Source of the DNA: Methanolinea sp.
GTDB lineage: Archaea > Halobacteriota > Methanomicrobia > Methanomicrobiales > Methanospirillaceae
Direction of reading: 5' to 3'
DNA: 63,289 bases
NCBI GenBank assembly: GCA_030055515.1
Contig: JASFYI010000002.1
Location: 1 to 63,289 of the forward strand
How positions within the stretch are numbered: position 1 is the stretch's first letter; every line of letters begins with the position of its first letter. A program made the translations under genes and the position numbers. This document shows, piece by piece, positions 1 through 63,289 of this stretch. Below the pieces are notes generated by a model. That model did not search any database, had not been told where the DNA came from, and saw only the letters and a program-made list of their open reading frames with translations.

Positions 1-3000
1 TGTAGTTCGTCTTCCTCGTCGTGTTCGAGCCGTACGAGTTTGCCACAGTGAGCGTGACCGTGTAGTTCCCCGCGCGCTCATACGTGTGCACGGGGTGCTG
101 CTCTGTGGAGTTGGGTGTGCCGTCCCCAAAGTCCCACTCCCACGACGTCGGCGCGTTCGTGGAAAGATCCGTGAATTGGACGGCGAGGGGCCTCACGCCG
201 CGGGCAGGCACAGCTCTGAAATCAGCAACCGGATCTCGGCGTATGTTCCCGAATGCCTTGATGCAAGCATTGCTGTTTCTATAGTATGACGTGAGATCAC
301 TCCATGATACGCCGTCGGGGCTGATGAAACTCTGGCCCGGACCGGCGACGGCAGTGCTCGAATAGCCGGAAATGGGCGTTTCAATAGCAATCGGGTAGGT
401 ATACGCGGGATTCGTGACCTTCACCACGACGGAGAATCTCTGTCCCGCGTTGAGTCTCACCGGCCCGACAGGAACAGTGTGATACCCCGCGTACTGCATG
501 GTCCCTGAGTGTGTCGCCTTGAGCGTCCCACTCCTCGGCTGTGACGGGGCAGGATCTGTATACATAAATATCTCGTACTGGGAGCCCGAGTCCGTGGTGT
601 AGAATCCGACCGCGCGGATATCCTGGTCTGCAGGCGCCGTGAAGATATTCGCACTCCACGCGGATGACGTGTTGTACCCGAGGTTCGACGTCCACCCGAG
701 GTGATCGTACTGGTGAATGTAGTCGTAGTTCGTGACAGGCTCGGCATCCTTGAAGAGAGAGAGTTGTTCGCGTCCGAGGAACTTGTCGTAATAGGAAATC
801 CAGAAGTACCCCCTGTCTCCGAAACTCGTGCCCCAGCTGTTCTTGCAGAGGAACGCGCCCAGTCCCGGCGCCCCTGCCACCTGCCGCGAGTCATCCCACC
901 CGACGATGGTGATCATGTGATTTCCGTAATTCGCCGGTCCGGATGGAGGGTAATAGTAGTTGCAAGAGCCACTCTGGTAGTACGCACTGTTCCAATAGAA
1001 CGAGGCAGATACCCCGCCGTGGTTCATGATCGCTGCCTTGATGTGGTCGTTGTCGGTCGGGCTCCTCTTCAACGGGAGGTAGGTGACCTCTTGGACGTGC
1101 TTCTGGACGGGAGAATTCTGCCCCTCGTTCATCGGGCCGCTCCACCGCGCGAGGTACGCGGTGGACATCTCGTTGTTCCCGCCCTGGCAGGAAGGGTAGT
1201 CGAAACCGTGGTTGACGTTGAGGTGCCACTCGTTGAAGTCCCTCGGCTCCGCCGGCATGAGTGTCGATTCGAGTGACCCGTACGCACCGAACGCCCAGCA
1301 GTCACCGCACGTGCCCTGGTCCCTCACGGGAGTGACCCTCCCCTCGGAAACGAGAGAGTATGCGATGGGGAATGCGAGGGTCGTGATTTCCGCTCCCGTA
1401 GGGGAGAGGTGCGAGAGGTCAAGGGGCGAGGGGATGTACCCTGTTGCCTTTCCCGGTTGTTCGGTATCGCCATTCCCCATCTCCCTGAACATGACGAACG
1501 CCGGGTTGAGGGGTGACGTGATAGGTTCGTTCGGGGGTGCTGGGGTCGCAGTCGGGGTAGGGGTTGGAACGGCCGTCGTCGGCGTCGGGTTTACCGCGGC
1601 AGCAAGTGCATTCCCTGCATTGATCCTCCCGCTTGTCAGGACCTTGCCTTCGAGCGAGGGAATGCGATCGGCCGATGAAAGGATGGCCTCCTTCACGTGG
1701 AGAGTTGAGTATTCAGGATTTCTGGACTTCACGAGACCAGCAACGCCGGCGACGAAGGGGACTGCCATTGAGGTTCCCTGAAATTGTGCATACCCTCCAC
1801 CTCTCGCGGTGGAGAGGATACCCGCACCCGGCGCGGCGATATGAACAGAATTCGCCCCGAAATTGGAGAAAGGTGCGAGTGTATCATTATCGACCGTTGC
1901 TGCCACGCTAAGCACGTTTGGGAGATCGAATGAGGCAGGATAGAAGGGTACCGCGTCATTGTCTGTCCCGCTGTTCCCCGCGGCACAAACGAAAAGTGCA
2001 GGAGACGAAGCCATTACCTCGTACAGCGCCGGGTAAGGGGCAGTTCCCCCCCACGAGACACTCACGACATCTGCACCGGTCGCACTGGCATACAGAATGG
2101 CGTCGATCGCGTCACTCTCGTACCCGTAACCCTCCGGCCCGATGACCCTGAGGGGGACGAGTTTCACGTCCCACAGCACCCCCGCGATTCCCAGTTTGTT
2201 GTTCCCTACCGCCCCGATGACCCCTGCGCACGCCGTCCCGTGCCCATTTTGGTCCATCGGGTCGTTTGTATCGCCAAAGAAGTCCCACCCGATGGTATCA
2301 TCGACAAACCCGTTCCCATCGTCATCGGCGAAATTTCCCGGGATCTCCCCTGGATTGGCCCATATATTGCGGGAGAGATCAGGGTGCGTGTAGTCGATTC
2401 CCGTGTCGGGGACGGCGATTACAAGGTCTCTCATCCCTGTTGTGACCTCCCATGCATGGGGTGTCATGATCTTTTCTAGGCCCCATTGCTGGCCATAGAG
2501 GGGGTCGCTGGGTGAGGAGAGGATCGAGATCTTGTAATTCGGCGTTGCGGAAAGGACACTTGGGTTCTTGCTGTACTCGGAGATTGCTTCCTGTACGCTT
2601 TTTCCGGGTGGAAGTCTCACGACCTGCATCCCGGCGATGCCGTGCCGGGCGTAATCTCTTTTGACTACCGCACCGACAGCCCTGTGTGCGCGGGCCATCA
2701 CCACCTCGCGGGAGCCTTGTTCTACAATGACAGATGGCTTGAACCTGACGATGACCTCGTCTGGTGCATATTCACTCCCACCCGTCTCGTGAATAGAACT
2801 CTCGTCATTGCCCTTTCCTGGCTTGTTCCCGCTCTGCCCGTCTCTTGTGGGCATGAATGCCCCTTTTGGATCCAGGACTGAGAGGGGAATGTCTTCTCCT
2901 CTCGCGGACTGTTCTCCTGATCGGCCATCGGCGGGAGGTATCCCTATATGAACACCTGAGGGGAGGTTCTCCGGGCACTTTGAATCCTCCTCTTCTGGAA

Positions 3001-3283
3001 GACAGGAAATAAAATTGACGCGAGGAGTATCATCTTGTGTGCATCCTTCCCGCGGGCGACCGGTACCTGATGTTCCTCTGTCAGGAACCTGTCCGTGCGA
3101 TGCCGCCAAATCTCCCACTGCAGTGGGGTCTATAGAGGAGTCCCGCGCGGTAGAAGAATTCTCCCATGCATATTGGGACGTTCCGTCCTGAAGAGTATCC
3201 CGACCCGCAAAACCGTTCGCGGTAACGGCAAGCAGGATGATGAGCCCGATGAAAACCCGCCGGAGATTACAAGCCACGTGCAT
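1..3283 (-). CDS. Secreted fusion protease: subtilisin (S8) plus papain-like (C1) peptidase, lectin-like and PKD domains (3' end outside window)
   Basis: One open frame of 1094 codons starts at ATG 3283 and leaves the window at base 2 without a stop. An N-terminal signal peptide ([18 protein letters not shown]) marks export. A propeptide-like stretch of about 260 residues precedes a subtilase domain with Asp293 in [13 protein letters not shown], His348 in NGHGTACAG and Ser505 in GTSMAVPF. After a Thr/Pro-rich linker comes a C1 peptidase domain with Cys662 in [12 protein letters not shown], His789 in [12 protein letters not shown] and Asn815 in [10 protein letters not shown]. Residues about 850-1010 look like the lectin-like domain that often follows archaeal C1 peptidases. 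A PKD domain ([10 protein letters not shown]) begins near 1015 and is cut by the edge. Both catalytic sets look intact, so this is one chain with serine and cysteine protease centres, probably cell-surface or secreted. Confidence 0.9.
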
Positions 3284-3776
3284 AATCCGCCCGCTTGGAT
3301 TGGGATCCTGACCATGGGAAACATACAAAGAAGATCCCGGCTTTATTACGGTACTTGGAGAAATTTCATATAAAAGAATCGGTGATGTCACTGGTGCGGG
3401 GGGGATTATTCGCCGCGGACCACTCCGCGAATGTCATAGAACACCCCTGCACGTGCGGGACATGGAAATCTCTTATGCCTTGGATAAAGAGCGCACAAGA
3501 TTCGAACTGCAATGCGTTCCACAGGATCGCCCGGGAAGGGTCCGACTTACGCAATCCCGCATCGACACGCGCGCCATGACGCGGTTTTCCCTCGCCTCTG
3601 CCCGGCGACCTCCATGAAACGCGGAAGAGACTTCCGCACACCCTATCTCCCCATAAGTACATACTCCGATTATCCATCCCGCACGTGGAATAGTGCTCCG
3701 GCATTGAACCAATACTACCTTTGCGGGAGTGCTCATCACACCTAAAGGAAACAGGAGGGGAGAGATTCATTGGAAT
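3284..3776. other. Intergenic region between the protease start and the ABC transporter end
   Basis: About 490 nt. It holds the probable TATA box of the protease gene at 3368-3377. The short open frames here, including one of 134 codons on the minus strand, show no recognisable motif or start signal. No RNA gene is recognised. Confidence 0.4.
3368..3377 (-). promoter_or_regulatory. TATA box of the S8/C1 protease gene
   Basis: Read on the minus strand the site is CTTTTATATG, close to the archaeal TATA consensus. It lies about 85 nt upstream of ATG 3283, so transcription would begin near 3345 with a leader of about 60 nt. No other AT-rich element of this kind is seen nearer the start. Confidence 0.4.
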
Positions 3777-5576
3777 TTACACCTGGTTCCAAGGAGCCTT
3801 CTCCTTGAGGCTGAGTAACTCCCAGTACTTTCCTTTCCTCTCCATGAGTTCTTCGTGCGTGCCCTCCTCGATGACCCTCCCCCTGTCGATTACCACGATC
3901 TTGTCGGCGTTGCGCACCGTCGTCAGCCTGTGGGCGATCACGAGTGTCGTGCACTCCCTCGCGACCCTGTCTATCGCCTCCTGCACAGCGGCCTCAGAGA
4001 TATTGTCAAGCGAACTCGTCGCCTCGTCAAGGATGAGGAACTCGGGTCTCCCGATCATGGCCCTCGCGATCACGATGCGCTGTTTCTCCCCGCCCGAGAG
4101 CGTCACACCCTGGTCCCCGACGAGAGTATCGTACCCCTTCGGTAAGTCCATGATGAACTCGTGCGCGTGCGCGATCTTCGCAGCATGCATTACTTCCGCG
4201 TCGGAGAACTCGCGGCCAAAGGTGATGTTCTCCCTCACCGTGCCGTTGAAGACGAATGGTTCCTGGCTCACGTATCCCACGAGGCTCCTGTACGTGGTAA
4301 TATCGTACTCCCTCAAGTCGCGCCCGTTCACGAGGATCCTCCCCGAGTCCGGGTCGTACAACCGGAGGAGGAGGTGCGCGATGGTCGATTTTCCGGAACC
4401 CGATGGTCCCACGAGGGCAGTCATCGACCCTTTCCGAATCGTGAACGAAACGTCGGAGAGGACCCTCGCGTGGTCGTACGAGAATGTGATGTTGTCGAAA
4501 ACGATGTCGGACATGATACCCCGGCACTCGAGATTCCCATTTTTAATGGTATTGTACCTCTCGTCTTTGAGTACAGAGTAAACAGTGGCGAGGTGTGGGG
4601 CGTAATTTCTAAGCTCCATTTTCTGACTGCCCATGCTCGATGCCCGCGGGACGATCTTCATCAGGCCCACCGTGAACGTTCCCAGCACGGGGATTATCGA
4701 GAGGAAACTGTCCGCGTAGTAGATGTAGAGGATGAGGACGATTGCCCCGATGGTCACGAGGAACAGGGAATTGATCGCGATCACCGGGATCTTCTGGATG
4801 AACATGAAGTCTGCGAACCTGTCCCAGTATATTCGCAGGGCCTTGTCGTACATGGTTTTCCAGTGGCCAGAAACGTTCAATGCCCTTATAGGCTTGATAC
4901 CGGTTATGTACTCGTTTATCACCTTGTTCTCGGATTGCCCGGAAGAAATCTGGAGTCTCCCCAGCCTCTCGGAGATGCTGCTGCTGATCGAAGTGATGAC
5001 GAGGTAAAAGACCCCTCCCCCGATGAGCACCAGGATGAGTCCCCCGGGCGAGATGAAGAAGAGCATGGCGATGATGAAAAACGTCGTAATAACCTCGGAA
5101 GAGAGCGATATGAGGAGGTAGTATGTCATCTGGATGAAGTACGGACTCTGGTTGAAGAGGTTGATGAGGTCCCCCTGCCTCGAATCAACGAAAAATCTGT
5201 AATCGTTTGCGTCTATCTTCGAGAAGATCGACTTTTTCGTCCGGACGATGAGTTCTCTCTGGAAGATGAATGCAACCTTCCAGTACACCACCTGGAGCAG
5301 GAGCGAGAGGACGGTAAGCGAGATGAAAAATAACCCGAGGTGCACGAAGAGCGACCCGATGGGGATGAGACTACTTAGAGATTGGATGAGGCCGTAAAAG
5401 GGTATCGACTCCGTGTTTATCTGGAAACCGATGGATATCATCGGGTAGAGCAACGCGATGCTCGCTGCGTCCACGATGCCTATCGTGACGGCAGTGAAGA
5501 AGAGAAATACGATGTAATGCTCGTACCCGCGTGAGAAAAACCGGATGTAATGGAGATATTCCCTGAAATTCACCAT
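3777..5576 (-). CDS. ABC transporter, fused membrane and ATPase domains (candidate polysaccharide or lipid-linked glycan exporter)
   Basis: The protein has an N-terminal six-helix export domain (residues about 1-310) and a C-terminal ATPase. Visible motifs are Walker A GPSGSGKSTIAHLL, signature LSGGEKQRIVIARAM, Walker B FLILDEATSSLD and the switch His in VIAHRLTT. This is the half-transporter layout of MsbA, PglK and LipA-like exporters. It is last in a nucleotide-sugar operon, so flipping or exporting a lipid-linked glycan is a reasonable inference; the substrate cannot be read. The frame extends 17 codons upstream to a TTG at 5627 whose last two bases overlap the epimerase stop. I prefer ATG 5576 because the extra residues do not look like family sequence, but the coupled TTG start is possible. 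Confidence 0.85.
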   Translation of the reverse strand: MVNFREYLHYIRFFSRGYEHYIVFLFFTAVTIGIVDAASIALLYPMISIGFQINTESIPFYGLIQSLSSLIPIGSLFVHLGLFFISLTVLSLLLQVVYWKVAFIFQRELIVRTKKSIFSKIDANDYRFFVDSRQGDLINLFNQSPYFIQMTYYLLISLSSEVITTFFIIAMLFFISPGGLILVLIGGGVFYLVITSISSSISERLGRLQISSGQSENKVINEYITGIKPIRALNVSGHWKTMYDKALRIYWDRFADFMFIQKIPVIAINSLFLVTIGAIVLILYIYYADSFLSIIPVLGTFTVGLMKIVPRASSMGSQKMELRNYAPHLATVYSVLKDERYNTIKNGNLECRGIMSDIVFDNITFSYDHARVLSDVSFTIRKGSMTALVGPSGSGKSTIAHLLLRLYDPDSGRILVNGRDLREYDITTYRSLVGYVSQEPFVFNGTVRENITFGREFSDAEVMHAAKIAHAHEFIMDLPKGYDTLVGDQGVTLSGGEKQRIVIARAMIGRPEFLILDEATSSLDNISEAAVQEAIDRVARECTTLVIAHRLTTVRNADKIVVIDRGRVIEEGTHEELMERKGKYWELLSLKEKAPWNQV

Positions 5577-5623
5577 TGCAGTAATGGTTGAGCCCTTCCG
5601 GCGAAATACATTCCGGTAATACC

Positions 5624-6685
5624 TCAAACTTCCCTGATTATCCCCGCGATCCTCCTGCTCGCGCCGGGCTCCCCGAAGACCATCCCCCTCTCCTCAGACG
5701 GGGAAAAGTGCCGTATCGCGTCTGCTATCTTCCCCCTGTCCGCCCCGACGAGCACGTTCCACCCGTCCCGGACGGTCTCGATCCATTCCGTCGTGTCCCG
5801 GAGCGTGATGCACGGCACCCCGAGGAGGTACGCCTCTTTCTGGATCCCCCCGGAGTCCGTGAGGATCTTCCGTGCGCAGGCCATCGCGTGGAGCATGTCG
5901 AGATAACCCAGCGGTGCGGTCGCGATCACATTTCCCGGCATCCTTTGCCAGAGTCCGTGTTCCTCGAGCGCTCTCCGCGTCCGGGGGTGGACGGGAAAGA
6001 GAACAGGCATGCCGGACTCACGGAGTGCCGCGAGGATTGCCTCCATGCGAATCTCCGAGTCCGTGTTTGCCGGCCTGTGGACGGTGAGGACGAGGTATCC
6101 TCCCGGCTGCAGCCCGAACCAGGAGAGGACCCGTGACGTCTCGGCCGCCCTTGCCCTGTTGTACTCGAGGGCGTCGACCATCACGTCACCGGTGAGGTGA
6201 ACGCCCCTCGTGATCCCCTCGCGGGCGAGGTTCCGGACGGCAGTCTCCGTCGGGCAGAAGAGGAGGTCGGAGAGGTGGTCGGCCACGACACGGTTGATCT
6301 CCTCGGGCATGGCCCTGTCGAAACTCCGGAGACCCGCCTCGACGTGTGCGACGGGGATGCGGATCTTTGCTGCCGCGAGGGCTCCGGCGAGCGTCGAGTT
6401 CGTGTCCCCGTAGACGAGGACGAGGTCCGGCTCCTCCCGGAGAAGTACTTCCTCGATCGCGGAGAGCATCCTCCCGGTCTGCGCTCCGTGGGGACCCGAA
6501 CCGATCCCGAGGTTATAGTCTGGCTCGGGGATGGAGAGTTCCTCGAAGAAGACATCCGACATCTCGGGATCGTAGTGCTGGCCGGTGTGGATGAGGACCT
6601 CGGTGTGCTCCCTGCGGAGTTCCCGGGAGAGGGGCGCACACTTGATGAACTGGGGCCGGGCCCCAACGATCGTCGCGATCTTCAT
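5624..6685 (-). CDS. wecB: UDP-N-acetylglucosamine 2-epimerase family (WecB/WbpI type)
   Basis: A 353-residue protein of the non-hydrolysing UDP-GlcNAc 2-epimerase family, with the start MKIATIVGARPQFIK, the segment HTGQHYD, the VYGDTNS motif, VAHVEAGLRS and a C-terminal TDSGGIQKEA nucleotide-binding motif. It inverts C2 of a UDP-GlcNAc-type sugar to the manno form. Alone it would suggest WecB (UDP-ManNAc). In this cluster, with the 3-dehydrogenase, aminotransferase and acetyltransferase present, it may act like WbpI/WlbD on UDP-GlcNAc(3NAc)A. The stop overlaps the possible TTG start of the ABC transporter. Confidence 0.9.
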   Translation of the reverse strand: MKIATIVGARPQFIKCAPLSRELRREHTEVLIHTGQHYDPEMSDVFFEELSIPEPDYNLGIGSGPHGAQTGRMLSAIEEVLLREEPDLVLVYGDTNSTLAGALAAAKIRIPVAHVEAGLRSFDRAMPEEINRVVADHLSDLLFCPTETAVRNLAREGITRGVHLTGDVMVDALEYNRARAAETSRVLSWFGLQPGGYLVLTVHRPANTDSEIRMEAILAALRESGMPVLFPVHPRTRRALEEHGLWQRMPGNVIATAPLGYLDMLHAMACARKILTDSGGIQKEAYLLGVPCITLRDTTEWIETVRDGWNVLVGADRGKIADAIRHFSPSEERGMVFGEPGASRRIAGIIREV

Positions 6686-6713
6686 AGTACCTTCCGCTGG
6701 AAATTCCGGTTTC

Positions 6714-7072
6714 TCAGACGAGAATCTCTCCTTCGATATCGTTAGACTGCCGGTCCCCCGTTACCAATGCCTGGCCATGGACCATGCCAATCACGTGGGA
6801 GAGTGCGTCGGCTGCAGTATACCCATAGAAACACCCGAGATGTGCGGCCGCAAGGGCAAATTCCCGGTCCACCGGGTGTACCGCGGCATGGGGAGAGATT
6901 GCCGCGATGGGGTCGCGCGCGGGGGCCCCTCCCCGAATTTTGCAAGGCCGGCAGGCTATGTCGGAGGGATTCACGACAGATGCGTGAATGGCTTCTTTCT
7001 TATCCACGATTCCGAGTGCTTTTCGTCCCTTTTCCGAACCCTGAATTTCTCCGAGCCACACGAAAGAGTCAT
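6714..7072 (-). pseudogene. vapC: PIN-domain (VapC-type) toxin gene broken by a one-base frameshift near the start
   Basis: The frame from GTG 7061 gives 115 residues that match a PIN domain: QGSEKGRKALGIVDKKEA, the HPVDREFALAAAHLG segment, YTAADAL with the third acidic residue and LVTGDRQSNDIEG with the fourth. In the same frame the codons just before GTG read DSFVW, the usual first PIN strand with its catalytic Asp, but no start codon lies in that frame. An ATG at 7072 is off by one base: ATGACTC instead of an expected ATGGACTC. One missing G would restore YLMDSFVWLGE. Either the gene is a recent pseudogene or the sequence has an indel error. If translated from GTG 7061 the toxin would lack its first catalytic Asp. 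Confidence 0.65.
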
Positions 7073-7287
7073 GAGGTATTCCTCGTCCTGCACCTCTTCA
7101 TGTTCCCTGGAGATGCGGGGAAGATCGAGTTCCGGAACTGTTTTAAACAGCGATTCGAGGGACTTGACAGACATCATTTCCGGATCCGGGTTTTCCCGGA
7201 TTCCCCCCGGTATGCCCGCACGTCCATTGTTACCCGTTCGATTAATTTTTCCCATGCAATCTGGTCGAGCATACGAGTGTACCCACC
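7073..7287 (-). other. Possible antitoxin remnant upstream of the PIN gene
   Basis: Immediately upstream of the PIN fragment, two short overlapping minus-strand frames read through this stretch. One begins MLDQIAWEKLIERVTMD and stops after 32 codons. The next, MMSVKSLESLFKTVPELD, runs on into the PIN start region. The position fits a VapB-type antitoxin preceding VapC, but the pieces are too short to assign to a family. It may be a decayed antitoxin gene. Confidence 0.25.
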
Positions 7288-8775
7288 TCAGGGAACGGGC
7301 GACTGGTTCATCCTTGTCTCGTCGGGAGCTGAAGGGATATCTCCGGAAACGATCCCGTGCGCGTTCTTGTCCCCCCTCCCGATCCCCTTGTACACCCACC
7401 CTTCCCGGATGAACGCGTCCGGGTCGACCACGTTGCGCCCGTCCACGATGACAGGGTGCGGGTGCCCTGTAATCTCCCTGAGCCGGGCGGGTTCGAGGGC
7501 GTAGTACTCGCGGTGCCCGGTGAAGATGGCGACCGCGTCCGCCCCCCGTGTCACCGCGCCGAGGTCGCGGGAGATCTCGACACCCCGCTCGTTGTCCACC
7601 CAGGGGTCGTGGACGCTCACCTCACCCCCCGCGGCGGTGACGAGCTCGCGGAAGACGGCGGACGGCGTGTTCCGGGAATCCCCAGAGTTCGCGATGAACG
7701 CCCAGCCGAGGATTGCAATCCTCGACCCCCGGATCTCCTTCCCGACCCGCTGGAGCCCTTCCCTCGTCAGGTGGAACATGTGCTTTGGCATGAAGTCGTT
7801 GATTGCCCGCGCGGCGAGGAAGAGTGACCTCTCCCCTTCCGGCCAGTCGAGCGCGGAAGACCGGAGGGCGACCCCCCGCTCGAGGTGGTACGCGTCCTTC
7901 GTGAGGCAGTGGCCCCCGACGCCCGCGCCGGGCCAGAGGATCGCGCGGGTCACGCCCTCCTCGCGGAGGCTCGCGATTCCCTCCCGCACCTCGTACACGT
8001 TGACGCCCATCGCCTCGCAGTAGAGGGCAAGCTGGTTCACCGCCGCGATCTGGAGGTCGCGGAATGCGTTCTCGGCGGTCTTCTCCACCTCGGCGGCAGT
8101 CGCGTCCATCGGGATCACCCTCCCCCTCGTGAGGATCGGGGCGTAGAGCTGCGCGGCACGCGCGGTGCTCGCGGGATCAATCCCCCCCACGATCCGGTCG
8201 TGTTCCCGCAGGTTCCGGAGAAGCCTCCCCACCATCACCCTCTCGGGCGCGTGGGCGAGGCCGAAATCCCTGCCGGCGACGAGCCCCGACTCCTCCTCGA
8301 GGATCTCCCGGGCAATCCCCGCCGTCGTCCCGGGCGTGACGGTCGATTCTACCACGACGAGTGCCCCCGGCGTGATGTGACGGCCGGTCTCCCGGATGGC
8401 AGAAAAGAGAGGGTTGTAATCGGGCTCAAGGTCCCTTGGGTCACGGAACGGCGTCTGGATCGCGAGCGTCACCGCGTCGCACTCCGCGATCCTCGAGTAA
8501 TCCGAGGTGCAGCGGAACCTGCCGGCGCCGACCACTTTCCGGAGGAGCTCGGCGAGGCCGGGCTCCTCGCCCGCGAGCGGGCACTCCCCCCTGTTGAGCA
8601 TCGCGATCTTGTGGCCGGACGTCGGCGAATCGCGCTGGATCCCGTAGACCATCCGGTACTCCGGGACGTCCGCGAAGAGGGCCGCCGACGGGATCCCCAC
8701 GTACCCCATCCCGACGACCGCGATGGTGCGGATCGGGCCCCTCTCCTCGAATGCTCGCGCGAGCGAGGACCCCAC
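7288..8775 (-). CDS. wecC: UDP-sugar 6-dehydrogenase (UDP-ManNAc / UDP-GlcNAc dehydrogenase family)
   Basis: A 495-residue UDP-glucose/GDP-mannose dehydrogenase family protein. The NAD-binding start is IAVVGMGYVGIPSAALF. Other signs are VVESTVTPGTT, the AHAPERVMVG segment, AEVEKTAENAFRDLQIA and the catalytic Cys in GVGGHCLTKDAYHL. It oxidises C6 of an N-acetylhexosamine nucleotide to a uronic acid in two NAD-dependent steps. Beside a 2-epimerase it could be WecC (UDP-ManNAc to UDP-ManNAcA); with the 3-dehydrogenase, aminotransferase and acetyltransferase upstream it could be WbpA-like (UDP-GlcNAc to UDP-GlcNAcA). The start is GTG 8775, five bases after the stop of the preceding gene, consistent with one operon. 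Confidence 0.9.
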   Translation of the reverse strand: MGSSLARAFEERGPIRTIAVVGMGYVGIPSAALFADVPEYRMVYGIQRDSPTSGHKIAMLNRGECPLAGEEPGLAELLRKVVGAGRFRCTSDYSRIAECDAVTLAIQTPFRDPRDLEPDYNPLFSAIRETGRHITPGALVVVESTVTPGTTAGIAREILEEESGLVAGRDFGLAHAPERVMVGRLLRNLREHDRIVGGIDPASTARAAQLYAPILTRGRVIPMDATAAEVEKTAENAFRDLQIAAVNQLALYCEAMGVNVYEVREGIASLREEGVTRAILWPGAGVGGHCLTKDAYHLERGVALRSSALDWPEGERSLFLAARAINDFMPKHMFHLTREGLQRVGKEIRGSRIAILGWAFIANSGDSRNTPSAVFRELVTAAGGEVSVHDPWVDNERGVEISRDLGAVTRGADAVAIFTGHREYYALEPARLREITGHPHPVIVDGRNVVDPDAFIREGWVYKGIGRGDKNAHGIVSGDIPSAPDETRMNQSPVP

Positions 8776-8779
8776 CTCT

Positions 8780-9691
8780 TCACCTCCCCATGGCCGCGCG
8801 CACCTTCTCGCAGAGGAGGAGGTTTTCCACTCCCTGCTCCATGGTGACGGGGAACGGTGTCTTCTTCCGCGCGCACTCGAGGAACGTGGAGAGCTCGACC
8901 TTGAGCGGCTCGAGCTTGTTCACCATCACCTTCTCGATGATGTTCTCCTGGACGTATCTCTCGTTCTCCGAGCCGTACTTCTCGGGCTTGTAGTAGGTGA
9001 AGACCTCCTGGGTCATGAAGTCCCCTTCCAGCGTGAAGTCCTCTTCCTCGATGTAGATCCGCCGGATTTTCTTTGAGGCCTTCCGGCTCGCAGAGACGAA
9101 CGCGGCAGTCCCATTGTACCGGAAGAGGGCAGATGCCGCGTCAGGGGTCCCCGCCGCGGAGACCTCGTAGTCGTGGCCGAGGAGGACGTGGACGAGGATG
9201 TCGAGGTCGTGGATCATCAGGTCCTCGATGACCGAGGTGCCCATGGGACGCGCGGAGGCAGGGTTGTGCCGGTTCATCTCGACGAAGAGAGGTTCTCCCA
9301 CGATCCGCCTTATCTCCCCCACGATCGGGTTGAACCGCTCGATGTGCCCGACGCCCGCGACCTGCCCTTCCGCGACCATCCCCGCGAGGGCCCGGGCGTC
9401 TTCAGCCGTGGCGCAGAGCGGTTTTTCCATCAGCATGTGGACGCCGGAGGCGAGGACCTCCTCGCCGACAGCCCTGTGGAACGGCGTCGGCACGCAGACG
9501 CTCACCGCGTCGACATTCCCCAGCAGCTCCCCGAGGGTCGCGCAGGGCGTCGCCCCGTGCGCGAGCGCAACTCCCATCGCCGCGTCTCGGTTCACGTCGT
9601 ACACGTACACCCTGCTCACGCTCTTCAGCTCGGAGTAGACGCGGACGTGGTTGCGGCCCATCGCGCCCACCCCGACCACGCCGACATCCAT
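8780..9691 (-). CDS. Gfo/Idh/MocA oxidoreductase, probable UDP-GlcNAc(A) 3-dehydrogenase (WbpB/WlbA type)
   Basis: 303 residues with an N-terminal Rossmann fold (VGVVGVGAMGRNHVRVY) and the family signature MEKPLCATAEDA around residue 90, followed by the C-terminal Gfo/Idh substrate domain with GHIERFNPIV and IEDLMIHDLDIL. Family members WbpB, WlbA and Methanococcus MMP0352 oxidise C3 of a UDP-GlcNAc-type sugar to a 3-keto intermediate. The next gene in transcription order is the 6-dehydrogenase and the one before is the aminotransferase, matching that pathway. The ATG start at 9691 lies 3 nt after the aminotransferase stop. Confidence 0.82.
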   Translation of the reverse strand: MDVGVVGVGAMGRNHVRVYSELKSVSRVYVYDVNRDAAMGVALAHGATPCATLGELLGNVDAVSVCVPTPFHRAVGEEVLASGVHMLMEKPLCATAEDARALAGMVAEGQVAGVGHIERFNPIVGEIRRIVGEPLFVEMNRHNPASARPMGTSVIEDLMIHDLDILVHVLLGHDYEVSAAGTPDAASALFRYNGTAAFVSASRKASKKIRRIYIEEEDFTLEGDFMTQEVFTYYKPEKYGSENERYVQENIIEKVMVNKLEPLKVELSTFLECARKKTPFPVTMEQGVENLLLCEKVRAAMGR

Positions 9692-9694
9692 GCC

Positions 9695-10783
9695 TCACGG
9701 CACCTCCAGGATTGCCCTCACGACAGCCTCGCGGTCCTCGTGACGAACACCGGGATGGACGGGGAGGGAGAGGACGGTCGCCGCGCACTTCTCCGCGACG
9801 GGACAGTCCGCTCCGTCCGCGTATGCGGCGAGCGCGGGCTGCCTGTGGAGGGGAACGGGGTAGTGCACCGCCGTGCCGACCCCCCTCCCCCTGAGGTACT
9901 CCGCAAGATCGTCCCTCGGGAGGGGGAAGTCCTCGGTCACCCTGACGACGTACTGGTGGAATACGTGGGTGACCCCCGGTGCCGTGACAGGGCATTCGAT
10001 CCCCGCCCGCGCGAGACGGGAGATGTAGTACTCCGCATTCTCCCTCCTTTGCCTGTTGAAACCGTCCAATTTCTTCAACTGTTCCCTCCCGATGGCCGCC
10101 GCGAGGTCTGTCATGCGGTAGTTGTACCCAAGTATCGCGTGCACGTACTTCCTCTCCTGCCCGTGGTCGATCAGGACCCTGATTCTCCGGGCGAGCGCGG
10201 GATCGTCCGTCGTCACCATCCCCCCTTCCCCCGTCGTCATGTTCTTCGTCGGGTAGAACGAGAAGCAGCCCGCGACGCCGAGGCTCCCCGCCTTCCTCCC
10301 GTGGTATTCTGCCCCGTGGGCCTGCGCGGCATCCTCGACGAAGGGGATCCCCTCGTCGCTGCATATCTCGCGGAGGGGGTTTGCATCGCAGGGGTGCCCG
10401 AAGAGGTGGACGCCGATGACCGCGCGGGTTTTGGGCGAGAGGAGGTCAAGGACGCTCTCGATGGAGACATTGAATGTATCCCGGTCGATGTCGGCGAAAC
10501 GTGGCCGGGCACCGCACATGCAGACCGCGGACGCCGTCGCAAAGAAGGTGAAGGAGGGGACGATCACCTCGCACCCCGCGCCTATCCCGAGGGCCTGCAG
10601 GGTCACGTGGAGCGCGGCGGTGCCGGAACTTGTCGCGACCGCGTATTCTGTCCCGCAGTACCGCGCGAACTCCTCCTCGAATGCCGCGACCTCCGGGCCG
10701 CGCGCGAGCATCCCCGACCGGAGCACGCGGACCACGGCCTGCTCCTCCTCTGCACCGAGGCAGGGGGCCGCGACCGGGATCAC
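9695..10783 (-). CDS. DegT/DnrJ/EryC1/StrS aminotransferase (WbpE/WlbC type)
   Basis: A 362-residue PLP-dependent sugar aminotransferase. It begins MIPVAAPCLGAEEEQAV and contains the family core VEDAAQAHGAEYHGRK. The PLP lysine lies in CFSFYPTKNMTTGEGGM, and YNYRMTDLAAAIG follows. Members of this subgroup transfer an amino group to the 3-keto position of UDP-2-acetamido sugars. The GTG start at 10783 overlaps the acetyltransferase stop by four bases (GTGA), so translation is probably coupled. Confidence 0.88.
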   Translation of the reverse strand: MIPVAAPCLGAEEEQAVVRVLRSGMLARGPEVAAFEEEFARYCGTEYAVATSSGTAALHVTLQALGIGAGCEVIVPSFTFFATASAVCMCGARPRFADIDRDTFNVSIESVLDLLSPKTRAVIGVHLFGHPCDANPLREICSDEGIPFVEDAAQAHGAEYHGRKAGSLGVAGCFSFYPTKNMTTGEGGMVTTDDPALARRIRVLIDHGQERKYVHAILGYNYRMTDLAAAIGREQLKKLDGFNRQRRENAEYYISRLARAGIECPVTAPGVTHVFHQYVVRVTEDFPLPRDDLAEYLRGRGVGTAVHYPVPLHRQPALAAYADGADCPVAEKCAATVLSLPVHPGVRHEDREAVVRAILEVP

Positions 10784-11379
10784 GCGTCCCTCCTCCTCAT
10801 CGCGGCGGGGAGGTCCCTCACCCGCGCCGGCGCGCCGATCGCCATCTTGCCCGGGGGAACGTCCCTTGTCACGACAGCCGCCGCGGCCACGAATGCCCCC
10901 TCCCCGATGGTCACACCCGGCATGATCGTCGCGTTTGCACCGATCACGGCATTCTCCCCTATTTCAGGACCCCGCAGATCACCGCCCGAAGGAGGGTACC
11001 GGTCGTTCGTGAGGACGGCGGACGGCCCGATGAAGACACCGTCCCCGATCGTCGTGTGGGTCGGGATGAAGACCATGCTCTGGATCCGGACGTTGTCCCC
11101 GATCGTCCCGTACCCCTCGATGATCGAAGACGATCCTACCGAGACGTTGTGCCCTATCCGCATTTTCTCACGGATCAGCACGTTGTGCCCCGACTGGAAG
11201 TTGTCCCCGATCTCGACCTCGCAGTACACGACGAGGCCGGGCCGCAGCACGGCGTTCTTTCCTATCCTCGTGCCTGGGTACTTCTCAGTCCCGATGTACT
11301 CGCGGGAGGGAAAACCGATGGTGACAGGGTCAAAGACCCTCGCACCCTCCCCGAGGGAACACGTGCCGAGCGCGATCAG
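10780..11379 (-). CDS. Left-handed beta-helix acetyltransferase (WbpD/WlbB type), apparent CTG start
   Basis: A hexapeptide-repeat acetyltransferase expected to acetylate the 3-amino group of the UDP-sugar made by the downstream aminotransferase. Isoleucine-patch repeats run through the protein (IGDNFQSGHNVLIREKMRIG, IGDGVFIGPSAVLTND) and it ends with VTRDVPPGKMAIGAPAR. The first ATG/GTG/TTG in frame is GTG 11250, but family-like sequence (LGEGARVFDPVTIGFPSREY, then IGTEKYPGTRIGKN) continues about 43 codons upstream with none of these starts before a stop. The best fit is CTG 11379 behind GGGGGA, giving 199 residues, about the WbpD length. A TATA box lies about 26 nt upstream of that point. 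A start at GTG 11250 (156 residues) is the conservative alternative. Confidence 0.8.
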   Translation of the reverse strand: MIALGTCSLGEGARVFDPVTIGFPSREYIGTEKYPGTRIGKNAVLRPGLVVYCEVEIGDNFQSGHNVLIREKMRIGHNVSVGSSSIIEGYGTIGDNVRIQSMVFIPTHTTIGDGVFIGPSAVLTNDRYPPSGGDLRGPEIGENAVIGANATIMPGVTIGEGAFVAAAAVVTRDVPPGKMAIGAPARVRDLPAAMRRRDA

Positions 11380-11402
11380 AAGAATCCCCCGGATTGTTTC
11401 CT

Positions 11403-11414
11403 TTTTTATATATT
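11403..11414 (-). promoter_or_regulatory. TATA box of the nucleotide-sugar operon
   Basis: The minus strand reads AAAATATATAAAAAAGG here, a strong archaeal TATA element in otherwise GC-rich DNA. Its centre is about 26-30 nt before the proposed CTG start at 11379, so the mRNA would be leaderless or nearly so. It is the only clear promoter seen before the minus-strand run down to the 2-epimerase and ABC transporter. Confidence 0.55.
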
Positions 11415-11603
11415 TTGAATTGCGAGAAATAATGGTTGTGGGGATATCGACGAATTTCCGAGACGATTATCTAGGGCGATTGCCCCCACAGGAGGTCCTC
11501 TCCCACGGCAAAAAAACCGTTCCACGTGTATAGTATCCCCCTTTCCTCGCGATGGAAATGCCCGCATTCCATCTCTCCTCTTTCATCCCGTGAAATACTA
11601 TTG

Positions 11604-11662
11604 AAAAAAATACGCTGCCCGGGATTGCAGAGTCCGGCGCGGCGGCGAATGCATCGCCGCCG
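11604..11662 (-). terminator. Hairpin followed by a T-run after the zinc-ribbon PH-like gene
   Basis: A perfect 9-bp stem (CGGCGGCGA with TCGCCGCCG, loop of five) lies at 11640-11662. In the minus direction it is followed about 30 nt later by seven T residues (11604-11610). The position just after the stop at 11691 fits transcript termination. The T-run alone could serve as an archaeal terminator. Confidence 0.4.
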
Positions 11663-11690
11663 GGGAAAGGGTCTCCCGGCACACCCTCCC

Positions 11691-12353
11691 TCACCACATC
11701 CTCTCCTGAATCCGTGCTTTCGGCGCGTACTTCCGTGCGATCGCCTTGACCTGCTCGAAGTTCTCCGGCGTACAGTAAATGGCAAACGGGAAGATGAGCC
11801 ATTTCCGGGAGAACACGATCGACCGTTCCCTCGGGTAGATGGTGATGCTCCGTACCTCGTCCCAGCGCATGAAGTCCATCTCGCGGGTGATATTGACCAT
11901 ACTCCCCCCTGCACCGGAAATGGATCCCCCGAGGACCGTTCCCGCGAGTGTCGCGCGGTTGATGAGCCTGGATTCCTTCCCTGCCCGGTACCCGACTCCC
12001 CCGGGAGTGACCGCGAATTCCGTTGTGAGACCTCCCTTGGAGATGAACTGGACTGCCGCCGCGATGGCAAGACTCAGGATGACGAAGAAAACGAAGAGCC
12101 CCGCGATGTACGGGGCGGCAGCGATTCCTGCATTCACGTCCACGAGGGTAACGAGGATGATGACGAGCAGGAAGGCGATGCCGAGCGCCATGACGAGCTG
12201 GGTGACAACCGGCCGGCTGGAGATGACCGGGGCTTTCCGCGTCCAGAGCAGGACCTCTCCCCCCTCATCCCTGCCTTTATTCCCCTTGTTCCCGCACGCG
12301 GGGCAGGTCTCCCCATTTCGCAATTCTTTTCCGCACGTCTCGCAGAACGGCAT
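11691..12353 (-). CDS. Zinc-ribbon membrane protein with a C-terminal PH-like domain
   Basis: 220 residues. An N-terminal zinc ribbon has two Cys pairs (CETCGKEL, CPACGNKG). Two transmembrane helices follow at about 50-75 and 82-105 (MALGIAFLLVIILVTLV, IAGLFVFFVILSLAIAAA). The C-terminal half (FAVTPGGVGYRAG, FMRWDEVRSITIYPRERSIV) resembles the beta-rich PH-like domains found in prokaryotic membrane proteins. Its function is unknown. It is the first of several zinc-ribbon proteins clustered around the large Ig/toxin-like gene. A TATA-like TTTTTATAC lies about 40 nt upstream of ATG 12353. Confidence 0.75.
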   Translation of the reverse strand: MPFCETCGKELRNGETCPACGNKGNKGRDEGGEVLLWTRKAPVISSRPVVTQLVMALGIAFLLVIILVTLVDVNAGIAAAPYIAGLFVFFVILSLAIAAAVQFISKGGLTTEFAVTPGGVGYRAGKESRLINRATLAGTVLGGSISGAGGSMVNITREMDFMRWDEVRSITIYPRERSIVFSRKWLIFPFAIYCTPENFEQVKAIARKYAPKARIQERMW

Positions 12354-12417
12354 GGACTGACCTCATTCAGAAGTATATCCGGCCATTGTATAAAAAGGAG
12401 ATTTCCTCCCGGAGAAG

Positions 12418-13158
12418 TTAGAAGAATTCCATGATATATTCCCTTGGGATCTCCACTCTCACCTGAGTGGACACCGAGCTCGTTCCCACCGCTGCAGTGA
12501 CCGTGAGAAGGACAGGGCTCTTTCCGACGGGGGATGAGATACTAATCCCCGATTCGACTGAGCCTGCGCCAGTAGAAGGCGATACCGAGAGCCCCTCACT
12601 GCCGGGAGGAACGGTAATTGTGATCGTGGTCTCGGGTGCCGGCACCGGCGGGCTCTCTCCCACGATCTTCCATGTTGTGACCCTCAATAGGGCAGGAGAG
12701 TCCGGCGTCACGGTCACGTGGTCCGCACTTACCTGGAGGATGTACCGGACATTTTCCTCCTCCTCCTTTTTCTGCTCCCTCTTCCTGGAGGATGCCGCTC
12801 GCTTTGCCTTCTGTCTGCCAACCACCTGTGCCCCGATCCCGATACCCGCCCCGATGACCACAAGTGCCCCTATGACCACGATCCAGGAAATACCCCCGTC
12901 ACCACGGGGAGATGATTCGATCACATTGCAGTCGCACTGGCTGAATGGCCCTTTGCACTCAGTCTTCTGGCAGATGCCATTGATGCAGTCAGCTCCCCCC
13001 GAACAGGACATCCCGTTTTCCGGACAGCAAGGTACAGGTACTGGCCCTTCAATGGTCGTGTCAATACTCGACGAAACTGGGCACGTTGCGAGAGAGATTC
13101 CAAGCAAGAAAATGAGAATCACATGGAAATTTGGAAATGACAACCTAATGTGCTCCAT
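12418..13158 (-). CDS. Membrane protein: Cys-rich exterior, one TM helix, inside Ig-like domain
   Basis: About 246 residues. A signal peptide (FHVILIFLLGISLATC) leads a short Cys-rich region with about ten cysteines (CCPENGMSC, CINGICQKTEC, CDCNV), like EGF-type or disulphide-rich modules. A single TM helix follows (ISWIVVIGALVVIGAGIGIG), then a strongly basic and acidic stretch (RQKAKRAASSRKREQKKEEE). The positive-inside rule would put the C-terminal Ig-like domain (ITVPPGSEGLSVSPS, then VLLTVTAAVG) in the cytoplasm. That domain resembles repeats in the divergent 1250-residue gene next door. The ATG at 13158 is preferred over TTG 13164. Function unknown. Confidence 0.7.
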   Translation of the reverse strand: MEHIRLSFPNFHVILIFLLGISLATCPVSSSIDTTIEGPVPVPCCPENGMSCSGGADCINGICQKTECKGPFSQCDCNVIESSPRGDGGISWIVVIGALVVIGAGIGIGAQVVGRQKAKRAASSRKREQKKEEEENVRYILQVSADHVTVTPDSPALLRVTTWKIVGESPPVPAPETTITITVPPGSEGLSVSPSTGAGSVESGISISSPVGKSPVLLTVTAAVGTSSVSTQVRVEIPREYIMEFF

Positions 13159-13402
13159 ACGCAAATTGGTGCATTCTCCTCATAATAAAGTTCTTGGTGA
13201 AGGATTGCCCGTTCTCGCATGGGGAGAGTACTCCTAAATTTTCCCAAGGAAAATTTCACTCCTTCCTGTTACTCCCTCCTGCATTCCCTGGCAATCTTTC
13301 TGAAATACATTTTTCATCCCCGAGTACGAGTGATACCCAACAGGGTGCGTCTCGGCACATACTCTCGGATGGCCGACATTCACGCATCGTGCAAGGTGCT
13401 CC

Positions 13403-16400
13403 ATGGTAACAGTTCTCACCTTCCCTTACGACCCCGATTCCGGCAGGCTTGACCCTGTGACCGTCCGATCCCGTATCAGGGTCGCGGGGGGCGACGCCGT
13501 GCTCCTGAAAGACACAATCGACGTTGCCGTTGAACCGGGGTCCGGGTGGGAGGGTCTCGTGACGACTGCCGGCCACCAGCTGATTGACGGGAGACGGGCT
13601 GCCCGTTTCGAGGCTGCAATCAAGGAGGGGATGTCACTTGCCCAGTATGCGGCCCTGGTCATCCCCCGGGTCCCGGTCCGGCTGAAGGTCACCCTCATCC
13701 CGGATATGCAGGCGCCCGCCCCGGGAGTCCCCCTCTCCGTCCCGGTACCCATTCCCCCCCAGACAAGGGTCATCCCGATTTCCATACCCCCCATCGTCCC
13801 GGGAAAAATCGAGCTGGAAACAGTCTCCCTTCCCGACGACCCATCCGGAAATCCGCGGGGAGGGATCCGGGCGTGGGTCAGGTTCCCGTCATTTGTCCGA
13901 CCAACCGCTGATGAACTCCGAGCAGTACAACAATCGCTTTCCTTTACCGAGACAGGAGGGCAGTCGGCAATCATCCCGGGTCCCGTCTTTAGAGATATCG
14001 ATGGCAGTGTCACCCGGGAATATACCGCGCTTGCATCTCGCGAGACAATGGAGGGGGCACGGATCACCGTTGAGGTTACAGCAACGATCTGCGGGATCCT
14101 CCTCCGGTCATCCGCGAAACTCTCCTTTGCACCCCGGAGGGTCTTTCAGCCATACATTGTACCTGCCACTCTTGCAGTTGCGCCGGCACATCCATCCTCC
14201 TTTACGGCCCTCCTCAGGGAGATACTCCCCGACGGACAGGAGGCCGAGGTCCCCGATGCATCAATAGCGGTCACCGTCCCTGACTCTGCCACTGAAATCC
14301 TCTCCATCCAGCCATTGTCGGCAGTCGGGCAGTTAACTGCGACCGTGACCCAGGAAAAAGCAGGGCCTCCTGACCCTGTCCGGTGCCCCGTGGTATTCCA
14401 GGTCGGAAACGATCGGTTCGAGGATGCCATCACAATTACGCCAGGCCGGAGGGAGGGGCTCCTCGAGGTGGAGTTCTCTCCCCCGGAGAAAAACAGCATC
14501 AACCCCTACCTCGCCTCCGATTCGGTCATTCTCCGGGCACGCGTCAGGGATGTTCCGGCGACGATCTCCTTTGCAAAGGGTGCGATGTCCCGCTGGCTCG
14601 ATGACCCAAGCGCACCAGTTGCCCATGCCGAGGGATGGATCGCAGTCCGGGTCAGTGCAACACCGCCCGAACCGGGCTTTTCCACCCCACCTCCTGAATC
14701 GGAACCGGTGATTGTCACGGCTTTCGTGGATGGGAGGGTCATTGCTGAAGAGGAGGTCGCCATCCGGTTCGTGATGCCGCCGGTACTGGACGCATCACCC
14801 GGCGAGATCCGCCTGCCGGCAGGGAGGGAAGGAGAGGAAAGGACAGTCGTTCTTACCCTCAAGGGGAGTGCCCCCGGGACATGGCGGTTCGAACTGGAAG
14901 AGGAGGAGAGTGCATTGCCGTATCTCTCGGTCAGTGACCCGGTGGTGAGGGGACCGACGGCGACGTTTACTGTGAAGCTTACGGGCGTAGTCCCCCCTCC
15001 TGCGAGGGAGACCGGTCCCTTGCGATGGCAGACCCTGATCATCCTCCGCTCGCGGGCCACTAACGGGACAAACGAGATCGAGGGGCCCAATGTCAGAGTC
15101 CTCATTCTCAGGGAGGGCCTCTTTGTCGAGAAGATCTATGCGGTGGATGAGAGGAACCAGTACAAGACCAGCGAGCAGATGACAGTTCTCCCGCTCCGGG
15201 TCGACCTCCCCTACGAAGACAGACGACGAGTCGCCCGTGTCAAGCTCGTCGCGATGGTCTGGGACGGGACCGACCTCGTACGGGACGTGGGAGCAATCCG
15301 GGGCAATAGTCTCACCTGGGATACCCCCGTCTGTACGGCGGAGGACTGCCGGAAGTGGGAGACCATTTTTTCCGGAATGAAGGCCACTATTGTGGCGACC
15401 GATCAGGACGAAGTTGCCCTCGGGCCCCATAGTGATCTTGCAGGGACCTGGGGCATCTCGCTTGACAGGGTCATCCCGGGACATGGGGAGAAACTTCCGG
15501 GAGTGATCACAGCGACCTGCGATGCAGGGAGCGTTACCATCCCCCTCGTTCTCCGGCTCGGCGAACCGCCGGACGAAAAGACCCGTGCCATCGAGAAGGA
15601 GCGGGAGCGGTGTATCCGCATCATTGAGAACTGTATTCCAAAACCCTATCGCAAAGTCCTCCTCGAGGATCTCGAGCGCCTCCCCTGCAAGGGTGCCCGT
15701 GACTACCAGGTCTATGCCCGGCAGGTCTATGAAACAGCCTGGAAAATCTGGGCAGAAGACCAGAAGGACTACCAGTACTGGGAGAATGGCTGGGGATATT
15801 ACCTCTTTGCGGGTGCGGAATACGCAAAGATGGCAGGTGACCTTGCCTTTAACCTCCTCGTTGGGTACGCAACCAGTTCACTCGGGCCCGCTTACGCATA
15901 CGGGGCTTCCACTATGGCCTCGGAGTTCAAGGAACAGGGGCTCGAGTTCTACGCGTACTACGTTGCACACGCAGATGAGAAGGATTTCCGGACCTGCATC
16001 ATCGACTTCGTGAACGAGCGGTTCGAAAAGTTCCTCATCACACTCTCTACCGCGGCTGTCGATACTGTGATCCTGCAGGGGATCGATATCAGGAACCCCA
16101 AAACCTACACGCGGCTTGCCTGGCTGTGGCTCTGGAAGATCGAGACCAACTATGCACGAAATCCAGAAGCTGGTCTCCTAGAAGCCATGATCGCTGCCGG
16201 GAAGGAAGTGGCGATGGTATCCGGGACTTTGCTCCTCCATCAGTTTGTCAATACGCACGGGACCGCAAAATTGCGGGAGCTGCATACTTCCGTGAGAGAG
16301 AAAGGATGGCTCGGACAAGGACATGCCGGAAGGGACAAGGGTGAGGAGCCAAAGAAGAAACTAGAAAAAGAGGCTAAGCCGAAAAAAGAACAGACCAAAC

Positions 16401-17155
16401 AGGAAGAAGAGGCTAAGCCGAAAAAAGAACAGACCAAACAGGAAGAAGAGGCTAAGCCGAAAAAAGAACAGACCAAACAGGAAGAAGAGGCTAAGCCGAA
16501 AAAAGAACAGACCAAACAGGAAGAGAGTGAGATACCCGGAGAAGAACCCAGTGCGGAGAAAGTGAGCTTTAAACCTCCAACGGGAGTGGGAAGCGAAGGG
16601 ACCATCCAGCCCAAAAAGCGCCCTCAATCCACGTCCGAAGAGCATCCTCAGCCCCCACCCAAAAGGCCGCAGTTACCAAAGATGGTGAGAGAAGTGAATC
16701 AGTGGCTCAAGACTCATCCCGAGAGCCGACAGGATGTTTATATCTGCATGACTCCCGAGAGACAGGCACATATAAGCGTGGATGGTGCGCTTGTTCCCTC
16801 AAAAAAGGAGGGGCCGGCGGGAGGAGTGGAGGATAATATCTATGGGTCACCCCCCGGATTTGGCCCAATTGGGGGATATGGAGGACCGAAAGCGGTTGTG
16901 GTCCGGGTTCCAACCGATAAGATAGTGAAAGTGAGATACAGCGAATTGACCCAGAAGTACACCGACCATAACGGCCAGCCGCTCGATATGTCAAAACTCG
17001 AGGGGAAAGTCATCGCAATTTCCGCACCCCAGGGGACAGGTGTCATCCTCCTCCAGGTCCATAACGGGGTGCCTCAACCACGAATCTCCACAGATAACCT
17101 CCTCCGTTTCATCGATGGTCATTGGTACGATTTCAATGGGAGGCTTGTGGAATGA
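13403..17155 (+). CDS. 1250-residue multidomain protein: Ig-like repeats, helical region, charged repeat linker, toxin-like C-terminal domain
   Basis: No signal peptide is seen (start MVTVLTFPYDPDSGRL, with AGGTG before ATG). Residues about 90-720 are beta-rich Ig-like modules, including VTVPDSATEILSIQPLSAVG and VTIPLVLRLGEPPDEK at the end. Residues about 725-980 are helical with hydrophobic stretches (LAFNLLVGYATSSLGPAYAY, FLITLSTAAVDTVILQG). A charged linker at about 985-1060 contains four identical 13-residue repeats. The last 150 residues form a distinct globular domain: DVYICMTPERQAH, then GGPKAVVVRVPTDKIVKVRY. This layout (repeat trunk, pretoxin-like helices, linker, short C-terminal domain) is that of polymorphic toxins. 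The final domain loosely recalls ADP-ribosyltransferase/HYD1-like toxin folds, but this is only a visual impression. The next gene, a triple zinc-ribbon protein, could be a partner. Confidence 0.8.
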   Translation: MVTVLTFPYDPDSGRLDPVTVRSRIRVAGGDAVLLKDTIDVAVEPGSGWEGLVTTAGHQLIDGRRAARFEAAIKEGMSLAQYAALVIPRVPVRLKVTLIPDMQAPAPGVPLSVPVPIPPQTRVIPISIPPIVPGKIELETVSLPDDPSGNPRGGIRAWVRFPSFVRPTADELRAVQQSLSFTETGGQSAIIPGPVFRDIDGSVTREYTALASRETMEGARITVEVTATICGILLRSSAKLSFAPRRVFQPYIVPATLAVAPAHPSSFTALLREILPDGQEAEVPDASIAVTVPDSATEILSIQPLSAVGQLTATVTQEKAGPPDPVRCPVVFQVGNDRFEDAITITPGRREGLLEVEFSPPEKNSINPYLASDSVILRARVRDVPATISFAKGAMSRWLDDPSAPVAHAEGWIAVRVSATPPEPGFSTPPPESEPVIVTAFVDGRVIAEEEVAIRFVMPPVLDASPGEIRLPAGREGEERTVVLTLKGSAPGTWRFELEEEESALPYLSVSDPVVRGPTATFTVKLTGVVPPPARETGPLRWQTLIILRSRATNGTNEIEGPNVRVLILREGLFVEKIYAVDERNQYKTSEQMTVLPLRVDLPYEDRRRVARVKLVAMVWDGTDLVRDVGAIRGNSLTWDTPVCTAEDCRKWETIFSGMKATIVATDQDEVALGPHSDLAGTWGISLDRVIPGHGEKLPGVITATCDAGSVTIPLVLRLGEPPDEKTRAIEKERERCIRIIENCIPKPYRKVLLEDLERLPCKGARDYQVYARQVYETAWKIWAEDQKDYQYWENGWGYYLFAGAEYAKMAGDLAFNLLVGYATSSLGPAYAYGASTMASEFKEQGLEFYAYYVAHADEKDFRTCIIDFVNERFEKFLITLSTAAVDTVILQGIDIRNPKTYTRLAWLWLWKIETNYARNPEAGLLEAMIAAGKEVAMVSGTLLLHQFVNTHGTAKLRELHTSVREKGWLGQGHAGRDKGEEPKKKLEKEAKPKKEQTKQEEEAKPKKEQTKQEEEAKPKKEQTKQEEEAKPKKEQTKQEESEIPGEEPSAEKVSFKPPTGVGSEGTIQPKKRPQSTSEEHPQPPPKRPQLPKMVREVNQWLKTHPESRQDVYICMTPERQAHISVDGALVPSKKEGPAGGVEDNIYGSPPGFGPIGGYGGPKAVVVRVPTDKIVKVRYSELTQKYTDHNGQPLDMSKLEGKVIAISAPQGTGVILLQVHNGVPQPRISTDNLLRFIDGHWYDFNGRLVE
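16370..16525 (+). repeat. Four tandem 39-bp in-frame repeats
   Basis: The unit encodes EAKPKKEQTKQEE and occurs four times in succession with essentially identical DNA sequence; only the end of the last copy differs. It sits in the linker of the 1250-residue protein between the helical region and the C-terminal domain. Such near-perfect DNA identity implies recent expansion and probable length variation by slippage or recombination. Confidence 0.9.
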
Positions 17156-17202
17156 CTTCTGAGAAAGAACGATGAGACAATTTGGATGGGAGTTTGGCAT
17201 AT

Positions 17203-17811
17203 ATGGGTACGGAAAATGAATTATGTCCCCGGTGCGGCAGTCCCCGTTCGCCCAATGCACGGTTCTGCGGGTCGTGCGGATTCCGTTTCGGGGGACAGGA
17301 TACAGGCGAAATTATAGGTAGTGCACAGGAGACTGTTCGGTCGGCTGAGTCTGTCGTAAGAGTAGCTGAATCGGTCGTCAGGACTGCGGGTGAGGTGCGC
17401 GACCTGACAATTACACCCCCGGCAGAATGGAAGGTTGTCATCGGCGATCGGCTCCCGGAAGCACTGGCTGCAAAGGCAGCAGCATCGGTAGAATCGAGGC
17501 TTACCGGTGTGGTGGTCGAGAAGGCAACTTCCGCCCTGGATAAAGCAATATCCGGTACGGGAACGGACGGTTCTTTCCCACCGGCGGGAACGCAACAAGT
17601 TCCGGGAGGAGGGGCGCTCGTTCACGATGTACAATGTCCCTCGTGCGGGGCAGCACTGAGACAGGGGGCAAAGTTTTGTAGGTCATGCGGGGCAGCAGTA
17701 TCCAATGAAAGGATTCACCAGATGCCGGCACGGTGTCATGCCTGTGGTGCACCTGTACGTCCGGGCGCAAGATTCTGCGGGTCATGCGGGACAAAGATTG
17801 GATCGCCCTGA
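17203..17811 (+). CDS. Triple zinc-ribbon protein
   Basis: About 202 residues with three zinc ribbons of the CxxCG...FCGSCG type: one N-terminal (CPRCGSPRSPNARFCGSCGF) and two C-terminal (CPSCGAALRQGAKFCRSCGA and CHACGAPVRPGARFCGSCGT). They are separated by a helical region (SAQETVRSAESVVRVAESVV) and an alanine-rich stretch. ATG 17203 is chosen over TTG 17182. It starts 48 nt after the toxin-like gene on the same strand, so the two are probably co-transcribed. Double zinc-ribbon proteins are often adaptors or nucleic-acid binding; an immunity or partner role is inference only. Confidence 0.8.
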   Translation: MGTENELCPRCGSPRSPNARFCGSCGFRFGGQDTGEIIGSAQETVRSAESVVRVAESVVRTAGEVRDLTITPPAEWKVVIGDRLPEALAAKAAASVESRLTGVVVEKATSALDKAISGTGTDGSFPPAGTQQVPGGGALVHDVQCPSCGAALRQGAKFCRSCGAAVSNERIHQMPARCHACGAPVRPGARFCGSCGTKIGSP

Positions 17812-18027
17812 TGGGGCGTGTCCATTGCAATAGGATGGTTTCCCTCCTGCCCTGCTGCTGATCCACCTTACTTCCAGCCGTCTCTCCGCATCACCCGTCT
17901 TGAGGAACGCGGTGACAGAACAATATTATTTCCCGGGGAGATCAACAACCCGAACCGCGATCAGAACGTGCCATAGTGTGTGGTGCATGCCATATAGTGA
18001 TACGGGGAGACCCCGCCTCACGGATTG

Positions 18028-18525
18028 TCAGAGGAGACTCATCATAACCTCATGGGCTCTCCGATAGGAGGCATTCGCCTCTTCTGTCCTATTCTCAATG
18101 GTAAGGAGGGTGCCTCTCAGGATCAGAGCATGGCAGAGGTCGATGGCCTGTTCCCTGTCCCTGGGGGAGATGGCGATGGCATGGTCGAGGCTCTCGAGGG
18201 CTCCCGTCCGGTTCCCGGTCGCGTTCCGGGAAATGGCCTGGTAATAGTATGTCCTGATGTCCCCCGGCTCAATTGCGAGTGCCCTTGCAAAAGATGTTTC
18301 TGATTCTTCTGCATTCCCCATCGCGGCAAGAGACAACCCGCGATTTGTCCATGCCCTATGATTCTGAGGATCGATTGCAATTGCCTTGTCGAAAGCAGCA
18401 ACCGCCTCCTTGTAATTCCCCATCACGTGGTATGCTTCTCCCTGCTGGTTCCATTCCTCCGATGGTGTGAGGCACCCGGTTGCGACAAGAGTAAATGCAA
18501 CAAGGAGGATGAGTAATCTCTCCAT
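18028..18525 (-). CDS. TPR-repeat lipoprotein
   Basis: About 165 residues. A lipoprotein signal peptide ends in the lipobox VATGC (MERLLILLVAFTLVATGCL), which decides for ATG 18525 over the longer frame from 18567. Three or four TPR units follow, for example GNYKEAVAAFDKAIAIDPQN, AWTNRGLSLAAMGNAEESE and GNRTGALESLDHAIAISPRD. It would sit outside the membrane as a protein-interaction scaffold. No partner is evident apart from the neighbouring zinc-ribbon and Ig-like membrane proteins. Confidence 0.82.
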   Translation of the reverse strand: MERLLILLVAFTLVATGCLTPSEEWNQQGEAYHVMGNYKEAVAAFDKAIAIDPQNHRAWTNRGLSLAAMGNAEESETSFARALAIEPGDIRTYYYQAISRNATGNRTGALESLDHAIAISPRDREQAIDLCHALILRGTLLTIENRTEEANASYRRAHEVMMSLL

Positions 18526-18897
18526 GTCTGTCATAAGGAGAGTGGAAGGTAAAAGTGAGATGGTCATTTGCTATTCAGAGTGGATTGTACTATATTCACC
18601 ATGGCTTATTTGTCCCCACGTTTCCAATGGAGGTACCCCCCCCGCACTCCCGGAATGTGCTCCTGCAGCGGTTTGACAGCCGATTTAGTTCAAATATAAC
18701 AATGTTTCATCCCGGTTGGCACATTCAGATAAGTGACAGAGAACAGCGAATTCCAGTTCAATGGAGCCCCACAAAAATGGGGAAGAAGAATAGAATGGTG
18801 TTACAACAGGAACATTCGCGATAGGTGCACAACCCGGATCCAAATAGACCCAATCCAGAAAAATAACATATTTATAATCTCCTTGCCACTGTAATGC
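18526..18897. other. Intergenic region with promoter for the zinc-ribbon TM protein
   Basis: About 370 nt, lower in GC than its surroundings. A TATA box lies at 18869-18878. The rest holds only short open frames without recognisable motifs, and no RNA gene is recognised. Confidence 0.4.
18869..18878 (+). promoter_or_regulatory. TATA box giving a leaderless start
   Basis: The sequence ATATTTATAA is centred about 25 nt before ATG 18898, so the transcript would begin at or within a few bases of the start codon. No ribosome-binding sequence is seen, which fits a leaderless mRNA. Confidence 0.6.
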
Positions 18898-19338
18898 ATG
18901 GCGGGCCAATTCTGCGAGTCGTGCGGTGCACCGTTGAGAGACAGGGACAGGTTCTGTGAACAATGTGGCGCAGCCGTGGCAAATACCCCACGCGAGACGG
19001 CCAGCTCTGTTCATCCCGTGACAGGAAACAAGATGAAGAATCCAGTCGTGGCACTCATCCTCTCGTTCTTCTTTTCCGGACTCGGGTCTATTTACAACGG
19101 AGAGACTCTGAAGGGAATTGCAATTTACCTTGGGACACTCGTGGGATTTTTCATTTTCATCATTCCCGGCATTGTCGTTTGGATATACGGGATGTACGAT
19201 GCCTACACGACGGCAAAGAAGATGAACGAAGGGACTATTCCATTCAAGGAAGCCAACGTTCTCGTCATGATTGTGTTTGTCGTGGTGACCCTCGTCATCG
19301 GGGGAATTGTATTGTTAGCCGGGTGGTTGGCTCTCTAA
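18898..19338 (+). CDS. Zinc-ribbon plus TM2-like membrane protein
   Basis: 146 residues. The N-terminal zinc ribbon is CESCGAPLRDRDRFCEQCGA. Three hydrophobic helices follow: VVALILSFFFSGLGSIYNGE with the glycine/tyrosine pattern of TM2-like proteins, IYLGTLVGFFIFIIPGIVVW, and VLVMIVFVVVTLVIGGIVLL near the end. Many archaeal proteins have this zinc-ribbon plus small membrane domain plan; the role is unknown. It has its own strong promoter. Confidence 0.8.
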   Translation: MAGQFCESCGAPLRDRDRFCEQCGAAVANTPRETASSVHPVTGNKMKNPVVALILSFFFSGLGSIYNGETLKGIAIYLGTLVGFFIFIIPGIVVWIYGMYDAYTTAKKMNEGTIPFKEANVLVMIVFVVVTLVIGGIVLLAGWLAL

Positions 19339-19501
19339 ATTCATAATATCCCGCTACTTTGAGCCTGGAGCGAGGCAAGTGACCGGACATCTCCCAGACC
19401 CCCACCCTCGCGTGTCAAGACACCCGTCTCCTGTGGCGAGAGTCCCCTCCCCACCCCTCCTCGCTCCCCCGAACGATCGGGATCACCTATTCCCCCTCCT
19501 C

Positions 19502-20416
19502 TCACTCCCCCACCACGATGTCGTACACCGCGTGCCACCGGCCCGGCGAGTACGAGCGGACGTAACGCTCGGTCACCTCCCTGACAGGGAGGTTCTCCCT
19601 GAGTAAGGGGAGGAACTGGCCCTCCTCCTCCTCGAGGGCGTAGAAGTGGATCGTCGTTCCCGGCCGGGAGAGGGCAGCTGCCTGCGGGAGGAACCGGCAG
19701 GCCCCGAGCGGGAGGTTCATCACGATGCGGTCGAATTTCCGCGGGAGGATGAGGGGGAGGCGGGACGCGTCGGCCATGACGGGGAGAACGTTTCGAATCC
19801 TGTTCCTCGCGATATTCCTCGCGAGGAGCCATACTGCCGCGGGGTTGAGGTCGCACGCGACGACGAGGGCTGCCTTCCGGGCAAGCGCGAGCGCAAACGG
19901 CCCCACGCCCGCGAACATGTCGAGGACACGCTCGCCCTCCCTGGCCACCGAGAGGATCCTGCGGCGTTCCTCCGAGAGCCGGGGCGAGAAGTAGGCGGCC
20001 GAGAGGTCGACCGAGAAGACGAGGCCGTGTTCGCGGCAGGTGGTCTGTGTCGTCTCCGCGCCGGCGAGTACCCGGAACTTCCTCGTCCGATACTCCCCCT
20101 CGACGTCCCCGAGCGGGTAGAGGACGGTGTGGATCGAGGGGCGAAAGGAGAGGAGGCGCTCCGCGGCCGCGGGATCCTCCTCCTGCACGATCGCGATCCC
20201 GCCGACGATCTCGTGCCGGGGGAGCTCTGGCGGCGGCGGGACCGGCTCGAAGACGGCCCGATCCGCGCTCCCGATAGGCTCCCTGACGGGGAAGAGGACG
20301 ACGTCCCCCTCGCGGCGGGGCCTGAACGAGGTATCGAGGAGCCCCCGGGAGAGGAGATCCCTCCGCACCTCCTCGGCGCGGCCCTTCTCGACCCGGACGC
20401 ACCACTGCTCGGCCAT
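19502..20416 (-). CDS. trm5: tRNA (guanine37-N1)-methyltransferase Trm5
   Basis: About 304 residues. The class I methyltransferase core shows motif I VLDMFAGVGPFALALA, motif II VVACDLNP, and the catalytic NLPLGACRFLP that matches the Trm5 NLP motif. The upstream FSVDLSAAYFSPRLSEERR segment is also typical. The enzyme uses S-adenosylmethionine to make m1G37 in tRNAs, which prevents frameshifting and in archaea precedes wyosine synthesis. Two in-frame ATGs (20428 and 20416) are possible; MAEQWCVRVEKG at 20416 fits the family start. A TATAAAG lies between them, so the upstream ATG may not be in the mRNA. It is divergent from hmgA. Confidence 0.9.
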   Translation of the reverse strand: MAEQWCVRVEKGRAEEVRRDLLSRGLLDTSFRPRREGDVVLFPVREPIGSADRAVFEPVPPPPELPRHEIVGGIAIVQEEDPAAAERLLSFRPSIHTVLYPLGDVEGEYRTRKFRVLAGAETTQTTCREHGLVFSVDLSAAYFSPRLSEERRRILSVAREGERVLDMFAGVGPFALALARKAALVVACDLNPAAVWLLARNIARNRIRNVLPVMADASRLPLILPRKFDRIVMNLPLGACRFLPQAAALSRPGTTIHFYALEEEEGQFLPLLRENLPVREVTERYVRSYSPGRWHAVYDIVVGE

Positions 20417-20505
20417 CTTTATACCCATGTCCTTTGTTTCTCAGGGGGATTAAGGGCTGGGTGGGGGACGAAAGGTTATCCCAGCTCCGCCCCCAATGCA
20501 GATAC

Positions 20506-21711
20506 ATGGACGAGTACCTTGAGCGCATTCGGGCGGGGTCGCTCAAGCTCTACGCGCTCGAGCAGGAGCTCCCCGCTGCCGACGCGATCGCGGTCCGGCG
20601 GCGGTACATCGAGGAGGTGACCGGGGTCTCGCTCGCGAAGGTGGGATCGTTCTCGATCTCGGTCGAGCGGGTGGCACGCAAGAACTGCGAGAACATGGTC
20701 GGGACGGTCCAGGTCCCCGTCGGCGTGGCCGGGCCCCTCCTCGTGCGGGGCGAGTACGCCTCGGGCGAGTTCTACCTCCCGCTCGCGACGACCGAGGGGG
20801 CACTCGTCGCCTCCGTGAACAGGGGGTGCGCCGCGATCACGCGGGCGGGCGGCGCCGAGACGCGGATCCTCCGGGACGGGATGACGAGGGCGCCGGTGTT
20901 TTCCGCGCGGAGCGTTGCGCACGCGCGGGAGGTCGCAGACTGGGTCGCCGCCCACGAGGACGAGATCGCCCGCGCGGCAGAGGCGACCACCTCCCACGGG
21001 AAGTTCCTCGGCGCGACGTGCACCGTGGTCGGGACGTCGGTCTTCGTCCGGATGGAGTTCGACACGAAGGACGCGATGGGCATGAACATGGTCACCATCG
21101 CGAGCGAGAAGGCCGCGCACGTCATCTCCGAGGCGACCGGTGCCCGGCTCGTCGCCCTCTCCGGGAACCTCTGCGTCGACAAGAAACCCGCCGCGCTCAA
21201 CGTCGTCCGCGGGAGGGGGCGCAGCGTGGTCGCGGGGGTCTTCCTCCCGGACGAACTCGTCTCCTCGGTCCTCAAGACGGACGTTCCCTCCCTCGTCGAG
21301 GTGAACACGCGCAAGAACCTCGTCGGTTCGGCGGCCGCGGGTTCGCTCGGGTTCAACGCGCACGCGGCAAACATCGTTGCCGCGCTCTTCATCGCGTGCG
21401 GGCAGGACCCTGCCCACGTCGTCGAGGGGAGCCTCGCGGTGACGACCGTCGAGCCGGCCGGGGATGGCGCGTACGTCGCGGTCACCCTGCCGGACCTCCC
21501 CGTCGGGACTGTGGGAGGGGGCACGGGGGTCGAGACGCAGGCCGAGTGCCTCTCGCTGCTGGGCGTTGCCGGGGGCGGCGACCCGCCGGGGACGAATGCG
21601 AAGAAGCTCGCCGAGATCGTGGCGGCAGGGGTGCTCGCAGGGGAACTCTCGCTCCTCTCCGCCCTCGCCGCGCAGCACCTCGCCCGCGCGCACAGGACCC
21701 TCGGGAGGTAG
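20506..21711 (+). CDS. hmgA: Class I HMG-CoA reductase
   Basis: 401 residues from ATG 20506 (MDEYLERIRAGSLKLYALEQ); a longer frame to 20434 lacks family sequence. Signature segments are ENMVGTVQVPVGVAGPL, LATTEGALVASVNRG (with the catalytic Glu), DAMGMNMVTIASE, KKPAALN and GTVGGGTGVETQ. It reduces HMG-CoA to mevalonate with two NADPH, the committed step of archaeal isoprenoid lipid synthesis. Two later enzymes of the modified mevalonate route are encoded at 52302-54823. Confidence 0.95.
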   Translation: MDEYLERIRAGSLKLYALEQELPAADAIAVRRRYIEEVTGVSLAKVGSFSISVERVARKNCENMVGTVQVPVGVAGPLLVRGEYASGEFYLPLATTEGALVASVNRGCAAITRAGGAETRILRDGMTRAPVFSARSVAHAREVADWVAAHEDEIARAAEATTSHGKFLGATCTVVGTSVFVRMEFDTKDAMGMNMVTIASEKAAHVISEATGARLVALSGNLCVDKKPAALNVVRGRGRSVVAGVFLPDELVSSVLKTDVPSLVEVNTRKNLVGSAAAGSLGFNAHAANIVAALFIACGQDPAHVVEGSLAVTTVEPAGDGAYVAVTLPDLPVGTVGGGTGVETQAECLSLLGVAGGGDPPGTNAKKLAEIVAAGVLAGELSLLSALAAQHLARAHRTLGR

Positions 21712-21713
21712 GG

Positions 21714-22181
21714 CTACCCGAACCACTTCATCATCACGATCGCGTCCTCGCCGTTCGCGTAGTACCCAGCGATGCGGAGGACAGGCCTGTACCCGAGGCT
21801 CCTGTAGAACGCCTGGGCGTTCCTGTTCGATGCCCTGACCTCGAGCTGGACGCCCGTCGCGAGGCCGACTGCGAACTGCTGCTCCTCCCGCGTGACCAGC
21901 CGGCGGGCAATCCCCCTCCTCCTGAACGGCGGGTCCACGGCGAGGTTGCAGATGTGCCCGTAGATCTCCTCCCCCGTGTCCTCAAGGCCCCCGAGCACGA
22001 ACCCCGCGATCCTCTCCCCGACCGTCGCGACGAAGAATGTGTCGGGGAAGAACGAGAGGGACTCGGCGAAGACCGCGGCGTCCCAGGGATCGGGGAAGGA
22101 GACCTGCTCGATCCTCGCGATCTCCGGGATGTCCTCTGGTCTTGCCCTGCGGATGGTGACCCCGGGGAGCACGTTGTCCAT
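21714..22181 (-). CDS. rimI: RimI-type N-terminal acetyltransferase
   Basis: About 155 residues of the GNAT fold: VTIRRARPEDIPEIARIEQ, FPDPWD, the GHICNLAVDPPFRRRGIARR acetyl-CoA loop, and LEVRASNRNAQAFYRSLGY near the end. RimI-like enzymes in archaea acetylate protein N-termini. ATG 22181 is chosen because GGGGAG lies 6 nt upstream; ATG 22205 is also in frame. It is convergent with hmgA, the two stops being 2 nt apart. The very long frame that continues upstream to 23168 is a GC-rich shadow. Confidence 0.88.
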   Translation of the reverse strand: MDNVLPGVTIRRARPEDIPEIARIEQVSFPDPWDAAVFAESLSFFPDTFFVATVGERIAGFVLGGLEDTGEEIYGHICNLAVDPPFRRRGIARRLVTREEQQFAVGLATGVQLEVRASNRNAQAFYRSLGYRPVLRIAGYYANGEDAIVMMKWFG

Positions 22182-22253
22182 GCGATCTCCCCATTTTGAC
22201 GTCATCGCTCTAATATACTGCGAGGGAGAATTTCTGAGGGAGACGCCGGAGAG

Positions 22254-23516
22254 ATGGTCGAGATCTTTCGTTTCGCGGCGGTGCGCCCCGGGAGGGTTCA
22301 CGCTCCACGCGTCGCCGCGGTCCCCTACGACGTGGTGACGAGGGAGGAGGCGGCAGAAATCATCAGGGAGAACCCCTCCAGCTTCCTCCGGGTGAGCAGG
22401 GCGGACGCCGAGCTCGCGGACGTTCCCCCCTACGACGGGAAGGTGTACGAGCGTGCCCGTGAGAACTTCCGGAGGCTCATCGCGGAGGGCATCTTCTCCC
22501 GCGACGATACTCCCGGCATGTACCTCTACAGGGTGACGGGGAACGGCAACGACTTCCTCGGGCTCTGCTGCACCGTCTCGACGCGGGACTACGAGGAGAA
22601 TACCATCCGGCGGCACGAGCTCACGCGTGTGGAGAAGGAGGAGGACCGGACGAGGCACATCGACACGGTGAACGCCCACACGGGCCCCGTCGTCCTCCTC
22701 TACGTGGACGGCGCGGGCATATCCCGGCGTCTCCGCGACCTCTGGGAGAGGACCGGCAGGGTGGACACTGAGGTCCCCGCTCCCGACGGGACGGTCCACA
22801 GAATCGTGCGCGTGACGGACGGGGGGGAACTTGCCGCGCTCGAGGAGGCCTTCAGGGCAGTCCCGCGGCTCTACATCGCCGACGGCCACCACAGGGCGAA
22901 GTCTGCCGTTAACGTGGCAGAAAAGAGGAGGGCAGAGGGGAGGCTCACCCCCGAGGCGACGCGTTTTCTCGGGGTCCTCTTCCCCCACGATGGCGTGAAG
23001 ATCCACGGGTACAGCAGGCTCGTCACTGACCTCGGCGGGATGGATGATAAGGAGTTCCTCGGGAGGCTCGGGGAGAGGTTCGCGGTCAGGCCGTGCGAGG
23101 TGGTGGATCCCCGGGCATTCCACGTCGTGCCACGAGCCGGGGACCCGGAGCGGTTCCACGTCTTCCACGTCTTCCTCGGCGGGAAGTGGTACGAGTGTTC
23201 CCGGCCCCGCGGGCAGGGAACCGACGCGATCGGGTCGCTCGATGTCACCGTCCTCCAGCAGGAGGTCCTCGGGCCGATCCTCGGGATCTCGGATCCCCGC
23301 ACGGACCCGCGGCTCCAGTACCTCGGCGGGGCGCGCCCGCTGCGTGACCTCATGGAGATGGTGACGGGCGGCAGGTTCGCCCTCGCCATCGCGATGCAGC
23401 CCGTGCGCGTGGAGACCGTCATCGCGATCGCGGACGCGGGCGGGATTATGCCCCCGAAGTCGACGTGGTTTGAACCAAAGCTCCTCTCAGGGCTCCTCGT
23501 CCACGCGATCGACTAA
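22254..23516 (+). CDS. DUF1015 family protein
   Basis: 420 residues matching the DUF1015 family: FAAVRPGRVHAPRVAAVPYD at the start, VVTREEA, HELTRVEKEEDRTRHI, and the hallmark YIADGHHRAKSA. The family is widespread in bacteria and archaea, and its HHR motif recalls ParB/SerK-like kinase folds; the activity of this member is not known. It is followed by a T-run and then hisG on the same strand. Confidence 0.88.
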   Translation: MVEIFRFAAVRPGRVHAPRVAAVPYDVVTREEAAEIIRENPSSFLRVSRADAELADVPPYDGKVYERARENFRRLIAEGIFSRDDTPGMYLYRVTGNGNDFLGLCCTVSTRDYEENTIRRHELTRVEKEEDRTRHIDTVNAHTGPVVLLYVDGAGISRRLRDLWERTGRVDTEVPAPDGTVHRIVRVTDGGELAALEEAFRAVPRLYIADGHHRAKSAVNVAEKRRAEGRLTPEATRFLGVLFPHDGVKIHGYSRLVTDLGGMDDKEFLGRLGERFAVRPCEVVDPRAFHVVPRAGDPERFHVFHVFLGGKWYECSRPRGQGTDAIGSLDVTVLQQEVLGPILGISDPRTDPRLQYLGGARPLRDLMEMVTGGRFALAIAMQPVRVETVIAIADAGGIMPPKSTWFEPKLLSGLLVHAID

Positions 23517-23553
23517 AACCAAAAGGAGCGCGCGCCATCGCGCCGGGGGTGCC

Positions 23554-23560
23554 TTTTTTT
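23554..23560 (+). terminator. T-run between the DUF1015 gene and hisG
   Basis: Seven T residues follow a GC-rich stretch 38 nt after the DUF1015 stop. Archaeal termination often uses such T-tracts. With hisG starting only 25 nt later it would leave little room for a separate promoter, so termination may be partial. Confidence 0.3.
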
Positions 23561-23584
23561 CCCCGCGCGCCGAGATGATGTACC

Positions 23585-24457
23585 ATGATCACTCTCGCAC
23601 TCCCGAAGGGGAGCCTCGAGGAACAGACGCTCCTCCTCTTCCGCGAGGCGGACCTTGAGGTGAAGCGGACGGAGCGTGACTACAACCCGGTGATCGAGGA
23701 CAGCCGGATAAGCAAGGTGAAGATCCTCCGGCCGCAGGAGATCCCGAGGTTCGTGGAGAAGGGGGCATTCGACCTCGGGATCACGGGACTCGACTGGGTG
23801 AAGGAGACCGGCGCCCGCGTCCGGGAGGTCGCGCGGCTCCCGTACAGCAAGACGGGCGAGGGGACGGTCAGGATCGTCGTTGCCGTCCACAGGGACGAGC
23901 CGATAGAGGACGTGAGAGGTATCCGGCCCGGGAGCCGGGTCACGACCGAGTACCCCGAGATCACGAGGGAATTCTTCGGGAGGCTCGGGATCCCCGTCGA
24001 GATATTCCCCAGCTACGGCGCGTCCGAGGCGAAGGTGCCCGACCTCGCGGACGTCGTCGTCGACCTCACCGAGACGGGATCGACCCTCCGGAGGAACGGC
24101 CTCAAGATCGTGGGGCAGATCATGGAGTCCTCCACCGTGGTGATCGCGAACCGCGAGAGCTTCGAGGACACGGGGAAGCGGCGGGCGATCGAGGAGATCG
24201 TGACGCTCCTCCTCGGCGTGATCGAGGCCCGCACGCACGTCCTCCTCTCGATGAACGTGCCGGCCGGGGCGATGGAGAGGGTCATCTCCGCCCTCCCCGC
24301 CCTGAAACGCCCCACGGTGAGCCGCTTGCACGGAATCGACTACTACAGTGTCCAGACGGTCGCAAAGAAGCGGGACGTCAACGTCCTCATCCCGTGCCTG
24401 AAGGCAGCCGGCGCGGAGGACATCCTCGAGATCCCCATCAGGAAGATCGTGAGGTAA
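23585..24457 (+). CDS. hisG: ATP phosphoribosyltransferase, long form
   Basis: 290 residues. It starts MITLALPKGSLEEQTLLLF and contains the GITGLDWVKETGA segment, KVPDLADVVVDLTETGSTLRR with the PRPP-binding region, and a C-terminal ACT-like regulatory domain (residues about 215-290; MNVPAGAMERVISALPALK, YYSVQTVAKKRDVNVLIPCL). It condenses ATP and PRPP in the first step of histidine synthesis, and the C-terminal domain normally gives feedback inhibition by histidine. The other histidine gene in the window, hisD, is 19 kb away. Confidence 0.95.
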   Translation: MITLALPKGSLEEQTLLLFREADLEVKRTERDYNPVIEDSRISKVKILRPQEIPRFVEKGAFDLGITGLDWVKETGARVREVARLPYSKTGEGTVRIVVAVHRDEPIEDVRGIRPGSRVTTEYPEITREFFGRLGIPVEIFPSYGASEAKVPDLADVVVDLTETGSTLRRNGLKIVGQIMESSTVVIANRESFEDTGKRRAIEEIVTLLLGVIEARTHVLLSMNVPAGAMERVISALPALKRPTVSRLHGIDYYSVQTVAKKRDVNVLIPCLKAAGAEDILEIPIRKIVR

Positions 24458-24621
24458 TCCCTCCATTTTTTGAATGCGCATCTTTCCGCGGGATTTCGCA
24501 GAATATCCCTATTCGCCGCGAGAAAGTCCCGATTTGAAAAAGGGTAAGTTTAATCGGCCTTGGGGCATCCCTGCCGCGCAAAGTTTAAGTAGGGAAAGGG
24601 GCAAACCCCCGGTGAGGACGG

Positions 24622-25242
24622 ATGGAGGGAGAGGAGACCGCCCGCAGCCACGATCCGTGTTCCTTCCCTCCCCTCAGGATCCCCCGGGTACCCGCGTGCG
24701 ACGCCCCTCTTTCCCCTGCCCCCGGCTGCAGGCTCCCCGTCATGGTGGACGGGAGCGGTGACGGCCACAGCATCGCGCTCTTCCCCGGCGACGAGGTCTA
24801 CCTCAGCTACGAGAGGGGGGCCTCGAACAACGACGCGGAGTTCAACGCGGTCATCCTCGCGCTCGAGAACATGCCGGACCGATCCCGCGCCCGGATCCAC
24901 ACCGACAGCCAGGTCGTCGTCTGGCACCTCTCGGCCGCGGTGCCCCGCCGGCCCGCGACCTACGCGCGGAAAAAGGAGAGGATTCAGGACCTAATCGCTT
25001 CAAAAGACCTCGACGTCGAGTTCTGCTGGATTCCCCGGAGGGAGAACCGTGCCGACAGGCTGCTGCGGAACTACATCGCGAGCCTCTGCGGGGCGGGTGG
25101 GTCAGAGCCGCTCTACCACCGCGTCCGGCGGCTCGAGCGGGAGAACGCGATCCTCCGGGCACGCCTCCTGAAAGCGATGAAGATGCTGCGGGCGCGGCCC
25201 GCGGCGGATCCCGTGGATGAGCATTCCCACACTCTACCGTGA
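24622..25242 (+). CDS. RNase H-like protein
   Basis: 206 residues. The four acidic positions of the RNase H fold can be placed: Asp in LPVMVDGSGDG, Glu in NNDAEFNAVILALE, Asp in ARIHTDSQVVVWHL and Asp in RRENRADRLLRN. The C-terminal 50 residues are helical and probably coiled (VRRLERENAILRARLLKAMK). The start at ATG 24622 is supported by GGTGAGG just upstream. The 40 residues before the first strand are Pro-rich and not typical, so a later start cannot be excluded. Likely role: removal of RNA from RNA-DNA hybrids or a related nuclease activity. The DNA methyltransferase follows 236 nt downstream. Confidence 0.75.
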   Translation: MEGEETARSHDPCSFPPLRIPRVPACDAPLSPAPGCRLPVMVDGSGDGHSIALFPGDEVYLSYERGASNNDAEFNAVILALENMPDRSRARIHTDSQVVVWHLSAAVPRRPATYARKKERIQDLIASKDLDVEFCWIPRRENRADRLLRNYIASLCGAGGSEPLYHRVRRLERENAILRARLLKAMKMLRARPAADPVDEHSHTLP

Positions 25243-25478
25243 TGCGGGTTGAGGAATGCGCAGCGACCGCGGGCGCACGCGCTGCCGGCGCTGTGGATCG
25301 TGGGGGTATAATTTCCCCCGCGTGCTAATTCTCACGCGATGGTTGCACGGGGGGACCGGCCGGTTCGCAGGCAGGCGTGCGGGGGACCGCCGCGTCCAGG
25401 GCGAGGCGGGGATATCCCGGGACGCGGACGGGCACCTCCACGGAGATACTTCCCCCTGACACCCGCGGGGGTGACGGG

Positions 25479-26669
25479 ATGAGGCGCACGCGCCGTTCTC
25501 CCGCGGAATCCGTGGCGGGGGGAGATGAGTTCCTCAGGGTCACAGTCCCCCTCGCGGCCCCCCTCACGGAACGGGAGAGAGAGGTCATCTCGAGGATGGG
25601 GGAGGCCGGGAGGAACGGGGCGTTCTCCTTCGAGGTCGAGGACACTGCCCTCCACTTCTGCGTCCGGTCGCTCGGTCCCCGCGACCTCGAGGCGATGCGC
25701 CGCCTCATTCCCGCGGAGGGCGCGGACCGGGTGAAGAAGGTGCTCGGCGAGATCGCCCGGAAGATCGATGCGATCGGGAGCTACGGTGTCAGGGGCGGCC
25801 GGCGGATCTTCGCAGGCTACGACAGGGAGCGGAAGGTGAGGGGGAGGAAGGAGAAGGAGAGGGCGAGGGGCCCGTGGTTCTACGCCCTCGACCACGGTTT
25901 CTCCCAGGAGAACAACGAGCTGCCGGCGGAGTTTCGGAACAGGATCGTGGCCGGCGACAGCGGGGAAGTCCTCAGGAGGCTCCCCCCGCAGTGCGTCGAC
26001 ATCGTGGTCACCTCGCCGCCCTACAACTTCGGCCTCGGGTACGACACGACCGAGGACGGGACCGACTGGGAGAAGTACTTCGCGAAACTCTTCACGGTCT
26101 TCGACGAGTGCATCCGCGTCCTCAAGTACGGCGGGAGGATCGTCGTCAACGTCCAGCCGCTCTTCTCCGACTACATCCCGAGCCACCACATCATCTCCCG
26201 GTACTTCATGGACCGCCGCCTCATCTGGAAGGGCGAGATACTCTGGGAGAAGAACAACTACAACTGCAAGTACACCGCGTGGGGGAGCTGGAAGAGCCCG
26301 AGCAACCCCTACCTCAAGTACACGTGGGAGTTCCTCGAGGTCTTTGCCAAGGGCGACCTCAAAAAGGAGGGATCCCCTGACAGGGCCGACATCACCGCGG
26401 ACGAGTTCAAGAAGTGGGTGGTTGCCCGCTGGTCGATAGCCCCGGAGCGGAGGATGGGGGAGTTCGGCCACCCGGCCATGTTCCCGGAGGAACTCGTCGT
26501 CCGGGCCCTCAAGCTCTTCAGCTACGAGGGCGACGTCGTCCTCGACCCCTTCGCGGGGACAGGGACGACCTGCGTCGTCGCGAAGAAGCTGAACCGCGTG
26601 TACCTCGGGATCGATATCTCGGAGAGGTACTGCGCGGTCGCGGAGAGGAGACTAAGGGAGATGCTGTGA
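25479..26669 (+). CDS. Beta-class site-specific DNA methyltransferase with N-terminal extension
   Basis: 396 residues from ATG 25479, preceded by GGGGGTGA. The catalytic motif TSPPYNFGLGYD is at about 176 and the SAM-binding motif DPFAGTGTTCVVAKK at about 360, so motif order is IV before I (beta class). SPPY suggests N4-cytosine, though N6-adenine is possible. The target-recognition segment between them contains WEKNNYNCKYTAWGSWKSP. The first 140 residues (EREREVISRMGEAGRNGAF, then MRRLIPAEGADRVKKVLGE) are outside the methyltransferase core and unrecognised. No restriction endonuclease is seen nearby, so this is probably an orphan methylase. Confidence 0.88.
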   Translation: MRRTRRSPAESVAGGDEFLRVTVPLAAPLTEREREVISRMGEAGRNGAFSFEVEDTALHFCVRSLGPRDLEAMRRLIPAEGADRVKKVLGEIARKIDAIGSYGVRGGRRIFAGYDRERKVRGRKEKERARGPWFYALDHGFSQENNELPAEFRNRIVAGDSGEVLRRLPPQCVDIVVTSPPYNFGLGYDTTEDGTDWEKYFAKLFTVFDECIRVLKYGGRIVVNVQPLFSDYIPSHHIISRYFMDRRLIWKGEILWEKNNYNCKYTAWGSWKSPSNPYLKYTWEFLEVFAKGDLKKEGSPDRADITADEFKKWVVARWSIAPERRMGEFGHPAMFPEELVVRALKLFSYEGDVVLDPFAGTGTTCVVAKKLNRVYLGIDISERYCAVAERRLREML

Positions 26670-27136
26670 GTGCCGGGTGCGGGCGGGGACTATCATTCCG
26701 GGATTGGAGGCGCGATCTGCGGGCGGAACGGGGACCCGGAGAGGCCTCATCGGTTCATTTTTACGGTAAGGTCTTATGGCTCATTCAATAGTATGCTGAA
26801 AAACATCACGGCTTTTAAGATGCCAATCCATGGTATTATGTAATTTTTGCGGGATGCTGTATACCAGAGAGGCCCCCTGTGAAACCTGGGATTCATCAAT
26901 AAGCGACCTTTTTTTTAATGCGGGGGGGGCAATGGAGGATATTCAGTCTTGACCGTTTACTCGTTTCCGGACTTATTCTTTGCGCATGCGCTATATTTCC
27001 CTATCTCGGAAAATAATTTGAATATAACATATATTAAAGGGAGAGGAGAATCATATTCAAATTAGGATAGTTTTGGATTAGAATATATCGAGGAAAACAT
27101 ATTTAAAAAAACAAGTAATTCAAACATCCATTTCAT
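26670..27136. other. Intergenic boundary between GC-rich chromosome and AT-rich island
   Basis: About 470 nt in which composition changes: GC-rich up to about 26750, then increasingly AT-rich with poly-T and poly-G tracts (26908-26930). No gene or RNA is recognised. It ends with the TATA box of the lipoprotein gene. Confidence 0.5.
27099..27107 (+). promoter_or_regulatory. TATA box of the lipoprotein gene
   Basis: ATATTTAAA lies about 34 nt before ATG 27137, placing the transcript start only a few bases ahead of the start codon. The surrounding DNA is AT-rich, which lowers certainty. Confidence 0.4.
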
Positions 27137-27709
27137 ATGACTCTGTCAAGGTATTGTATACTAATATTGATGGGACTTATTTTATCGATGATTTTTATGT
27201 CAGGGTGTCTTGAAAGAAGACCATCAGAGGAAGGTTTGAAACCACAATATATTCCTGAGACATTAGATACTTTTTATCCCATTGATTTGAATAATGCAAT
27301 TTATCTCATGAATGGTCTAATTTTTGAAAATTTTAGTGAGAATAATATTTCACTGCCGATTTACTATATACGGGGAAGAGATTTCAGCGATGGAAAAGCA
27401 GCACAATGGATTATTGGGACGAAAATTAAAAATGAAAATTATTTTGTTCTTATTGAATCGAATAGACAAATATTAATCCCATATCAAGGAAAATTCCCTG
27501 AAAGGCCTATAACCATTGATAAAATTATTTCCCCTGATTCTTTAATACAAAAAAATATTCATATTATACAAAACAAACTTGGAAAAGATAGAAAATATTT
27601 CCCTATTACAATTGAATTAATTGATGATACTTATTGCATAATGCCATCTTCGATAAAAGATCAAAATTACATATTTTATTTTAATGCGTATACAGGAGAT
27701 GTTATTTGA
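27137..27709 (+). CDS. Small lipoprotein of unknown function
   Basis: 190 residues. The signal peptide ILILMGLILSMIFMSGC ends in a lipobox Cys at about 24. The mature part is beta-rich and Asn/Ile-rich (ISLPIYYIRGRDFSDGKAAQ, FPITIELIDDTYCIM); no family is recognised. Its stop is 8 nt from the convergent VWA/Ig gene. AT-rich codon use places it in the island. Confidence 0.75.
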   Translation: MTLSRYCILILMGLILSMIFMSGCLERRPSEEGLKPQYIPETLDTFYPIDLNNAIYLMNGLIFENFSENNISLPIYYIRGRDFSDGKAAQWIIGTKIKNENYFVLIESNRQILIPYQGKFPERPITIDKIISPDSLIQKNIHIIQNKLGKDRKYFPITIELIDDTYCIMPSSIKDQNYIFYFNAYTGDVI

Positions 27710-27716
27710 AAATTTT

Positions 27717-30700
27717 TTATTTTAATTTTATATACACTTTCCCAGGTGGAGGCATTGTTTGAGTGGGTGTAGGTAAAATATTAATCACGGGTCCGGGGGC
27801 ATCAATTGCATTTCCAACAACCCTGAATTTTAATTTCGCATCCGGCGGAAATTGATTCCTATTCACTGAATATGATCCTTTTTTATTTAAAGGATTCTTG
27901 AGGAATTCACTATCGTATTCACTGGATTTTACAAGTATCCATGTTTTCCCATCATCGATTGAGAGATAGCAGTCTTCCCTCACTTTTTTAACCCCAGTGT
28001 ATTTTCTATCCCATTTCCACATGACGATATTCGATGGTGTTTCTGATACCTCTGGATTTGAAAATTCAAGTGTACTGGAATTGACTCCTTCAGAGGTCAT
28101 ATTTGGAACCCCAGTTATGTATGTTTTGGGAAGTCTCAACTGCGAAGGCCCAAAAGTACCGTTGAAATACACGTATGAATTGTTTCCAAAAATGTTGATT
28201 GTTCCATCGCTGAGAACCTTTAATTTGTATGTTGCCTCCCATGTCTGACCAAGTTTCACAGTTCCTACATTGAAGGTTAACCTGTGGCTTTGGTTAAATT
28301 CTTCAGATTGATCGATTTCATAGGGATAGGGCGGTTCGTGGAATGGTCGAGTCCTATTTTGATCGTAGAAATCAATTGTTGTGGTGGGAATATACTGGAA
28401 AACCTTGTAGCTTTCATTGACTGTGACGATATCGTAATTTACCTCAATCTGGTCATATCCCATATTAATGAATGTGTCAACACCTGCTTCTTCCTGGAGC
28501 TGTCCTGCAATTGTTTTATAAATTTCTTCTATATTCGCAGAGGTTCCCTCAAAATATTGTCCCCCAGTACTTTCAGCCAAGACCCGAAGAGTATTATTCC
28601 CTCCCGATGTCAATTCATTTGCATACCCAATTGAATATATCTTTATATTATTACTCTTTGCGTAATTCGACATGTTCTGATTACTGTTAATCCCACTGCC
28701 AAGCCCTGAAAATTTACAATACCCCGTCGATAAGTCACCGTAACTTGTAGGGTTGCAACTATCAGAACCAGTCCCCCGAGCCAAGGGATCTCCATAATAA
28801 TTGTAATCCCCATCGCTCAGGAGGATTATTGCCTTGATTGCATTGGTTCGCCCGTTTGTTATCAGCTCGTTGATTGCCTTGTAAAGACCGTACCTCATCG
28901 GAGTTCCCCCCGTCGGAACCATATTATTGATTGCAGTGATAATTAACGAGGGGCTATCTGTCAAACTGCTTTCAATAACTGCATAATCGCCGTAATTTCG
29001 GTTATCTGCAGGATAATATGTGTTTATATAAATTTGGTGGTTTGAATTCATATCATAATTTTCAGTATAAGGCCAGTAATTCTGAGTATTATATTGTGTA
29101 GGGGTATCCCAATAACCATCCCGGTATACCCACCTGAAACTGGAACTGCTTATCGACGTTGAGGTGGATGAGACACCGTATACATTTGTCCAATCATAGA
29201 ACCAGCCTTTCAGATTCCTGTTGGCAAATCCAGATCCATTCTTATAACAATAATATGTCCCGTCAAGGTATCGGTAGACAGGAGCCAACTTTGCCCATCC
29301 GTTTGTCCCGAATGAAACCAAGCCGATATGATCCCGTGTCGGCCCCACGTGCATCACATTCACGAATTCCCGCGAGGCAGACATTACGGGAATCATTCTG
29401 TCGGGTTCATCCTTTAGCATGCTACCGGAACGATCAGTGCAGAGAACAACGTCAATCGGTTTGGGACGTAAAGCCCACCCATCACCCTTTAAATTCAACT
29501 TGACAGTAATGGTACCACTCACATTCACTGTCTGGGGAAACACATCAGTGCTAATCGATAAATAGGGATAGTTCTTCCATGTGAGGAGCACCGTTTTATT
29601 AGAATATTTTCCCCTCGAGACATTTTCCCAATGTGCAGTGACAATACAACTGCCCGAAGCCGTATCATCGTAGAAGGGGTCTGTCCAATTTCGGGTAAAT
29701 TCACCTGGATTGAAATATACAATGGCAAACCCATCACTATTTGTCTGAGCTGACGTGGAGACTAATTCCGGGTCTCTCGTGACAACAGGGTAGAACGGTG
29801 TCGCTTCATATTGTATTGTGCCGAGACTGAATGTAACCGTCTCTCCCTCGACAGGATTCCCATTTTCATCAATAACCTTTGCCATCAGCATTGCCGGCTC
29901 CCATCCCTCGACATCCCGGCTAGCCATGGTATCTGGAACGGCAGTGAATTGTAAGTCCTCGGCCTCTTGACTCACAAACCAGATCTCTTTAGAAACCGTT
30001 GGAGGTGGGTCGCTTGCGATTGCCTTTGCAGTGATGTTGAATTTTCCAATGGATGTTTTTGGTCCGTATGTGAGCATGACCTGTCCGATAGAATTAGAAT
30101 AAAGTATCCTATTTTCAATTTCTTCGTTCGTTGCAACGTCAGTTACTATTACCTGGACGGGAGAATTCATCACACCATTGCCAAATTCATCGACCACCAA
30201 ATAAGTGATTGCAAAAGAACTTTTTCCATCGGCGTATACCTTGGGCGGTTTTCCCTGAACACCTTCAGGTTCAATTGTCTGGGAAATGGCTACTGGTGAC
30301 CTGTTGGCAATTATATTGATGAAATAATAATTATCAGGGATTGTTCCCATCTCCGGATCCACCCTGATTACATTGATACTGGGAGAAAAACTCGCCCTTA
30401 ATATTGCTATTGCATCACCCTTTTCATTGACCGGAACATTCGCGACAGTCGAATTTGAATTCAGAAATATCGCATCACCTAGGGCAGAGGACACCATAAA
30501 AATGACTTTTTCTGCAATTCTCCGATTATCAATCGGATTTCCCCACCGGTCACTATATGCCATTGTGATATTAACTATCGATCCTACTGGTGCTTCACTG
30601 GGAACGTCATATTTCGCCAATGCATACGGAATATCGTGGTCAATCTTCTGAATGAACTGTTTTTCGAGAATTGTCTCGATACCTTCATATTCATACCTGA

Positions 30701-31355
30701 TGAATGCCTTCAAAGTTGCATTTCCACTCTTGTATTTCACAGTGAATTTAGATTCTGCCATACCTTCGTCGTTTGTCGTAGCAATTGTAGGTTGGAAAGC
30801 CCCCATTTCATTCTCTAAAATCTGGAAGCTAACCCCAATATGTGGAATAGGATATGTTTGGTTAAATGTGAATACACGAGCATATGTAAAATCAGTCCCA
30901 TTTGCGACAAGCCAATCGTTCATGGTAGTAAAAGTAATATTATCCGGAATAGGATTCTGAATCCAGATTTTTTCCTCGCAAGTGAAGTCTTGGTATTTCA
31001 CAGTATTATTTTCTATATATTGGACTCTCACTGAAAATTGCACGTGTCCATCCTTTTTGCCTGACCTGAATGTTGTTTCGGCAGTTCCAGAAATATTGGT
31101 ATTTGTTATTGGCGGGATAAATTGGCCCATATCAGGATTATCAAGGATAAACTCAACAGGAATGTCACCGATTCTATTGTTTCCGGAATCATAGACAGTT
31201 ACTATCACAATGGTCGTGTCCATTCCGTTCGCGATAAGCCCCTGGTGACCTATAATACATTGGATATGGTCCGGTCGGGGGGTGTCACCAATTACAGGGA
31301 CGCAGAATATCAAACCAATCAGGATAATCGAAAGCCAATTACGATTATTTACCAT
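27717..31355 (-). CDS. Large secreted protein with Ig-like (Big_1/invasin-type) repeats and a von Willebrand A domain
   Basis: 1213 residues from ATG 31355 (GTG 31367 is an alternative). A signal peptide (WLSIILIGLIFCVPVIG) is followed by about five Ig-like repeats of the invasin/Big_1 type, seen in recurring phrases such as VTVYDSGNNRIGDIPVEF, AKVIDENGNPVEGETVTFSL and FATNDEG-like turns. A VWA domain begins near 635 with the metal site DVVLCTDRSGSML (Asp at about 641) and FGTNG. A beta-rich tail ends Pro/Thr-rich with no C-terminal TM helix. Likely a cell-surface adhesin or matrix protein. It is divergent from the pilin-like operon. Confidence 0.85.
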   Translation of the reverse strand: MVNNRNWLSIILIGLIFCVPVIGDTPRPDHIQCIIGHQGLIANGMDTTIVIVTVYDSGNNRIGDIPVEFILDNPDMGQFIPPITNTNISGTAETTFRSGKKDGHVQFSVRVQYIENNTVKYQDFTCEEKIWIQNPIPDNITFTTMNDWLVANGTDFTYARVFTFNQTYPIPHIGVSFQILENEMGAFQPTIATTNDEGMAESKFTVKYKSGNATLKAFIRYEYEGIETILEKQFIQKIDHDIPYALAKYDVPSEAPVGSIVNITMAYSDRWGNPIDNRRIAEKVIFMVSSALGDAIFLNSNSTVANVPVNEKGDAIAILRASFSPSINVIRVDPEMGTIPDNYYFINIIANRSPVAISQTIEPEGVQGKPPKVYADGKSSFAITYLVVDEFGNGVMNSPVQVIVTDVATNEEIENRILYSNSIGQVMLTYGPKTSIGKFNITAKAIASDPPPTVSKEIWFVSQEAEDLQFTAVPDTMASRDVEGWEPAMLMAKVIDENGNPVEGETVTFSLGTIQYEATPFYPVVTRDPELVSTSAQTNSDGFAIVYFNPGEFTRNWTDPFYDDTASGSCIVTAHWENVSRGKYSNKTVLLTWKNYPYLSISTDVFPQTVNVSGTITVKLNLKGDGWALRPKPIDVVLCTDRSGSMLKDEPDRMIPVMSASREFVNVMHVGPTRDHIGLVSFGTNGWAKLAPVYRYLDGTYYCYKNGSGFANRNLKGWFYDWTNVYGVSSTSTSISSSSFRWVYRDGYWDTPTQYNTQNYWPYTENYDMNSNHQIYINTYYPADNRNYGDYAVIESSLTDSPSLIITAINNMVPTGGTPMRYGLYKAINELITNGRTNAIKAIILLSDGDYNYYGDPLARGTGSDSCNPTSYGDLSTGYCKFSGLGSGINSNQNMSNYAKSNNIKIYSIGYANELTSGGNNTLRVLAESTGGQYFEGTSANIEEIYKTIAGQLQEEAGVDTFINMGYDQIEVNYDIVTVNESYKVFQYIPTTTIDFYDQNRTRPFHEPPYPYEIDQSEEFNQSHRLTFNVGTVKLGQTWEATYKLKVLSDGTINIFGNNSYVYFNGTFGPSQLRLPKTYITGVPNMTSEGVNSSTLEFSNPEVSETPSNIVMWKWDRKYTGVKKVREDCYLSIDDGKTWILVKSSEYDSEFLKNPLNKKGSYSVNRNQFPPDAKLKFRVVGNAIDAPGPVINILPTPTQTMPPPGKVYIKLK

Positions 31356-31578
31356 GATGGCACACACCCGTATTTATTCGTGTAGTATCTGCTCATATAT
31401 GATACAAGAATATATATGTATGCCAATGGAACCCCACCGTAATTATGAGTCCCTCATTCTCTGGAAACCAATTGACACATTTCATTCAACAATAAATTTT
31501 TCTATTGGGAAAACAGGTATTTTGTTAAAATGTTCGTCAGTAATCTAAAATTAGTAATAAATATAGGACTAACCGGAT

Positions 31579-32703
31579 ATGACACTCGGTGATTCTGGAC
31601 AATTGTCGCTTGATTTTTTAGTTGGTATTTCGATTTTTGCTATCGCACTCATTCTCGCATCGACACTAATATCTGGTCTTCTCATTGGATTGCAAGCAAA
31701 GCAGATTGATTTAGACGCTGTCGCGTATCGGACGTCCGTCATCCTCGTTGAAGATCCGGGGGAACCTAGTACATTTGCTTCTAGTTTAAGGATTCAGGAA
31801 GAAAACCAATGGGAATTTATCGGGCATGACCAACGAGATAAGGTCAAACGGTTTGGTCTCTCGAATTATAAAAGTACCCCACGGATTCTCTCTGAACAGA
31901 AAATATTAAGTTTTTTTAACAAGGCACCATATCCGAGGGCAAATTTTCAAGATCTCTCCGAGTATCGCGATCGTTTAATTGGGGGGAATTATCCCTACCA
32001 TTTTAATATTTCTTTGAAAATTGAAAATAATAATCCCCTCTATTGTGGAGAACCATTCTGGCAAAATAGTAAATATGGGTATATAAAGAGAATATTCCTC
32101 GTCAAGAAACAGAGTGTTGTCGGGGCTACTGTTGATATGCAAAATTTTGTTGGCTCCCCTCCTGCCACAACGTATCAGTTCATAGTATCCCTCCCTTACA
32201 ACAGGTTATATGATATGCGCAGGAGTCCGCAATATTGGATTGAACCAACAAAAGAAGATATCACAATAAATTTGGTTAAGTGTGAATTTATCCGAAATCC
32301 CGACCTTCCACCCGATGAGAACATCAGAATTGAAAATATCTATATGACTTTTGAAGGAATTTATATTAATGGGACACGATTATCAAATTATCCATTACCC
32401 TATCGAGATTTTTATGCATCGATTGACGGAAATACTCCTGTGAAATTTAATTATTCTCATGGAGTACCCGATGGTCCTTTGAATGTGATGGATAGCATAA
32501 AGATAACATTTCCCGCTGGATATTTCATTCCCCCTTCTGCATTCGCAGATCTAACCCTCATTCAAATGAATGTCATTTTTACATTCACACCAGATAGTGT
32601 CAATATAGATTCCCTCAACAATATTTATTCATTTGAGCCCAACAGTCCGGGTTTTTCCCAACCTTCTCTTCAATACGGAGTACTTGAGGTCCGCATATGG
32701 TAA
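31579..32703 (+). CDS. Pilin-like membrane-anchored protein (archaeal DUF7287-like)
   Basis: 374 residues. The N-terminus, GDSGQLSLDFLVGISIFAIALI, is a short hydrophilic leader followed by a single hydrophobic helix, like archaeal type IV pilin-type proteins. The large remainder is a beta-rich exterior domain with Asn-rich segments. It leads a five-gene run on the plus strand with 4-66 nt overlaps or short gaps. A TATA-like AATAAATATAG lies about 20-25 nt before the ATG, so the transcript may be leaderless. Its role is probably a major or minor subunit of a pilus-like structure, or a secretion-associated surface protein. Confidence 0.7.
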   Translation: MTLGDSGQLSLDFLVGISIFAIALILASTLISGLLIGLQAKQIDLDAVAYRTSVILVEDPGEPSTFASSLRIQEENQWEFIGHDQRDKVKRFGLSNYKSTPRILSEQKILSFFNKAPYPRANFQDLSEYRDRLIGGNYPYHFNISLKIENNNPLYCGEPFWQNSKYGYIKRIFLVKKQSVVGATVDMQNFVGSPPATTYQFIVSLPYNRLYDMRRSPQYWIEPTKEDITINLVKCEFIRNPDLPPDENIRIENIYMTFEGIYINGTRLSNYPLPYRDFYASIDGNTPVKFNYSHGVPDGPLNVMDSIKITFPAGYFIPPSAFADLTLIQMNVIFTFTPDSVNIDSLNNIYSFEPNSPGFSQPSLQYGVLEVRIW

Positions 32704-33227
32704 ATGAATCCGGTCAGCTTTATACGATTGAGGGGATTGCTGCATCCGTGTTAGTTTTGACAACATTGTATATGGTTCTCAATACGACGACTATTCTCAC
32801 CCCGGGAGAGACCCACATTTCAGACATGCAGCTTGAACAGCTCGGGAATGATATTCTCGCGGTAATGGACGTAAACCCGGAATGGACAGATAGTGGGGAT
32901 GGTTTCCCGGAAAGCCCACTCCAACAATACATTCAGAATAATGACGACGAAGGTTTTAAAAATCATTTTAATAATCTTGCAAGAATGGCTATAGATGGTG
33001 TAAATGAGCGTGAAATTTATTTTGCCGCATATTTAACATATCGGACAAATGAAGGCATTAAAACTGAACCATTTTTTGAATATTGGCAATTCACCCGTGA
33101 ACATGCAGTGAAAGTCACCCGATGGGTAAATGTCGATAATAGAAATGGTCAAATGAATTCGAATTACCCAGGTATCAGGGCAGAGAGACAGACTGTCCTG
33201 CTGGAGGTTCTCTTATGGCGGGGTTGA
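32697..33227 (+). CDS. Pilin-like protein (archaeal DUF7288-like)
   Basis: 176 residues beginning MVNESGQLYTIEGIAASVLV followed by the rest of a TM helix (LTTLYMVLNTTTI). This N-terminal pattern (GQ, two to four residues, E-G, hydrophobic helix) is that of haloarchaeal DUF7288-type proteins encoded beside other pilin-like genes. It overlaps the previous gene by 7 nt and the next by 13 nt, so the run is translated as one operon. The exterior domain is short and unassigned. Confidence 0.7.
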   Translation: MVNESGQLYTIEGIAASVLVLTTLYMVLNTTTILTPGETHISDMQLEQLGNDILAVMDVNPEWTDSGDGFPESPLQQYIQNNDDEGFKNHFNNLARMAIDGVNEREIYFAAYLTYRTNEGIKTEPFFEYWQFTREHAVKVTRWVNVDNRNGQMNSNYPGIRAERQTVLLEVLLWRG

Positions 33228-33586
33228 ACGAGGAAGGTCAGTGGATTGTACTTATGGGTTTTGTAATTAGTATAGGGATTTTTTTCCTCGCCCTCCTGAT
33301 AAACCAGTCTATTCTCGTCGGCCAAACTACTGCAGAAGCTGTCCTCGAATTCCCCAAAGCCGATATCCAGGATTTAAGGAGCGAAATTTGGCTGATATAT
33401 ATACGAAACTTCAATCAACAGGAACGGGATTCCATTATTAAAGATATCAAAACCATTTCCCTATTGAAGAAAAACTCTGTTGTAGACATCGATCCCACCA
33501 CATGGAAAATTCATTTTAATAATGGCATCACGACTTATACGGAGGAGATTTGTGACGCACAAGGTTCCTGCAACTTTTATTATTAA
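33215..33586 (+). CDS. Small pilin-like membrane protein
   Basis: 123 residues. A short leader (MAGLNEEGQW) precedes one hydrophobic helix (IVLMGFVISIGIFFLALLI). The exterior part contains a Cys pair near the C-terminus (EEICDAQGSCNFYY). It overlaps both neighbours. No specific family is recognised beyond the pilin-like layout. Confidence 0.68.
   Translation: MAGLNEEGQWIVLMGFVISIGIFFLALLINQSILVGQTTAEAVLEFPKADIQDLRSEIWLIYIRNFNQQERDSIIKDIKTISLLKKNSVVDIDPTTWKIHFNNGITTYTEEICDAQGSCNFYY
33541..33547 (+). promoter_or_regulatory. Ribosome-binding site deciding a GTG start
   Basis: GGAGGAG lies five bases before GTG 33552. It is inside the preceding gene and marks the start of the next one. The longer frame from ATG 33522 has no such signal and would add 10 residues without similarity to a pilin leader. 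Confidence 0.7.
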
Positions 33587-34037
33587 AATAAATGATAATG
33601 AATCTGGCGTTTCACAAATGCTAGAATATATTTTGATAACCAGTATTCTAATCATTTTTTTCACTATAACCATCCTCACGGTTACAAATACTTTTATTCA
33701 GGACCCCGCCGATTACCTGACTTATCATGCGTATACTGATATAGGTAATGGCGTCAGTACACGTATCGTTGATTTATTCGCGATTATACCCTATAATTCA
33801 AATGCTCATATCGTATCAAAATTTGATATCCCTGATGATGTGGCAGGAAAGGATTATATCGTAGAAATAGTGCAAGGTCCACCAGGAAGTCCCGATGACC
33901 GACAAATTGCAATCTATGGCAGTGGGTCTATTAAATCTATTATTTCCCTTTCAGGGATCGGAAAAACAGTATTTGGAACGGCCGAAGGAAAAACAACTGC
34001 GAGTGGTTTGAATTATATTGAATATCAATATCCGTGA
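33552..34037 (+). CDS. Pilin-like membrane protein
   Basis: 161 residues from GTG 33552, chosen for the strong GGAGGAG five bases upstream. A basic leader and NESGVSQMLEYILITSIL resemble archaeal pilin N-termini (hydrophilic leader, Glu five residues into the helix-proximal segment, then a hydrophobic helix). The exterior domain is beta-rich (AGKDYIVEIVQGPPGSPDD). It overlaps the preceding gene by 35 nt. Confidence 0.7.
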   Translation: MTHKVPATFIIKINDNESGVSQMLEYILITSILIIFFTITILTVTNTFIQDPADYLTYHAYTDIGNGVSTRIVDLFAIIPYNSNAHIVSKFDIPDDVAGKDYIVEIVQGPPGSPDDRQIAIYGSGSIKSIISLSGIGKTVFGTAEGKTTASGLNYIEYQYP

Positions 34038-34046
34038 TGGGATCAA

Positions 34047-34844
34047 ATGACTTTAAACAAGAACAATCCAAAAAAAAATTCCGCCGTCTCCGAGACCGTC
34101 GGCTACGTCATCATCTTCGGCATCATGATGAGTGGCATCGCCCTCGTCACCCTCTTCGGTTACCCCGCCCTCCTCTCCCAGCAGCAGGAGGCAAACATCC
34201 GGAACATGGAGCGGAACATGATCGTGCTCCAGAGCGACGTCAACGCGCTCGTCTACAAGAGCGTTCCCTACAGGGAGACGACGATGCAGGTGAGCGGCGG
34301 GGTGCTGTCCGTGGAGAAGCCTTCGGATGAAAAATCGCTATCGATAAGGGTCGATGGTGCTGATGTCCTCGAGTTGTCATCTTCAGCGAATCGATTCCTG
34401 TTCGGAGGCCTGGTCTTCGCATCGGATTCCGGGCTGCCGCTTGTCACCCTTCAGAATGGGGCTGTCGTAAAAAGAGATATCAGTGGCTCGGTGATGCTCT
34501 CGGAACCGCGCTGGTTTTTTGATGAAGCCACCGCGACTCTTGTAATTACTTTAATTCAAATAGATTCGGATAAACCTCTGGCAAAAAGTGGCATTAGCAC
34601 GATAATGATGGAAATATATCCTTTTGATATCACTGCCGGCTCAAATATCATCAATAATGACTATAGCGCGAGTCCCAAGGAAGTTTACATAAATTATAGG
34701 GATGTCCAATCTGATTATAAAAATGCATGGGAAAACTACTTCCAAAACTCCATGAAAATGGAGAAAACCGTATCTGATTGGAAAAAGGACAATGTGAAGA
34801 GGCTCGTCGTCAAGGCCTGGAAAGTCAAAATTTTGGACATTTAA
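34047..34844 (+). CDS. Pilin-like protein (archaeal DUF7289-like) with mosaic base composition
   Basis: 265 residues. The N-terminus NSAVSETVGYVIIFGIMMSG is the classic archaeal pilin/archaellin class signal with a TM helix, then QQQEANIRNMERNMIVLQSD as in DUF7289-type proteins. Bases from about 34080 to 34322 are GC-rich with G/C-ending codons, while the upstream 30 bases and most of the 3' half are AT-rich like the island. This suggests that the N-terminal part was exchanged with a resident paralogue. It closes the pilin-like operon. Confidence 0.75.
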   Translation: MTLNKNNPKKNSAVSETVGYVIIFGIMMSGIALVTLFGYPALLSQQQEANIRNMERNMIVLQSDVNALVYKSVPYRETTMQVSGGVLSVEKPSDEKSLSIRVDGADVLELSSSANRFLFGGLVFASDSGLPLVTLQNGAVVKRDISGSVMLSEPRWFFDEATATLVITLIQIDSDKPLAKSGISTIMMEIYPFDITAGSNIINNDYSASPKEVYINYRDVQSDYKNAWENYFQNSMKMEKTVSDWKKDNVKRLVVKAWKVKILDI

Positions 34845-34904
34845 TATTTCATTCACCCCCCCCAAAACCACAACCTCCATCACCCTTCCCGCCTAAATTC
34901 TCCC

Positions 34905-36050
34905 ATGGTACTCGAAGAGACCCTGCTCTTTGACACGGCGGGGGGTGCCGACGCGTTCATAAAGTACCTCCGGAAGAGGGGGTGCAAGGCGCACAGGAAG
35001 ACGGTGACAATTTTTTTCGAGGACGAGGACCTCGAGGGGACCATTGACAACGTGATCGCATTCCTCGATGGCCTGCTCGAAAAGGAGAGGATGTCCTGCC
35101 TGGGGGGAGAGCGGAACGCAGGATCCGGGACGATGCATGCAGGGGAGGAAGGTGCGGGAGCGCAAGGAGAGGGCGGGGAAGACCGCGGGCAGGAGAGCGA
35201 GGACGAGTGTGGAGGGGAGATCTGGACGGCTGACAGGGCCGGCAGGTTCTCGGGGACTGTCCACACCCTCCAGAGGCTGAAGTGGGCGAGGGAGAAACTT
35301 GGGGATCTCATCGATTCCCGCGACGAGGGAGATATCCTCTTTTCGGAAGAGTACCTCCGGGCCCAGCAGGAAGTCCATGTCCAGAACCTTTTCCGCGCGG
35401 GATTCCCCGTCCTCGAGAAAGCCCTCTCGGAGAGGGGGATCCAGCTCCCATCCCGGGAGGAGGACGAAGATATCCCGCCGGAGAGGGTGATAGAGGCCAA
35501 AACATTCCTCTTCGTGCACGATATCCTGCAGGAGAACGGGCTCGTGGAGAAGGATTCCGACGGGACCTTCAGGCTCACGCGGAAAGTCCCCGCCGGGGAG
35601 TGCCGGGTGAGGATAAGTGCGGACGATCTCCTCGAGTTTGACGACGGGGACCTCTCCTCCGCGGGGGTCTCGTCCATTATCCGGGTCACGGCCGGAGCCC
35701 AGCATGCGGCGGTGATGGAAGGATCTGTCATCGTGGAGTTCTCGGCCGAAGACATCGAGGACGGGCTGGAGGGACTCGAGGTCGACGTCGAGAGCCTCGA
35801 GGAGTTCCTCTCGCGCTTCGAGATGAAGCGGCTCGCGGTCATGGCGGTCATCGATGCCGTGCACGGTGCGGGGAGGATCCCGCTCGGGAAGCTGGAGGAA
35901 ATTCTCAAGCGGTACGAGATCGAGACAGGAGATGTCCTAAGGAGGGTGGTGGTCACGCTCGAGCCGGACTTTCTCTCCACTCTCGTCGCCGAATTGCGCA
36001 AGCTCGGGTACCTCGCCGGGTCGCAGGAGAATATCCGGCTCGCAAAATAG
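34905..36050 (+). CDS. Conserved-looking protein of unknown function with acidic linker
   Basis: 381 residues. The first 70 form a small alpha/beta domain (LLFDTAGGADAFIKYLRKRG, CKAHRKTVTIFFEDED). A Gly/Glu-rich linker (about 75-105) leads to a mostly helical region (LQRLKWAREKLGDLIDSRDE) and a C-terminal segment that may be a winged-helix-like pair (VLRRVVVTLEPDFLSTLVAE, RKLGYLAGSQENIRLA). Codon use is back to the GC-rich chromosomal type. No family is recognised and no signal peptide or TM helix is present, so it is probably cytoplasmic. It starts 60 nt after the pilin-like operon. Confidence 0.7.
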   Translation: MVLEETLLFDTAGGADAFIKYLRKRGCKAHRKTVTIFFEDEDLEGTIDNVIAFLDGLLEKERMSCLGGERNAGSGTMHAGEEGAGAQGEGGEDRGQESEDECGGEIWTADRAGRFSGTVHTLQRLKWAREKLGDLIDSRDEGDILFSEEYLRAQQEVHVQNLFRAGFPVLEKALSERGIQLPSREEDEDIPPERVIEAKTFLFVHDILQENGLVEKDSDGTFRLTRKVPAGECRVRISADDLLEFDDGDLSSAGVSSIIRVTAGAQHAAVMEGSVIVEFSAEDIEDGLEGLEVDVESLEEFLSRFEMKRLAVMAVIDAVHGAGRIPLGKLEEILKRYEIETGDVLRRVVVTLEPDFLSTLVAELRKLGYLAGSQENIRLAK

Positions 36051-36457
36051 TATGCGTGAAGGCGGGCGTGTCCACCGGTGCCGCGGAACACCGTGGACGG
36101 CCATAGGGAGCACTTTCTCCTCGTCCCCAGCCTCCGAACGCCCGCCCGGTCTTTCGCGATCGTTCTCCTCCTGCCTGCATCGATCACCGGACGCATGGGC
36201 GCGAGGAGCGCGCCGTGTGGGCCGTGTGGAAAAACCACGCGCGGATTCTTCGGGATCCTTCGCCCGCGAACGGGGAAGGGGGAGCAGATCACCGTGGGAA
36301 AACCCCGGCCCCCTTCAAGGCAGCACCATCGGCGCGAAGGAGAGATGGTGGGGGGATCTCTCCTCCCCTCTTTCCAGAGACATTTGGTGACGGCTGAAGG
36401 AGGAACCGGAAATCTCGGGAATGGAAGGCACGAGGTGACCGGGGCAAATGCGGTTTC
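36051..36457. other. Intergenic region downstream of the unknown protein and aIF-1A
   Basis: About 400 nt, GC-rich, between two convergent genes. Several short GC hairpins can be drawn (for example around 36087-36110, GGTGCCGCGGAACACC), but no RNase P, SRP or other known RNA motif was found and no frame has a recognisable product. Confidence 0.4.
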
Positions 36458-36787
36458 CTACAGGTACCCGTTCCGCCGCAGCCACTCGACCTGGGGGCCC
36501 GTGTAGCGGTAGATGATATCGCACTTGTCGTCCTGGAAACTCCACGGGACGACGATCAGGATGTCCCCCTCGCGGATCCATATCTTCTTCTTGATCTTGC
36601 CCTTGATGCGCCCGAGCCTCGTCACGCCGTCGTAGCACCTGACGCGGATGTGGTTTGCGCCCATCATCAGCTCGGCCTGCGCGAACATCTCCCTGTTCCT
36701 CTTCTGGGGGAGCCTGACGCGGATTATCTCGCCGGCCTCGTTCTTCTCCTCGTCGGGCCCCTCCTCTTCTCCCCTCCTCGGGTTCAG
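36458..36787 (-). CDS. eif1A: Translation initiation factor aIF-1A, apparent CTG start
   Basis: The family core is plain: [60 protein letters not shown] and [16 protein letters not shown]. This S1-type OB-fold factor binds the A site of the small subunit in initiation. The usual N-terminus would begin LNPRRGEEE, and the codon there is CTG (36787), with AGGAG eight bases upstream. In-frame GTG 36901 and TTG 36850 would add 38 or 21 residues unlike the family, and a TATA box at 36859-36870 lies downstream of the GTG. CTG 36787 gives 109 residues, the normal length. Confidence 0.9.
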
Positions 36788-36858
36788 CCAATCAACTCCT
36801 CGGTGGTTCCGGACAGGAGATCCTCTCCTGCAGTGAAAAGTACATTTCAAGGTCAGGA

Positions 36859-36870
36859 GATATAGAATTT
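36859..36870 (-). promoter_or_regulatory. TATA box of the aIF-1A gene
   Basis: The minus strand reads AAATTCTATATC. Transcription about 26 nt downstream would start near 36837, leaving a leader of about 50 nt that contains the AGGAG before CTG 36787. It argues against the upstream GTG 36901 as start. Confidence 0.45.
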
Positions 36871-37073
36871 TCCCGATTGCCTCCCGGGAGGCTTTTTTCA
36901 CGCGGGGAGTCAGTGGGCGTTCCCGCTCTCCCGTACCACCGCGGACCGGCCGGGCAATTTGTTTTGGTTATAGCGAACAATTCTCGCGGGACACGGGGAT
37001 CCCCCGCGCAGGGTCCCGGGGACGAGTGATCGCCCCGCGTCTGATGGTGGAGAAAGAAACTTCCATCCCATAT

Positions 37074-37086
37074 TATATATATTTAT
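37074..37086 (+). promoter_or_regulatory. TATA box giving a leaderless start for the HEAT protein
   Basis: The AT tract TATATATATTTAT is centred about 26 nt before ATG 37105. The predicted transcript start coincides with the start codon, so the mRNA is probably leaderless. Confidence 0.55.
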
Positions 37087-37104
37087 CAGAGAGAGTGTAC
37101 ATGC

Positions 37105-37527
37105 ATGACAAGGAGCGGCGGCGCACGGGACGTTGCAGAGATCATCCATGGCCTCCACAGCCCCGACTGGAACGGGAGGCAGTCCGCGGTGAAGAGGATT
37201 GCCGGGATCAAGGACCCGGCGATCCTCGCTGAGCTCGTCCGTGAACTGCGGAAGGAGAAGTGGTACATCCGCGAGGCGGCCGCGGCGGGGATAAGGGCAC
37301 TCGACTGCCCCTCGCTCCTCCCGCAACTCATCTCGTGCCTCGAAGAGGGGGACGAGATCATCCGCAGCGCCGCGGCCCACGCCCTCGGGAACTTCTGCAT
37401 CCCCGAGTCCGCGTGCGCCCTCGAGAGGGTCCTTGCCGACCCTGACTGCAGGGTCAGGAAGTGCGCCCGGAACTCCCTCGACCGGATCCGATCCGCACGG
37501 GGGGAGGAATCGCAGGTCGCTCCCTGA
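37105..37527 (+). CDS. Small HEAT-repeat protein
   Basis: 140 residues with about four HEAT/PBS-lyase-type repeats: DWNGRQSAVKRIAGIKDPAI, KWYIREAAAAGIRALDCPSL, DEIIRSAAAHALGNFCIPES and DCRVRKCARNSLDRI. Such proteins are scaffolds; some relatives act as phycobilin lyases, but nothing here suggests that. It is one of four HEAT proteins in the window. Confidence 0.85.
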   Translation: MTRSGGARDVAEIIHGLHSPDWNGRQSAVKRIAGIKDPAILAELVRELRKEKWYIREAAAAGIRALDCPSLLPQLISCLEEGDEIIRSAAAHALGNFCIPESACALERVLADPDCRVRKCARNSLDRIRSARGEESQVAP

Positions 37528-37801
37528 CAAGGAGAGGGGAGACGGGCAGGAGCCGTTCCGGAAAACCATACCCCGGGTCTGCCAGCGGCGTGTACACCCC
37601 CCGCAGGGGAACCTGCCCATTCCTCTGGGCAGGCCTCCGGTGGAATACCCTTTCGCCCGCGGAGTGGCCCACGTGGGTCACTCCGTCGCCTCTAGCAAAC
37701 ACCCGCATCCCCCGTGACCACCGGGTGAACCCTCACATGGTGGCCCTTCCTTCCGGGATCCCTCCATATTTATCTCCCTTGGCGACCACAGCGGGAACAA
37801 A

Positions 37802-38482
37802 ATGGGAGATCTCATCGAAGACCCCCTCCTGCGGGACAGGACGTTCGTCTTCTCCGGCCGGCACGACGCGGGGGAGAGGCTCGGGAAACTCCTCGCGTCA
37901 CTCCCCGCCATCCGGGACCCCGTTGTCCTCGCCGTGCCCGCCGGGGGAGTGCCGGTGGGCAGGATGATCGCGGGCGCACTCTCCGCGCCCCTCGCGCTCG
38001 CCGTCGCGAGGAAGGTCCGCATCCCCGGGACGACCGAGTCGGGGTTCGGGGCCGTGACGTGGGACGGGAGCGTCCTCATCAACGAGCGGCTCCGCGAGGC
38101 CCTCGGTCTCTCCGAGAGGGAGGTCGAGAGGGCCGTGCGGGAGACGCGGAAGAACGTCCGCCGGAGGATGGAGACCTTCGCGAGGTGGCGGGAGTTTCCT
38201 CCCCTCGGCGGGAAGACCGCGATCCTCACCGACGACGGGCTCGCCTCGGGATTCACGATGCTCGCCGCTGCCCGGAGCCTGAGGAGACTAGGGCCCGCGA
38301 GGGTCGTCGTCGCGGTGCCCACGGCGTCGCTCGCTGCCGCCGAGCTCCTCCGACGCGAGGTCGACCTCGTGGTCTGCTTAAACGTCAGGACCGGCAGGAT
38401 CTTCGCGGTCGCAGACGCCTACCGCGAGTGGCACGACCTCACGGATGACGAGGTCATCGCGGAACTCGCGGCCGTGTCCTGA
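37802..38482 (+). CDS. Phosphoribosyltransferase family protein
   Basis: 226 residues of the PRTase fold. The PRPP-binding loop is TAILTDDGLASGFTMLAA, and the N-terminal PPi loop is LAVPAGGVPVGRMIAGAL. The layout resembles archaeal and mycobacterial predicted phosphoribosyltransferases of unknown substrate (DHAGERL region near the start, CLNVRTGRIFAVADAYREWH near the end). It is not clearly hypoxanthine, adenine, uracil or orotate PRTase. Confidence 0.82.
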   Translation: MGDLIEDPLLRDRTFVFSGRHDAGERLGKLLASLPAIRDPVVLAVPAGGVPVGRMIAGALSAPLALAVARKVRIPGTTESGFGAVTWDGSVLINERLREALGLSEREVERAVRETRKNVRRRMETFARWREFPPLGGKTAILTDDGLASGFTMLAAARSLRRLGPARVVVAVPTASLAAAELLRREVDLVVCLNVRTGRIFAVADAYREWHDLTDDEVIAELAAVS

Positions 38483-38634
38483 CGGGCGGCAACGCCGGCG
38501 GGTGTGGAGGTACCCGGCCGGACTCAAGGCAGGCGGCCCTCCCGGCATCTCCTGCCGTGGACGCGGGGAGGGCAAGGGCACGCGGCCCGGCAGCGGGATC
38601 ACCTATATGAGGCAAGCGGAAAGATGTGGACACC

Positions 38635-39057
38635 ATGCAAGGAATCGCGGTCTTCGTCGACTCGAGGGGAGGGAACACGCGGAAGGTGGCGGACGCCATC
38701 GCCGCGGAACTCGGGGTCTCCGCCGGGGAGTTCCCCGGGACTGTCCCAGAGGACGCCCGGGTCATCTTCCTCGGGAGCGGCGTGTACGGGGGCAAGCCCG
38801 GCGAAAACATGCAGAGGTTCGTTGCGTCCGGGCAGTTCGAGGGGAAGAAGGTCGCCCTGTTCGCGACGTCGGCGGCGGCGAAGGGTGCGGAGACGATGCT
38901 CTCGAACGTCGCGGGAGAACTCGCCCGGAAGGGCGCGACGGTGCTGGGGTCATTCCACTGCAGGGGGAAGTTCCTCCTCGTGAACCGGGGCCACCCGGAC
39001 GGCGCGGACCTCGACCGCGCGAGGAGTTTTGCCCGCGAGATGATCTCGAGGGCGTGA
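38635..39057 (+). CDS. Flavodoxin-family protein
   Basis: 140 residues. The FMN phosphate loop is VFVDSRGGNTRKVADAIAAE, followed by the flavodoxin beta-alpha pattern VIFLGSGVYGGKPGENMQRF and VALFATSAAAKGAETML. It is a single-domain electron carrier. ATG 38635 is preferred; GTG 38626 is also in frame. A TATATGA element lies about 30 nt upstream. Possible partners include the Rieske protein nearby, but no operon link exists. Confidence 0.83.
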   Translation: MQGIAVFVDSRGGNTRKVADAIAAELGVSAGEFPGTVPEDARVIFLGSGVYGGKPGENMQRFVASGQFEGKKVALFATSAAAKGAETMLSNVAGELARKGATVLGSFHCRGKFLLVNRGHPDGADLDRARSFAREMISRA

Positions 39058-39094
39058 ACCGAGCGCCGTGCCGGGGGTACCGCGGGCCCCCCCT

Positions 39095-41365
39095 TCATGC
39101 CGGGGCCGGAGCCTCGCCGCGCTGCCCCTCTGCCCCGCGACCCCCCGCCCCGTACATCAGGGCGATGATGGCGGGCATGATCAGGATCGCGCCGATGAGC
39201 GAGAACCCGACCGTGATCACGGTCGTGATCCCGAAGTTCGAGACGATGTTGAACTCCGAGAGGATGAGGGCCGAGAACCCAAAGACCGTGGTGAGGCCGG
39301 AGACCGTGATCGCCGTCCCTATCCTCTGCACGCTCGTCCGTATCGCGGAATAGAGGTCGAGTCCCCGCCCCATCTCCTCCTCGACCCTCTCCATGATGAG
39401 GATCGTGTACTCGGATGCGACCCCTATGGTCATCGACCCGAGGACCGCCGTGAGGGGCGTGTAGTCGAGGCCCAGCCAGTACATGATCGCGCCGTTCCAG
39501 CCCACTATCGCGACGATCGGGAGGAGGGGGGAGACCGCGCGCAGACGCCTGTACGCGGCGAGGAGGAAGGCGAGGATGAACGCGAACCCTAGCAGCGTCA
39601 TCGTGGTCTTCGAGTTCTTGATGTCGTCGATGAGCGCCGAGAACATCTCGATCGTGCCCGTGACCCTCGCGCTCGCGCCTGCCGGGGGCGTGTACCACAG
39701 GAGGTCATTCCTGATGAGCGCGATCTGGGACCGGGCCTGCGAGATCTCGAGGTCGACCGTCGAGAACTCCATCACCGCCTCGATGTTGCCGCTCAAGTAC
39801 CTCTTCCGCGCCTCCTCCGGGATCCGCGCGAGCACCTGCCTTATCTCCTCCTCTGTCGAGGGGAGGATGCCGTTGTTGTACCGCGCGAGGAGGGTTGCGA
39901 TGCTCGTGACACCCGTGATCTTGTCGTTGCGCGTCCGCTCGTACTCGCCGAAGTCGTAGATCCACCGCACCGTTTCCGGGTCAAGGACGTTGCTCGACGA
40001 GACCATGACCGGGATCGTCGTCGTGGAGCCCATCGTCCTCGTCACCTTGTTCATGTACTGGAGGGCGGGCATCTCGGAGGGGACGAACGTCTTCTCGTCC
40101 GCGCTGATGGGGACCTCGTTGTCGAGGCTAAACCCCACGATCGCGAAGAGGAAGACGAATATCAGGACCGGGACGGGGTTCCTCGCGATGCGGCAGGCGA
40201 CGTTCCCGAGGAACGCGTCGTACCTCTCGATGAGGGAATGCTGCGGGCGGTCCCTTTCGGCCGCGTCATCATCTTCCCTCTTCGCCTTCGGCCGGTACCC
40301 GACCAGCATCGCGAAGACCGGGACGAGGACGAGCGCGGCGAGGTAGCAGGAGACCACCCCTATCGTGCACGTGATCCCGAAGTCACCCACCATGGGGATG
40401 GGCCCAAAGACCATCGCGATGAATCCCATCGAGGTCGCGAGCATCGCGATCAGGACGGCGGGGCCCGTCTTCGTCACGGTCGTCCTGACGGCCTCGGGGA
40501 GCGGGACCTTCCTCGACTCCTCGTCGAGGCGCGAGTGGATCTGGATCGCGTAGTCGATCCCGATCCCGATGAGGACCGGGAATGCCCCGATCACCACCAT
40601 GCTGATGGGGATGCCGGCAAGCCCCATCACCCCGAAGGTCAGGACCAGTCCCACGCCCACGATCCCGACCGGGAGGAGGGTGTAGCGGACGTGGTGAAAG
40701 AGCGTCATCACCGCGACGACCATCAGGACCATCGCCGCGAGGATGAGGACCCTCATCGAGGATCCCATCTCCTGCATCATCTCCTGGGAGAACGCGGGGC
40801 TCCCGGAGAGGGTCACCTTCACGCCGGGCGGCGGGTGAGAGAGTGCGACGATGTTCCGGATGGTGCCGAGGACCTCCTGCTGGCGGTCGCTCGTGAGGGC
40901 AGGCTGGAGGGTGACCACGCTTATCGTCATCATCCGGGAGGGCATGTAGCGCGCGACGACCTCGGGGGGGGCCTGCGCAATGATCCTGTTCACCTCGGCC
41001 ACGGAACGCGGGAGCTCGCCCCCGTTGCCCTGGGAAAGGAGGTCGACGACGCCCGAGACCCCCGCGACGTACATCTCGTCCGCGATGTCGTCCTGGAGCC
41101 TCTTTATGTAGTGGAGGGTCTCGAGGTCGGTGATGTCGTCGGACTCGAAGATGACCATGATCGCGTCCGACTGGTACGTGTTCGTGTAGTGGGTGAGTGC
41201 GGCCCCGCGGGGTGTCGCCTTCTCGATGTAGGTCTCCTTCCCGGTCTTCATCGTGACCATGGTGAGCCCTGCCATCGCGACGAGGATGAGGCCGACCGCA
41301 ACCGCCCCGACGACCCGGGGGTGCGCGACGATCCGGTCGGCGAGCCACTCGTAGACGCTGGCCAT
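39095..41365 (-). CDS. RND/MMPL-type transporter (HAE3-like hydrophobe exporter family)
   Basis: 756 residues with the two-fold RND plan: TM1 (VVGAVAVGLILVAMAGLTMV), a large exterior loop, a five-helix cluster with the motif GIGIDYAIQIHSRL, a second TM7 (VPVLIFVFLFAIVGFSL), another exterior loop and a second cluster with GVASEYTILIMERV. The tandem symmetry matches the archaeal hydrophobe/amphiphile efflux-3 family, related to HpnN and SSD proteins. It probably moves lipids or hydrophobic compounds across the membrane using the proton or sodium gradient. ATG 41365 is preceded by a near-perfect GGTGATC ribosome site. Confidence 0.88.
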   Translation of the reverse strand: MASVYEWLADRIVAHPRVVGAVAVGLILVAMAGLTMVTMKTGKETYIEKATPRGAALTHYTNTYQSDAIMVIFESDDITDLETLHYIKRLQDDIADEMYVAGVSGVVDLLSQGNGGELPRSVAEVNRIIAQAPPEVVARYMPSRMMTISVVTLQPALTSDRQQEVLGTIRNIVALSHPPPGVKVTLSGSPAFSQEMMQEMGSSMRVLILAAMVLMVVAVMTLFHHVRYTLLPVGIVGVGLVLTFGVMGLAGIPISMVVIGAFPVLIGIGIDYAIQIHSRLDEESRKVPLPEAVRTTVTKTGPAVLIAMLATSMGFIAMVFGPIPMVGDFGITCTIGVVSCYLAALVLVPVFAMLVGYRPKAKREDDDAAERDRPQHSLIERYDAFLGNVACRIARNPVPVLIFVFLFAIVGFSLDNEVPISADEKTFVPSEMPALQYMNKVTRTMGSTTTIPVMVSSSNVLDPETVRWIYDFGEYERTRNDKITGVTSIATLLARYNNGILPSTEEEIRQVLARIPEEARKRYLSGNIEAVMEFSTVDLEISQARSQIALIRNDLLWYTPPAGASARVTGTIEMFSALIDDIKNSKTTMTLLGFAFILAFLLAAYRRLRAVSPLLPIVAIVGWNGAIMYWLGLDYTPLTAVLGSMTIGVASEYTILIMERVEEEMGRGLDLYSAIRTSVQRIGTAITVSGLTTVFGFSALILSEFNIVSNFGITTVITVGFSLIGAILIMPAIIALMYGAGGRGAEGQRGEAPAPA

Positions 41366-41402
41366 CGGGGATCACCCGCCGGGATGGCCGCGGCGCACGA
41401 TA

Positions 41403-41424
41403 GTTGTCATGTTCACTACAACAT
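41403..41424. promoter_or_regulatory. Overlapping inverted repeats upstream of the RND transporter
   Basis: GTTGT (41403-41407) pairs with ACAAC (41418-41422), and ATGTT (41409-41413) with AACAT (41420-41424). They lie about 40-60 nt upstream of the transporter ATG, where an archaeal operator or TATA-proximal site would be. This could bind a dimeric regulator; the short arms leave chance possible. Confidence 0.25.
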
Positions 41425-41637
41425 AGCTGGGAGGGGGTGAATGATAATGCTATTGACGGGGACCGGCTGCCCGCCCCGCGGCGGAAATGGCCGAAAAAAA
41501 TTTTTCCCGGGAAACGGAGACCGCAGCGAGGGAAAACTGGGGCACTCCAGGGAGACCGCGGATGGCCGCGGGATCCCGCCCGCACGCGGGGACCGGGAGA
41601 CGCGATCCCGGGAAAAACGGCGTTCCCGGTGGGGGGT

Positions 41638-41997
41638 TCAGGACGAGGGGACGAGCACGAGGACCCTCTCCCCCTCGACCCTGACGGGGTACGTCGCGAG
41701 CGGGCGCGGGGGGATTTGCCGCGAGGCATACCGAAGGATGGTCCCGGAGAGGTCCGTCCATCGGACGACGTGCCCGTCCCTTATGTCGAACTGCGAGTGG
41801 TGCATCGGGCACGTGAGGATGTACCCGTGGAGCGTGCCCATGGAGAGGTCGGCCTGGAGGTGGGGGCAGAGGGCATCCGTCGCGTAGACGCGGCTCCCCC
41901 GTCGGACGAGGAGGATTTCCTTCCCTCCCGCCTGCACCTTCCTGAGCTCTCCCTCCCCGAGATCCTCCAGCCGGCAGACCTCGACGAATTCTGCCAC
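41638..41997 (-). CDS. Rieske [2Fe-2S] protein
   Basis: 119 residues. Cluster ligands are in CPHLQADLS and CPMHHSQFDIRDG, the CxH...CxxH pattern of Rieske centres. There is no TM anchor, so this is a soluble Rieske ferredoxin of the type that serves oxygenases or other redox enzymes. The start is GTG 41997. It lies downstream of the RuBisCO gene on the same strand, 165 nt away; a functional link is not established. Confidence 0.9.
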   Translation of the reverse strand: MAEFVEVCRLEDLGEGELRKVQAGGKEILLVRRGSRVYATDALCPHLQADLSMGTLHGYILTCPMHHSQFDIRDGHVVRWTDLSGTILRYASRQIPPRPLATYPVRVEGERVLVLVPSS

Positions 41998-42161
41998 CCC
42001 GCGTCCCCCGTTGTATTTCCTCTCCCGGATGGGTCTCGCGCGAAACGAAAAAATGGTTGTGACCGCGAGCCCGGCGGGGGAGGTCCCGGGAGACTTTCAT
42101 GCGGCCGGGGACCGCAAGTGATCCCCTCCCACGGGGAAAACCGGGATCCCCTGCACGCCGC

Positions 42162-43454
42162 TCACTTCGGCCTGTAGTACCCCCACTTCTCGAGCGCCCG
42201 GGAGAGCTCGGGCGAGGTCTTCGCCTTCTCCTCGAGAGTGACGCCGTCCTTCCAGGCCTCGATCGCCTGCATCGTCGCGACCGCCCCGGCCCGTGTCCCG
42301 TCCGGGTGGCCGTGGATGCCCCCGCTCACGAGCAGCACGAGGTCGGTCCCGTAGATGTCGAGGACGTCGGGCACGAGCCCGGGGTGGAGGCCGCCCGAGG
42401 AGACCGGGAACGCGCTCTTGATCCGCCCCCAGTCCTGCTCGAGAAGGAATCCGGGCACGGCTTCCACGTGCTTCTCCCGCAGCACGCCGGCGAGAAGGGC
42501 GGCCTCCTTCTTCGTGCCGGCGAGCTTCCCGACGGCCGTCCCCGTGTGGATTTGCGAGACCCCGATCAGCCGCATCAGCTTCGCGAGGAACTGCATGCTG
42601 ATCCCGTGCTTCCTGTTCCGCGTGAATGCCGCGTGCATGGCGCGGTGCGCGTGGATGGCGAGGCCGAGGTCGGAGCAGTAGTCCCGCATCGTCGCGACCG
42701 CCGCGGTCCCCGCGACGACGACGTCGATCATCGCGTACGTCCAGCCTGTGTCGGCGAGGAGGTCTGCGCGCCTCTTCATGGTCTCCGTGTCGGCCGTGAT
42801 GTTGAGGAGCGCGGACTTCGTCTCGCCGGTCTCCTGCTCGGCGCGGTCCCGCATCCTCGTCATCTCCAGCACGCGTTCCTCGAACCTATTGAAGGCGGGC
42901 GACGTGAGGTTCTCGTCGTCCTTCGTGAAGTCAAATCCCCCCGTCCACGTCTCGTAGGCGACCTCCGCGTGCTCCCGCGCGGAGAAACCTATCTTCGGCT
43001 TCGGGACGGCCCCCGTGAGGGGCCGCCCGTGCACGCCGAGCATCTTCCGGATGCCCTCCATCCCGAAGTGGGGTCCGCGGAAGTGCCGGATGTAGCCCGC
43101 GGGGAGGGCCACGTCGACGAGCCTCAAGTTCCTTATTGCCTTCATCCCGAAGATATTCCCCGCGATCCCGCTCAGCAGCTGCACCGCGTTGCCCTCCTCC
43201 CAGAGCGCGAGGGGGTAGGAGATGTACGCGTAATTCCCCTCGATGCGGAAGACCGTGGCCTTGAGGTCCTCCATCCGCGGGGGGACCGTGTGGAGGGTCG
43301 TCCACGTGCCCGTGGAACTCTCGGAAGCGATCCTCCCCGCGGCCTCCTCCCTGCTGATCCCCGCGGCGGGCTCGAACGAGAAGAGTGCGACGAGCTCGTC
43401 CCTCCCCGGCTCGTAGCCCGTGTCCACGAATTCCATGTACCAGTCGATGGCCAT
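42162..43454 (-). CDS. rbcL: Form III ribulose-1,5-bisphosphate carboxylase/oxygenase
   Basis: 430 residues. The carbamylated lysine motif is GGFDFTKDDEN (Lys178). Other active-site segments are GAVPKPKIGFS (about 149-157), HAHRAMHAAFTR (about 268-279), SQIHTGTAVGKL with loop-6 Lys310, and SGGIHGHPDGTRAGA. Sequence features fit archaeal form III. In archaea these act in AMP/nucleoside salvage (with AMP phosphorylase and R15P isomerase) or, in some Methanomicrobiales, in a reductive hexulose-phosphate route; neither partner is in the window. GGGAGAG before ATG 43454 and a TATA box at 43487-43497 give it its own promoter. Confidence 0.95.
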   Translation of the reverse strand: MAIDWYMEFVDTGYEPGRDELVALFSFEPAAGISREEAAGRIASESSTGTWTTLHTVPPRMEDLKATVFRIEGNYAYISYPLALWEEGNAVQLLSGIAGNIFGMKAIRNLRLVDVALPAGYIRHFRGPHFGMEGIRKMLGVHGRPLTGAVPKPKIGFSAREHAEVAYETWTGGFDFTKDDENLTSPAFNRFEERVLEMTRMRDRAEQETGETKSALLNITADTETMKRRADLLADTGWTYAMIDVVVAGTAAVATMRDYCSDLGLAIHAHRAMHAAFTRNRKHGISMQFLAKLMRLIGVSQIHTGTAVGKLAGTKKEAALLAGVLREKHVEAVPGFLLEQDWGRIKSAFPVSSGGLHPGLVPDVLDIYGTDLVLLVSGGIHGHPDGTRAGAVATMQAIEAWKDGVTLEEKAKTSPELSRALEKWGYYRPK

Positions 43455-43486
43455 ATCTCTCCCGGCCTAGAAGTGTGAGGGGGAAT

Positions 43487-43497
43487 GATTTAAAGGT
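43487..43497 (-). promoter_or_regulatory. TATA box of the RuBisCO gene
   Basis: The minus strand reads CCTTTAAATCA, centred about 37 nt before ATG 43454. The leader would be about 11 nt and contain GGGAGAG, a normal ribosome-binding site. Confidence 0.5.
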
Positions 43498-43521
43498 GGT
43501 TGCGGGAGGGGGTGGACCCGG

Positions 43522-44772
43522 TCACCGTCGCCTGCGCCTGACGCGGACCGACTCGGCGTGCGCGGAGAGCCCCTCCGCGTCCGCGATCGCCTCGATGACG
43601 TCCCCGATCGCCTCGAGGCCCTCCCTGTCGATGATCTGGACCGTGGACGTCTTGCAGAAGTGGGCGACGTTCAGCCCCGAGTACATCCTCGCGTACCCCG
43701 CGGTGGGGAGGACGTGGTTCGTGCCGGAGGCGTAGTCTCCGGCGGCGACCGGCGCGTAGGGTCCGACGAAGATGGAGCCCGCGTGGTGCACGGCGGAGAG
43801 GACCGCGAGCGGGTCGGCGACCTGTATCGAGAGGTGCTCGGGGGCGACCCTGTCCATCATGCAGCACGCCTCGGAAAGGTCCGCGGCGACCGCGTACCCT
43901 GAGTGGGAGAGCGCGCTCTCGATGATCTCCCTCCGGGGAGAGCCAGCAGTAAACCGCTCGATCTCGCGCCCCACCTTCTCGGGGAGCGCGGGGTCGGTCG
44001 TTACGAGGACGCAGGCCGCGTCCGGGTCGTGCTCCGCCTGCGCGAGGATGTCGATCGCGATGAACTCGGGGTCCGCCGTGCCGTCCGCGATGATCCCGAT
44101 CTCGCTGGGGCCCGCGGGGAAATCGATCTCGGCGTGCTCCCGGAGGAGCATCTTCGCGGCCGTCACGTACACGTTCCCGGGCCCGACGATCTTCTGGACA
44201 GGGCGGATGGTCTCGGTCCCGAGCGCCATCGCGGCGACTGCCTGCGCACCGCCTATCCGGTAGATCTCGTCCACGCCCGCGATGTCGAGGGCGACGAGCG
44301 TGAGGGGGAGGATGGGGGGCGGGCTGCAGGCGCACATCTCCCCCACCCCCGCGACCCTCGCGGGCACCGCGTTCATGAGGGCGGTCGAGGGGTACGCGGC
44401 CCTCCGGCCGGGGACGTACAGCCCGACCCGCTCGAGGGGGGTCGTCTTCACGCCGAGGATGATCCCCGGCTCGATCTCCTCGAGCCAGAGCGCCTTCTCC
44501 TTCTGGAGCTCGTGGAACCGCGCGATCCGTGCCTCCGCCTCTATCAGGCTCTCGATCAGCCGGTCTTCGACCTGCTCGTAGGCAGCGTCGACCTCCTCCG
44601 GCATGACCCTCACGGAGGTGCACTCGGGCTCGTGTTTCTGTGCCATCCGCAGGAGGGCTGCATCCCCGCCCTCGCGGACCTCCCTGATGATCCGCAGGGC
44701 CGATTCCTTCGCCTCGTCGAGGCTCGACCGCCGCTCGCTCACCCACTTGTCCACGTCGAGGGGTCCAAACAT
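43522..44772 (-). CDS. hisD: Histidinol dehydrogenase
   Basis: 416 residues. Segments typical of HisD are PLERVGLYVPGRRAAYPSTA, GVDEIYRIGGAQAVAAMALG, KIVGPGNVYVTAAK, DFPAGPSEIGIIADG, APEHLSIQV and GDYASGTNHVLPTAGYARMY. It is the last enzyme of histidine synthesis, oxidising histidinol to histidine with two NAD and a bound zinc. It stands apart from hisG, so the pathway genes are scattered. The RuBisCO gene downstream has its own promoter. Confidence 0.96.
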   Translation of the reverse strand: MFGPLDVDKWVSERRSSLDEAKESALRIIREVREGGDAALLRMAQKHEPECTSVRVMPEEVDAAYEQVEDRLIESLIEAEARIARFHELQKEKALWLEEIEPGIILGVKTTPLERVGLYVPGRRAAYPSTALMNAVPARVAGVGEMCACSPPPILPLTLVALDIAGVDEIYRIGGAQAVAAMALGTETIRPVQKIVGPGNVYVTAAKMLLREHAEIDFPAGPSEIGIIADGTADPEFIAIDILAQAEHDPDAACVLVTTDPALPEKVGREIERFTAGSPRREIIESALSHSGYAVAADLSEACCMMDRVAPEHLSIQVADPLAVLSAVHHAGSIFVGPYAPVAAGDYASGTNHVLPTAGYARMYSGLNVAHFCKTSTVQIIDREGLEAIGDVIEAIADAEGLSAHAESVRVRRRRR

Positions 44773-44888
44773 GTGGTCACTTGTTTCCCTTCCGGGAGAT
44801 TAAAGGATGGTGTCAGGATGCCGTCCCGGTACCGTGCACCGGGCGCCGCGGCCGGGGAGACGGCGGGAGAAAAGGGATCCGGAGGGGA

Positions 44889-44971
44889 TGCGAGTGGCAG
44901 GATTCGAACCTGCGAACTCCTGCGAGAACCGATCTTGAGTCGGTCACTTTTGGCCTCTCAGTCACACTCGC
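44889..44971 (-). tRNA. tRNA-Leu (anticodon CAA)
   Basis: On the minus strand the gene begins GCGAGTG, which pairs with CACTCGC at the 3' end, followed by discriminator A. The anticodon arm ACCGA-CTCAAGA-TCGGT gives anticodon CAA, which reads UUG. The long variable arm (TCTCGCAGGAG region) is that of leucine tRNAs, and the T arm GCAGGTTCGAATCCTGC is perfect. CCA is not encoded. No intron is seen. Confidence 0.95.
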
Positions 44972-45038
44972 TCCTGTACATGTACAAGGGCAGGGGAACG
45001 GGATAAAACTTCACGAGTTCCCATTCCCCGCCGCTCCC

Positions 45039-48000
45039 TCACATGAAGTCGGCGAGGCCCTTCTGCTCGGACTTCTCGCGGCCGAACGTCGACTCTATCG
45101 CCATGTCGAGGACCGCGACCCTCTGGCGCGTGTAGTCCGAGACCCTGTACTTCTCGCATATCTCCCGCGAGACCTCGAGGTACTTCTTCACCGAACCCTC
45201 GTGCACCGTCGGGACGATGTTGCCGCCGCACCGGTTGCACTTCCCTGCAAGCGGCATCCGGCGGAAACTCGCGTTGCACTTCGTGCACCGGAACTTCTGC
45301 CGGGAGAACGCGGAGAGGTTCCCCATGAGGTCGCGGATGAAGTGGGTGGAGAGGACCCTCTCGGCCACGTCGTGCTCGTCCACCGCCCGTATCTTCTCGG
45401 CGAGCTCGAGCTCCCTGCGGAGCTTGTCGATCATCGACTTCTGCTCCGTGTACGTCGACTCGATGGGCCCCGCGGAGATGTCCGACGTGTCGTGCGTGAA
45501 CGAGAAGCCCTCGAGCTGCGCCGGTGTCCCGAGCCTCCTGCCCACCCTGTCGACGAGATCCTCGACCTCGCGCGGGTGCGCGTAACGCGCGGCGGCGAGG
45601 TAGAACTCGAGCGGGTACCCGCTGCCCACGTCGAGGTTGTGGCTCTCCTTGTCTATCTCGGCGGGGTCGAGCCGGGTCGTGAGGACGAGGGGTGCATCCA
45701 TCGTCCCGCCCCTCGTCTCGGGCAGGAACGTCCGCGAGAAGTTGATCAGCCCGTCGAGGAGGAGCATGATGCAGTCCTCGTCCCCGTCGCACTGCCCGGT
45801 GAAGATGCCGTTCGCGCAGACCGTGTGCTCGTCGGTCACCGTGAGGCAGTACACCCTCTCGTCCGGGCAGGGGACGATCTCCTTCCGGGCGACGTGGTCG
45901 GAGAGCACGTTCGTCCCCACCATCACGGGGACCGCGTCCCCCTCCTTCACCTCGACGGCCCTGACCTTCCTGAGGAAGCAGAGGTCCCACACGAGCATCG
46001 CATGGTCCGGCGTGACCGCGAGGGAGCGGCCCCCCCTCGTCTCGAACCTGACGAGCGCCGGGGGGGCACGGTGGACCGAGACCGACGTGACGCGGCGGAG
46101 GTGGGGCTTCCCCTCGATGTCCACGGTCCTCACGAGGAGGGTGGACCGGGGGTCCGAGTAGTACGTCCCGAGCCTGTCGATCCCGGGGCGCGAGAGGTCG
46201 AAGTTCTCGGCGACGATCTGGCGGATGGGCTTCTGGCTCCACTCCCTCCCGTCGAAGGTCTCGATGAGCGTGTCCCCGTAGAAGCAGTTCCGCCTCTTCG
46301 CCGCGTGGAAGAACGGGTGCGCGTACCCGACGTTTGCCCGCGTGAAACCCACGATGCGGGCGAGGACGCCCGCGCTCGTGTGGGGCGCAAGCCCGATGAC
46401 GAGGTGGCCGAGGAGGTCGTCCCTCGTCTCCACCTTGTAGAACGGGGGGAGGTCGTAGCACTTCACGAGGAGGTCGTCCACGAACTGGGCGACGCGGACC
46501 ATGTACTCGGCGCAGGAATCCGAGAGGAGGATGTCCTGGGGGCGGAGCTCGACGACCTGGTCCGGGGAGACGAGGGGCCTGCCCCCGGTGTCGGTCGCGT
46601 AGCCGAGTTCGCGCAACTTCTCGGGGGAGACCCCGATTTCCCTGGGCCTCACGTGGGTAAGGGGGAGGTCGATCATGTCGAACCTCACGGTGCCGTCCTT
46701 GAAGACGTAGATGTCCCTCGCGGCGCGGAGGATGCCCTTCTCGATCGGCTCGACCGATTTTTCGCGCGAGATGAGGCCGCGCACGCCCTTCACGAGCGCA
46801 ATCCCGCTCTCGCGGAGGGAGAGCCTCTCCACCGCCTGCAGGTACTCCTGCTTCACGTTGAGCGTCGTGGTGGTCGCGCAGCTCGCGGGGACGTGGCAGG
46901 CCGGGCAGGTCCCGTTCCCGACCTCCCTCCGGCACCGCGGGCAGGAGTACACGGGTTCCGTGTGGGCGCCGCACGTGCACATGTTCCGGAAGGTCTCCGC
47001 GCCGCAGGACGGGCACCTGCGCCTCCCCGTCTCGACCGTGATGATCCCGCCGTCCATGTTCGGCTGCGGGGCGTGGTTCTGGGCCTCCTGGAAAGAGCGC
47101 CTGCTCCCTCCCGCCTCCCCGAGCGGGAAGAGGCCGTGGGGCGGGGGATTCATCTTGCGGGGCCGGGACTTGCCCGGCCGGCCCATGCGGCCCCCTATCC
47201 TCGTCCCCGCCCGCGACCTCATGGGGAACCCCGAGAGGTGGCTCGCGAGGGCGAGGGCATCGCACCCGGGGGGTGCCGTCTCCCACACGGGGCGCTTCGA
47301 GAGCCTGATGTCGAGGCCGAGGCACGCGATGAAGACGAGGTAGTCGCTGATGCAGATCTGCCCCTCCCTCACCCTGTGGGGGAGGAGGATCTCCTCGAGG
47401 AGGTACTTTATGCGCGGGTCGGGCGGGAGGACGAGGATGCCGTGCCGGATCTCCCCCTTCCCGGAGACGTAGTCGGAAAGTTCCCGCAGATCGGAGGGCG
47501 TGATGTCGTCCCAGAGGTACGTGAAGTCCGGGTGGAGGAACGCCCCCTCGAAGCAGAGGGCAATCGCCTCCTCCTCTGTCCGCGGGTACCCCTTCCCCCC
47601 CTCCTGCACCCACCACTCGTGGCAGTACGCGGGCGGGACGAGCGGGTGGTTGTTCTCGAGGAACTCGCCGTACCCGATGAGTATCTCGCCGACGTCGAGC
47701 ACGAGCTCGACCTCGTCCTTCAGCTGGACCGCGAGCGCGGCGTCGTCGATCCGGAGGACGTCGCCGTTCCTGAGCCGGACAGTCGGTCCCTGTATCGTGT
47801 CCACCGGGACGATCCCGGCTGCCTTCCCGGGCCGCTCGATCTTCATCTGCGTCCCGACGGCAAGGTAGTCGCCGAGGATGTGCATGGTCGCGGGGGAGAG
47901 GCCCGCCGCCGCGAGCCCCGTGTTCCGGGAACGGCCGTACCGGAGCCGAAACCCGCCCTTCCGCATGGGGTAGGCGAAGACCGGCCTCCCCCCGATGAGG

Positions 48001-48902
48001 TCGCGGAGGTACTTGTCCCGCGGGGCGATCGCGCCCCCTTCCTCCGCCCCGCCCGGTTTCGTCGCGACACTGGTGAGGTCCTCGAGCCAGTCCCACCCGT
48101 CCATCGAGAGGGCGCGGACGTGACGGAGGATCTTGGGCGCCTTGAGCGCGAGTCCTTCCGCGATGACGAGCGCCATCCCGCCCCTGACCGCGTTCGTCTC
48201 CACGCGCTCGAGGTTCCGGTACCCGCTCACCTCCTCTTGCTCCGTCCCCTCGCCGTCGATGCAGACCGGGCAGTTCCTGACGATGAGGCGGATCTCGTCG
48301 TCCGAGGGGAGGTACTGGAGGTTCATGATCGCGTTGTACTGGCGGATCTCCTCGATGTACCGCTCCACCTCCTCGGGCCGCGGGATGTACCGGTTCATCC
48401 CGAGTTCCCGCCGGACGAAGTCGCCGACGAGGACCGAGAGTGCCTGTGCCGTTCCTCCCGCGCTCCGGATCGGGCCGGCGTAGTAGATCTTCAGGTACTC
48501 GGTGCCGTCGTCGTTCCTCCCTGTCCCCACCTTCGCGATCCCTTCCGTCGGCGCGGCGACGACGCCCTCTGTGAGGATCGCCATCGCGGTCCGGATGGCG
48601 CGGTCGAGCACCTCCTCGCGGCTCTTCTCCCCGAACCGCCGCTGGACGAAATCGAGCCCGATGCGGAGTGCGGCCTCCTCCCGCGAGACCTCCCCCTCGA
48701 GTTCCCTGATCCGGTCGGCGAGCCCCGGGATCCCGAGGAGGGCCTCCACCCGCTCCGCGAGGTCGTGCGCGACCGGGATCTCGACGTGCGTTCGCGGGTC
48801 GATGCCCTTCTCCCTCGCCCTCCTCGCGACCTCCATCGCCCGGGAAAGCCCGTCCTGGAGCCTCCCGATGTACTCCTCCATCGACGGCGAGCAGTGGAAC
48901 AT
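45039..48902 (-). CDS. polC: DNA polymerase D large subunit DP2, interrupted by a mini-intein
   Basis: 1287 codons from ATG 48902 (start [18 protein letters not shown]); an in-frame extension to 48989 is not family-like. DP2 segments include [60 protein letters not shown], Cys-rich zinc sites ([29 protein letters not shown]), and near the end [20 protein letters not shown]. It is the catalytic subunit of the euryarchaeal replicative polymerase PolD, working with the small subunit DP1, not seen here. A 165-residue intein (residues 873-1037) splits the active-site motif NCDGDED; the spliced protein would be 1122 residues. Confidence 0.96.
45792..46286 (-). other. Mini-intein in polC (165 residues, C-terminal Gln)
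   Basis: The intein starts at Cys in [14 protein letters not shown] (block A) after extein KRRN. Block B is [14 protein letters not shown], block F is [16 protein letters not shown], and block G ends IFTGQ, followed by the +1 Cys of CDGDED. The last residue is Gln rather than the usual Asn, and the penultimate is Gly rather than His. No homing endonuclease domain is present (165 residues is the size of a splicing-only intein). The site is the conserved DNA-binding/catalytic motif of DP2, as for other euryarchaeal PolII inteins. Splicing with a C-terminal Gln has been reported for a Pyrococcus PolII intein. Confidence 0.92.
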
Positions 48903-48985
48903 CACGATAATCCTCCCCGCCGGGGGACTTATCCCTTCGGATTCCTCTGCGGCGGGGCGGGGAGGACCGGCGCGGCGTGCGGGGT

Positions 48986-49489
48986 TCACTCGCCGGTCTC
49001 GGAGAGGAGCGCGCTTATCCCCTCCTCGCCCATCTGCCAGAGGACGAGTGCAGCGTACCGGCGCATCTCGGGGTCCGGCGAGGAGAGCTCGCGGCGGAGG
49101 ACGTCGACCGCGGGCTTCCCCGCCCTGCAGAGGGCCTCGGCGAAGAACCCGCGGGCGGAAGGGTCACCCGTCTTCAGGGCTTCAACAAGGAGCCGGACGG
49201 CAGGCTCGCCGATGTGGCCCAGCGCGGCGGCCGCGTACTTCCTGAAGCGGGTATCGGGGTTCCGGAGGATGGCCGCGATGAGGGGCCCGACGCTCGGCGC
49301 CCCGATCCGCGCGAGGGCGACTGCTGCGTACCAGCGCGCGTCGTCCTCTCCTGCCCGCTCGAGGAGACCGACGAGGGGCGAGACGGCAGGTGCACCCTCT
49401 GCCGCGAGCGCCGCGACCGCCCTCCTCCTCGCCGGGAGGTCGCCCGTCGCGATCTCCGCGAGCAGTTCCCCGATCTCCTCCTCCCTCAC
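48986..49489 (-). CDS. HEAT-repeat protein
   Basis: About 167 residues from GTG 49489, which overlaps the MscS stop (GTGA). Repeats include [40 protein letters not shown] and [20 protein letters not shown], spaced by about 31 residues in the PBS-lyase HEAT pattern. The translational overlap ties it to the mechanosensitive channel. Function unknown; a scaffold role is likely. Confidence 0.85.
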
Positions 49490-50334
49490 CCACCCATCTC
49501 CCCAGGCTCGGCCCGCGCCACCTCGATTCTCGCGCCCGGCGCGAGGGTGACGACCCTCTGGGGGAAGGGGATCTCGATCCCCGCCTCCTCGAGCGCCTCC
49601 TTGATCGCCCAGAGCATCTCTGTCCTCACCGACCACCAGACCCGGGAGGGAGCCCACACGTGGACGCGGATGACCACGCTCGACTCCGCGAGGGTGTCGA
49701 CGAAGACGCTTGGGGAGGGGTGGGCGAGCACGAAGGGGTGGGCATCGAGGAGCTTCCGGATGATGCGGATCGCTTCCCCGGCATCCGCGCGGTAGCTGAT
49801 CCCGATCGTGTACTCGAACCTCCGCGCGACGTTGGCCACGTAGTTCGTGATCTCGGACGTGAACACCTTCTCGTTGGGGACGCGGACGTAGACGCCGTCG
49901 TACGTCTTGAGGATCGTCGAGAGGACGCGGATCTGCTCGACCGTCCCCGAGATCCCGCCGATCGAGACGTTGTCCCCCGGTTTCATCGGTCGCTCCGCGA
50001 TGATGAAGAGGCCCGAGCCGAAGTTCGAGACGAGCCTCTGGCTCGCGAACGCGGCGACGAGACCGATCGTCCCGCCGACGACGAGCATGTCCGCGACGTT
50101 GATGTCGAAGCTCGGGAGCGCGGCGTAGACCCCGAGCACGACGATCCCGGCCTGTATCACGGTGACGAGCTTGTCCAGCTCCGCGGCATCGACGCGGTCA
50201 CCGAGGATCTTCTTGAGGTACACACCGACGAGGCGGGAGATGATGAGGACGACGAGGACCGCGACACCGAAGACGAGGAGGTCGAGGATCGTCACGGAGC
50301 CGAAGACAGGGGCCGAGAGCGACTCGGGGATCAT
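49486..50334 (-). CDS. mscS: MscS-family mechanosensitive channel
   Basis: 282 residues with TM helices at about 15-35 and 55-100, including the pore-type helix VGGTIGLVAAFASQRLVSNF and the conserved GSGLFIIAERPMKPGDNV followed by the beta domain VEQIRVLSTILKTYDGVYVR. It releases osmolytes when membrane tension rises. It starts 8 nt after the DUF432 gene stop and overlaps the HEAT gene, so DUF432, MscS and HEAT form one operon. Confidence 0.92.
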   Translation of the reverse strand: MIPESLSAPVFGSVTILDLLVFGVAVLVVLIISRLVGVYLKKILGDRVDAAELDKLVTVIQAGIVVLGVYAALPSFDINVADMLVVGGTIGLVAAFASQRLVSNFGSGLFIIAERPMKPGDNVSIGGISGTVEQIRVLSTILKTYDGVYVRVPNEKVFTSEITNYVANVARRFEYTIGISYRADAGEAIRIIRKLLDAHPFVLAHPSPSVFVDTLAESSVVIRVHVWAPSRVWWSVRTEMLWAIKEALEEAGIEIPFPQRVVTLAPGARIEVARAEPGEMGG

Positions 50335-50341
50335 CGGGCTT

Positions 50342-51052
50342 TCACTCCCCCACCCCGTATTCCATGAGGTAGCTCGGTTTTTCGGGAATGAGGCTCTTCT
50401 TCGTCGGGAATATCCTGAGTGCCTCCGCCATCCCCTCCGACGGGGGTGTCTTCTGCACCCACGTCTCGCCGAGGTGCCGCGAGTAGACCATCATCTCTGC
50501 AGAAATCACGGCGTGCGGGCCGTAGAAGATGCGGAACGACGGACTCTCGAAGACCGCGCGCGAGACCCACACCCAGTCCCTGCCCGTGTTCCTGATCGCG
50601 AGCGAGAGGATGCCCTCCCTGAGGGGATCGACCTCCGGCGGCCGGTCGTGCACGCGTGTCTCCACGTGCCGCGTGATCACGCCCTTCTCCGGCGTCCCGT
50701 AGAGCGAGTATTTGGGCGTGGCGAGCGAGAAGACGTCGATGAGCGTGTGGGAATCGCCCGTCCCGGAGAAGACACCTATCTCCACCGGGAATGTGAGGTA
50801 CACGGTCACCTCGGAGAGGGGCATCAGCGCGACGGGGGGGAAGTGGAACTCGACGGTCCCCGTGATCTCCTGGGGGAGGTTGACCGGTTCCACGGGGTTG
50901 ATGGTGATCTCCCCCTCCCGGAAACCGAGCGTCTTTTCCACCCGGCCGGCTGACGAGACCCGCTCGTACCTGGTGAACTGGCCGGCGGGCCTCGTCTCCA
51001 CCGACACGCCGCCTGCCTCGACGCGGAACGGTATCGTGTACCTGCCGAACAC
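50342..51052 (-). CDS. DUF432 family protein
   Basis: About 236 residues from GTG 51052 (VFGRYTIPFRVEAGGVSVET); the frame extends to 51121 but the extra residues are Arg-rich and not family-like. Later segments are VEFHFPPVALMPLSEVTVYL and TFPVEIGVFSGTGDSHTLID, a beta-rich fold typical of the archaeal DUF432 proteins. Its function is unknown. It is directly followed by MscS, so a role beside mechanosensitive channels is plausible. Confidence 0.78.
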   Translation of the reverse strand: MFGRYTIPFRVEAGGVSVETRPAGQFTRYERVSSAGRVEKTLGFREGEITINPVEPVNLPQEITGTVEFHFPPVALMPLSEVTVYLTFPVEIGVFSGTGDSHTLIDVFSLATPKYSLYGTPEKGVITRHVETRVHDRPPEVDPLREGILSLAIRNTGRDWVWVSRAVFESPSFRIFYGPHAVISAEMMVYSRHLGETWVQKTPPSEGMAEALRIFPTKKSLIPEKPSYLMEYGVGE

Positions 51053-51117
51053 AGGAAGATATCGGGTTCTCCGATGTGATATACCTGACCGCCCTCGCCG
51101 CCGCGGGAACCCGCGCG

Positions 51118-52305
51118 TCACGCGCCGGGGCGGGATTCCCCGCCGTCGCCCTGCTTCTCCCTTTCTCCCGGCCCGGTGACGGAGAGGATGATCTCCCGCG
51201 TCTCCTCGCCTGCCCCCGCGAGGAGGGGTTCAAATCCCCGCAGGAGCCTTTGGTTCGGGACTTCCCGCAGCGCGCCGGCGATTTCCTCCCTCGCGCCCGG
51301 GGATGCAGAGGAGAGGGAGTGGATGATGCGCCTGTACCCCTCCTCGCCGTGGTGCATCAGGGCATCGAGCGCGGCCGAGACGACCGCGCGGTCCGGGTCG
51401 GAGAGTGCCCTCTGGAGGTCGTCGAGGGCGTCGGGGTCGCGGATCTCCCGCAGCGCGGTGATTGCGCCCTTCCGGACGCGGGGGTTCCCCTGCGCGAGGG
51501 CGAGGCGGAGGAGGGGCGTTGCCCTCCTCCCGAACTCCCCGAGGGCGTAGGCAGCCCTGCTCTGGACGAACCTGTCGGGGTCGCCGAGGAGCTCGATGAG
51601 CGGGGGGATCGCGCGTTCGTCCCCTATCTCGCCCAGCGCGATCGCCGCCTTCCACCGGACGTCCTCGTCGGGGTGGTGGAGGATCCCGACGAGTGCGTCC
51701 ACGGCCGGAGCACCGATCCGGGCGAGGGCTTCCGCTGCCTCCCACCTCACCCCCGGGTGCCTGTCGCCGGCGAGTGCTTCCACGAGGGCGGGGACGGCCG
51801 ATGGTTCCCCTAGCTCCCCGAGCGCCTCTGCCGCCGCGTACTGGACGGCCGGGTCGGGGTGGCCGAGCGCGGAGAGGAGCCCCGCGACGTCCCCCTCGTC
51901 CCGCATCCTCGCCGGGTCGGGCCCCGAAAACCGCGCGAGGAGCGACCCGCGGTCCCCCGGGCGGCCGTGGCTCCCCCGCATTGTACATGAGACGAGGCCG
52001 ACGACGAGCGAGACCGCGACGAACATCCCCGCCCTCGCCGCGGGGTCCACCCCCACCATCCCCGAGAGGGCGTACGTGTCCCCGATGTAGAGCGCGGAGA
52101 GGAGGAGGCCGACGGTTATCCCGCGCACGCCGTACCACACGGCGGCGAGCACGATGGGGATGTAGAAGAAGTGCGTGTACACCGTCTCCATCCGGAGGAG
52201 AACGTGCGCGACGAGCTCGAGCGCGACCGCGAGGGAGACGAGGACCGCGAGGACCGCGGGCCGCGCGCGGCCGTCCCGGAGGGCGTGGAGGGGGGGAAAC
52301 CTCAT
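51118..52305 (-). CDS. Membrane-anchored HEAT-repeat protein
   Basis: 395 residues from ATG 52305. The N-terminal 130 residues carry about four TM helices (AVLAVLVSLAVALELVAHVL, HFFYIPIVLAAVWYGVRGIT), like the membrane sensor modules of methanogen histidine kinases. From about 150, HEAT repeats follow ([76 protein letters not shown]). The start overlaps the aconitase-X stop by four bases (ATGA). Sensor-to-HEAT fusions suggest a signalling scaffold; this is inference. Confidence 0.82.
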   Translation of the reverse strand: MRFPPLHALRDGRARPAVLAVLVSLAVALELVAHVLLRMETVYTHFFYIPIVLAAVWYGVRGITVGLLLSALYIGDTYALSGMVGVDPAARAGMFVAVSLVVGLVSCTMRGSHGRPGDRGSLLARFSGPDPARMRDEGDVAGLLSALGHPDPAVQYAAAEALGELGEPSAVPALVEALAGDRHPGVRWEAAEALARIGAPAVDALVGILHHPDEDVRWKAAIALGEIGDERAIPPLIELLGDPDRFVQSRAAYALGEFGRRATPLLRLALAQGNPRVRKGAITALREIRDPDALDDLQRALSDPDRAVVSAALDALMHHGEEGYRRIIHSLSSASPGAREEIAGALREVPNQRLLRGFEPLLAGAGEETREIILSVTGPGEREKQGDGGESRPGA

Positions 52306-53561
52306 CGAGGAGATGGGTGGCACGGTCCTCCGGATAAATCCTCCGGGGAACCGCGGGCGCGGGGCTCGCCGCGGGATCGCGCGGGCGCGGGGGAATCCTC
52401 CCCCGTCGCGACCCTCACGCATTCCTCCGTCGTCCCGAGGCGGACGGCCGCGCCGCACATGTCGGGGACGTACGCGAACGCCTTGCCGGAGTTCACCATG
52501 ATGGCGGCAAACCGCTCCAGCGCGGGCGAGACGACCATGCAGGTATCGGCGTAGATGCGGGCACCGCTCGCCCTGATCGCGGCGACCTCCTTTCCGTGCC
52601 TCTCGATCACGTCCCTCGACGCGAAGACGAACGTGGGGATCTTCACCCTCTTGCCCGCAAGGAGCCGCGCGATCTCCCTAAGCTCCCCCGGCGAGCAGTG
52701 GGGACAGCCAAGTGCCACCGCGTCGACGGGGATACCGGTGAGGACCCGCTCGACCTCCCGCCTCTCCACCGTGATCACCTCGAGGTCCTCTCCCCGGAAA
52801 TCGAAGATGCGGGCCTCGGGCGTGACGCCGGCGACGTGGAAGAGCGCGACGGCCCCGGAGGCCGCCATCGCCGCGCCGAGCGCCTTGAGCCCGTCCACCG
52901 AGGGCGAGATCCCCAAAAAGAGCGGGATCCTGCCCCCGACGATCTTCCCCGCGTGGTACCCGAGTGCCCCGTAGAGCGCCGTGTCCTCCCGCGGGTCCCA
53001 GCCCTCGACCCTCACGGCGACCTGCGGCCGCCTGTTTCCGGGAAGGTGCAGGCCGTACTCCGGCGTCTTCCCGACGATCGCGGCGGCGAGGGCTCCCGGC
53101 CCGCCCTCGCGGTTCGTCCGCGCACCGATCACGGAGTTCGCGTACGCGACCGCGGAGGACTCGGACCACGCGAGGTGGTCGCCGAACCTCGTCTCGTAGA
53201 TGTAGTACGGGGTGCAGGTGCACTCGAGCGTCACGCCGAGCCTCCTGTAGGCCGCGATCACCTCCTCCTGCGCGCGGGCAAAGTCCTCGTCGATCCCCAT
53301 CTCCCTCCAGAGCACCCTGTCCATCCCCACGGGGTTGAGCACGGTCGGGACCGCGACCCTCGCGTCGAGCTGCTTCAGCCACTCGAGGCCCCACTTCCCG
53401 ATCGTCTTGTACGACGCGCCGCTCACCTGGGCGCTCTTTATCGGGATGAGCCGCTCCGCCCCGTAGACCTTCCCGAGGGCGACGAGGATCTCGAGCATCC
53501 TCGCCCGCGTCTCGCCCTGCTCCCCCGCGAGTATCGCCTCTTCGTCGGGCGAAAGCCTCAT
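52302..53561 (-). CDS. Phosphomevalonate dehydratase large subunit (aconitase X family)
   Basis: 419 residues from ATG 53561 (MRLSPDEEAILAGEQGE). Family segments are IPIKSAQVSGASYKTIGKWG, LECTCTPYYIYETRFGDHLA, the SESSAVAYANSVIGARTNRE substrate loop, LGCPHCSPGELREIARLLAG, and a C-terminal ADTCMVVSPA / NSGKAFAYVPDMCGA with Fe-S ligands. It dehydrates phosphomevalonate to trans-anhydromevalonate 5-phosphate in the archaeal modified mevalonate pathway, with a small subunit encoded elsewhere. ATGA overlaps at both ends tie it to the decarboxylase upstream and HEAT gene downstream. The last 30 residues are disordered and Pro/Arg-rich. Confidence 0.92.
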   Translation of the reverse strand: MRLSPDEEAILAGEQGETRARMLEILVALGKVYGAERLIPIKSAQVSGASYKTIGKWGLEWLKQLDARVAVPTVLNPVGMDRVLWREMGIDEDFARAQEEVIAAYRRLGVTLECTCTPYYIYETRFGDHLAWSESSAVAYANSVIGARTNREGGPGALAAAIVGKTPEYGLHLPGNRRPQVAVRVEGWDPREDTALYGALGYHAGKIVGGRIPLFLGISPSVDGLKALGAAMAASGAVALFHVAGVTPEARIFDFRGEDLEVITVERREVERVLTGIPVDAVALGCPHCSPGELREIARLLAGKRVKIPTFVFASRDVIERHGKEVAAIRASGARIYADTCMVVSPALERFAAIMVNSGKAFAYVPDMCGAAVRLGTTEECVRVATGEDSPAPARSRGEPRARGSPEDLSGGPCHPSPR

Positions 53562-54823
53562 CCAGATCCTTCCCACGTCGCCCGCAGGAACTCCTCTTCC
53601 CGGCCGAGGTCCATCGTCGCGTCCACCCCGACCTTCACGTTCGTCCCGTCAGCGAGCCTGCAGGGATCGAGCGACGAGCCCCGGGCACCGGGGATCACGA
53701 GGATGTCCCTGTCGCCCCGGACCCGCGTCGCGAGCGCGTACTCGACCTCGGAGGGGTCGGCGGGGTCGATGTCCTCGTCCACCACGACCACGTGCTTGAG
53801 GGACGTGTGGGCCGAAAACGCCGCGAGGATCGCGTTCTTCCCGTCCCCCTGCGTGTTCTTCCTCACCTGGACGACGGCGTGGAAGTACCCGCAGCCGCCC
53901 GTGGTGAGCACGACGTTCCGGACGGTCGTCACCGCGGAGACGGCGCGGAAGATGACAGGCTCGTAGGGTACCCCCATCAGGACCCTGTGCTCGTTTCCGC
54001 CCGGGAGGATGCTGTGGTAGACAGGGTCCGGCCGGGTGTACATCCCCGTGAACCGGATGACGGGCTGGATCCTCACGCTGTCGTACGTCCCCGTGATGTC
54101 CACGAAAGGCCCCTCCTCGGCGGTCTCTGCCCCAATGTACCCCTCGAGCACGATCTCTGCCTCGGGCACGTCAACGCCGTTCCGGCACCGGTGCACCCTC
54201 ACCTCCCCGCCGAGGAGCTCGGCCGCGAACGGGAGTTCCTTCCCCTCCGGGACCCTCGTGCAGCTCGCGAACATGACCGCGGGGTGGACACCGATCGCGA
54301 CCGCGACGGGGAGGACGTCGCCCGCGCGGAGGGCCTCGCGGTGCATCACGTACGTGTGCCGCCCCTCGACGAGCCGCGCCGCCACCCTGTCGGGGCCGAG
54401 CACGAGCATCCTGTGGACGGACGCGTTCTCGACGCCGTTCCACTTGGAAAAGACGATGCCTGCCGTGATGTAACGCCCCGCGTCGCGCGGGAAGAACTTC
54501 ATGACCGGGAGGCGGGAGAGGTCGGCCTCCCCCATGGGGAGCGCATAATCCCTCACGACCTCCCCCTCGTACGTCGCGCGGGCGAGCCTCCGCGCGATCT
54601 CCCCCTCCTCCATTCCGAGCGCGAGGGCGAGGGCCCCCCTTGAGGCCGTGACGTTCATGACGGCCCGTCCCCCGGGGAGGTCGTGGAAGAAGAGGACCTT
54701 GTCCGTCCTGCTCGCCATCCGGGGAGCACCGAACTCTCCGGGGGGGCGCTCCTCGACGTCGATCACCCCGTCCCTCTCCCTCATCGTCTCAATGAACCCG
54801 CGCAGCGTGCTCCCGCCGTCCAT
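53558..54823 (-). CDS. Anhydromevalonate phosphate decarboxylase (UbiD family)
   Basis: 421 residues of the UbiD decarboxylase family from ATG 54823 (MDGGSTLRGFIETMRERDGV). Family segments include VLFFHDLPGGRAVMNVTASR, MKFFPRDAGRYITAGIVFSK, MYTRPDPVYHSILPGGNEHR and VVVVDEDIDPADPSEVEYAL, and the start has the usual ERDG. Next to aconitase X this is the archaeal trans-anhydromevalonate 5-phosphate decarboxylase that forms isopentenyl phosphate. Family members need prenylated FMN supplied by a UbiX-type enzyme, not seen here. The stop overlaps the next ATG (ATGA). Confidence 0.92.
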   Translation of the reverse strand: MDGGSTLRGFIETMRERDGVIDVEERPPGEFGAPRMASRTDKVLFFHDLPGGRAVMNVTASRGALALALGMEEGEIARRLARATYEGEVVRDYALPMGEADLSRLPVMKFFPRDAGRYITAGIVFSKWNGVENASVHRMLVLGPDRVAARLVEGRHTYVMHREALRAGDVLPVAVAIGVHPAVMFASCTRVPEGKELPFAAELLGGEVRVHRCRNGVDVPEAEIVLEGYIGAETAEEGPFVDITGTYDSVRIQPVIRFTGMYTRPDPVYHSILPGGNEHRVLMGVPYEPVIFRAVSAVTTVRNVVLTTGGCGYFHAVVQVRKNTQGDGKNAILAAFSAHTSLKHVVVVDEDIDPADPSEVEYALATRVRGDRDILVIPGARGSSLDPCRLADGTNVKVGVDATMDLGREEEFLRATWEGSG

Positions 54824-54949
54824 GCGTGTAGGTGTGCCCTTCCGCCAGATAAAACCTCCAAGCACGCGGCCCGGGATTCCGGGGACGCCCCTTTCCCAAT
54901 AGCGCGCGGGTGCTCCCCCGGGGATGCCCGTGCCCGTCGTTCACGCGTG

Positions 54950-56170
54950 TTACCCGTCGTCCGGGAAGAGGGGTTCCTGCGTGGTTGCCGGTTTCACGTG
55001 GAGGACCTCCGCCGCGATCTCGCCGACCTCCTCACGGTACTCGGCCGGGGTGTACACGCCGAGCCTCCACTGGCCCTTCCGGGTCTCGTTCAGCGTGTGG
55101 AGGAGCGGCGAGAGCTCGGAGAGGGGGACCGCCCTCTTCTGGTGGCTCACCTGGACGGGGAGCGACATCTCGGACGGGAAGGGGGGGATGTCCACCATGA
55201 CGAGGGAGGGATCTATCCCCGCCTCTGCCGCGATCCTCTCCCCGACCTCCCTCCTCCTCTCGTGGGAGGTGCACCGCGCCATCCTCGCGGTGTTCACCCG
55301 GTCCCTCCCGACCCAGAGGGCCCTCTTGTAGAGCCTCCGTTCGTAGATCCTGAGGGCGAGGTCCCTCGCGACGACGTTCTCCGAGGAGAGGAGTGCCTGC
55401 ATGCAGGCCGAGTCGTCTGCCGAGAGGAGGGCCGAGAGACCCCCCGCGGGATCGTCCTCCACGTGGGCCATCACCGCCGCCTGGAACATCATCTCCCCGA
55501 TCCGGCTCACGTGGTGAAAGTACACGGACGGCCGCATGAGCGTCCGCGCGATGAGGAGGCTCTCTGCCGCGTTGACCCCGCTCTCGGCGAGGACGAGCCT
55601 GCCGTCCATGAGGAATGTGTTCCTGATGAGGCGGTGCGCGTCCACGGTCCCGTAGGGCGCACCCGTGTAGTGGGCGTCGCGGAGGAGGTAGTCCATCCTG
55701 TCAACGTCCAGCTCCCCGTGGATGATCCCCGAGAGGGGGTGGGTACCCCGGATGAGCGAGACGACCTCGTCTGTCCCGATCCCCATGGCGCCGAGGGCAC
55801 CGCGGATCTCCCCCGACGCGAGGAGGTCGGCGACGTCGTGGTGGTGGCGGCCGAGGTACTCGCGGGCGAGCGGTTCGAACGCGTGCGAGAACGGCCCGTG
55901 CCCGACGTCGTGGAGGAGCGCGGCCGCTCTCACGAGCGCGGATGTCCTCCCGGGGAGCCCGAGCTGCCGTGCCATGATGCCGGCAAGGTGCATGGTGCCG
56001 AGCGAGTGCTCGAACCGCGTGTGGTGTGCACCGGGGTAGACGAGGTAAGAGAACCCTAGCTGCCTCACGTGGCGGAGCCTCTGCACGAGCCGGGAATCGA
56101 GGAGGGGGAGGAACGGTCCCTCGACCTCCACGTAGCCGTGGACCGGGTCCTTGATGATCTTCGCACCCAT
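54950..56170 (-). CDS. HD-domain phosphohydrolase (SAMHD1/dGTPase-like)
   Basis: 406 residues from ATG 56170. The start [20 protein letters not shown] is typical. HD residues are His in [36 protein letters not shown], and the distal Asp in [20 protein letters not shown]. Members hydrolyse dNTPs or other nucleotides; the substrate here is not read. It is divergent from cofD with 44 nt between starts. Confidence 0.9.
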
Positions 56171-56214
56171 CCCGAAGAACACTCTTTTCCCGGGAGGATA
56201 AAGAGTACAGCACT

Positions 56215-57147
56215 ATGATCGTCCTCCTCTCGGGGGGCACGGGAACCCCAAAGCTCGTCCAGGGACTGCGCGAGATCCTGCCCGACGAGGAGATAGGGGT
56301 CGTCGTGAACACGGCAGAGGACCTCTGGATCTCGGGCGGGTTCTGCTCCCCCGACGTCGACACGCTCCTCTACCTCTTTTCGGGGATCCTCGACTGCCGT
56401 AGGTGGTGGGGGATCGCGGGCGACACCTTCGTCACCCACGGCGAGCTCGTCAGGCTCGGCGGCGACGAGTACATCGCCATCGGTGACCGTGACAGGGCGC
56501 TCCACATCCGGAGGGGGGAGATGCTCCGCGACGGCATGACCCTCACCGAGGCGACGGCTGCCCTCTCCGCCATCCTCGGGGTCAGGGCCCGGGTACTCCC
56601 GATGGCAGACACTCCGGTCGCGACACTCGTCCGCACGAAGGGCCGAACAATCCACTTCCAGGAGTACTGGGTCCGCCACCGCGGGCAGCTGCGCGTGGAG
56701 GAGGTGATCCGGCAGTGGGACGGCCCTGCCCGTGCGACCCCCGAGGTGATCTCCACGATCCGGGAATCCGAGGGTGTCATCATCGGCCCGAGCAACCCCG
56801 TCACGAGCATCCTGCCCATCCTCGAGTGCGAGGGCGTGAAAGAAGCGCTCCGCGAGGTCCCCGTCGTCGCGGTCAGCCCCTTCGTGGGGGATGCCCCCGT
56901 GAGCGGCCCTGCCGCCGCCCTGATGCAGGCCCGCGGCTACTCCCCTGACTCGGCGGGGACCTATGCCATCTACCGCGACGTCGTGGATATCTTCGTCCAG
57001 GACGTGCGCGACAGGGTCGAAGTCCCGGGGGCGGTCAGGGCAGACACCCTCATGGCAACCCCGGCAGTCGCCCGCGAGCTCTCCTCGCTCCTCCTCTCCC
57101 TGCTCCGGGAACACGGGAAGGGATCTCCCTCCCCGGCAGACAGATAG
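56215..57147 (+). CDS. cofD: 2-phospho-L-lactate transferase CofD
   Basis: 310 residues. The GTP/substrate start is [20 protein letters not shown], followed by [40 protein letters not shown] and [13 protein letters not shown]. It joins a 2-phospholactyl group from LPPG to Fo, forming F420-0. F420 is the hydride carrier of methanogenesis, so this supports a methanogen. Upstream GGGAGG is 11 nt before ATG. Confidence 0.95.
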
Positions 57148-57192
57148 GGTTTTTACCTGCCGGACAGACATTCGTGGAAGGAGCGGGAAAAA

Positions 57193-58458
57193 ATGAGCAT
57201 CTTTCGATCCCTCCGGGGGGCGCTCGGCGGCGATGCGGAGAGGGGCGCCGAGGAGGCGGAGAGGGAGCGCGTGGAGAGCGTGCGCAACGCGCTCGTGTAC
57301 GGGGACCTCGAGGCGAGGTGGAACGCGATCCGGGCGGCGGGCGAACTGGGCGACGCGTTCATCGATCCCCTCATCTCTGCCCTGAACGACGAGCACTGGA
57401 TCATCCGCCGCGGGGCCGCGCAGACCCTCGCGAAGATCGGTGCCCCCGCCGTTCCCCCGCTCATCGAGATGCTCGGCTGCGACGACGAATCGGTGAGGAG
57501 GGAGGTTGTCCAGGCGTTCCTCATGATTGGGGAGACAGCCGTCGACTCGCTCATCAGGGCACTCGGGAGGGAGCAGCTCGCGATCAGGGAGGGGGCGGCC
57601 CGGATCCTCGGCGAGATGGGCGTGCAGGCGGCGGTAGGGCCGCTCGTGGAAGCCCTGCGGGACAGCGAGCCCGCCGTGCGCCGGGAGGCTGCCGTCGCGC
57701 TGCGGAGGATTGGCCACCCCGATGCAGTCGCGCCCCTCATCCTGCTCCTCGGCGACGAGTCGGGCTTCGTCCGCATCGCCGCGGCAGAGGCGCTCTGTTC
57801 CCTCGGGGAGGTCGCGGTCGGCCCCCTCATCTCCGCTCTCGCCCATTCCAACCCCGAGATCCGCCAGCGGGCCGGACTCGCCCTCGCCGCGATCGGGACT
57901 CCCGCGGTCGAGCCCTTGATCGCGGCCCTCGGGCACGATGACCCGCTCGTCCGGCAGGGGGCGGCAGGCGTGCTCGGGAGGATCGGGGACCCCCGCGCGA
58001 TCCCGGGCCTCATCCGGATCCTCGGCGACCCCGTGAGGCGGGTCCGGCAGGAGGGCGTAAAGGCCCTCTCGTCCCTCGGACCCCCCGCGGTACCCCCGCT
58101 CGTCACCGCGTTCCGCGAGGGCGACACGGTCGTGCGGAACTGCGCGATGGAGGCACTCTGGCTCGTCGGCGCCCCCGCCATCCGGCCCCTCCTCGAGCTC
58201 CTCGAGAGTCATAATCCGGACGTGCGGAAGAGGACGGCGGTCCTCCTCGGCGAGATGGGGGATCCCGCGGCGATCGACGCCCTCGCCCGCGTCCTCGCGG
58301 ATCCCGTCCCGGCCGTGAGGAGGGAGGCCTTCGAGGCGCTCGAGAAGATCCGCAGGAGGCAGCAGGGGCCGCAGGCCCCTGCCCAGAGGGCCGAGAAGCC
58401 TGCCGCGGGAACTCCCGGCGAGGCCCAGGGCGGGAAGAAGAGGGGAGAGGACCTGTAA
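57193..58458 (+). CDS. Large HEAT-repeat protein
   Basis: 421 residues made almost wholly of about 12 HEAT/PBS-lyase repeats of 31 residues: for example RWNAIRAAGELGDAFIDPLI, WIIRRGAAQTLAKIGAPAVP, PAVRREAAVALRRIGHPDAV, PEIRQRAGLALAAIGTPAVE and PAVRREAFEALEKIRRRQQG. It starts 46 nt after cofD on the same strand. The C-terminal tail is Lys/Gly/Ala-rich and probably disordered. A protein-interaction scaffold; no partner is known from the sequence. Confidence 0.88.
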   Translation: MSIFRSLRGALGGDAERGAEEAERERVESVRNALVYGDLEARWNAIRAAGELGDAFIDPLISALNDEHWIIRRGAAQTLAKIGAPAVPPLIEMLGCDDESVRREVVQAFLMIGETAVDSLIRALGREQLAIREGAARILGEMGVQAAVGPLVEALRDSEPAVRREAAVALRRIGHPDAVAPLILLLGDESGFVRIAAAEALCSLGEVAVGPLISALAHSNPEIRQRAGLALAAIGTPAVEPLIAALGHDDPLVRQGAAGVLGRIGDPRAIPGLIRILGDPVRRVRQEGVKALSSLGPPAVPPLVTAFREGDTVVRNCAMEALWLVGAPAIRPLLELLESHNPDVRKRTAVLLGEMGDPAAIDALARVLADPVPAVRREAFEALEKIRRRQQGPQAPAQRAEKPAAGTPGEAQGGKKRGEDL

Positions 58459-58474
58459 GGTCCCATCCCACCCG

Positions 58475-59002
58475 TCACGAGAGCGAGAAGACCGCGTCGG
58501 GTGCGACGTTCTTAATCCCGACCGCCCGGACGCGCACGAGGTACTCCCCCTCGTCCCAGCCCGTGGTGTCAAACGCGAACGAGAACGACCCGCGTGCGGC
58601 CCCCTTCTCCCACGCGACGGGGACTGTGCCGGAGATCCCGGAGGCCGGGAGTCCCGGCCCTCCCTTTCGCGTCGGATGGAACGGGACGGGCGTGACCTCG
58701 ACGAGGAGGCGGGTTCCGGGCGAGAGGATCGTCTCCCCCGAGACGACGATGATATCGCCCCGCCGGTACGTCTTCCCGGGGACGAGGGGGTATGCCGCGC
58801 GCGCCTCCCCCCCTCTCTCCCCCGACGCGGTCCCGTTCGCGAGGTTATCCACGGGCCGCAGGGATTCCCCGGCGGGCGTGAGCGGCACCGGCACTCCCTC
58901 CCCCACCCCTCCCGGCTGCTCGCGCGCCGTGCAGCCCGAGAGGGCGAGCGCGAGGACCGCGAGGAGACAGGGGAGGACCCAAGGGGACCGGGAGTCTGCC
59001 AT
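58475..59002 (-). CDS. Small lipoprotein of unknown function
   Basis: About 175 residues from ATG 59002. Signal peptide PWVLPCLLAVLALALSGC with lipobox ALSGC, then a Gly/Pro-rich stretch and a beta-rich domain (YRRGDIIVVSGETILSPGTR, FAFDTTGWDEGEYLVRVRAV) like an Ig- or PEGA-type fold used in other methanogen surface proteins. The longer frame to 59083 would bury the signal peptide, so 59002 is chosen. It converges with the HEAT gene. Confidence 0.78.
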   Translation of the reverse strand: MADSRSPWVLPCLLAVLALALSGCTAREQPGGVGEGVPVPLTPAGESLRPVDNLANGTASGERGGEARAAYPLVPGKTYRRGDIIVVSGETILSPGTRLLVEVTPVPFHPTRKGGPGLPASGISGTVPVAWEKGAARGSFSFAFDTTGWDEGEYLVRVRAVGIKNVAPDAVFSLS

Positions 59003-59103
59003 ACACGCGGTGGGTGGGACCCAAAGCCCGATAATGTTTCCTCCCCGCCGGCCGGCGATACCCATAAGCCCGACGAAGTCCATATGGAGAGGAAGGCGCG
59101 GCC

Positions 59104-59751
59104 ATGACGAGACATGAGGAGACGTCGCCGAGGGAGGAGATCGTCCTTTCCCTGAACGCGAAGTTCCCGGTCATGAAGAGGCTCTACGGCGTGAAGAAGG
59201 TGGGGATATTCGGCTCCCTCGCCCGCGGCGACATGGGGCCCGGAAGCGACGTGGACATCGAGGTCGAGTTCGAGCCGGGGATGGACACCTACGCAAACTA
59301 CATCGGGCTCGCCCTGTACCTCGAGGAACTCCTCGGCAGGCGCGTGGACCTCGTCCTCTCCCGCGTCCTCGAGCAGTACCTCCGGCCCGAGCTCGGCGCA
59401 ACGTACGCCGCGCTGAGCAGGGACAAGGTCTACCTCGGCAGGATCCTCGAGGAGATGGCGTTCCTCTCGCACCGGACGCGGGGCGTCGCACCGCGCGAAT
59501 TCCAAAAAGACGAGACGCTGCGCCGCGCGGTCGCAAGGAGCCTCGAGGTCATCGGGGAGTCTGCAGCGAGGGTCTCGGAGCAGACGCGGCAGGACGCGCC
59601 GAAGGTACCATGGAGGGAACTTGAGGGTTTACGGTCGCACCTCATCCACCCGTACTTCTCGGTGGACTGGGGCATCGTCTGGAACGTCCTGAACGTGTAC
59701 CTCCCCACGGTCGAGCCCCTCGTCCGGGCAGCGCACTCGCGCATCTCGTGA
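59104..59751 (+). CDS. MNT-HEPN fusion protein (minimal nucleotidyltransferase plus HEPN/DUF86 domain)
   Basis: 215 residues. The N-terminal 100 are a minimal nucleotidyltransferase with VGIFGSLARGDMGPGSDVDI (GSx10DxD). The C-terminal 110 are a DUF86-type HEPN domain, SLEVIGESAARVSEQTRQDA and the catalytic RSHLIHPYF, which is Rx4HxY, then VDWGIVWNVLNVYLP. In HEPN/MNT toxin-antitoxin pairs these are two separate genes in which the MNT enzyme adds AMP to the Tyr of Rx4HxY. Here both motifs look intact in a single chain with no stop between. It may be a self-neutralising fusion. No partner gene is adjacent. Confidence 0.87.
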   Translation: MTRHEETSPREEIVLSLNAKFPVMKRLYGVKKVGIFGSLARGDMGPGSDVDIEVEFEPGMDTYANYIGLALYLEELLGRRVDLVLSRVLEQYLRPELGATYAALSRDKVYLGRILEEMAFLSHRTRGVAPREFQKDETLRRAVARSLEVIGESAARVSEQTRQDAPKVPWRELEGLRSHLIHPYFSVDWGIVWNVLNVYLPTVEPLVRAAHSRIS

Positions 59752-59892
59752 CGCGGTGCGATCCCGCGCGGAAGCTCCCGGGCACCCCGGCCCTGCATCG
59801 TTTATTAATCCGCGGAGACGAACCTCTCTCCACGTAGGGATCCCGAGGGCACGCCCGCCGGCGGTGCCCGGGGGATACCATCCACGTGTCGG

Positions 59893-60873
59893 ATGATCAC
59901 CTCGTACAACCTGTCCCCGGTCCTGCGCGAGCTCCTGGAGTTCACGGAGAGGACGCTCGGCATCGAGGTCCAGCTCGTGAGGAGGACGGACGTTCCGCCG
60001 CAGGGCCTCCTCATCGACGAGTACACGTACGGGAAGGGGAAGAACGTCATCGCCTTCTCGAGCGCCCTCCTCGGCACGCTCAAGGACTACACGATATGCC
60101 GGAACTGCATCGAGCTCCTCGCCCGCGGCTGCGCGGCGCGCCGGGGGAACTACAGGCTCCTCTCCTTCACGCGGGAGAGCGCCCTTGCCGGCTGCCGCCA
60201 GATATACCTCGACATCCTGAAGGACGAGGGGACGCGGCACATGCCCGTCTGGCGGAAGAAACAGCTCGTCTTCCTCCTCTACATGCTCTTCCACGAGGTC
60301 TTCTCCGAGATGCCCCAGAGGCTCCTCGCCGACCTCGTCATCTCCCACCGGTTCCCCCTCTTCCGGAACGCCCAGGTCTACTTCCTCCTCAAGGAGAGTA
60401 TGCGGGACATGCACGACCTCGTCCCGGTCAAGGAGTTCCTCCCCCAGCGGTACTTCGTGATGCACAACAGCATCTACTACGCCCGGGACATGCTCCTCGC
60501 CTACGTCCTCTCCGAGTACAAGCTCAACCCCGTGATCAACATCCCCGAGCTCCAGCGGTTCCGGAACCTCGACATCAAGGAGATGATGACGCACCGGTGG
60601 AGCAGGTCCCCGTGGTACCACACGAAGGTCGTCGGGGACGCCCTCTCCAACATGCTGAAGCGGACCATCACGATGGACTTCTCGATCGTCTTCTCCGAGG
60701 ATTACTTCACCAGCCTCTACATCCTCTCGACCGACATTCCCCTCCGGTGGTGGGTGATGATGGGGATGCAGGACTGGTTCACGTGGGATACCCCCGAGGC
60801 GAGGAGGGAAGTCCTCGCGGCGCAGGCATCCATCGAGAAATACGTGAAGGAGGAGATATTCGGGCCCGACTGA
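59893..60873 (+). CDS. Conserved-looking protein of unknown function
   Basis: 326 residues, mainly helical, with no signal peptide. Distinct features are ICRNCIELLARGC (three cysteines in 13 residues), AGCRQIYLDIL, a hydrophobic FLLYMLFHEVFSEMPQRLLA and a C-terminal SRSPWYHTKVVGDALSNMLK. The HEV and several paired His residues might suggest a metal site, but no standard HExxH is seen. It lies 70 nt before aspS on the same strand. The family is not recognised. Confidence 0.72.
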   Translation: MITSYNLSPVLRELLEFTERTLGIEVQLVRRTDVPPQGLLIDEYTYGKGKNVIAFSSALLGTLKDYTICRNCIELLARGCAARRGNYRLLSFTRESALAGCRQIYLDILKDEGTRHMPVWRKKQLVFLLYMLFHEVFSEMPQRLLADLVISHRFPLFRNAQVYFLLKESMRDMHDLVPVKEFLPQRYFVMHNSIYYARDMLLAYVLSEYKLNPVINIPELQRFRNLDIKEMMTHRWSRSPWYHTKVVGDALSNMLKRTITMDFSIVFSEDYFTSLYILSTDIPLRWWVMMGMQDWFTWDTPEARREVLAAQASIEKYVKEEIFGPD

Positions 60874-60943
60874 ATGGCACCGGGTCGCGGAATTCCCTGG
60901 AAAGACAGATTATCCCGCGACTCCCATACGTACTGGATTTCAC

Positions 60944-62236
60944 ATGAGGATCCCTGTAAGGGAGGTCACTCCCGACTGCGGGAGGGCCGAGGTCTGGGGA
61001 TTCGTCCACGAGGTGCGCGACCTCGGCGGTCTCGTCTTCCTCCTCGTGAGGGACCGCACGGGCATCGTCCAGGTGACGGTCCCCAAGAAGAAGGTCGCAC
61101 CGGAGATCCTCGAGGCGGCAAGGGGCGTCCCCCGCGAGTCCGTCGTCCGGGTGGCGGGAACCGTGAGGGCGATAGACAAGGCCCCCGGCGGCCGGGAGAT
61201 CGTCCCCGACCTCTTCGAGGTCATCAGCAGGAGCGAGTCCCCCCTCCCCCTCGACGTGGCCGAGAAGGTCCCGGCGGAACTCGACACGCGCCTCGACGCG
61301 CGTTTCCTCGATGCCCGGAGGCCGCGCGTCGCCGCCGTGTTCCACGTGAGGAGCGCGGTCACGCGGGCCGTGCAGGAGTACCTCTACTCCGCCGGCTTCG
61401 TGAACATCACGACGCCCAAGATCGTCGCCGCGGCGACGGAGGGCGGGACGGAACTCTTCCCGATCGCGTACTTCGAGAAGGAGGCGTTCCTCAACCAGAG
61501 CCCCCAGCTCTACAAGCAGATGATGATCGGGGCGGGGTTCGAGAAGGTCTTCGAGATCGGGCCGATCTTCCGGGCCGAGGAGCACAACACGACGAAGCAC
61601 CTCAACGAGGCGACGTCCGTCGACGTGGAGGTGGCGTACGCCGACCACCACGCCGTGATGGACCTCCTCGAGGACCTCGTGGTCACCGCCTACAGGACCG
61701 TCGAGAGGGAGTGCGGGCAGTTCCTCGAGGCGATGGAACTCGACTCCTTCACCGTCCCAAAAAAGCCGTTCCCGAGGATCTCCTACGAGGAGGCGATCGA
61801 GATCGCGAACAGGAGGTCGGGGGAGCCTGTCCGGTTCGGGGACGACATCGGGACGGCCGCGGAGAAGGCGATCGGCGAGGAGATCGGGGGACACTACTTC
61901 ATCGTGGACTGGCCGACGGCGATCAAGCCCTACTACGCGATGCCCCACGAGGATGACCCGGCCCTCTGCAAGGCGTTCGACCTCATGCACCCGCGGATGG
62001 AGCTCTCCTCGGGGGCCCAGCGCATCCACGTGCAAGACCTGCTCGTCGCCCAGATAAGGGCAAAGGGGCTCAACCCCGAGAGTTTCTCGTTCTACCTCGC
62101 GCCGTTCCGCTACGGGATGCCGCCCCACGCGGGGTGGGGCCTAGGGATGGAGAGGCTCGTGATGACGATGCTCGACCTCCAAAACATCCGCGAGGCCGTC
62201 CTCTTCCCGCGGGACAGGCACCGCCTCGTCCCCTGA
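60944..62236 (+). CDS. aspS: Aspartyl-tRNA synthetase (archaeal type)
   Basis: 430 residues. An OB-fold anticodon-binding domain (residues 1-100, with [20 protein letters not shown]) is followed by the class II core: motif 1 around [19 protein letters not shown], motif 2 [20 protein letters not shown], and motif 3 [14 protein letters not shown]. Length and motifs fit the archaeal/eukaryal AspRS, which in methanogens is usually non-discriminating and also loads tRNA-Asn; that property cannot be read from motifs alone. The next gene starts 3 nt after the stop. Confidence 0.96.
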
Positions 62237-62238
62237 CA

Positions 62239-63150
62239 ATGCCCGACCCCTTCTCCCTCCTCCCCGTGCTCCCCACGACCGTCGTCGGGAGTTTCCCGGT
62301 CGCGGGGGGGAAGGGTATCCTCGGGTACCTCGCTCCCGCCCGGCAGGCGCTGCGCGTTGCCGTCGGTGCCCAGATCCGGGCGGGGATCGACATCATCTCG
62401 GACGGGCAGGTGAGGGGCGACATGGTCCGGTCGTTCACGTCCCGGATACCCGGGATCCGGGGATCCGACGTGGTGGGCCCGGTCCTCCCCCCGGACGGAC
62501 CGATCACCGTGCCGGACGTCCGGTATGCCCTCTCGCGCCACAGGTTCGTGAAGGGCATCCTCACGGGCCCCACCACGCTCGCCTTCGGCCTTCGGATCGC
62601 GACGCCGGCCTACAGGGACAGGGCGGACCTCGCGATGGACCTCGCGAAGGTCCTCGCGGGCGAAGCCCGGGCGCTCGAGAGGGCGGGGGTCTGCATGATC
62701 CAGGTGGACGAGCCCGTCCTCTCGACCGGTGCCGCAGATCCCGCGGAGGCGCAGCGCGCGTTCTCGGTGGTCGCGGCGGGCGCTTCCGTCCCCGTCGCCC
62801 TCCACGTCTGCGGGGACCTCTCGTCCGTCATCGACGACCTATGGAAGTTCCCTGCCGACGTCCTCGATATCGAGTGCGCGAGGAGTCCCGGCAACCTCTC
62901 CCTCGTCTCGCCGGGGGACCTCGGGGGGCGGAGGGTCGCGGTGGGGTGCGTGGACTCTGCCGATCCCCGCGTCGAGGGGGTGGACGAGATAGAGGGGAGG
63001 ATCCGGGCAGCGGTCGAGAGGCTCGGCGCGGACCGGCTCCTCATCGACCCCGACTGCGGCCTGCGGATGCTCCCGGTCGAGTCGGCAGAGGGAAAACTCG
63101 TGCACATGGTCCGGGCGGCAAGGAAGGTCAGGGAGGAACTCGAAGAGTGA
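62239..63150 (+). CDS. Core MetE-type methionine synthase
   Basis: 303 residues equal to the C-terminal catalytic half of MetE, without the N-terminal duplicate. It starts LPTTVVGSFPVAGGKGILGY, contains FVKGILTGPTTLAFGLRIAT and the homocysteine region MIQVDEPVLSTGAADPAEAQ, and zinc ligands in VALHVCGDLSSVID and in LIDPDCGLRMLPVE. Such short archaeal forms make methionine from homocysteine using a methyl-corrinoid donor. ATG 62239 lies two bases after the aspS stop, so it is likely co-transcribed. Confidence 0.88.
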   Translation: MPDPFSLLPVLPTTVVGSFPVAGGKGILGYLAPARQALRVAVGAQIRAGIDIISDGQVRGDMVRSFTSRIPGIRGSDVVGPVLPPDGPITVPDVRYALSRHRFVKGILTGPTTLAFGLRIATPAYRDRADLAMDLAKVLAGEARALERAGVCMIQVDEPVLSTGAADPAEAQRAFSVVAAGASVPVALHVCGDLSSVIDDLWKFPADVLDIECARSPGNLSLVSPGDLGGRRVAVGCVDSADPRVEGVDEIEGRIRAAVERLGADRLLIDPDCGLRMLPVESAEGKLVHMVRAARKVREELEE

Positions 63151-63181
63151 GTCACTCGGGAGAGTGAGGTGCGGTCCCTGC

Positions 63182-63289
63182 CTAGATCACGCGGGACGTG
63201 GTCGAGAGCTCGATTCCCTTCTCCGTGATGTTGTAGGGGATGAGGCGCTTGGGGACCTGCGCGTTGCGGACCTTGTGGACGGCAAGCTG
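63182..63289 (-). CDS. C-terminal end of a RecA/KaiC-like ATPase (5' part outside window)
   Basis: The minus-strand frame enters from the right edge and ends at TAG 63182-63184 after 35 residues: VRNAQVPKRLIPYNITEKGI then ELSTTSRVI. This resembles the C-termini of archaeal KaiC/Rad55-type ATPases, in which a positively charged RNAQVPKRLI segment precedes the final strand. The assignment is by visual similarity only. It converges with the MetE-type gene, 31 nt apart. Confidence 0.5.
   Translation of the reverse strand, partial: QLAVHKVRNAQVPKRLIPYNITEKGIELSTTSRVI

Follow-up and report, generated by a model that had tools for sequence, protein, structure and literature searches.

The window analysed here, a stretch of 63,289 nucleotides from the genome of a Methanolinea species, encodes a protein in which an MNT nucleotidyltransferase domain is joined to a HEPN domain in a single chain. 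Comparison with its orthologues and with related split pairs indicates, at the level of active-site motifs, that the MNT site and the putative AMP-acceptor tyrosine of the HEPN domain are conserved together in the fused proteins while the RNase site drifts. We propose, as the probable reading, a type VII HepT/MntA pair domesticated into a single chain, which AMPylates its own HEPN tyrosine and whose RNase is silenced and dispensable.

The fused gene and its product

A first-pass annotation had reported that an MNT motif (GSx10DxD) and a HEPN motif (Rx4HxY) are both intact in one 215-residue protein. Both motifs were confirmed in the sequence, and the two corresponding Pfam domains were recovered with scores exceeding the curated cut-offs. 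The gene and its product display the following features:

59104..59751, + strand: single-chain MNT-HEPN gene, from the open reading frame and its translation; ATG start, 215 amino acids plus stop (59104-59748 without the stop)
59173..59364, + strand: MNT nucleotidyltransferase domain, residues 24-87; Pfam PF01909 (NTP_transf_2), E 1.5e-13
59212..59256, + strand: GSx10DxD motif, residues 37-51, with G37, S38, D49 and D51, from the sequence
59347..59349, + strand: D82, putative third catalytic acid of the MNT site, from the alignment
59392..59424, + strand: MNT-HEPN junction, residues 97-107, from the alignment with the starts of split HepT proteins
59443..59727, + strand: HepT/HEPN (DUF86) domain, residues 114-208; Pfam PF01934 (HepT-like), E 7.7e-21
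59557..59559, + strand: E152, invariant in split HepT
59632..59655, + strand: R177-x4-H182-x-Y184, comprising the RNase dyad R177/H182 and the predicted AMP-acceptor Y184; RSHLIHPY in the window protein

The MNT domain also recovers PDB 1wot in a phmmer search (E 4.6e-9), and a scan of the genome returns the same range, residues 114-208, for the HepT/HEPN domain. D82 is present in every row of the alignment that retains GSx10DxD, and its predicted catalytic role follows that of the nucleotidyltransferase family. The MNT domain ends at about residue 97, whereupon the first helix of the HEPN domain begins without a spacer domain. Within the latter, E152 is probably an RNase-site residue with a putative catalytic role. 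The window protein retains all of E152, R177, H182 and Y184 along with the five MNT residues, and is one of the minority of fused proteins with every residue intact. Its closest sequences, at 81% identity, come from Methanolinea metagenome-assembled genomes, and it misses the NCBIfam equivalog cut-offs of NF047752 and NF047751 (41.2 of 60 and 27 of 60 bits, respectively). The rest of the genome encodes one further intact split pair (C1:774207-774754) and the remnant of a third HepT; this remnant, at C1:773354-773536, is interrupted by an internal TAG and adjoins the intact pair.

Genomic context and vertical inheritance

The fused gene is flanked by the following genes:

56215..57147, + strand: cofD, conserved upstream marker; Pfam PF01933, E 7.9e-48, and synteny
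57193..58458, + strand: HEAT-repeat protein, from Pfam; syntenic with cofD and a conserved neighbour except in genus g15
58475..59002, - strand: lipoprotein-like gene, divergent; lipobox LSGC after MADSRSPW in the translation (start picked by eye)
59893..60873, + strand: gene for a 326-residue protein, next downstream; homologues in 74 of the 108 genomes of the family
60944..62236, + strand: aspS, class II aminoacyl-tRNA synthetase of the D/K/N type, downstream marker; Pfam PF00152, E 3.5e-88, and synteny

These genes, together with a metE-like gene, bear out the earlier statement that no partner or defence gene is adjacent, and no HepT or MNT gene lies beside the fused gene at the orthologous loci either. 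Nearly the whole of the 57193-58458 protein consists of HEAT/PBS-lyase-like repeats, and the lipoprotein-like gene, which shows a weak S-layer match, is divergent at most orthologous loci. The 326-residue protein recovered no Pfam family even at an E-value of 5 and no PDB relative; in most genera its gene separates aspS from the fused gene, and in the sister genera its homologues are found elsewhere in the genome. Promoter and terminator scans with bacterial models found nothing in this archaeal host.

A search for the same fusion in other genomes, which the first-pass annotation had recommended, showed that 33 further genomes of family f1 carry an unbroken fused frame at the equivalent chromosomal position. 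They are drawn from genera g1, g3, g8, g10, g13, g14, g15 and g16, and in one of them (G021) the gene is cut by a contig end. No stop or frameshift separates the domains in these independent sequences, each full-length orthologue being a single frame. Hence, the fusion is not a sequencing artefact. We compared 34 loci, namely those of the 33 genomes and one on a second contig of G002: 32 have cofD upstream of the fused gene and 32 have aspS downstream of it, contig ends accounting for the four gaps, and the gene orientation is identical at all 34. In genus g15 the fused gene directly precedes aspS, while in the other genera the gene for the 326-residue protein intervenes. The sister genera g7, g9 and g12 have cofD close to aspS and no fused gene there. 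This conserved synteny, taken together with the sister genera lacking the gene, points to one insertion followed by vertical descent.

An aspS species tree constructed to date the insertion left the genus-level forks unresolved and misplaced G001; therefore, the case for a single insertion draws on synteny instead. The aspS of G001 (locus L089) groups with genus g6 and not with the genus of G001 itself; another contig of that assembly carries a partial second aspS. Either gene transfer or a mixed assembly would account for this. The second copy in G002 (contig C125, L085) resembles genus g15 in both the gene and its neighbours; it probably belongs to a contaminating contig and was left out. 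The absence of the gene from G007 is uninformative, as the aspS region is unassembled in that genome.

For either domain, pairwise dN/dS values are mostly 0.03-0.25, and this extends to pairs of proteins without the RNase dyad; the fused protein is thus under purifying selection in both of its domains. The fused gene is an inherited core gene, unlike the ordinary toxin-antitoxin pairs, which are mobile. The picture of an unusual toxin-antitoxin locus given in the first-pass annotation accordingly finds no support: the gene is single-copy, syntenic and vertically inherited in eight genera, and such fusions had already been reported in PMC6393860 and PMC3710099.

A second, independent fusion

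In a phylum-wide sample of 393 genomes we found a second fused group, in family f8, with members in G363, G492, G472, G582 and G506; Pfam confirms both domains in two of these five. They form a clade inside the split pairs of family f8 (support 100/99), and a tree joining the two fused groups is rejected, with a log-likelihood lower by 97 and an AU p of 1.5e-41, which shows that the two fusions arose independently. In the closest split relatives of the f8 fusions the frames of the two genes share about 25 bases, such that a shift of one base could create the fusion. Three of the five f8 fusions share an upstream neighbour.

Other candidates were set aside. The apparent fusion of G180 (family f5) results from an ambiguous base (N) that merges two frames. 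In the fused frame of G461 the HEPN part stops before the motif and is probably degenerate, and it was excluded from the counts. Among plasmids, the matches spanning both domains are split pairs or come in two pieces, with no fused case established.

Divergent fates of the active-site residues

As a control we used 42 split pairs from the same taxonomic order, which were chosen by similarity to the window protein and may slightly favour intact motifs. GSx10DxD is present in all 42 of these pairs and Rx4HxY in 41, the exception being shortened by a stop; E152, R177, H182 and Y184 are each found in 41/41 of the complete pairs. Likewise, R, H and Y are all present in each of the seven closest split relatives of the f8 fusions in which both genes were found. 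The fused proteins were divided into those with an intact MNT site, i.e. with all five residues (n=30), and those in which it is damaged (n=8). All five MNT residues and the tyrosine are retained together in 25 of the 33 full-length orthologues of the family and in all five members of the second fusion. Indeed, whenever the MNT site is intact Y184 is present (30/30), while E152 persists in 17, R177 in 14 and H182 in 15 of these 30 proteins, and an arginine-to-lysine change is seen in 12. The dyad of R177 and H182 survives in only nine, the window protein among them. In the f8 fusions the histidine is lost in 5/5 (to S or C) and the arginine is also lost (to G) in 3/5. The first-pass annotation had named the loss of one active site in homologues as grounds for refutation; such loss is observed for the RNase site and, in some lineages, for the MNT site.

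Once the MNT site is damaged, the tyrosine is found in just one of the eight proteins (that of G024) and is replaced by R in five, F in one and P in one, with the structural invariants W170, D188 and W193 remaining in 8/8, 7/8 and 7/8, respectively. When the 106 HEPN columns are ranked by conservation, Y184 is fifth in the proteins with the MNT site and 60th in those without, and H182 ranks 77th even in the former. On a tree in which the row of the G180 artefact serves as an outgroup with intact sites, the minimum number of changes is six for R, four for H, three for Y and four for the MNT site. The MNT-damaged rows lie on long branches and the RNase-damaged g15 rows on short ones; the several changes in the RNase residues are not associated with long branches. 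MNT loss amounts to about four events, in three of which the tyrosine is lost. About four events are too few for an independent-pairs test of MNT loss against tyrosine loss to reach significance, and the link between the two rests on the pattern and its repeat in the second fusion.

These counts bear on the possibility that the members with an intact dyad, including the window protein, are live one-chain switches, in which the RNase is off at high ATP, when the tyrosine is AMPylated, and on when released by a fall in ATP, a phosphodiesterase or a nucleic acid. The window protein and eight others retain E, R, H and Y, and for a Legionella pair an on/off cycle that depends on ATP and involves de-AMPylation has been put forward (PMC11586414). 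However, most of the fused orthologues at this locus have lost R or H; the losses fall in several lineages and recur in the second fusion, which argues that the RNase is not the conserved function. Further, neither a trigger nor a partner gene is found at the locus; the ATP- or nucleic-acid-responsive switch raised in the first-pass annotation is left without direct support, and we consider this alternative unlikely.

At the same syntenic place in G130 (L102) we observed a protein with a destroyed MNT site and F in place of Y184, in which R177 and H182 are intact; judged by its motifs, it would be an RNase that has no silencer.

Neither the MNT site nor the RNase dyad survives in genera g16, g3, g13 and g14. 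The g16 proteins (L104-L107) are nevertheless under strong purifying selection (dN/dS 0.03-0.11), making them conserved pseudo-enzymes, which indicates that some role of the protein body needs neither site. It could be argued from these genera, and from the constant orientation and place upstream of aspS, that the protein is structural and non-catalytic throughout, with both sites as decaying relics and the body binding something, perhaps RNA or the product of a neighbour. Yet the retention of the five MNT residues and the tyrosine in 25/33 of the family and 5/5 of the second fusion is unexpected of pure relics, rendering such a protein very unlikely as a general explanation.

Structural comparisons

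An AlphaFold2 model of the window protein, built on seven close sequences, has a pLDDT of 76.7 and a pTM of 0.53, and is usable for the HEPN domain and for the greater part of the MNT domain. It places a helix across the junction (residues 95-125), but residues 86-98 have a pLDDT below 50 and are unusable. Given the pTM, the model does not provide the placement of the two domains relative to each other, and we make no claim on the geometry in cis. The HEPN part aligns best with HepT (VIA Z 11.1 to 7ae6 from A. flos-aquae and 10.3 to 5yep from S. oneidensis) and the MNT part with 1wot (VIA Z 9.7).

In a Foldseek search with the whole model, the antibiotic enzymes AadA, ANT(4'') and kanamycin nucleotidyltransferase appear along with chains of MNT and HepT proteins. 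This raises the alternative that the fused protein is a nucleotidyltransferase for another substrate, which its HEPN domain would bind, as is the case for kanamycin nucleotidyltransferase and AadA; fused HEPN domains without RNase residues are interpreted in this manner in PMC3710099. However, these Foldseek matches are weak (E above 0.003, and above 0.005 with an rmsd above 9 for the antibiotic enzymes) and superpose poorly at the global level. No antibiotic nucleotidyltransferase occurs among the best 50 VIA matches listed or in the Pfam hits, and the only sequence match of the window protein to this group is a sub-threshold one to ANT(4')-I at 13.9 bits. Moreover, an enzyme of this kind need not keep the acceptor tyrosine, yet it is present in 30/30 proteins with the MNT site and in 1/8 without. 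Hence, we regard another substrate as quite unlikely.

A proposed mechanism and its implications

In the two-gene systems the MNT enzyme moves AMP from ATP to the tyrosine of Rx4HxY, after which the AMP lies along the cleft leading to the RNase site (PMC7641770). In the S. oneidensis HepT, changing this tyrosine to alanine keeps toxicity and weakens neutralisation, the tyrosine being needed for full neutralisation (PMC7641770). Since the tyrosine is dispensable for toxicity, AMPylation is the best explanation for its retention where R and H have gone. The drift of the RNase site (E152/R177/H182) only after fusion, in two independent fusions and with the MNT site and tyrosine kept, favours the silencing in cis that was one of the two possibilities raised in the first-pass annotation.

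Under the self-AMPylation reading, fusion of two overlapping genes would fix enzyme and target at a ratio of one to one; every newly made HEPN domain would encounter an MNT domain, in its own chain or in the partner chain of a HEPN dimer. The MNT domain would then move AMP from ATP onto Tyr184 of the HEPN domain, blocking the neighbouring RNase cleft. Such a fused chain would have ceased to work as an addiction module. Its RNase being off for good, the RNase site would be free to decay. Selection would retain the protein and, in most lineages, the MNT-tyrosine pair, with the self-AMPylated state probably having a cellular role. From the residue patterns we infer the AMPylation of Tyr184 within the chain or dimer, the off state of the RNase and the use of the modified state. 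The fused protein is most likely self-modifying and silent as an RNase, and its self-modified state would be the useful product in most lineages.

The Legionella HEPN protein cuts RNA via Q44/E47 and not via Rx4H (PMC11586414); hence, an RNase-dead state deduced from the loss of the dyad is a prediction and not proof. The arginine-to-lysine variants may retain some RNase activity. The drift of E152, a residue likewise in helix 2, would make loss of the RNase likelier, an equivalence of E152 and E47 being conjectural.

More tentatively, and with distinctly less confidence, we suggest a toxin-free AMPylation module in which the AMP-tyrosine state of the HEPN domain is itself the signal or regulatory output, having arisen at least twice in archaea with a housekeeping function. 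If this were true, protein AMPylation borrowed from a toxin-antitoxin pair would have been put to housekeeping use, in this case beside aspS. The type VII systems rank among the most abundant prokaryotic toxin-antitoxins, and it may be asked whether their AMPylation has a use beyond the silencing of the toxin. Fusions with a decaying toxin site and a retained enzyme and target tyrosine separate the two functions in evolution, making it testable whether a modified HEPN domain is useful without its RNase. The locus offers a graded series, from the fully intact window protein to the doubly dead proteins of genus g16, and the window protein, with every residue intact, suits a test of both the silencing and the switch readings.

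Comparison with known systems

The kanamycin nucleotidyltransferase, AadA and ANT(4'') likewise combine an MNT-like domain and a helical HEPN-like domain in one chain. They differ in modifying antibiotics, and their C-terminal HEPN family is listed without Rx4-6H in the table of PMC3710099.

MNT-HEPN fusions as such are already known. That 2013 survey describes HEPN-M/DUF86 proteins as "occasionally fused to MNT" (Table 1 of PMC3710099) and notes that HEPN domains fused to MNT are typically without the RNase residues and may be domesticated. These fusions have the same two Pfam families per protein, and the accessible text describes no family, locus or fate of the acceptor tyrosine. Set against its account, the fused family described here still has R and H in 9/30 members and a tyrosine that tracks the MNT site. 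A conserved MNT-HEPN fusion "typically in house-keeping context" was reported in 2019 as the DPANN cluster cls.004259 (NEQ050; PMC6393860). As compared by description only, it shares the single chain, an unusual degree of conservation and housekeeping neighbours; it was, however, reported as DPANN-specific and was detected by HHpred (PMC6393860), whereas the present family is from methanogens. Our literature search found no account of the fused methanogen family or of tyrosine retention in fusions beyond the works cited here. As far as the literature searched shows, three things are new: the syntenic methanogen family, the second fusion with its own origin, and the different evolutionary courses of the acceptor tyrosine and the RNase residues. 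The last of these, a pattern of decay, appears to be new relative to the fusions already known.

The closest comparison is with the type VII HepT/MntA systems (Class I HEPN/MNT), such as those of S. oneidensis (SO_3166/SO_3165), A. flos-aquae and T. cleftensis. Both Pfam domains, the motifs and the order of MNT before HEPN are held in common, and the HEPN fold matches the HepT structures 7ae6, 7ae9 and 5yep; type VII HepT domains belong to PF01934, as here, or to PF08780. The fused MNT domain is too short to accommodate the additional C-terminal helix of long MNTs. The type VII systems comprise two neighbouring genes with an antitoxin acting in trans and are patchy and mobile in their distribution, whereas the fused gene is one open reading frame in all full-length orthologues and is fixed at one locus in eight genera. 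Finally, the RNase site is often lost among the orthologues of the fused family, unlike in the type VII HepT/MntA systems.
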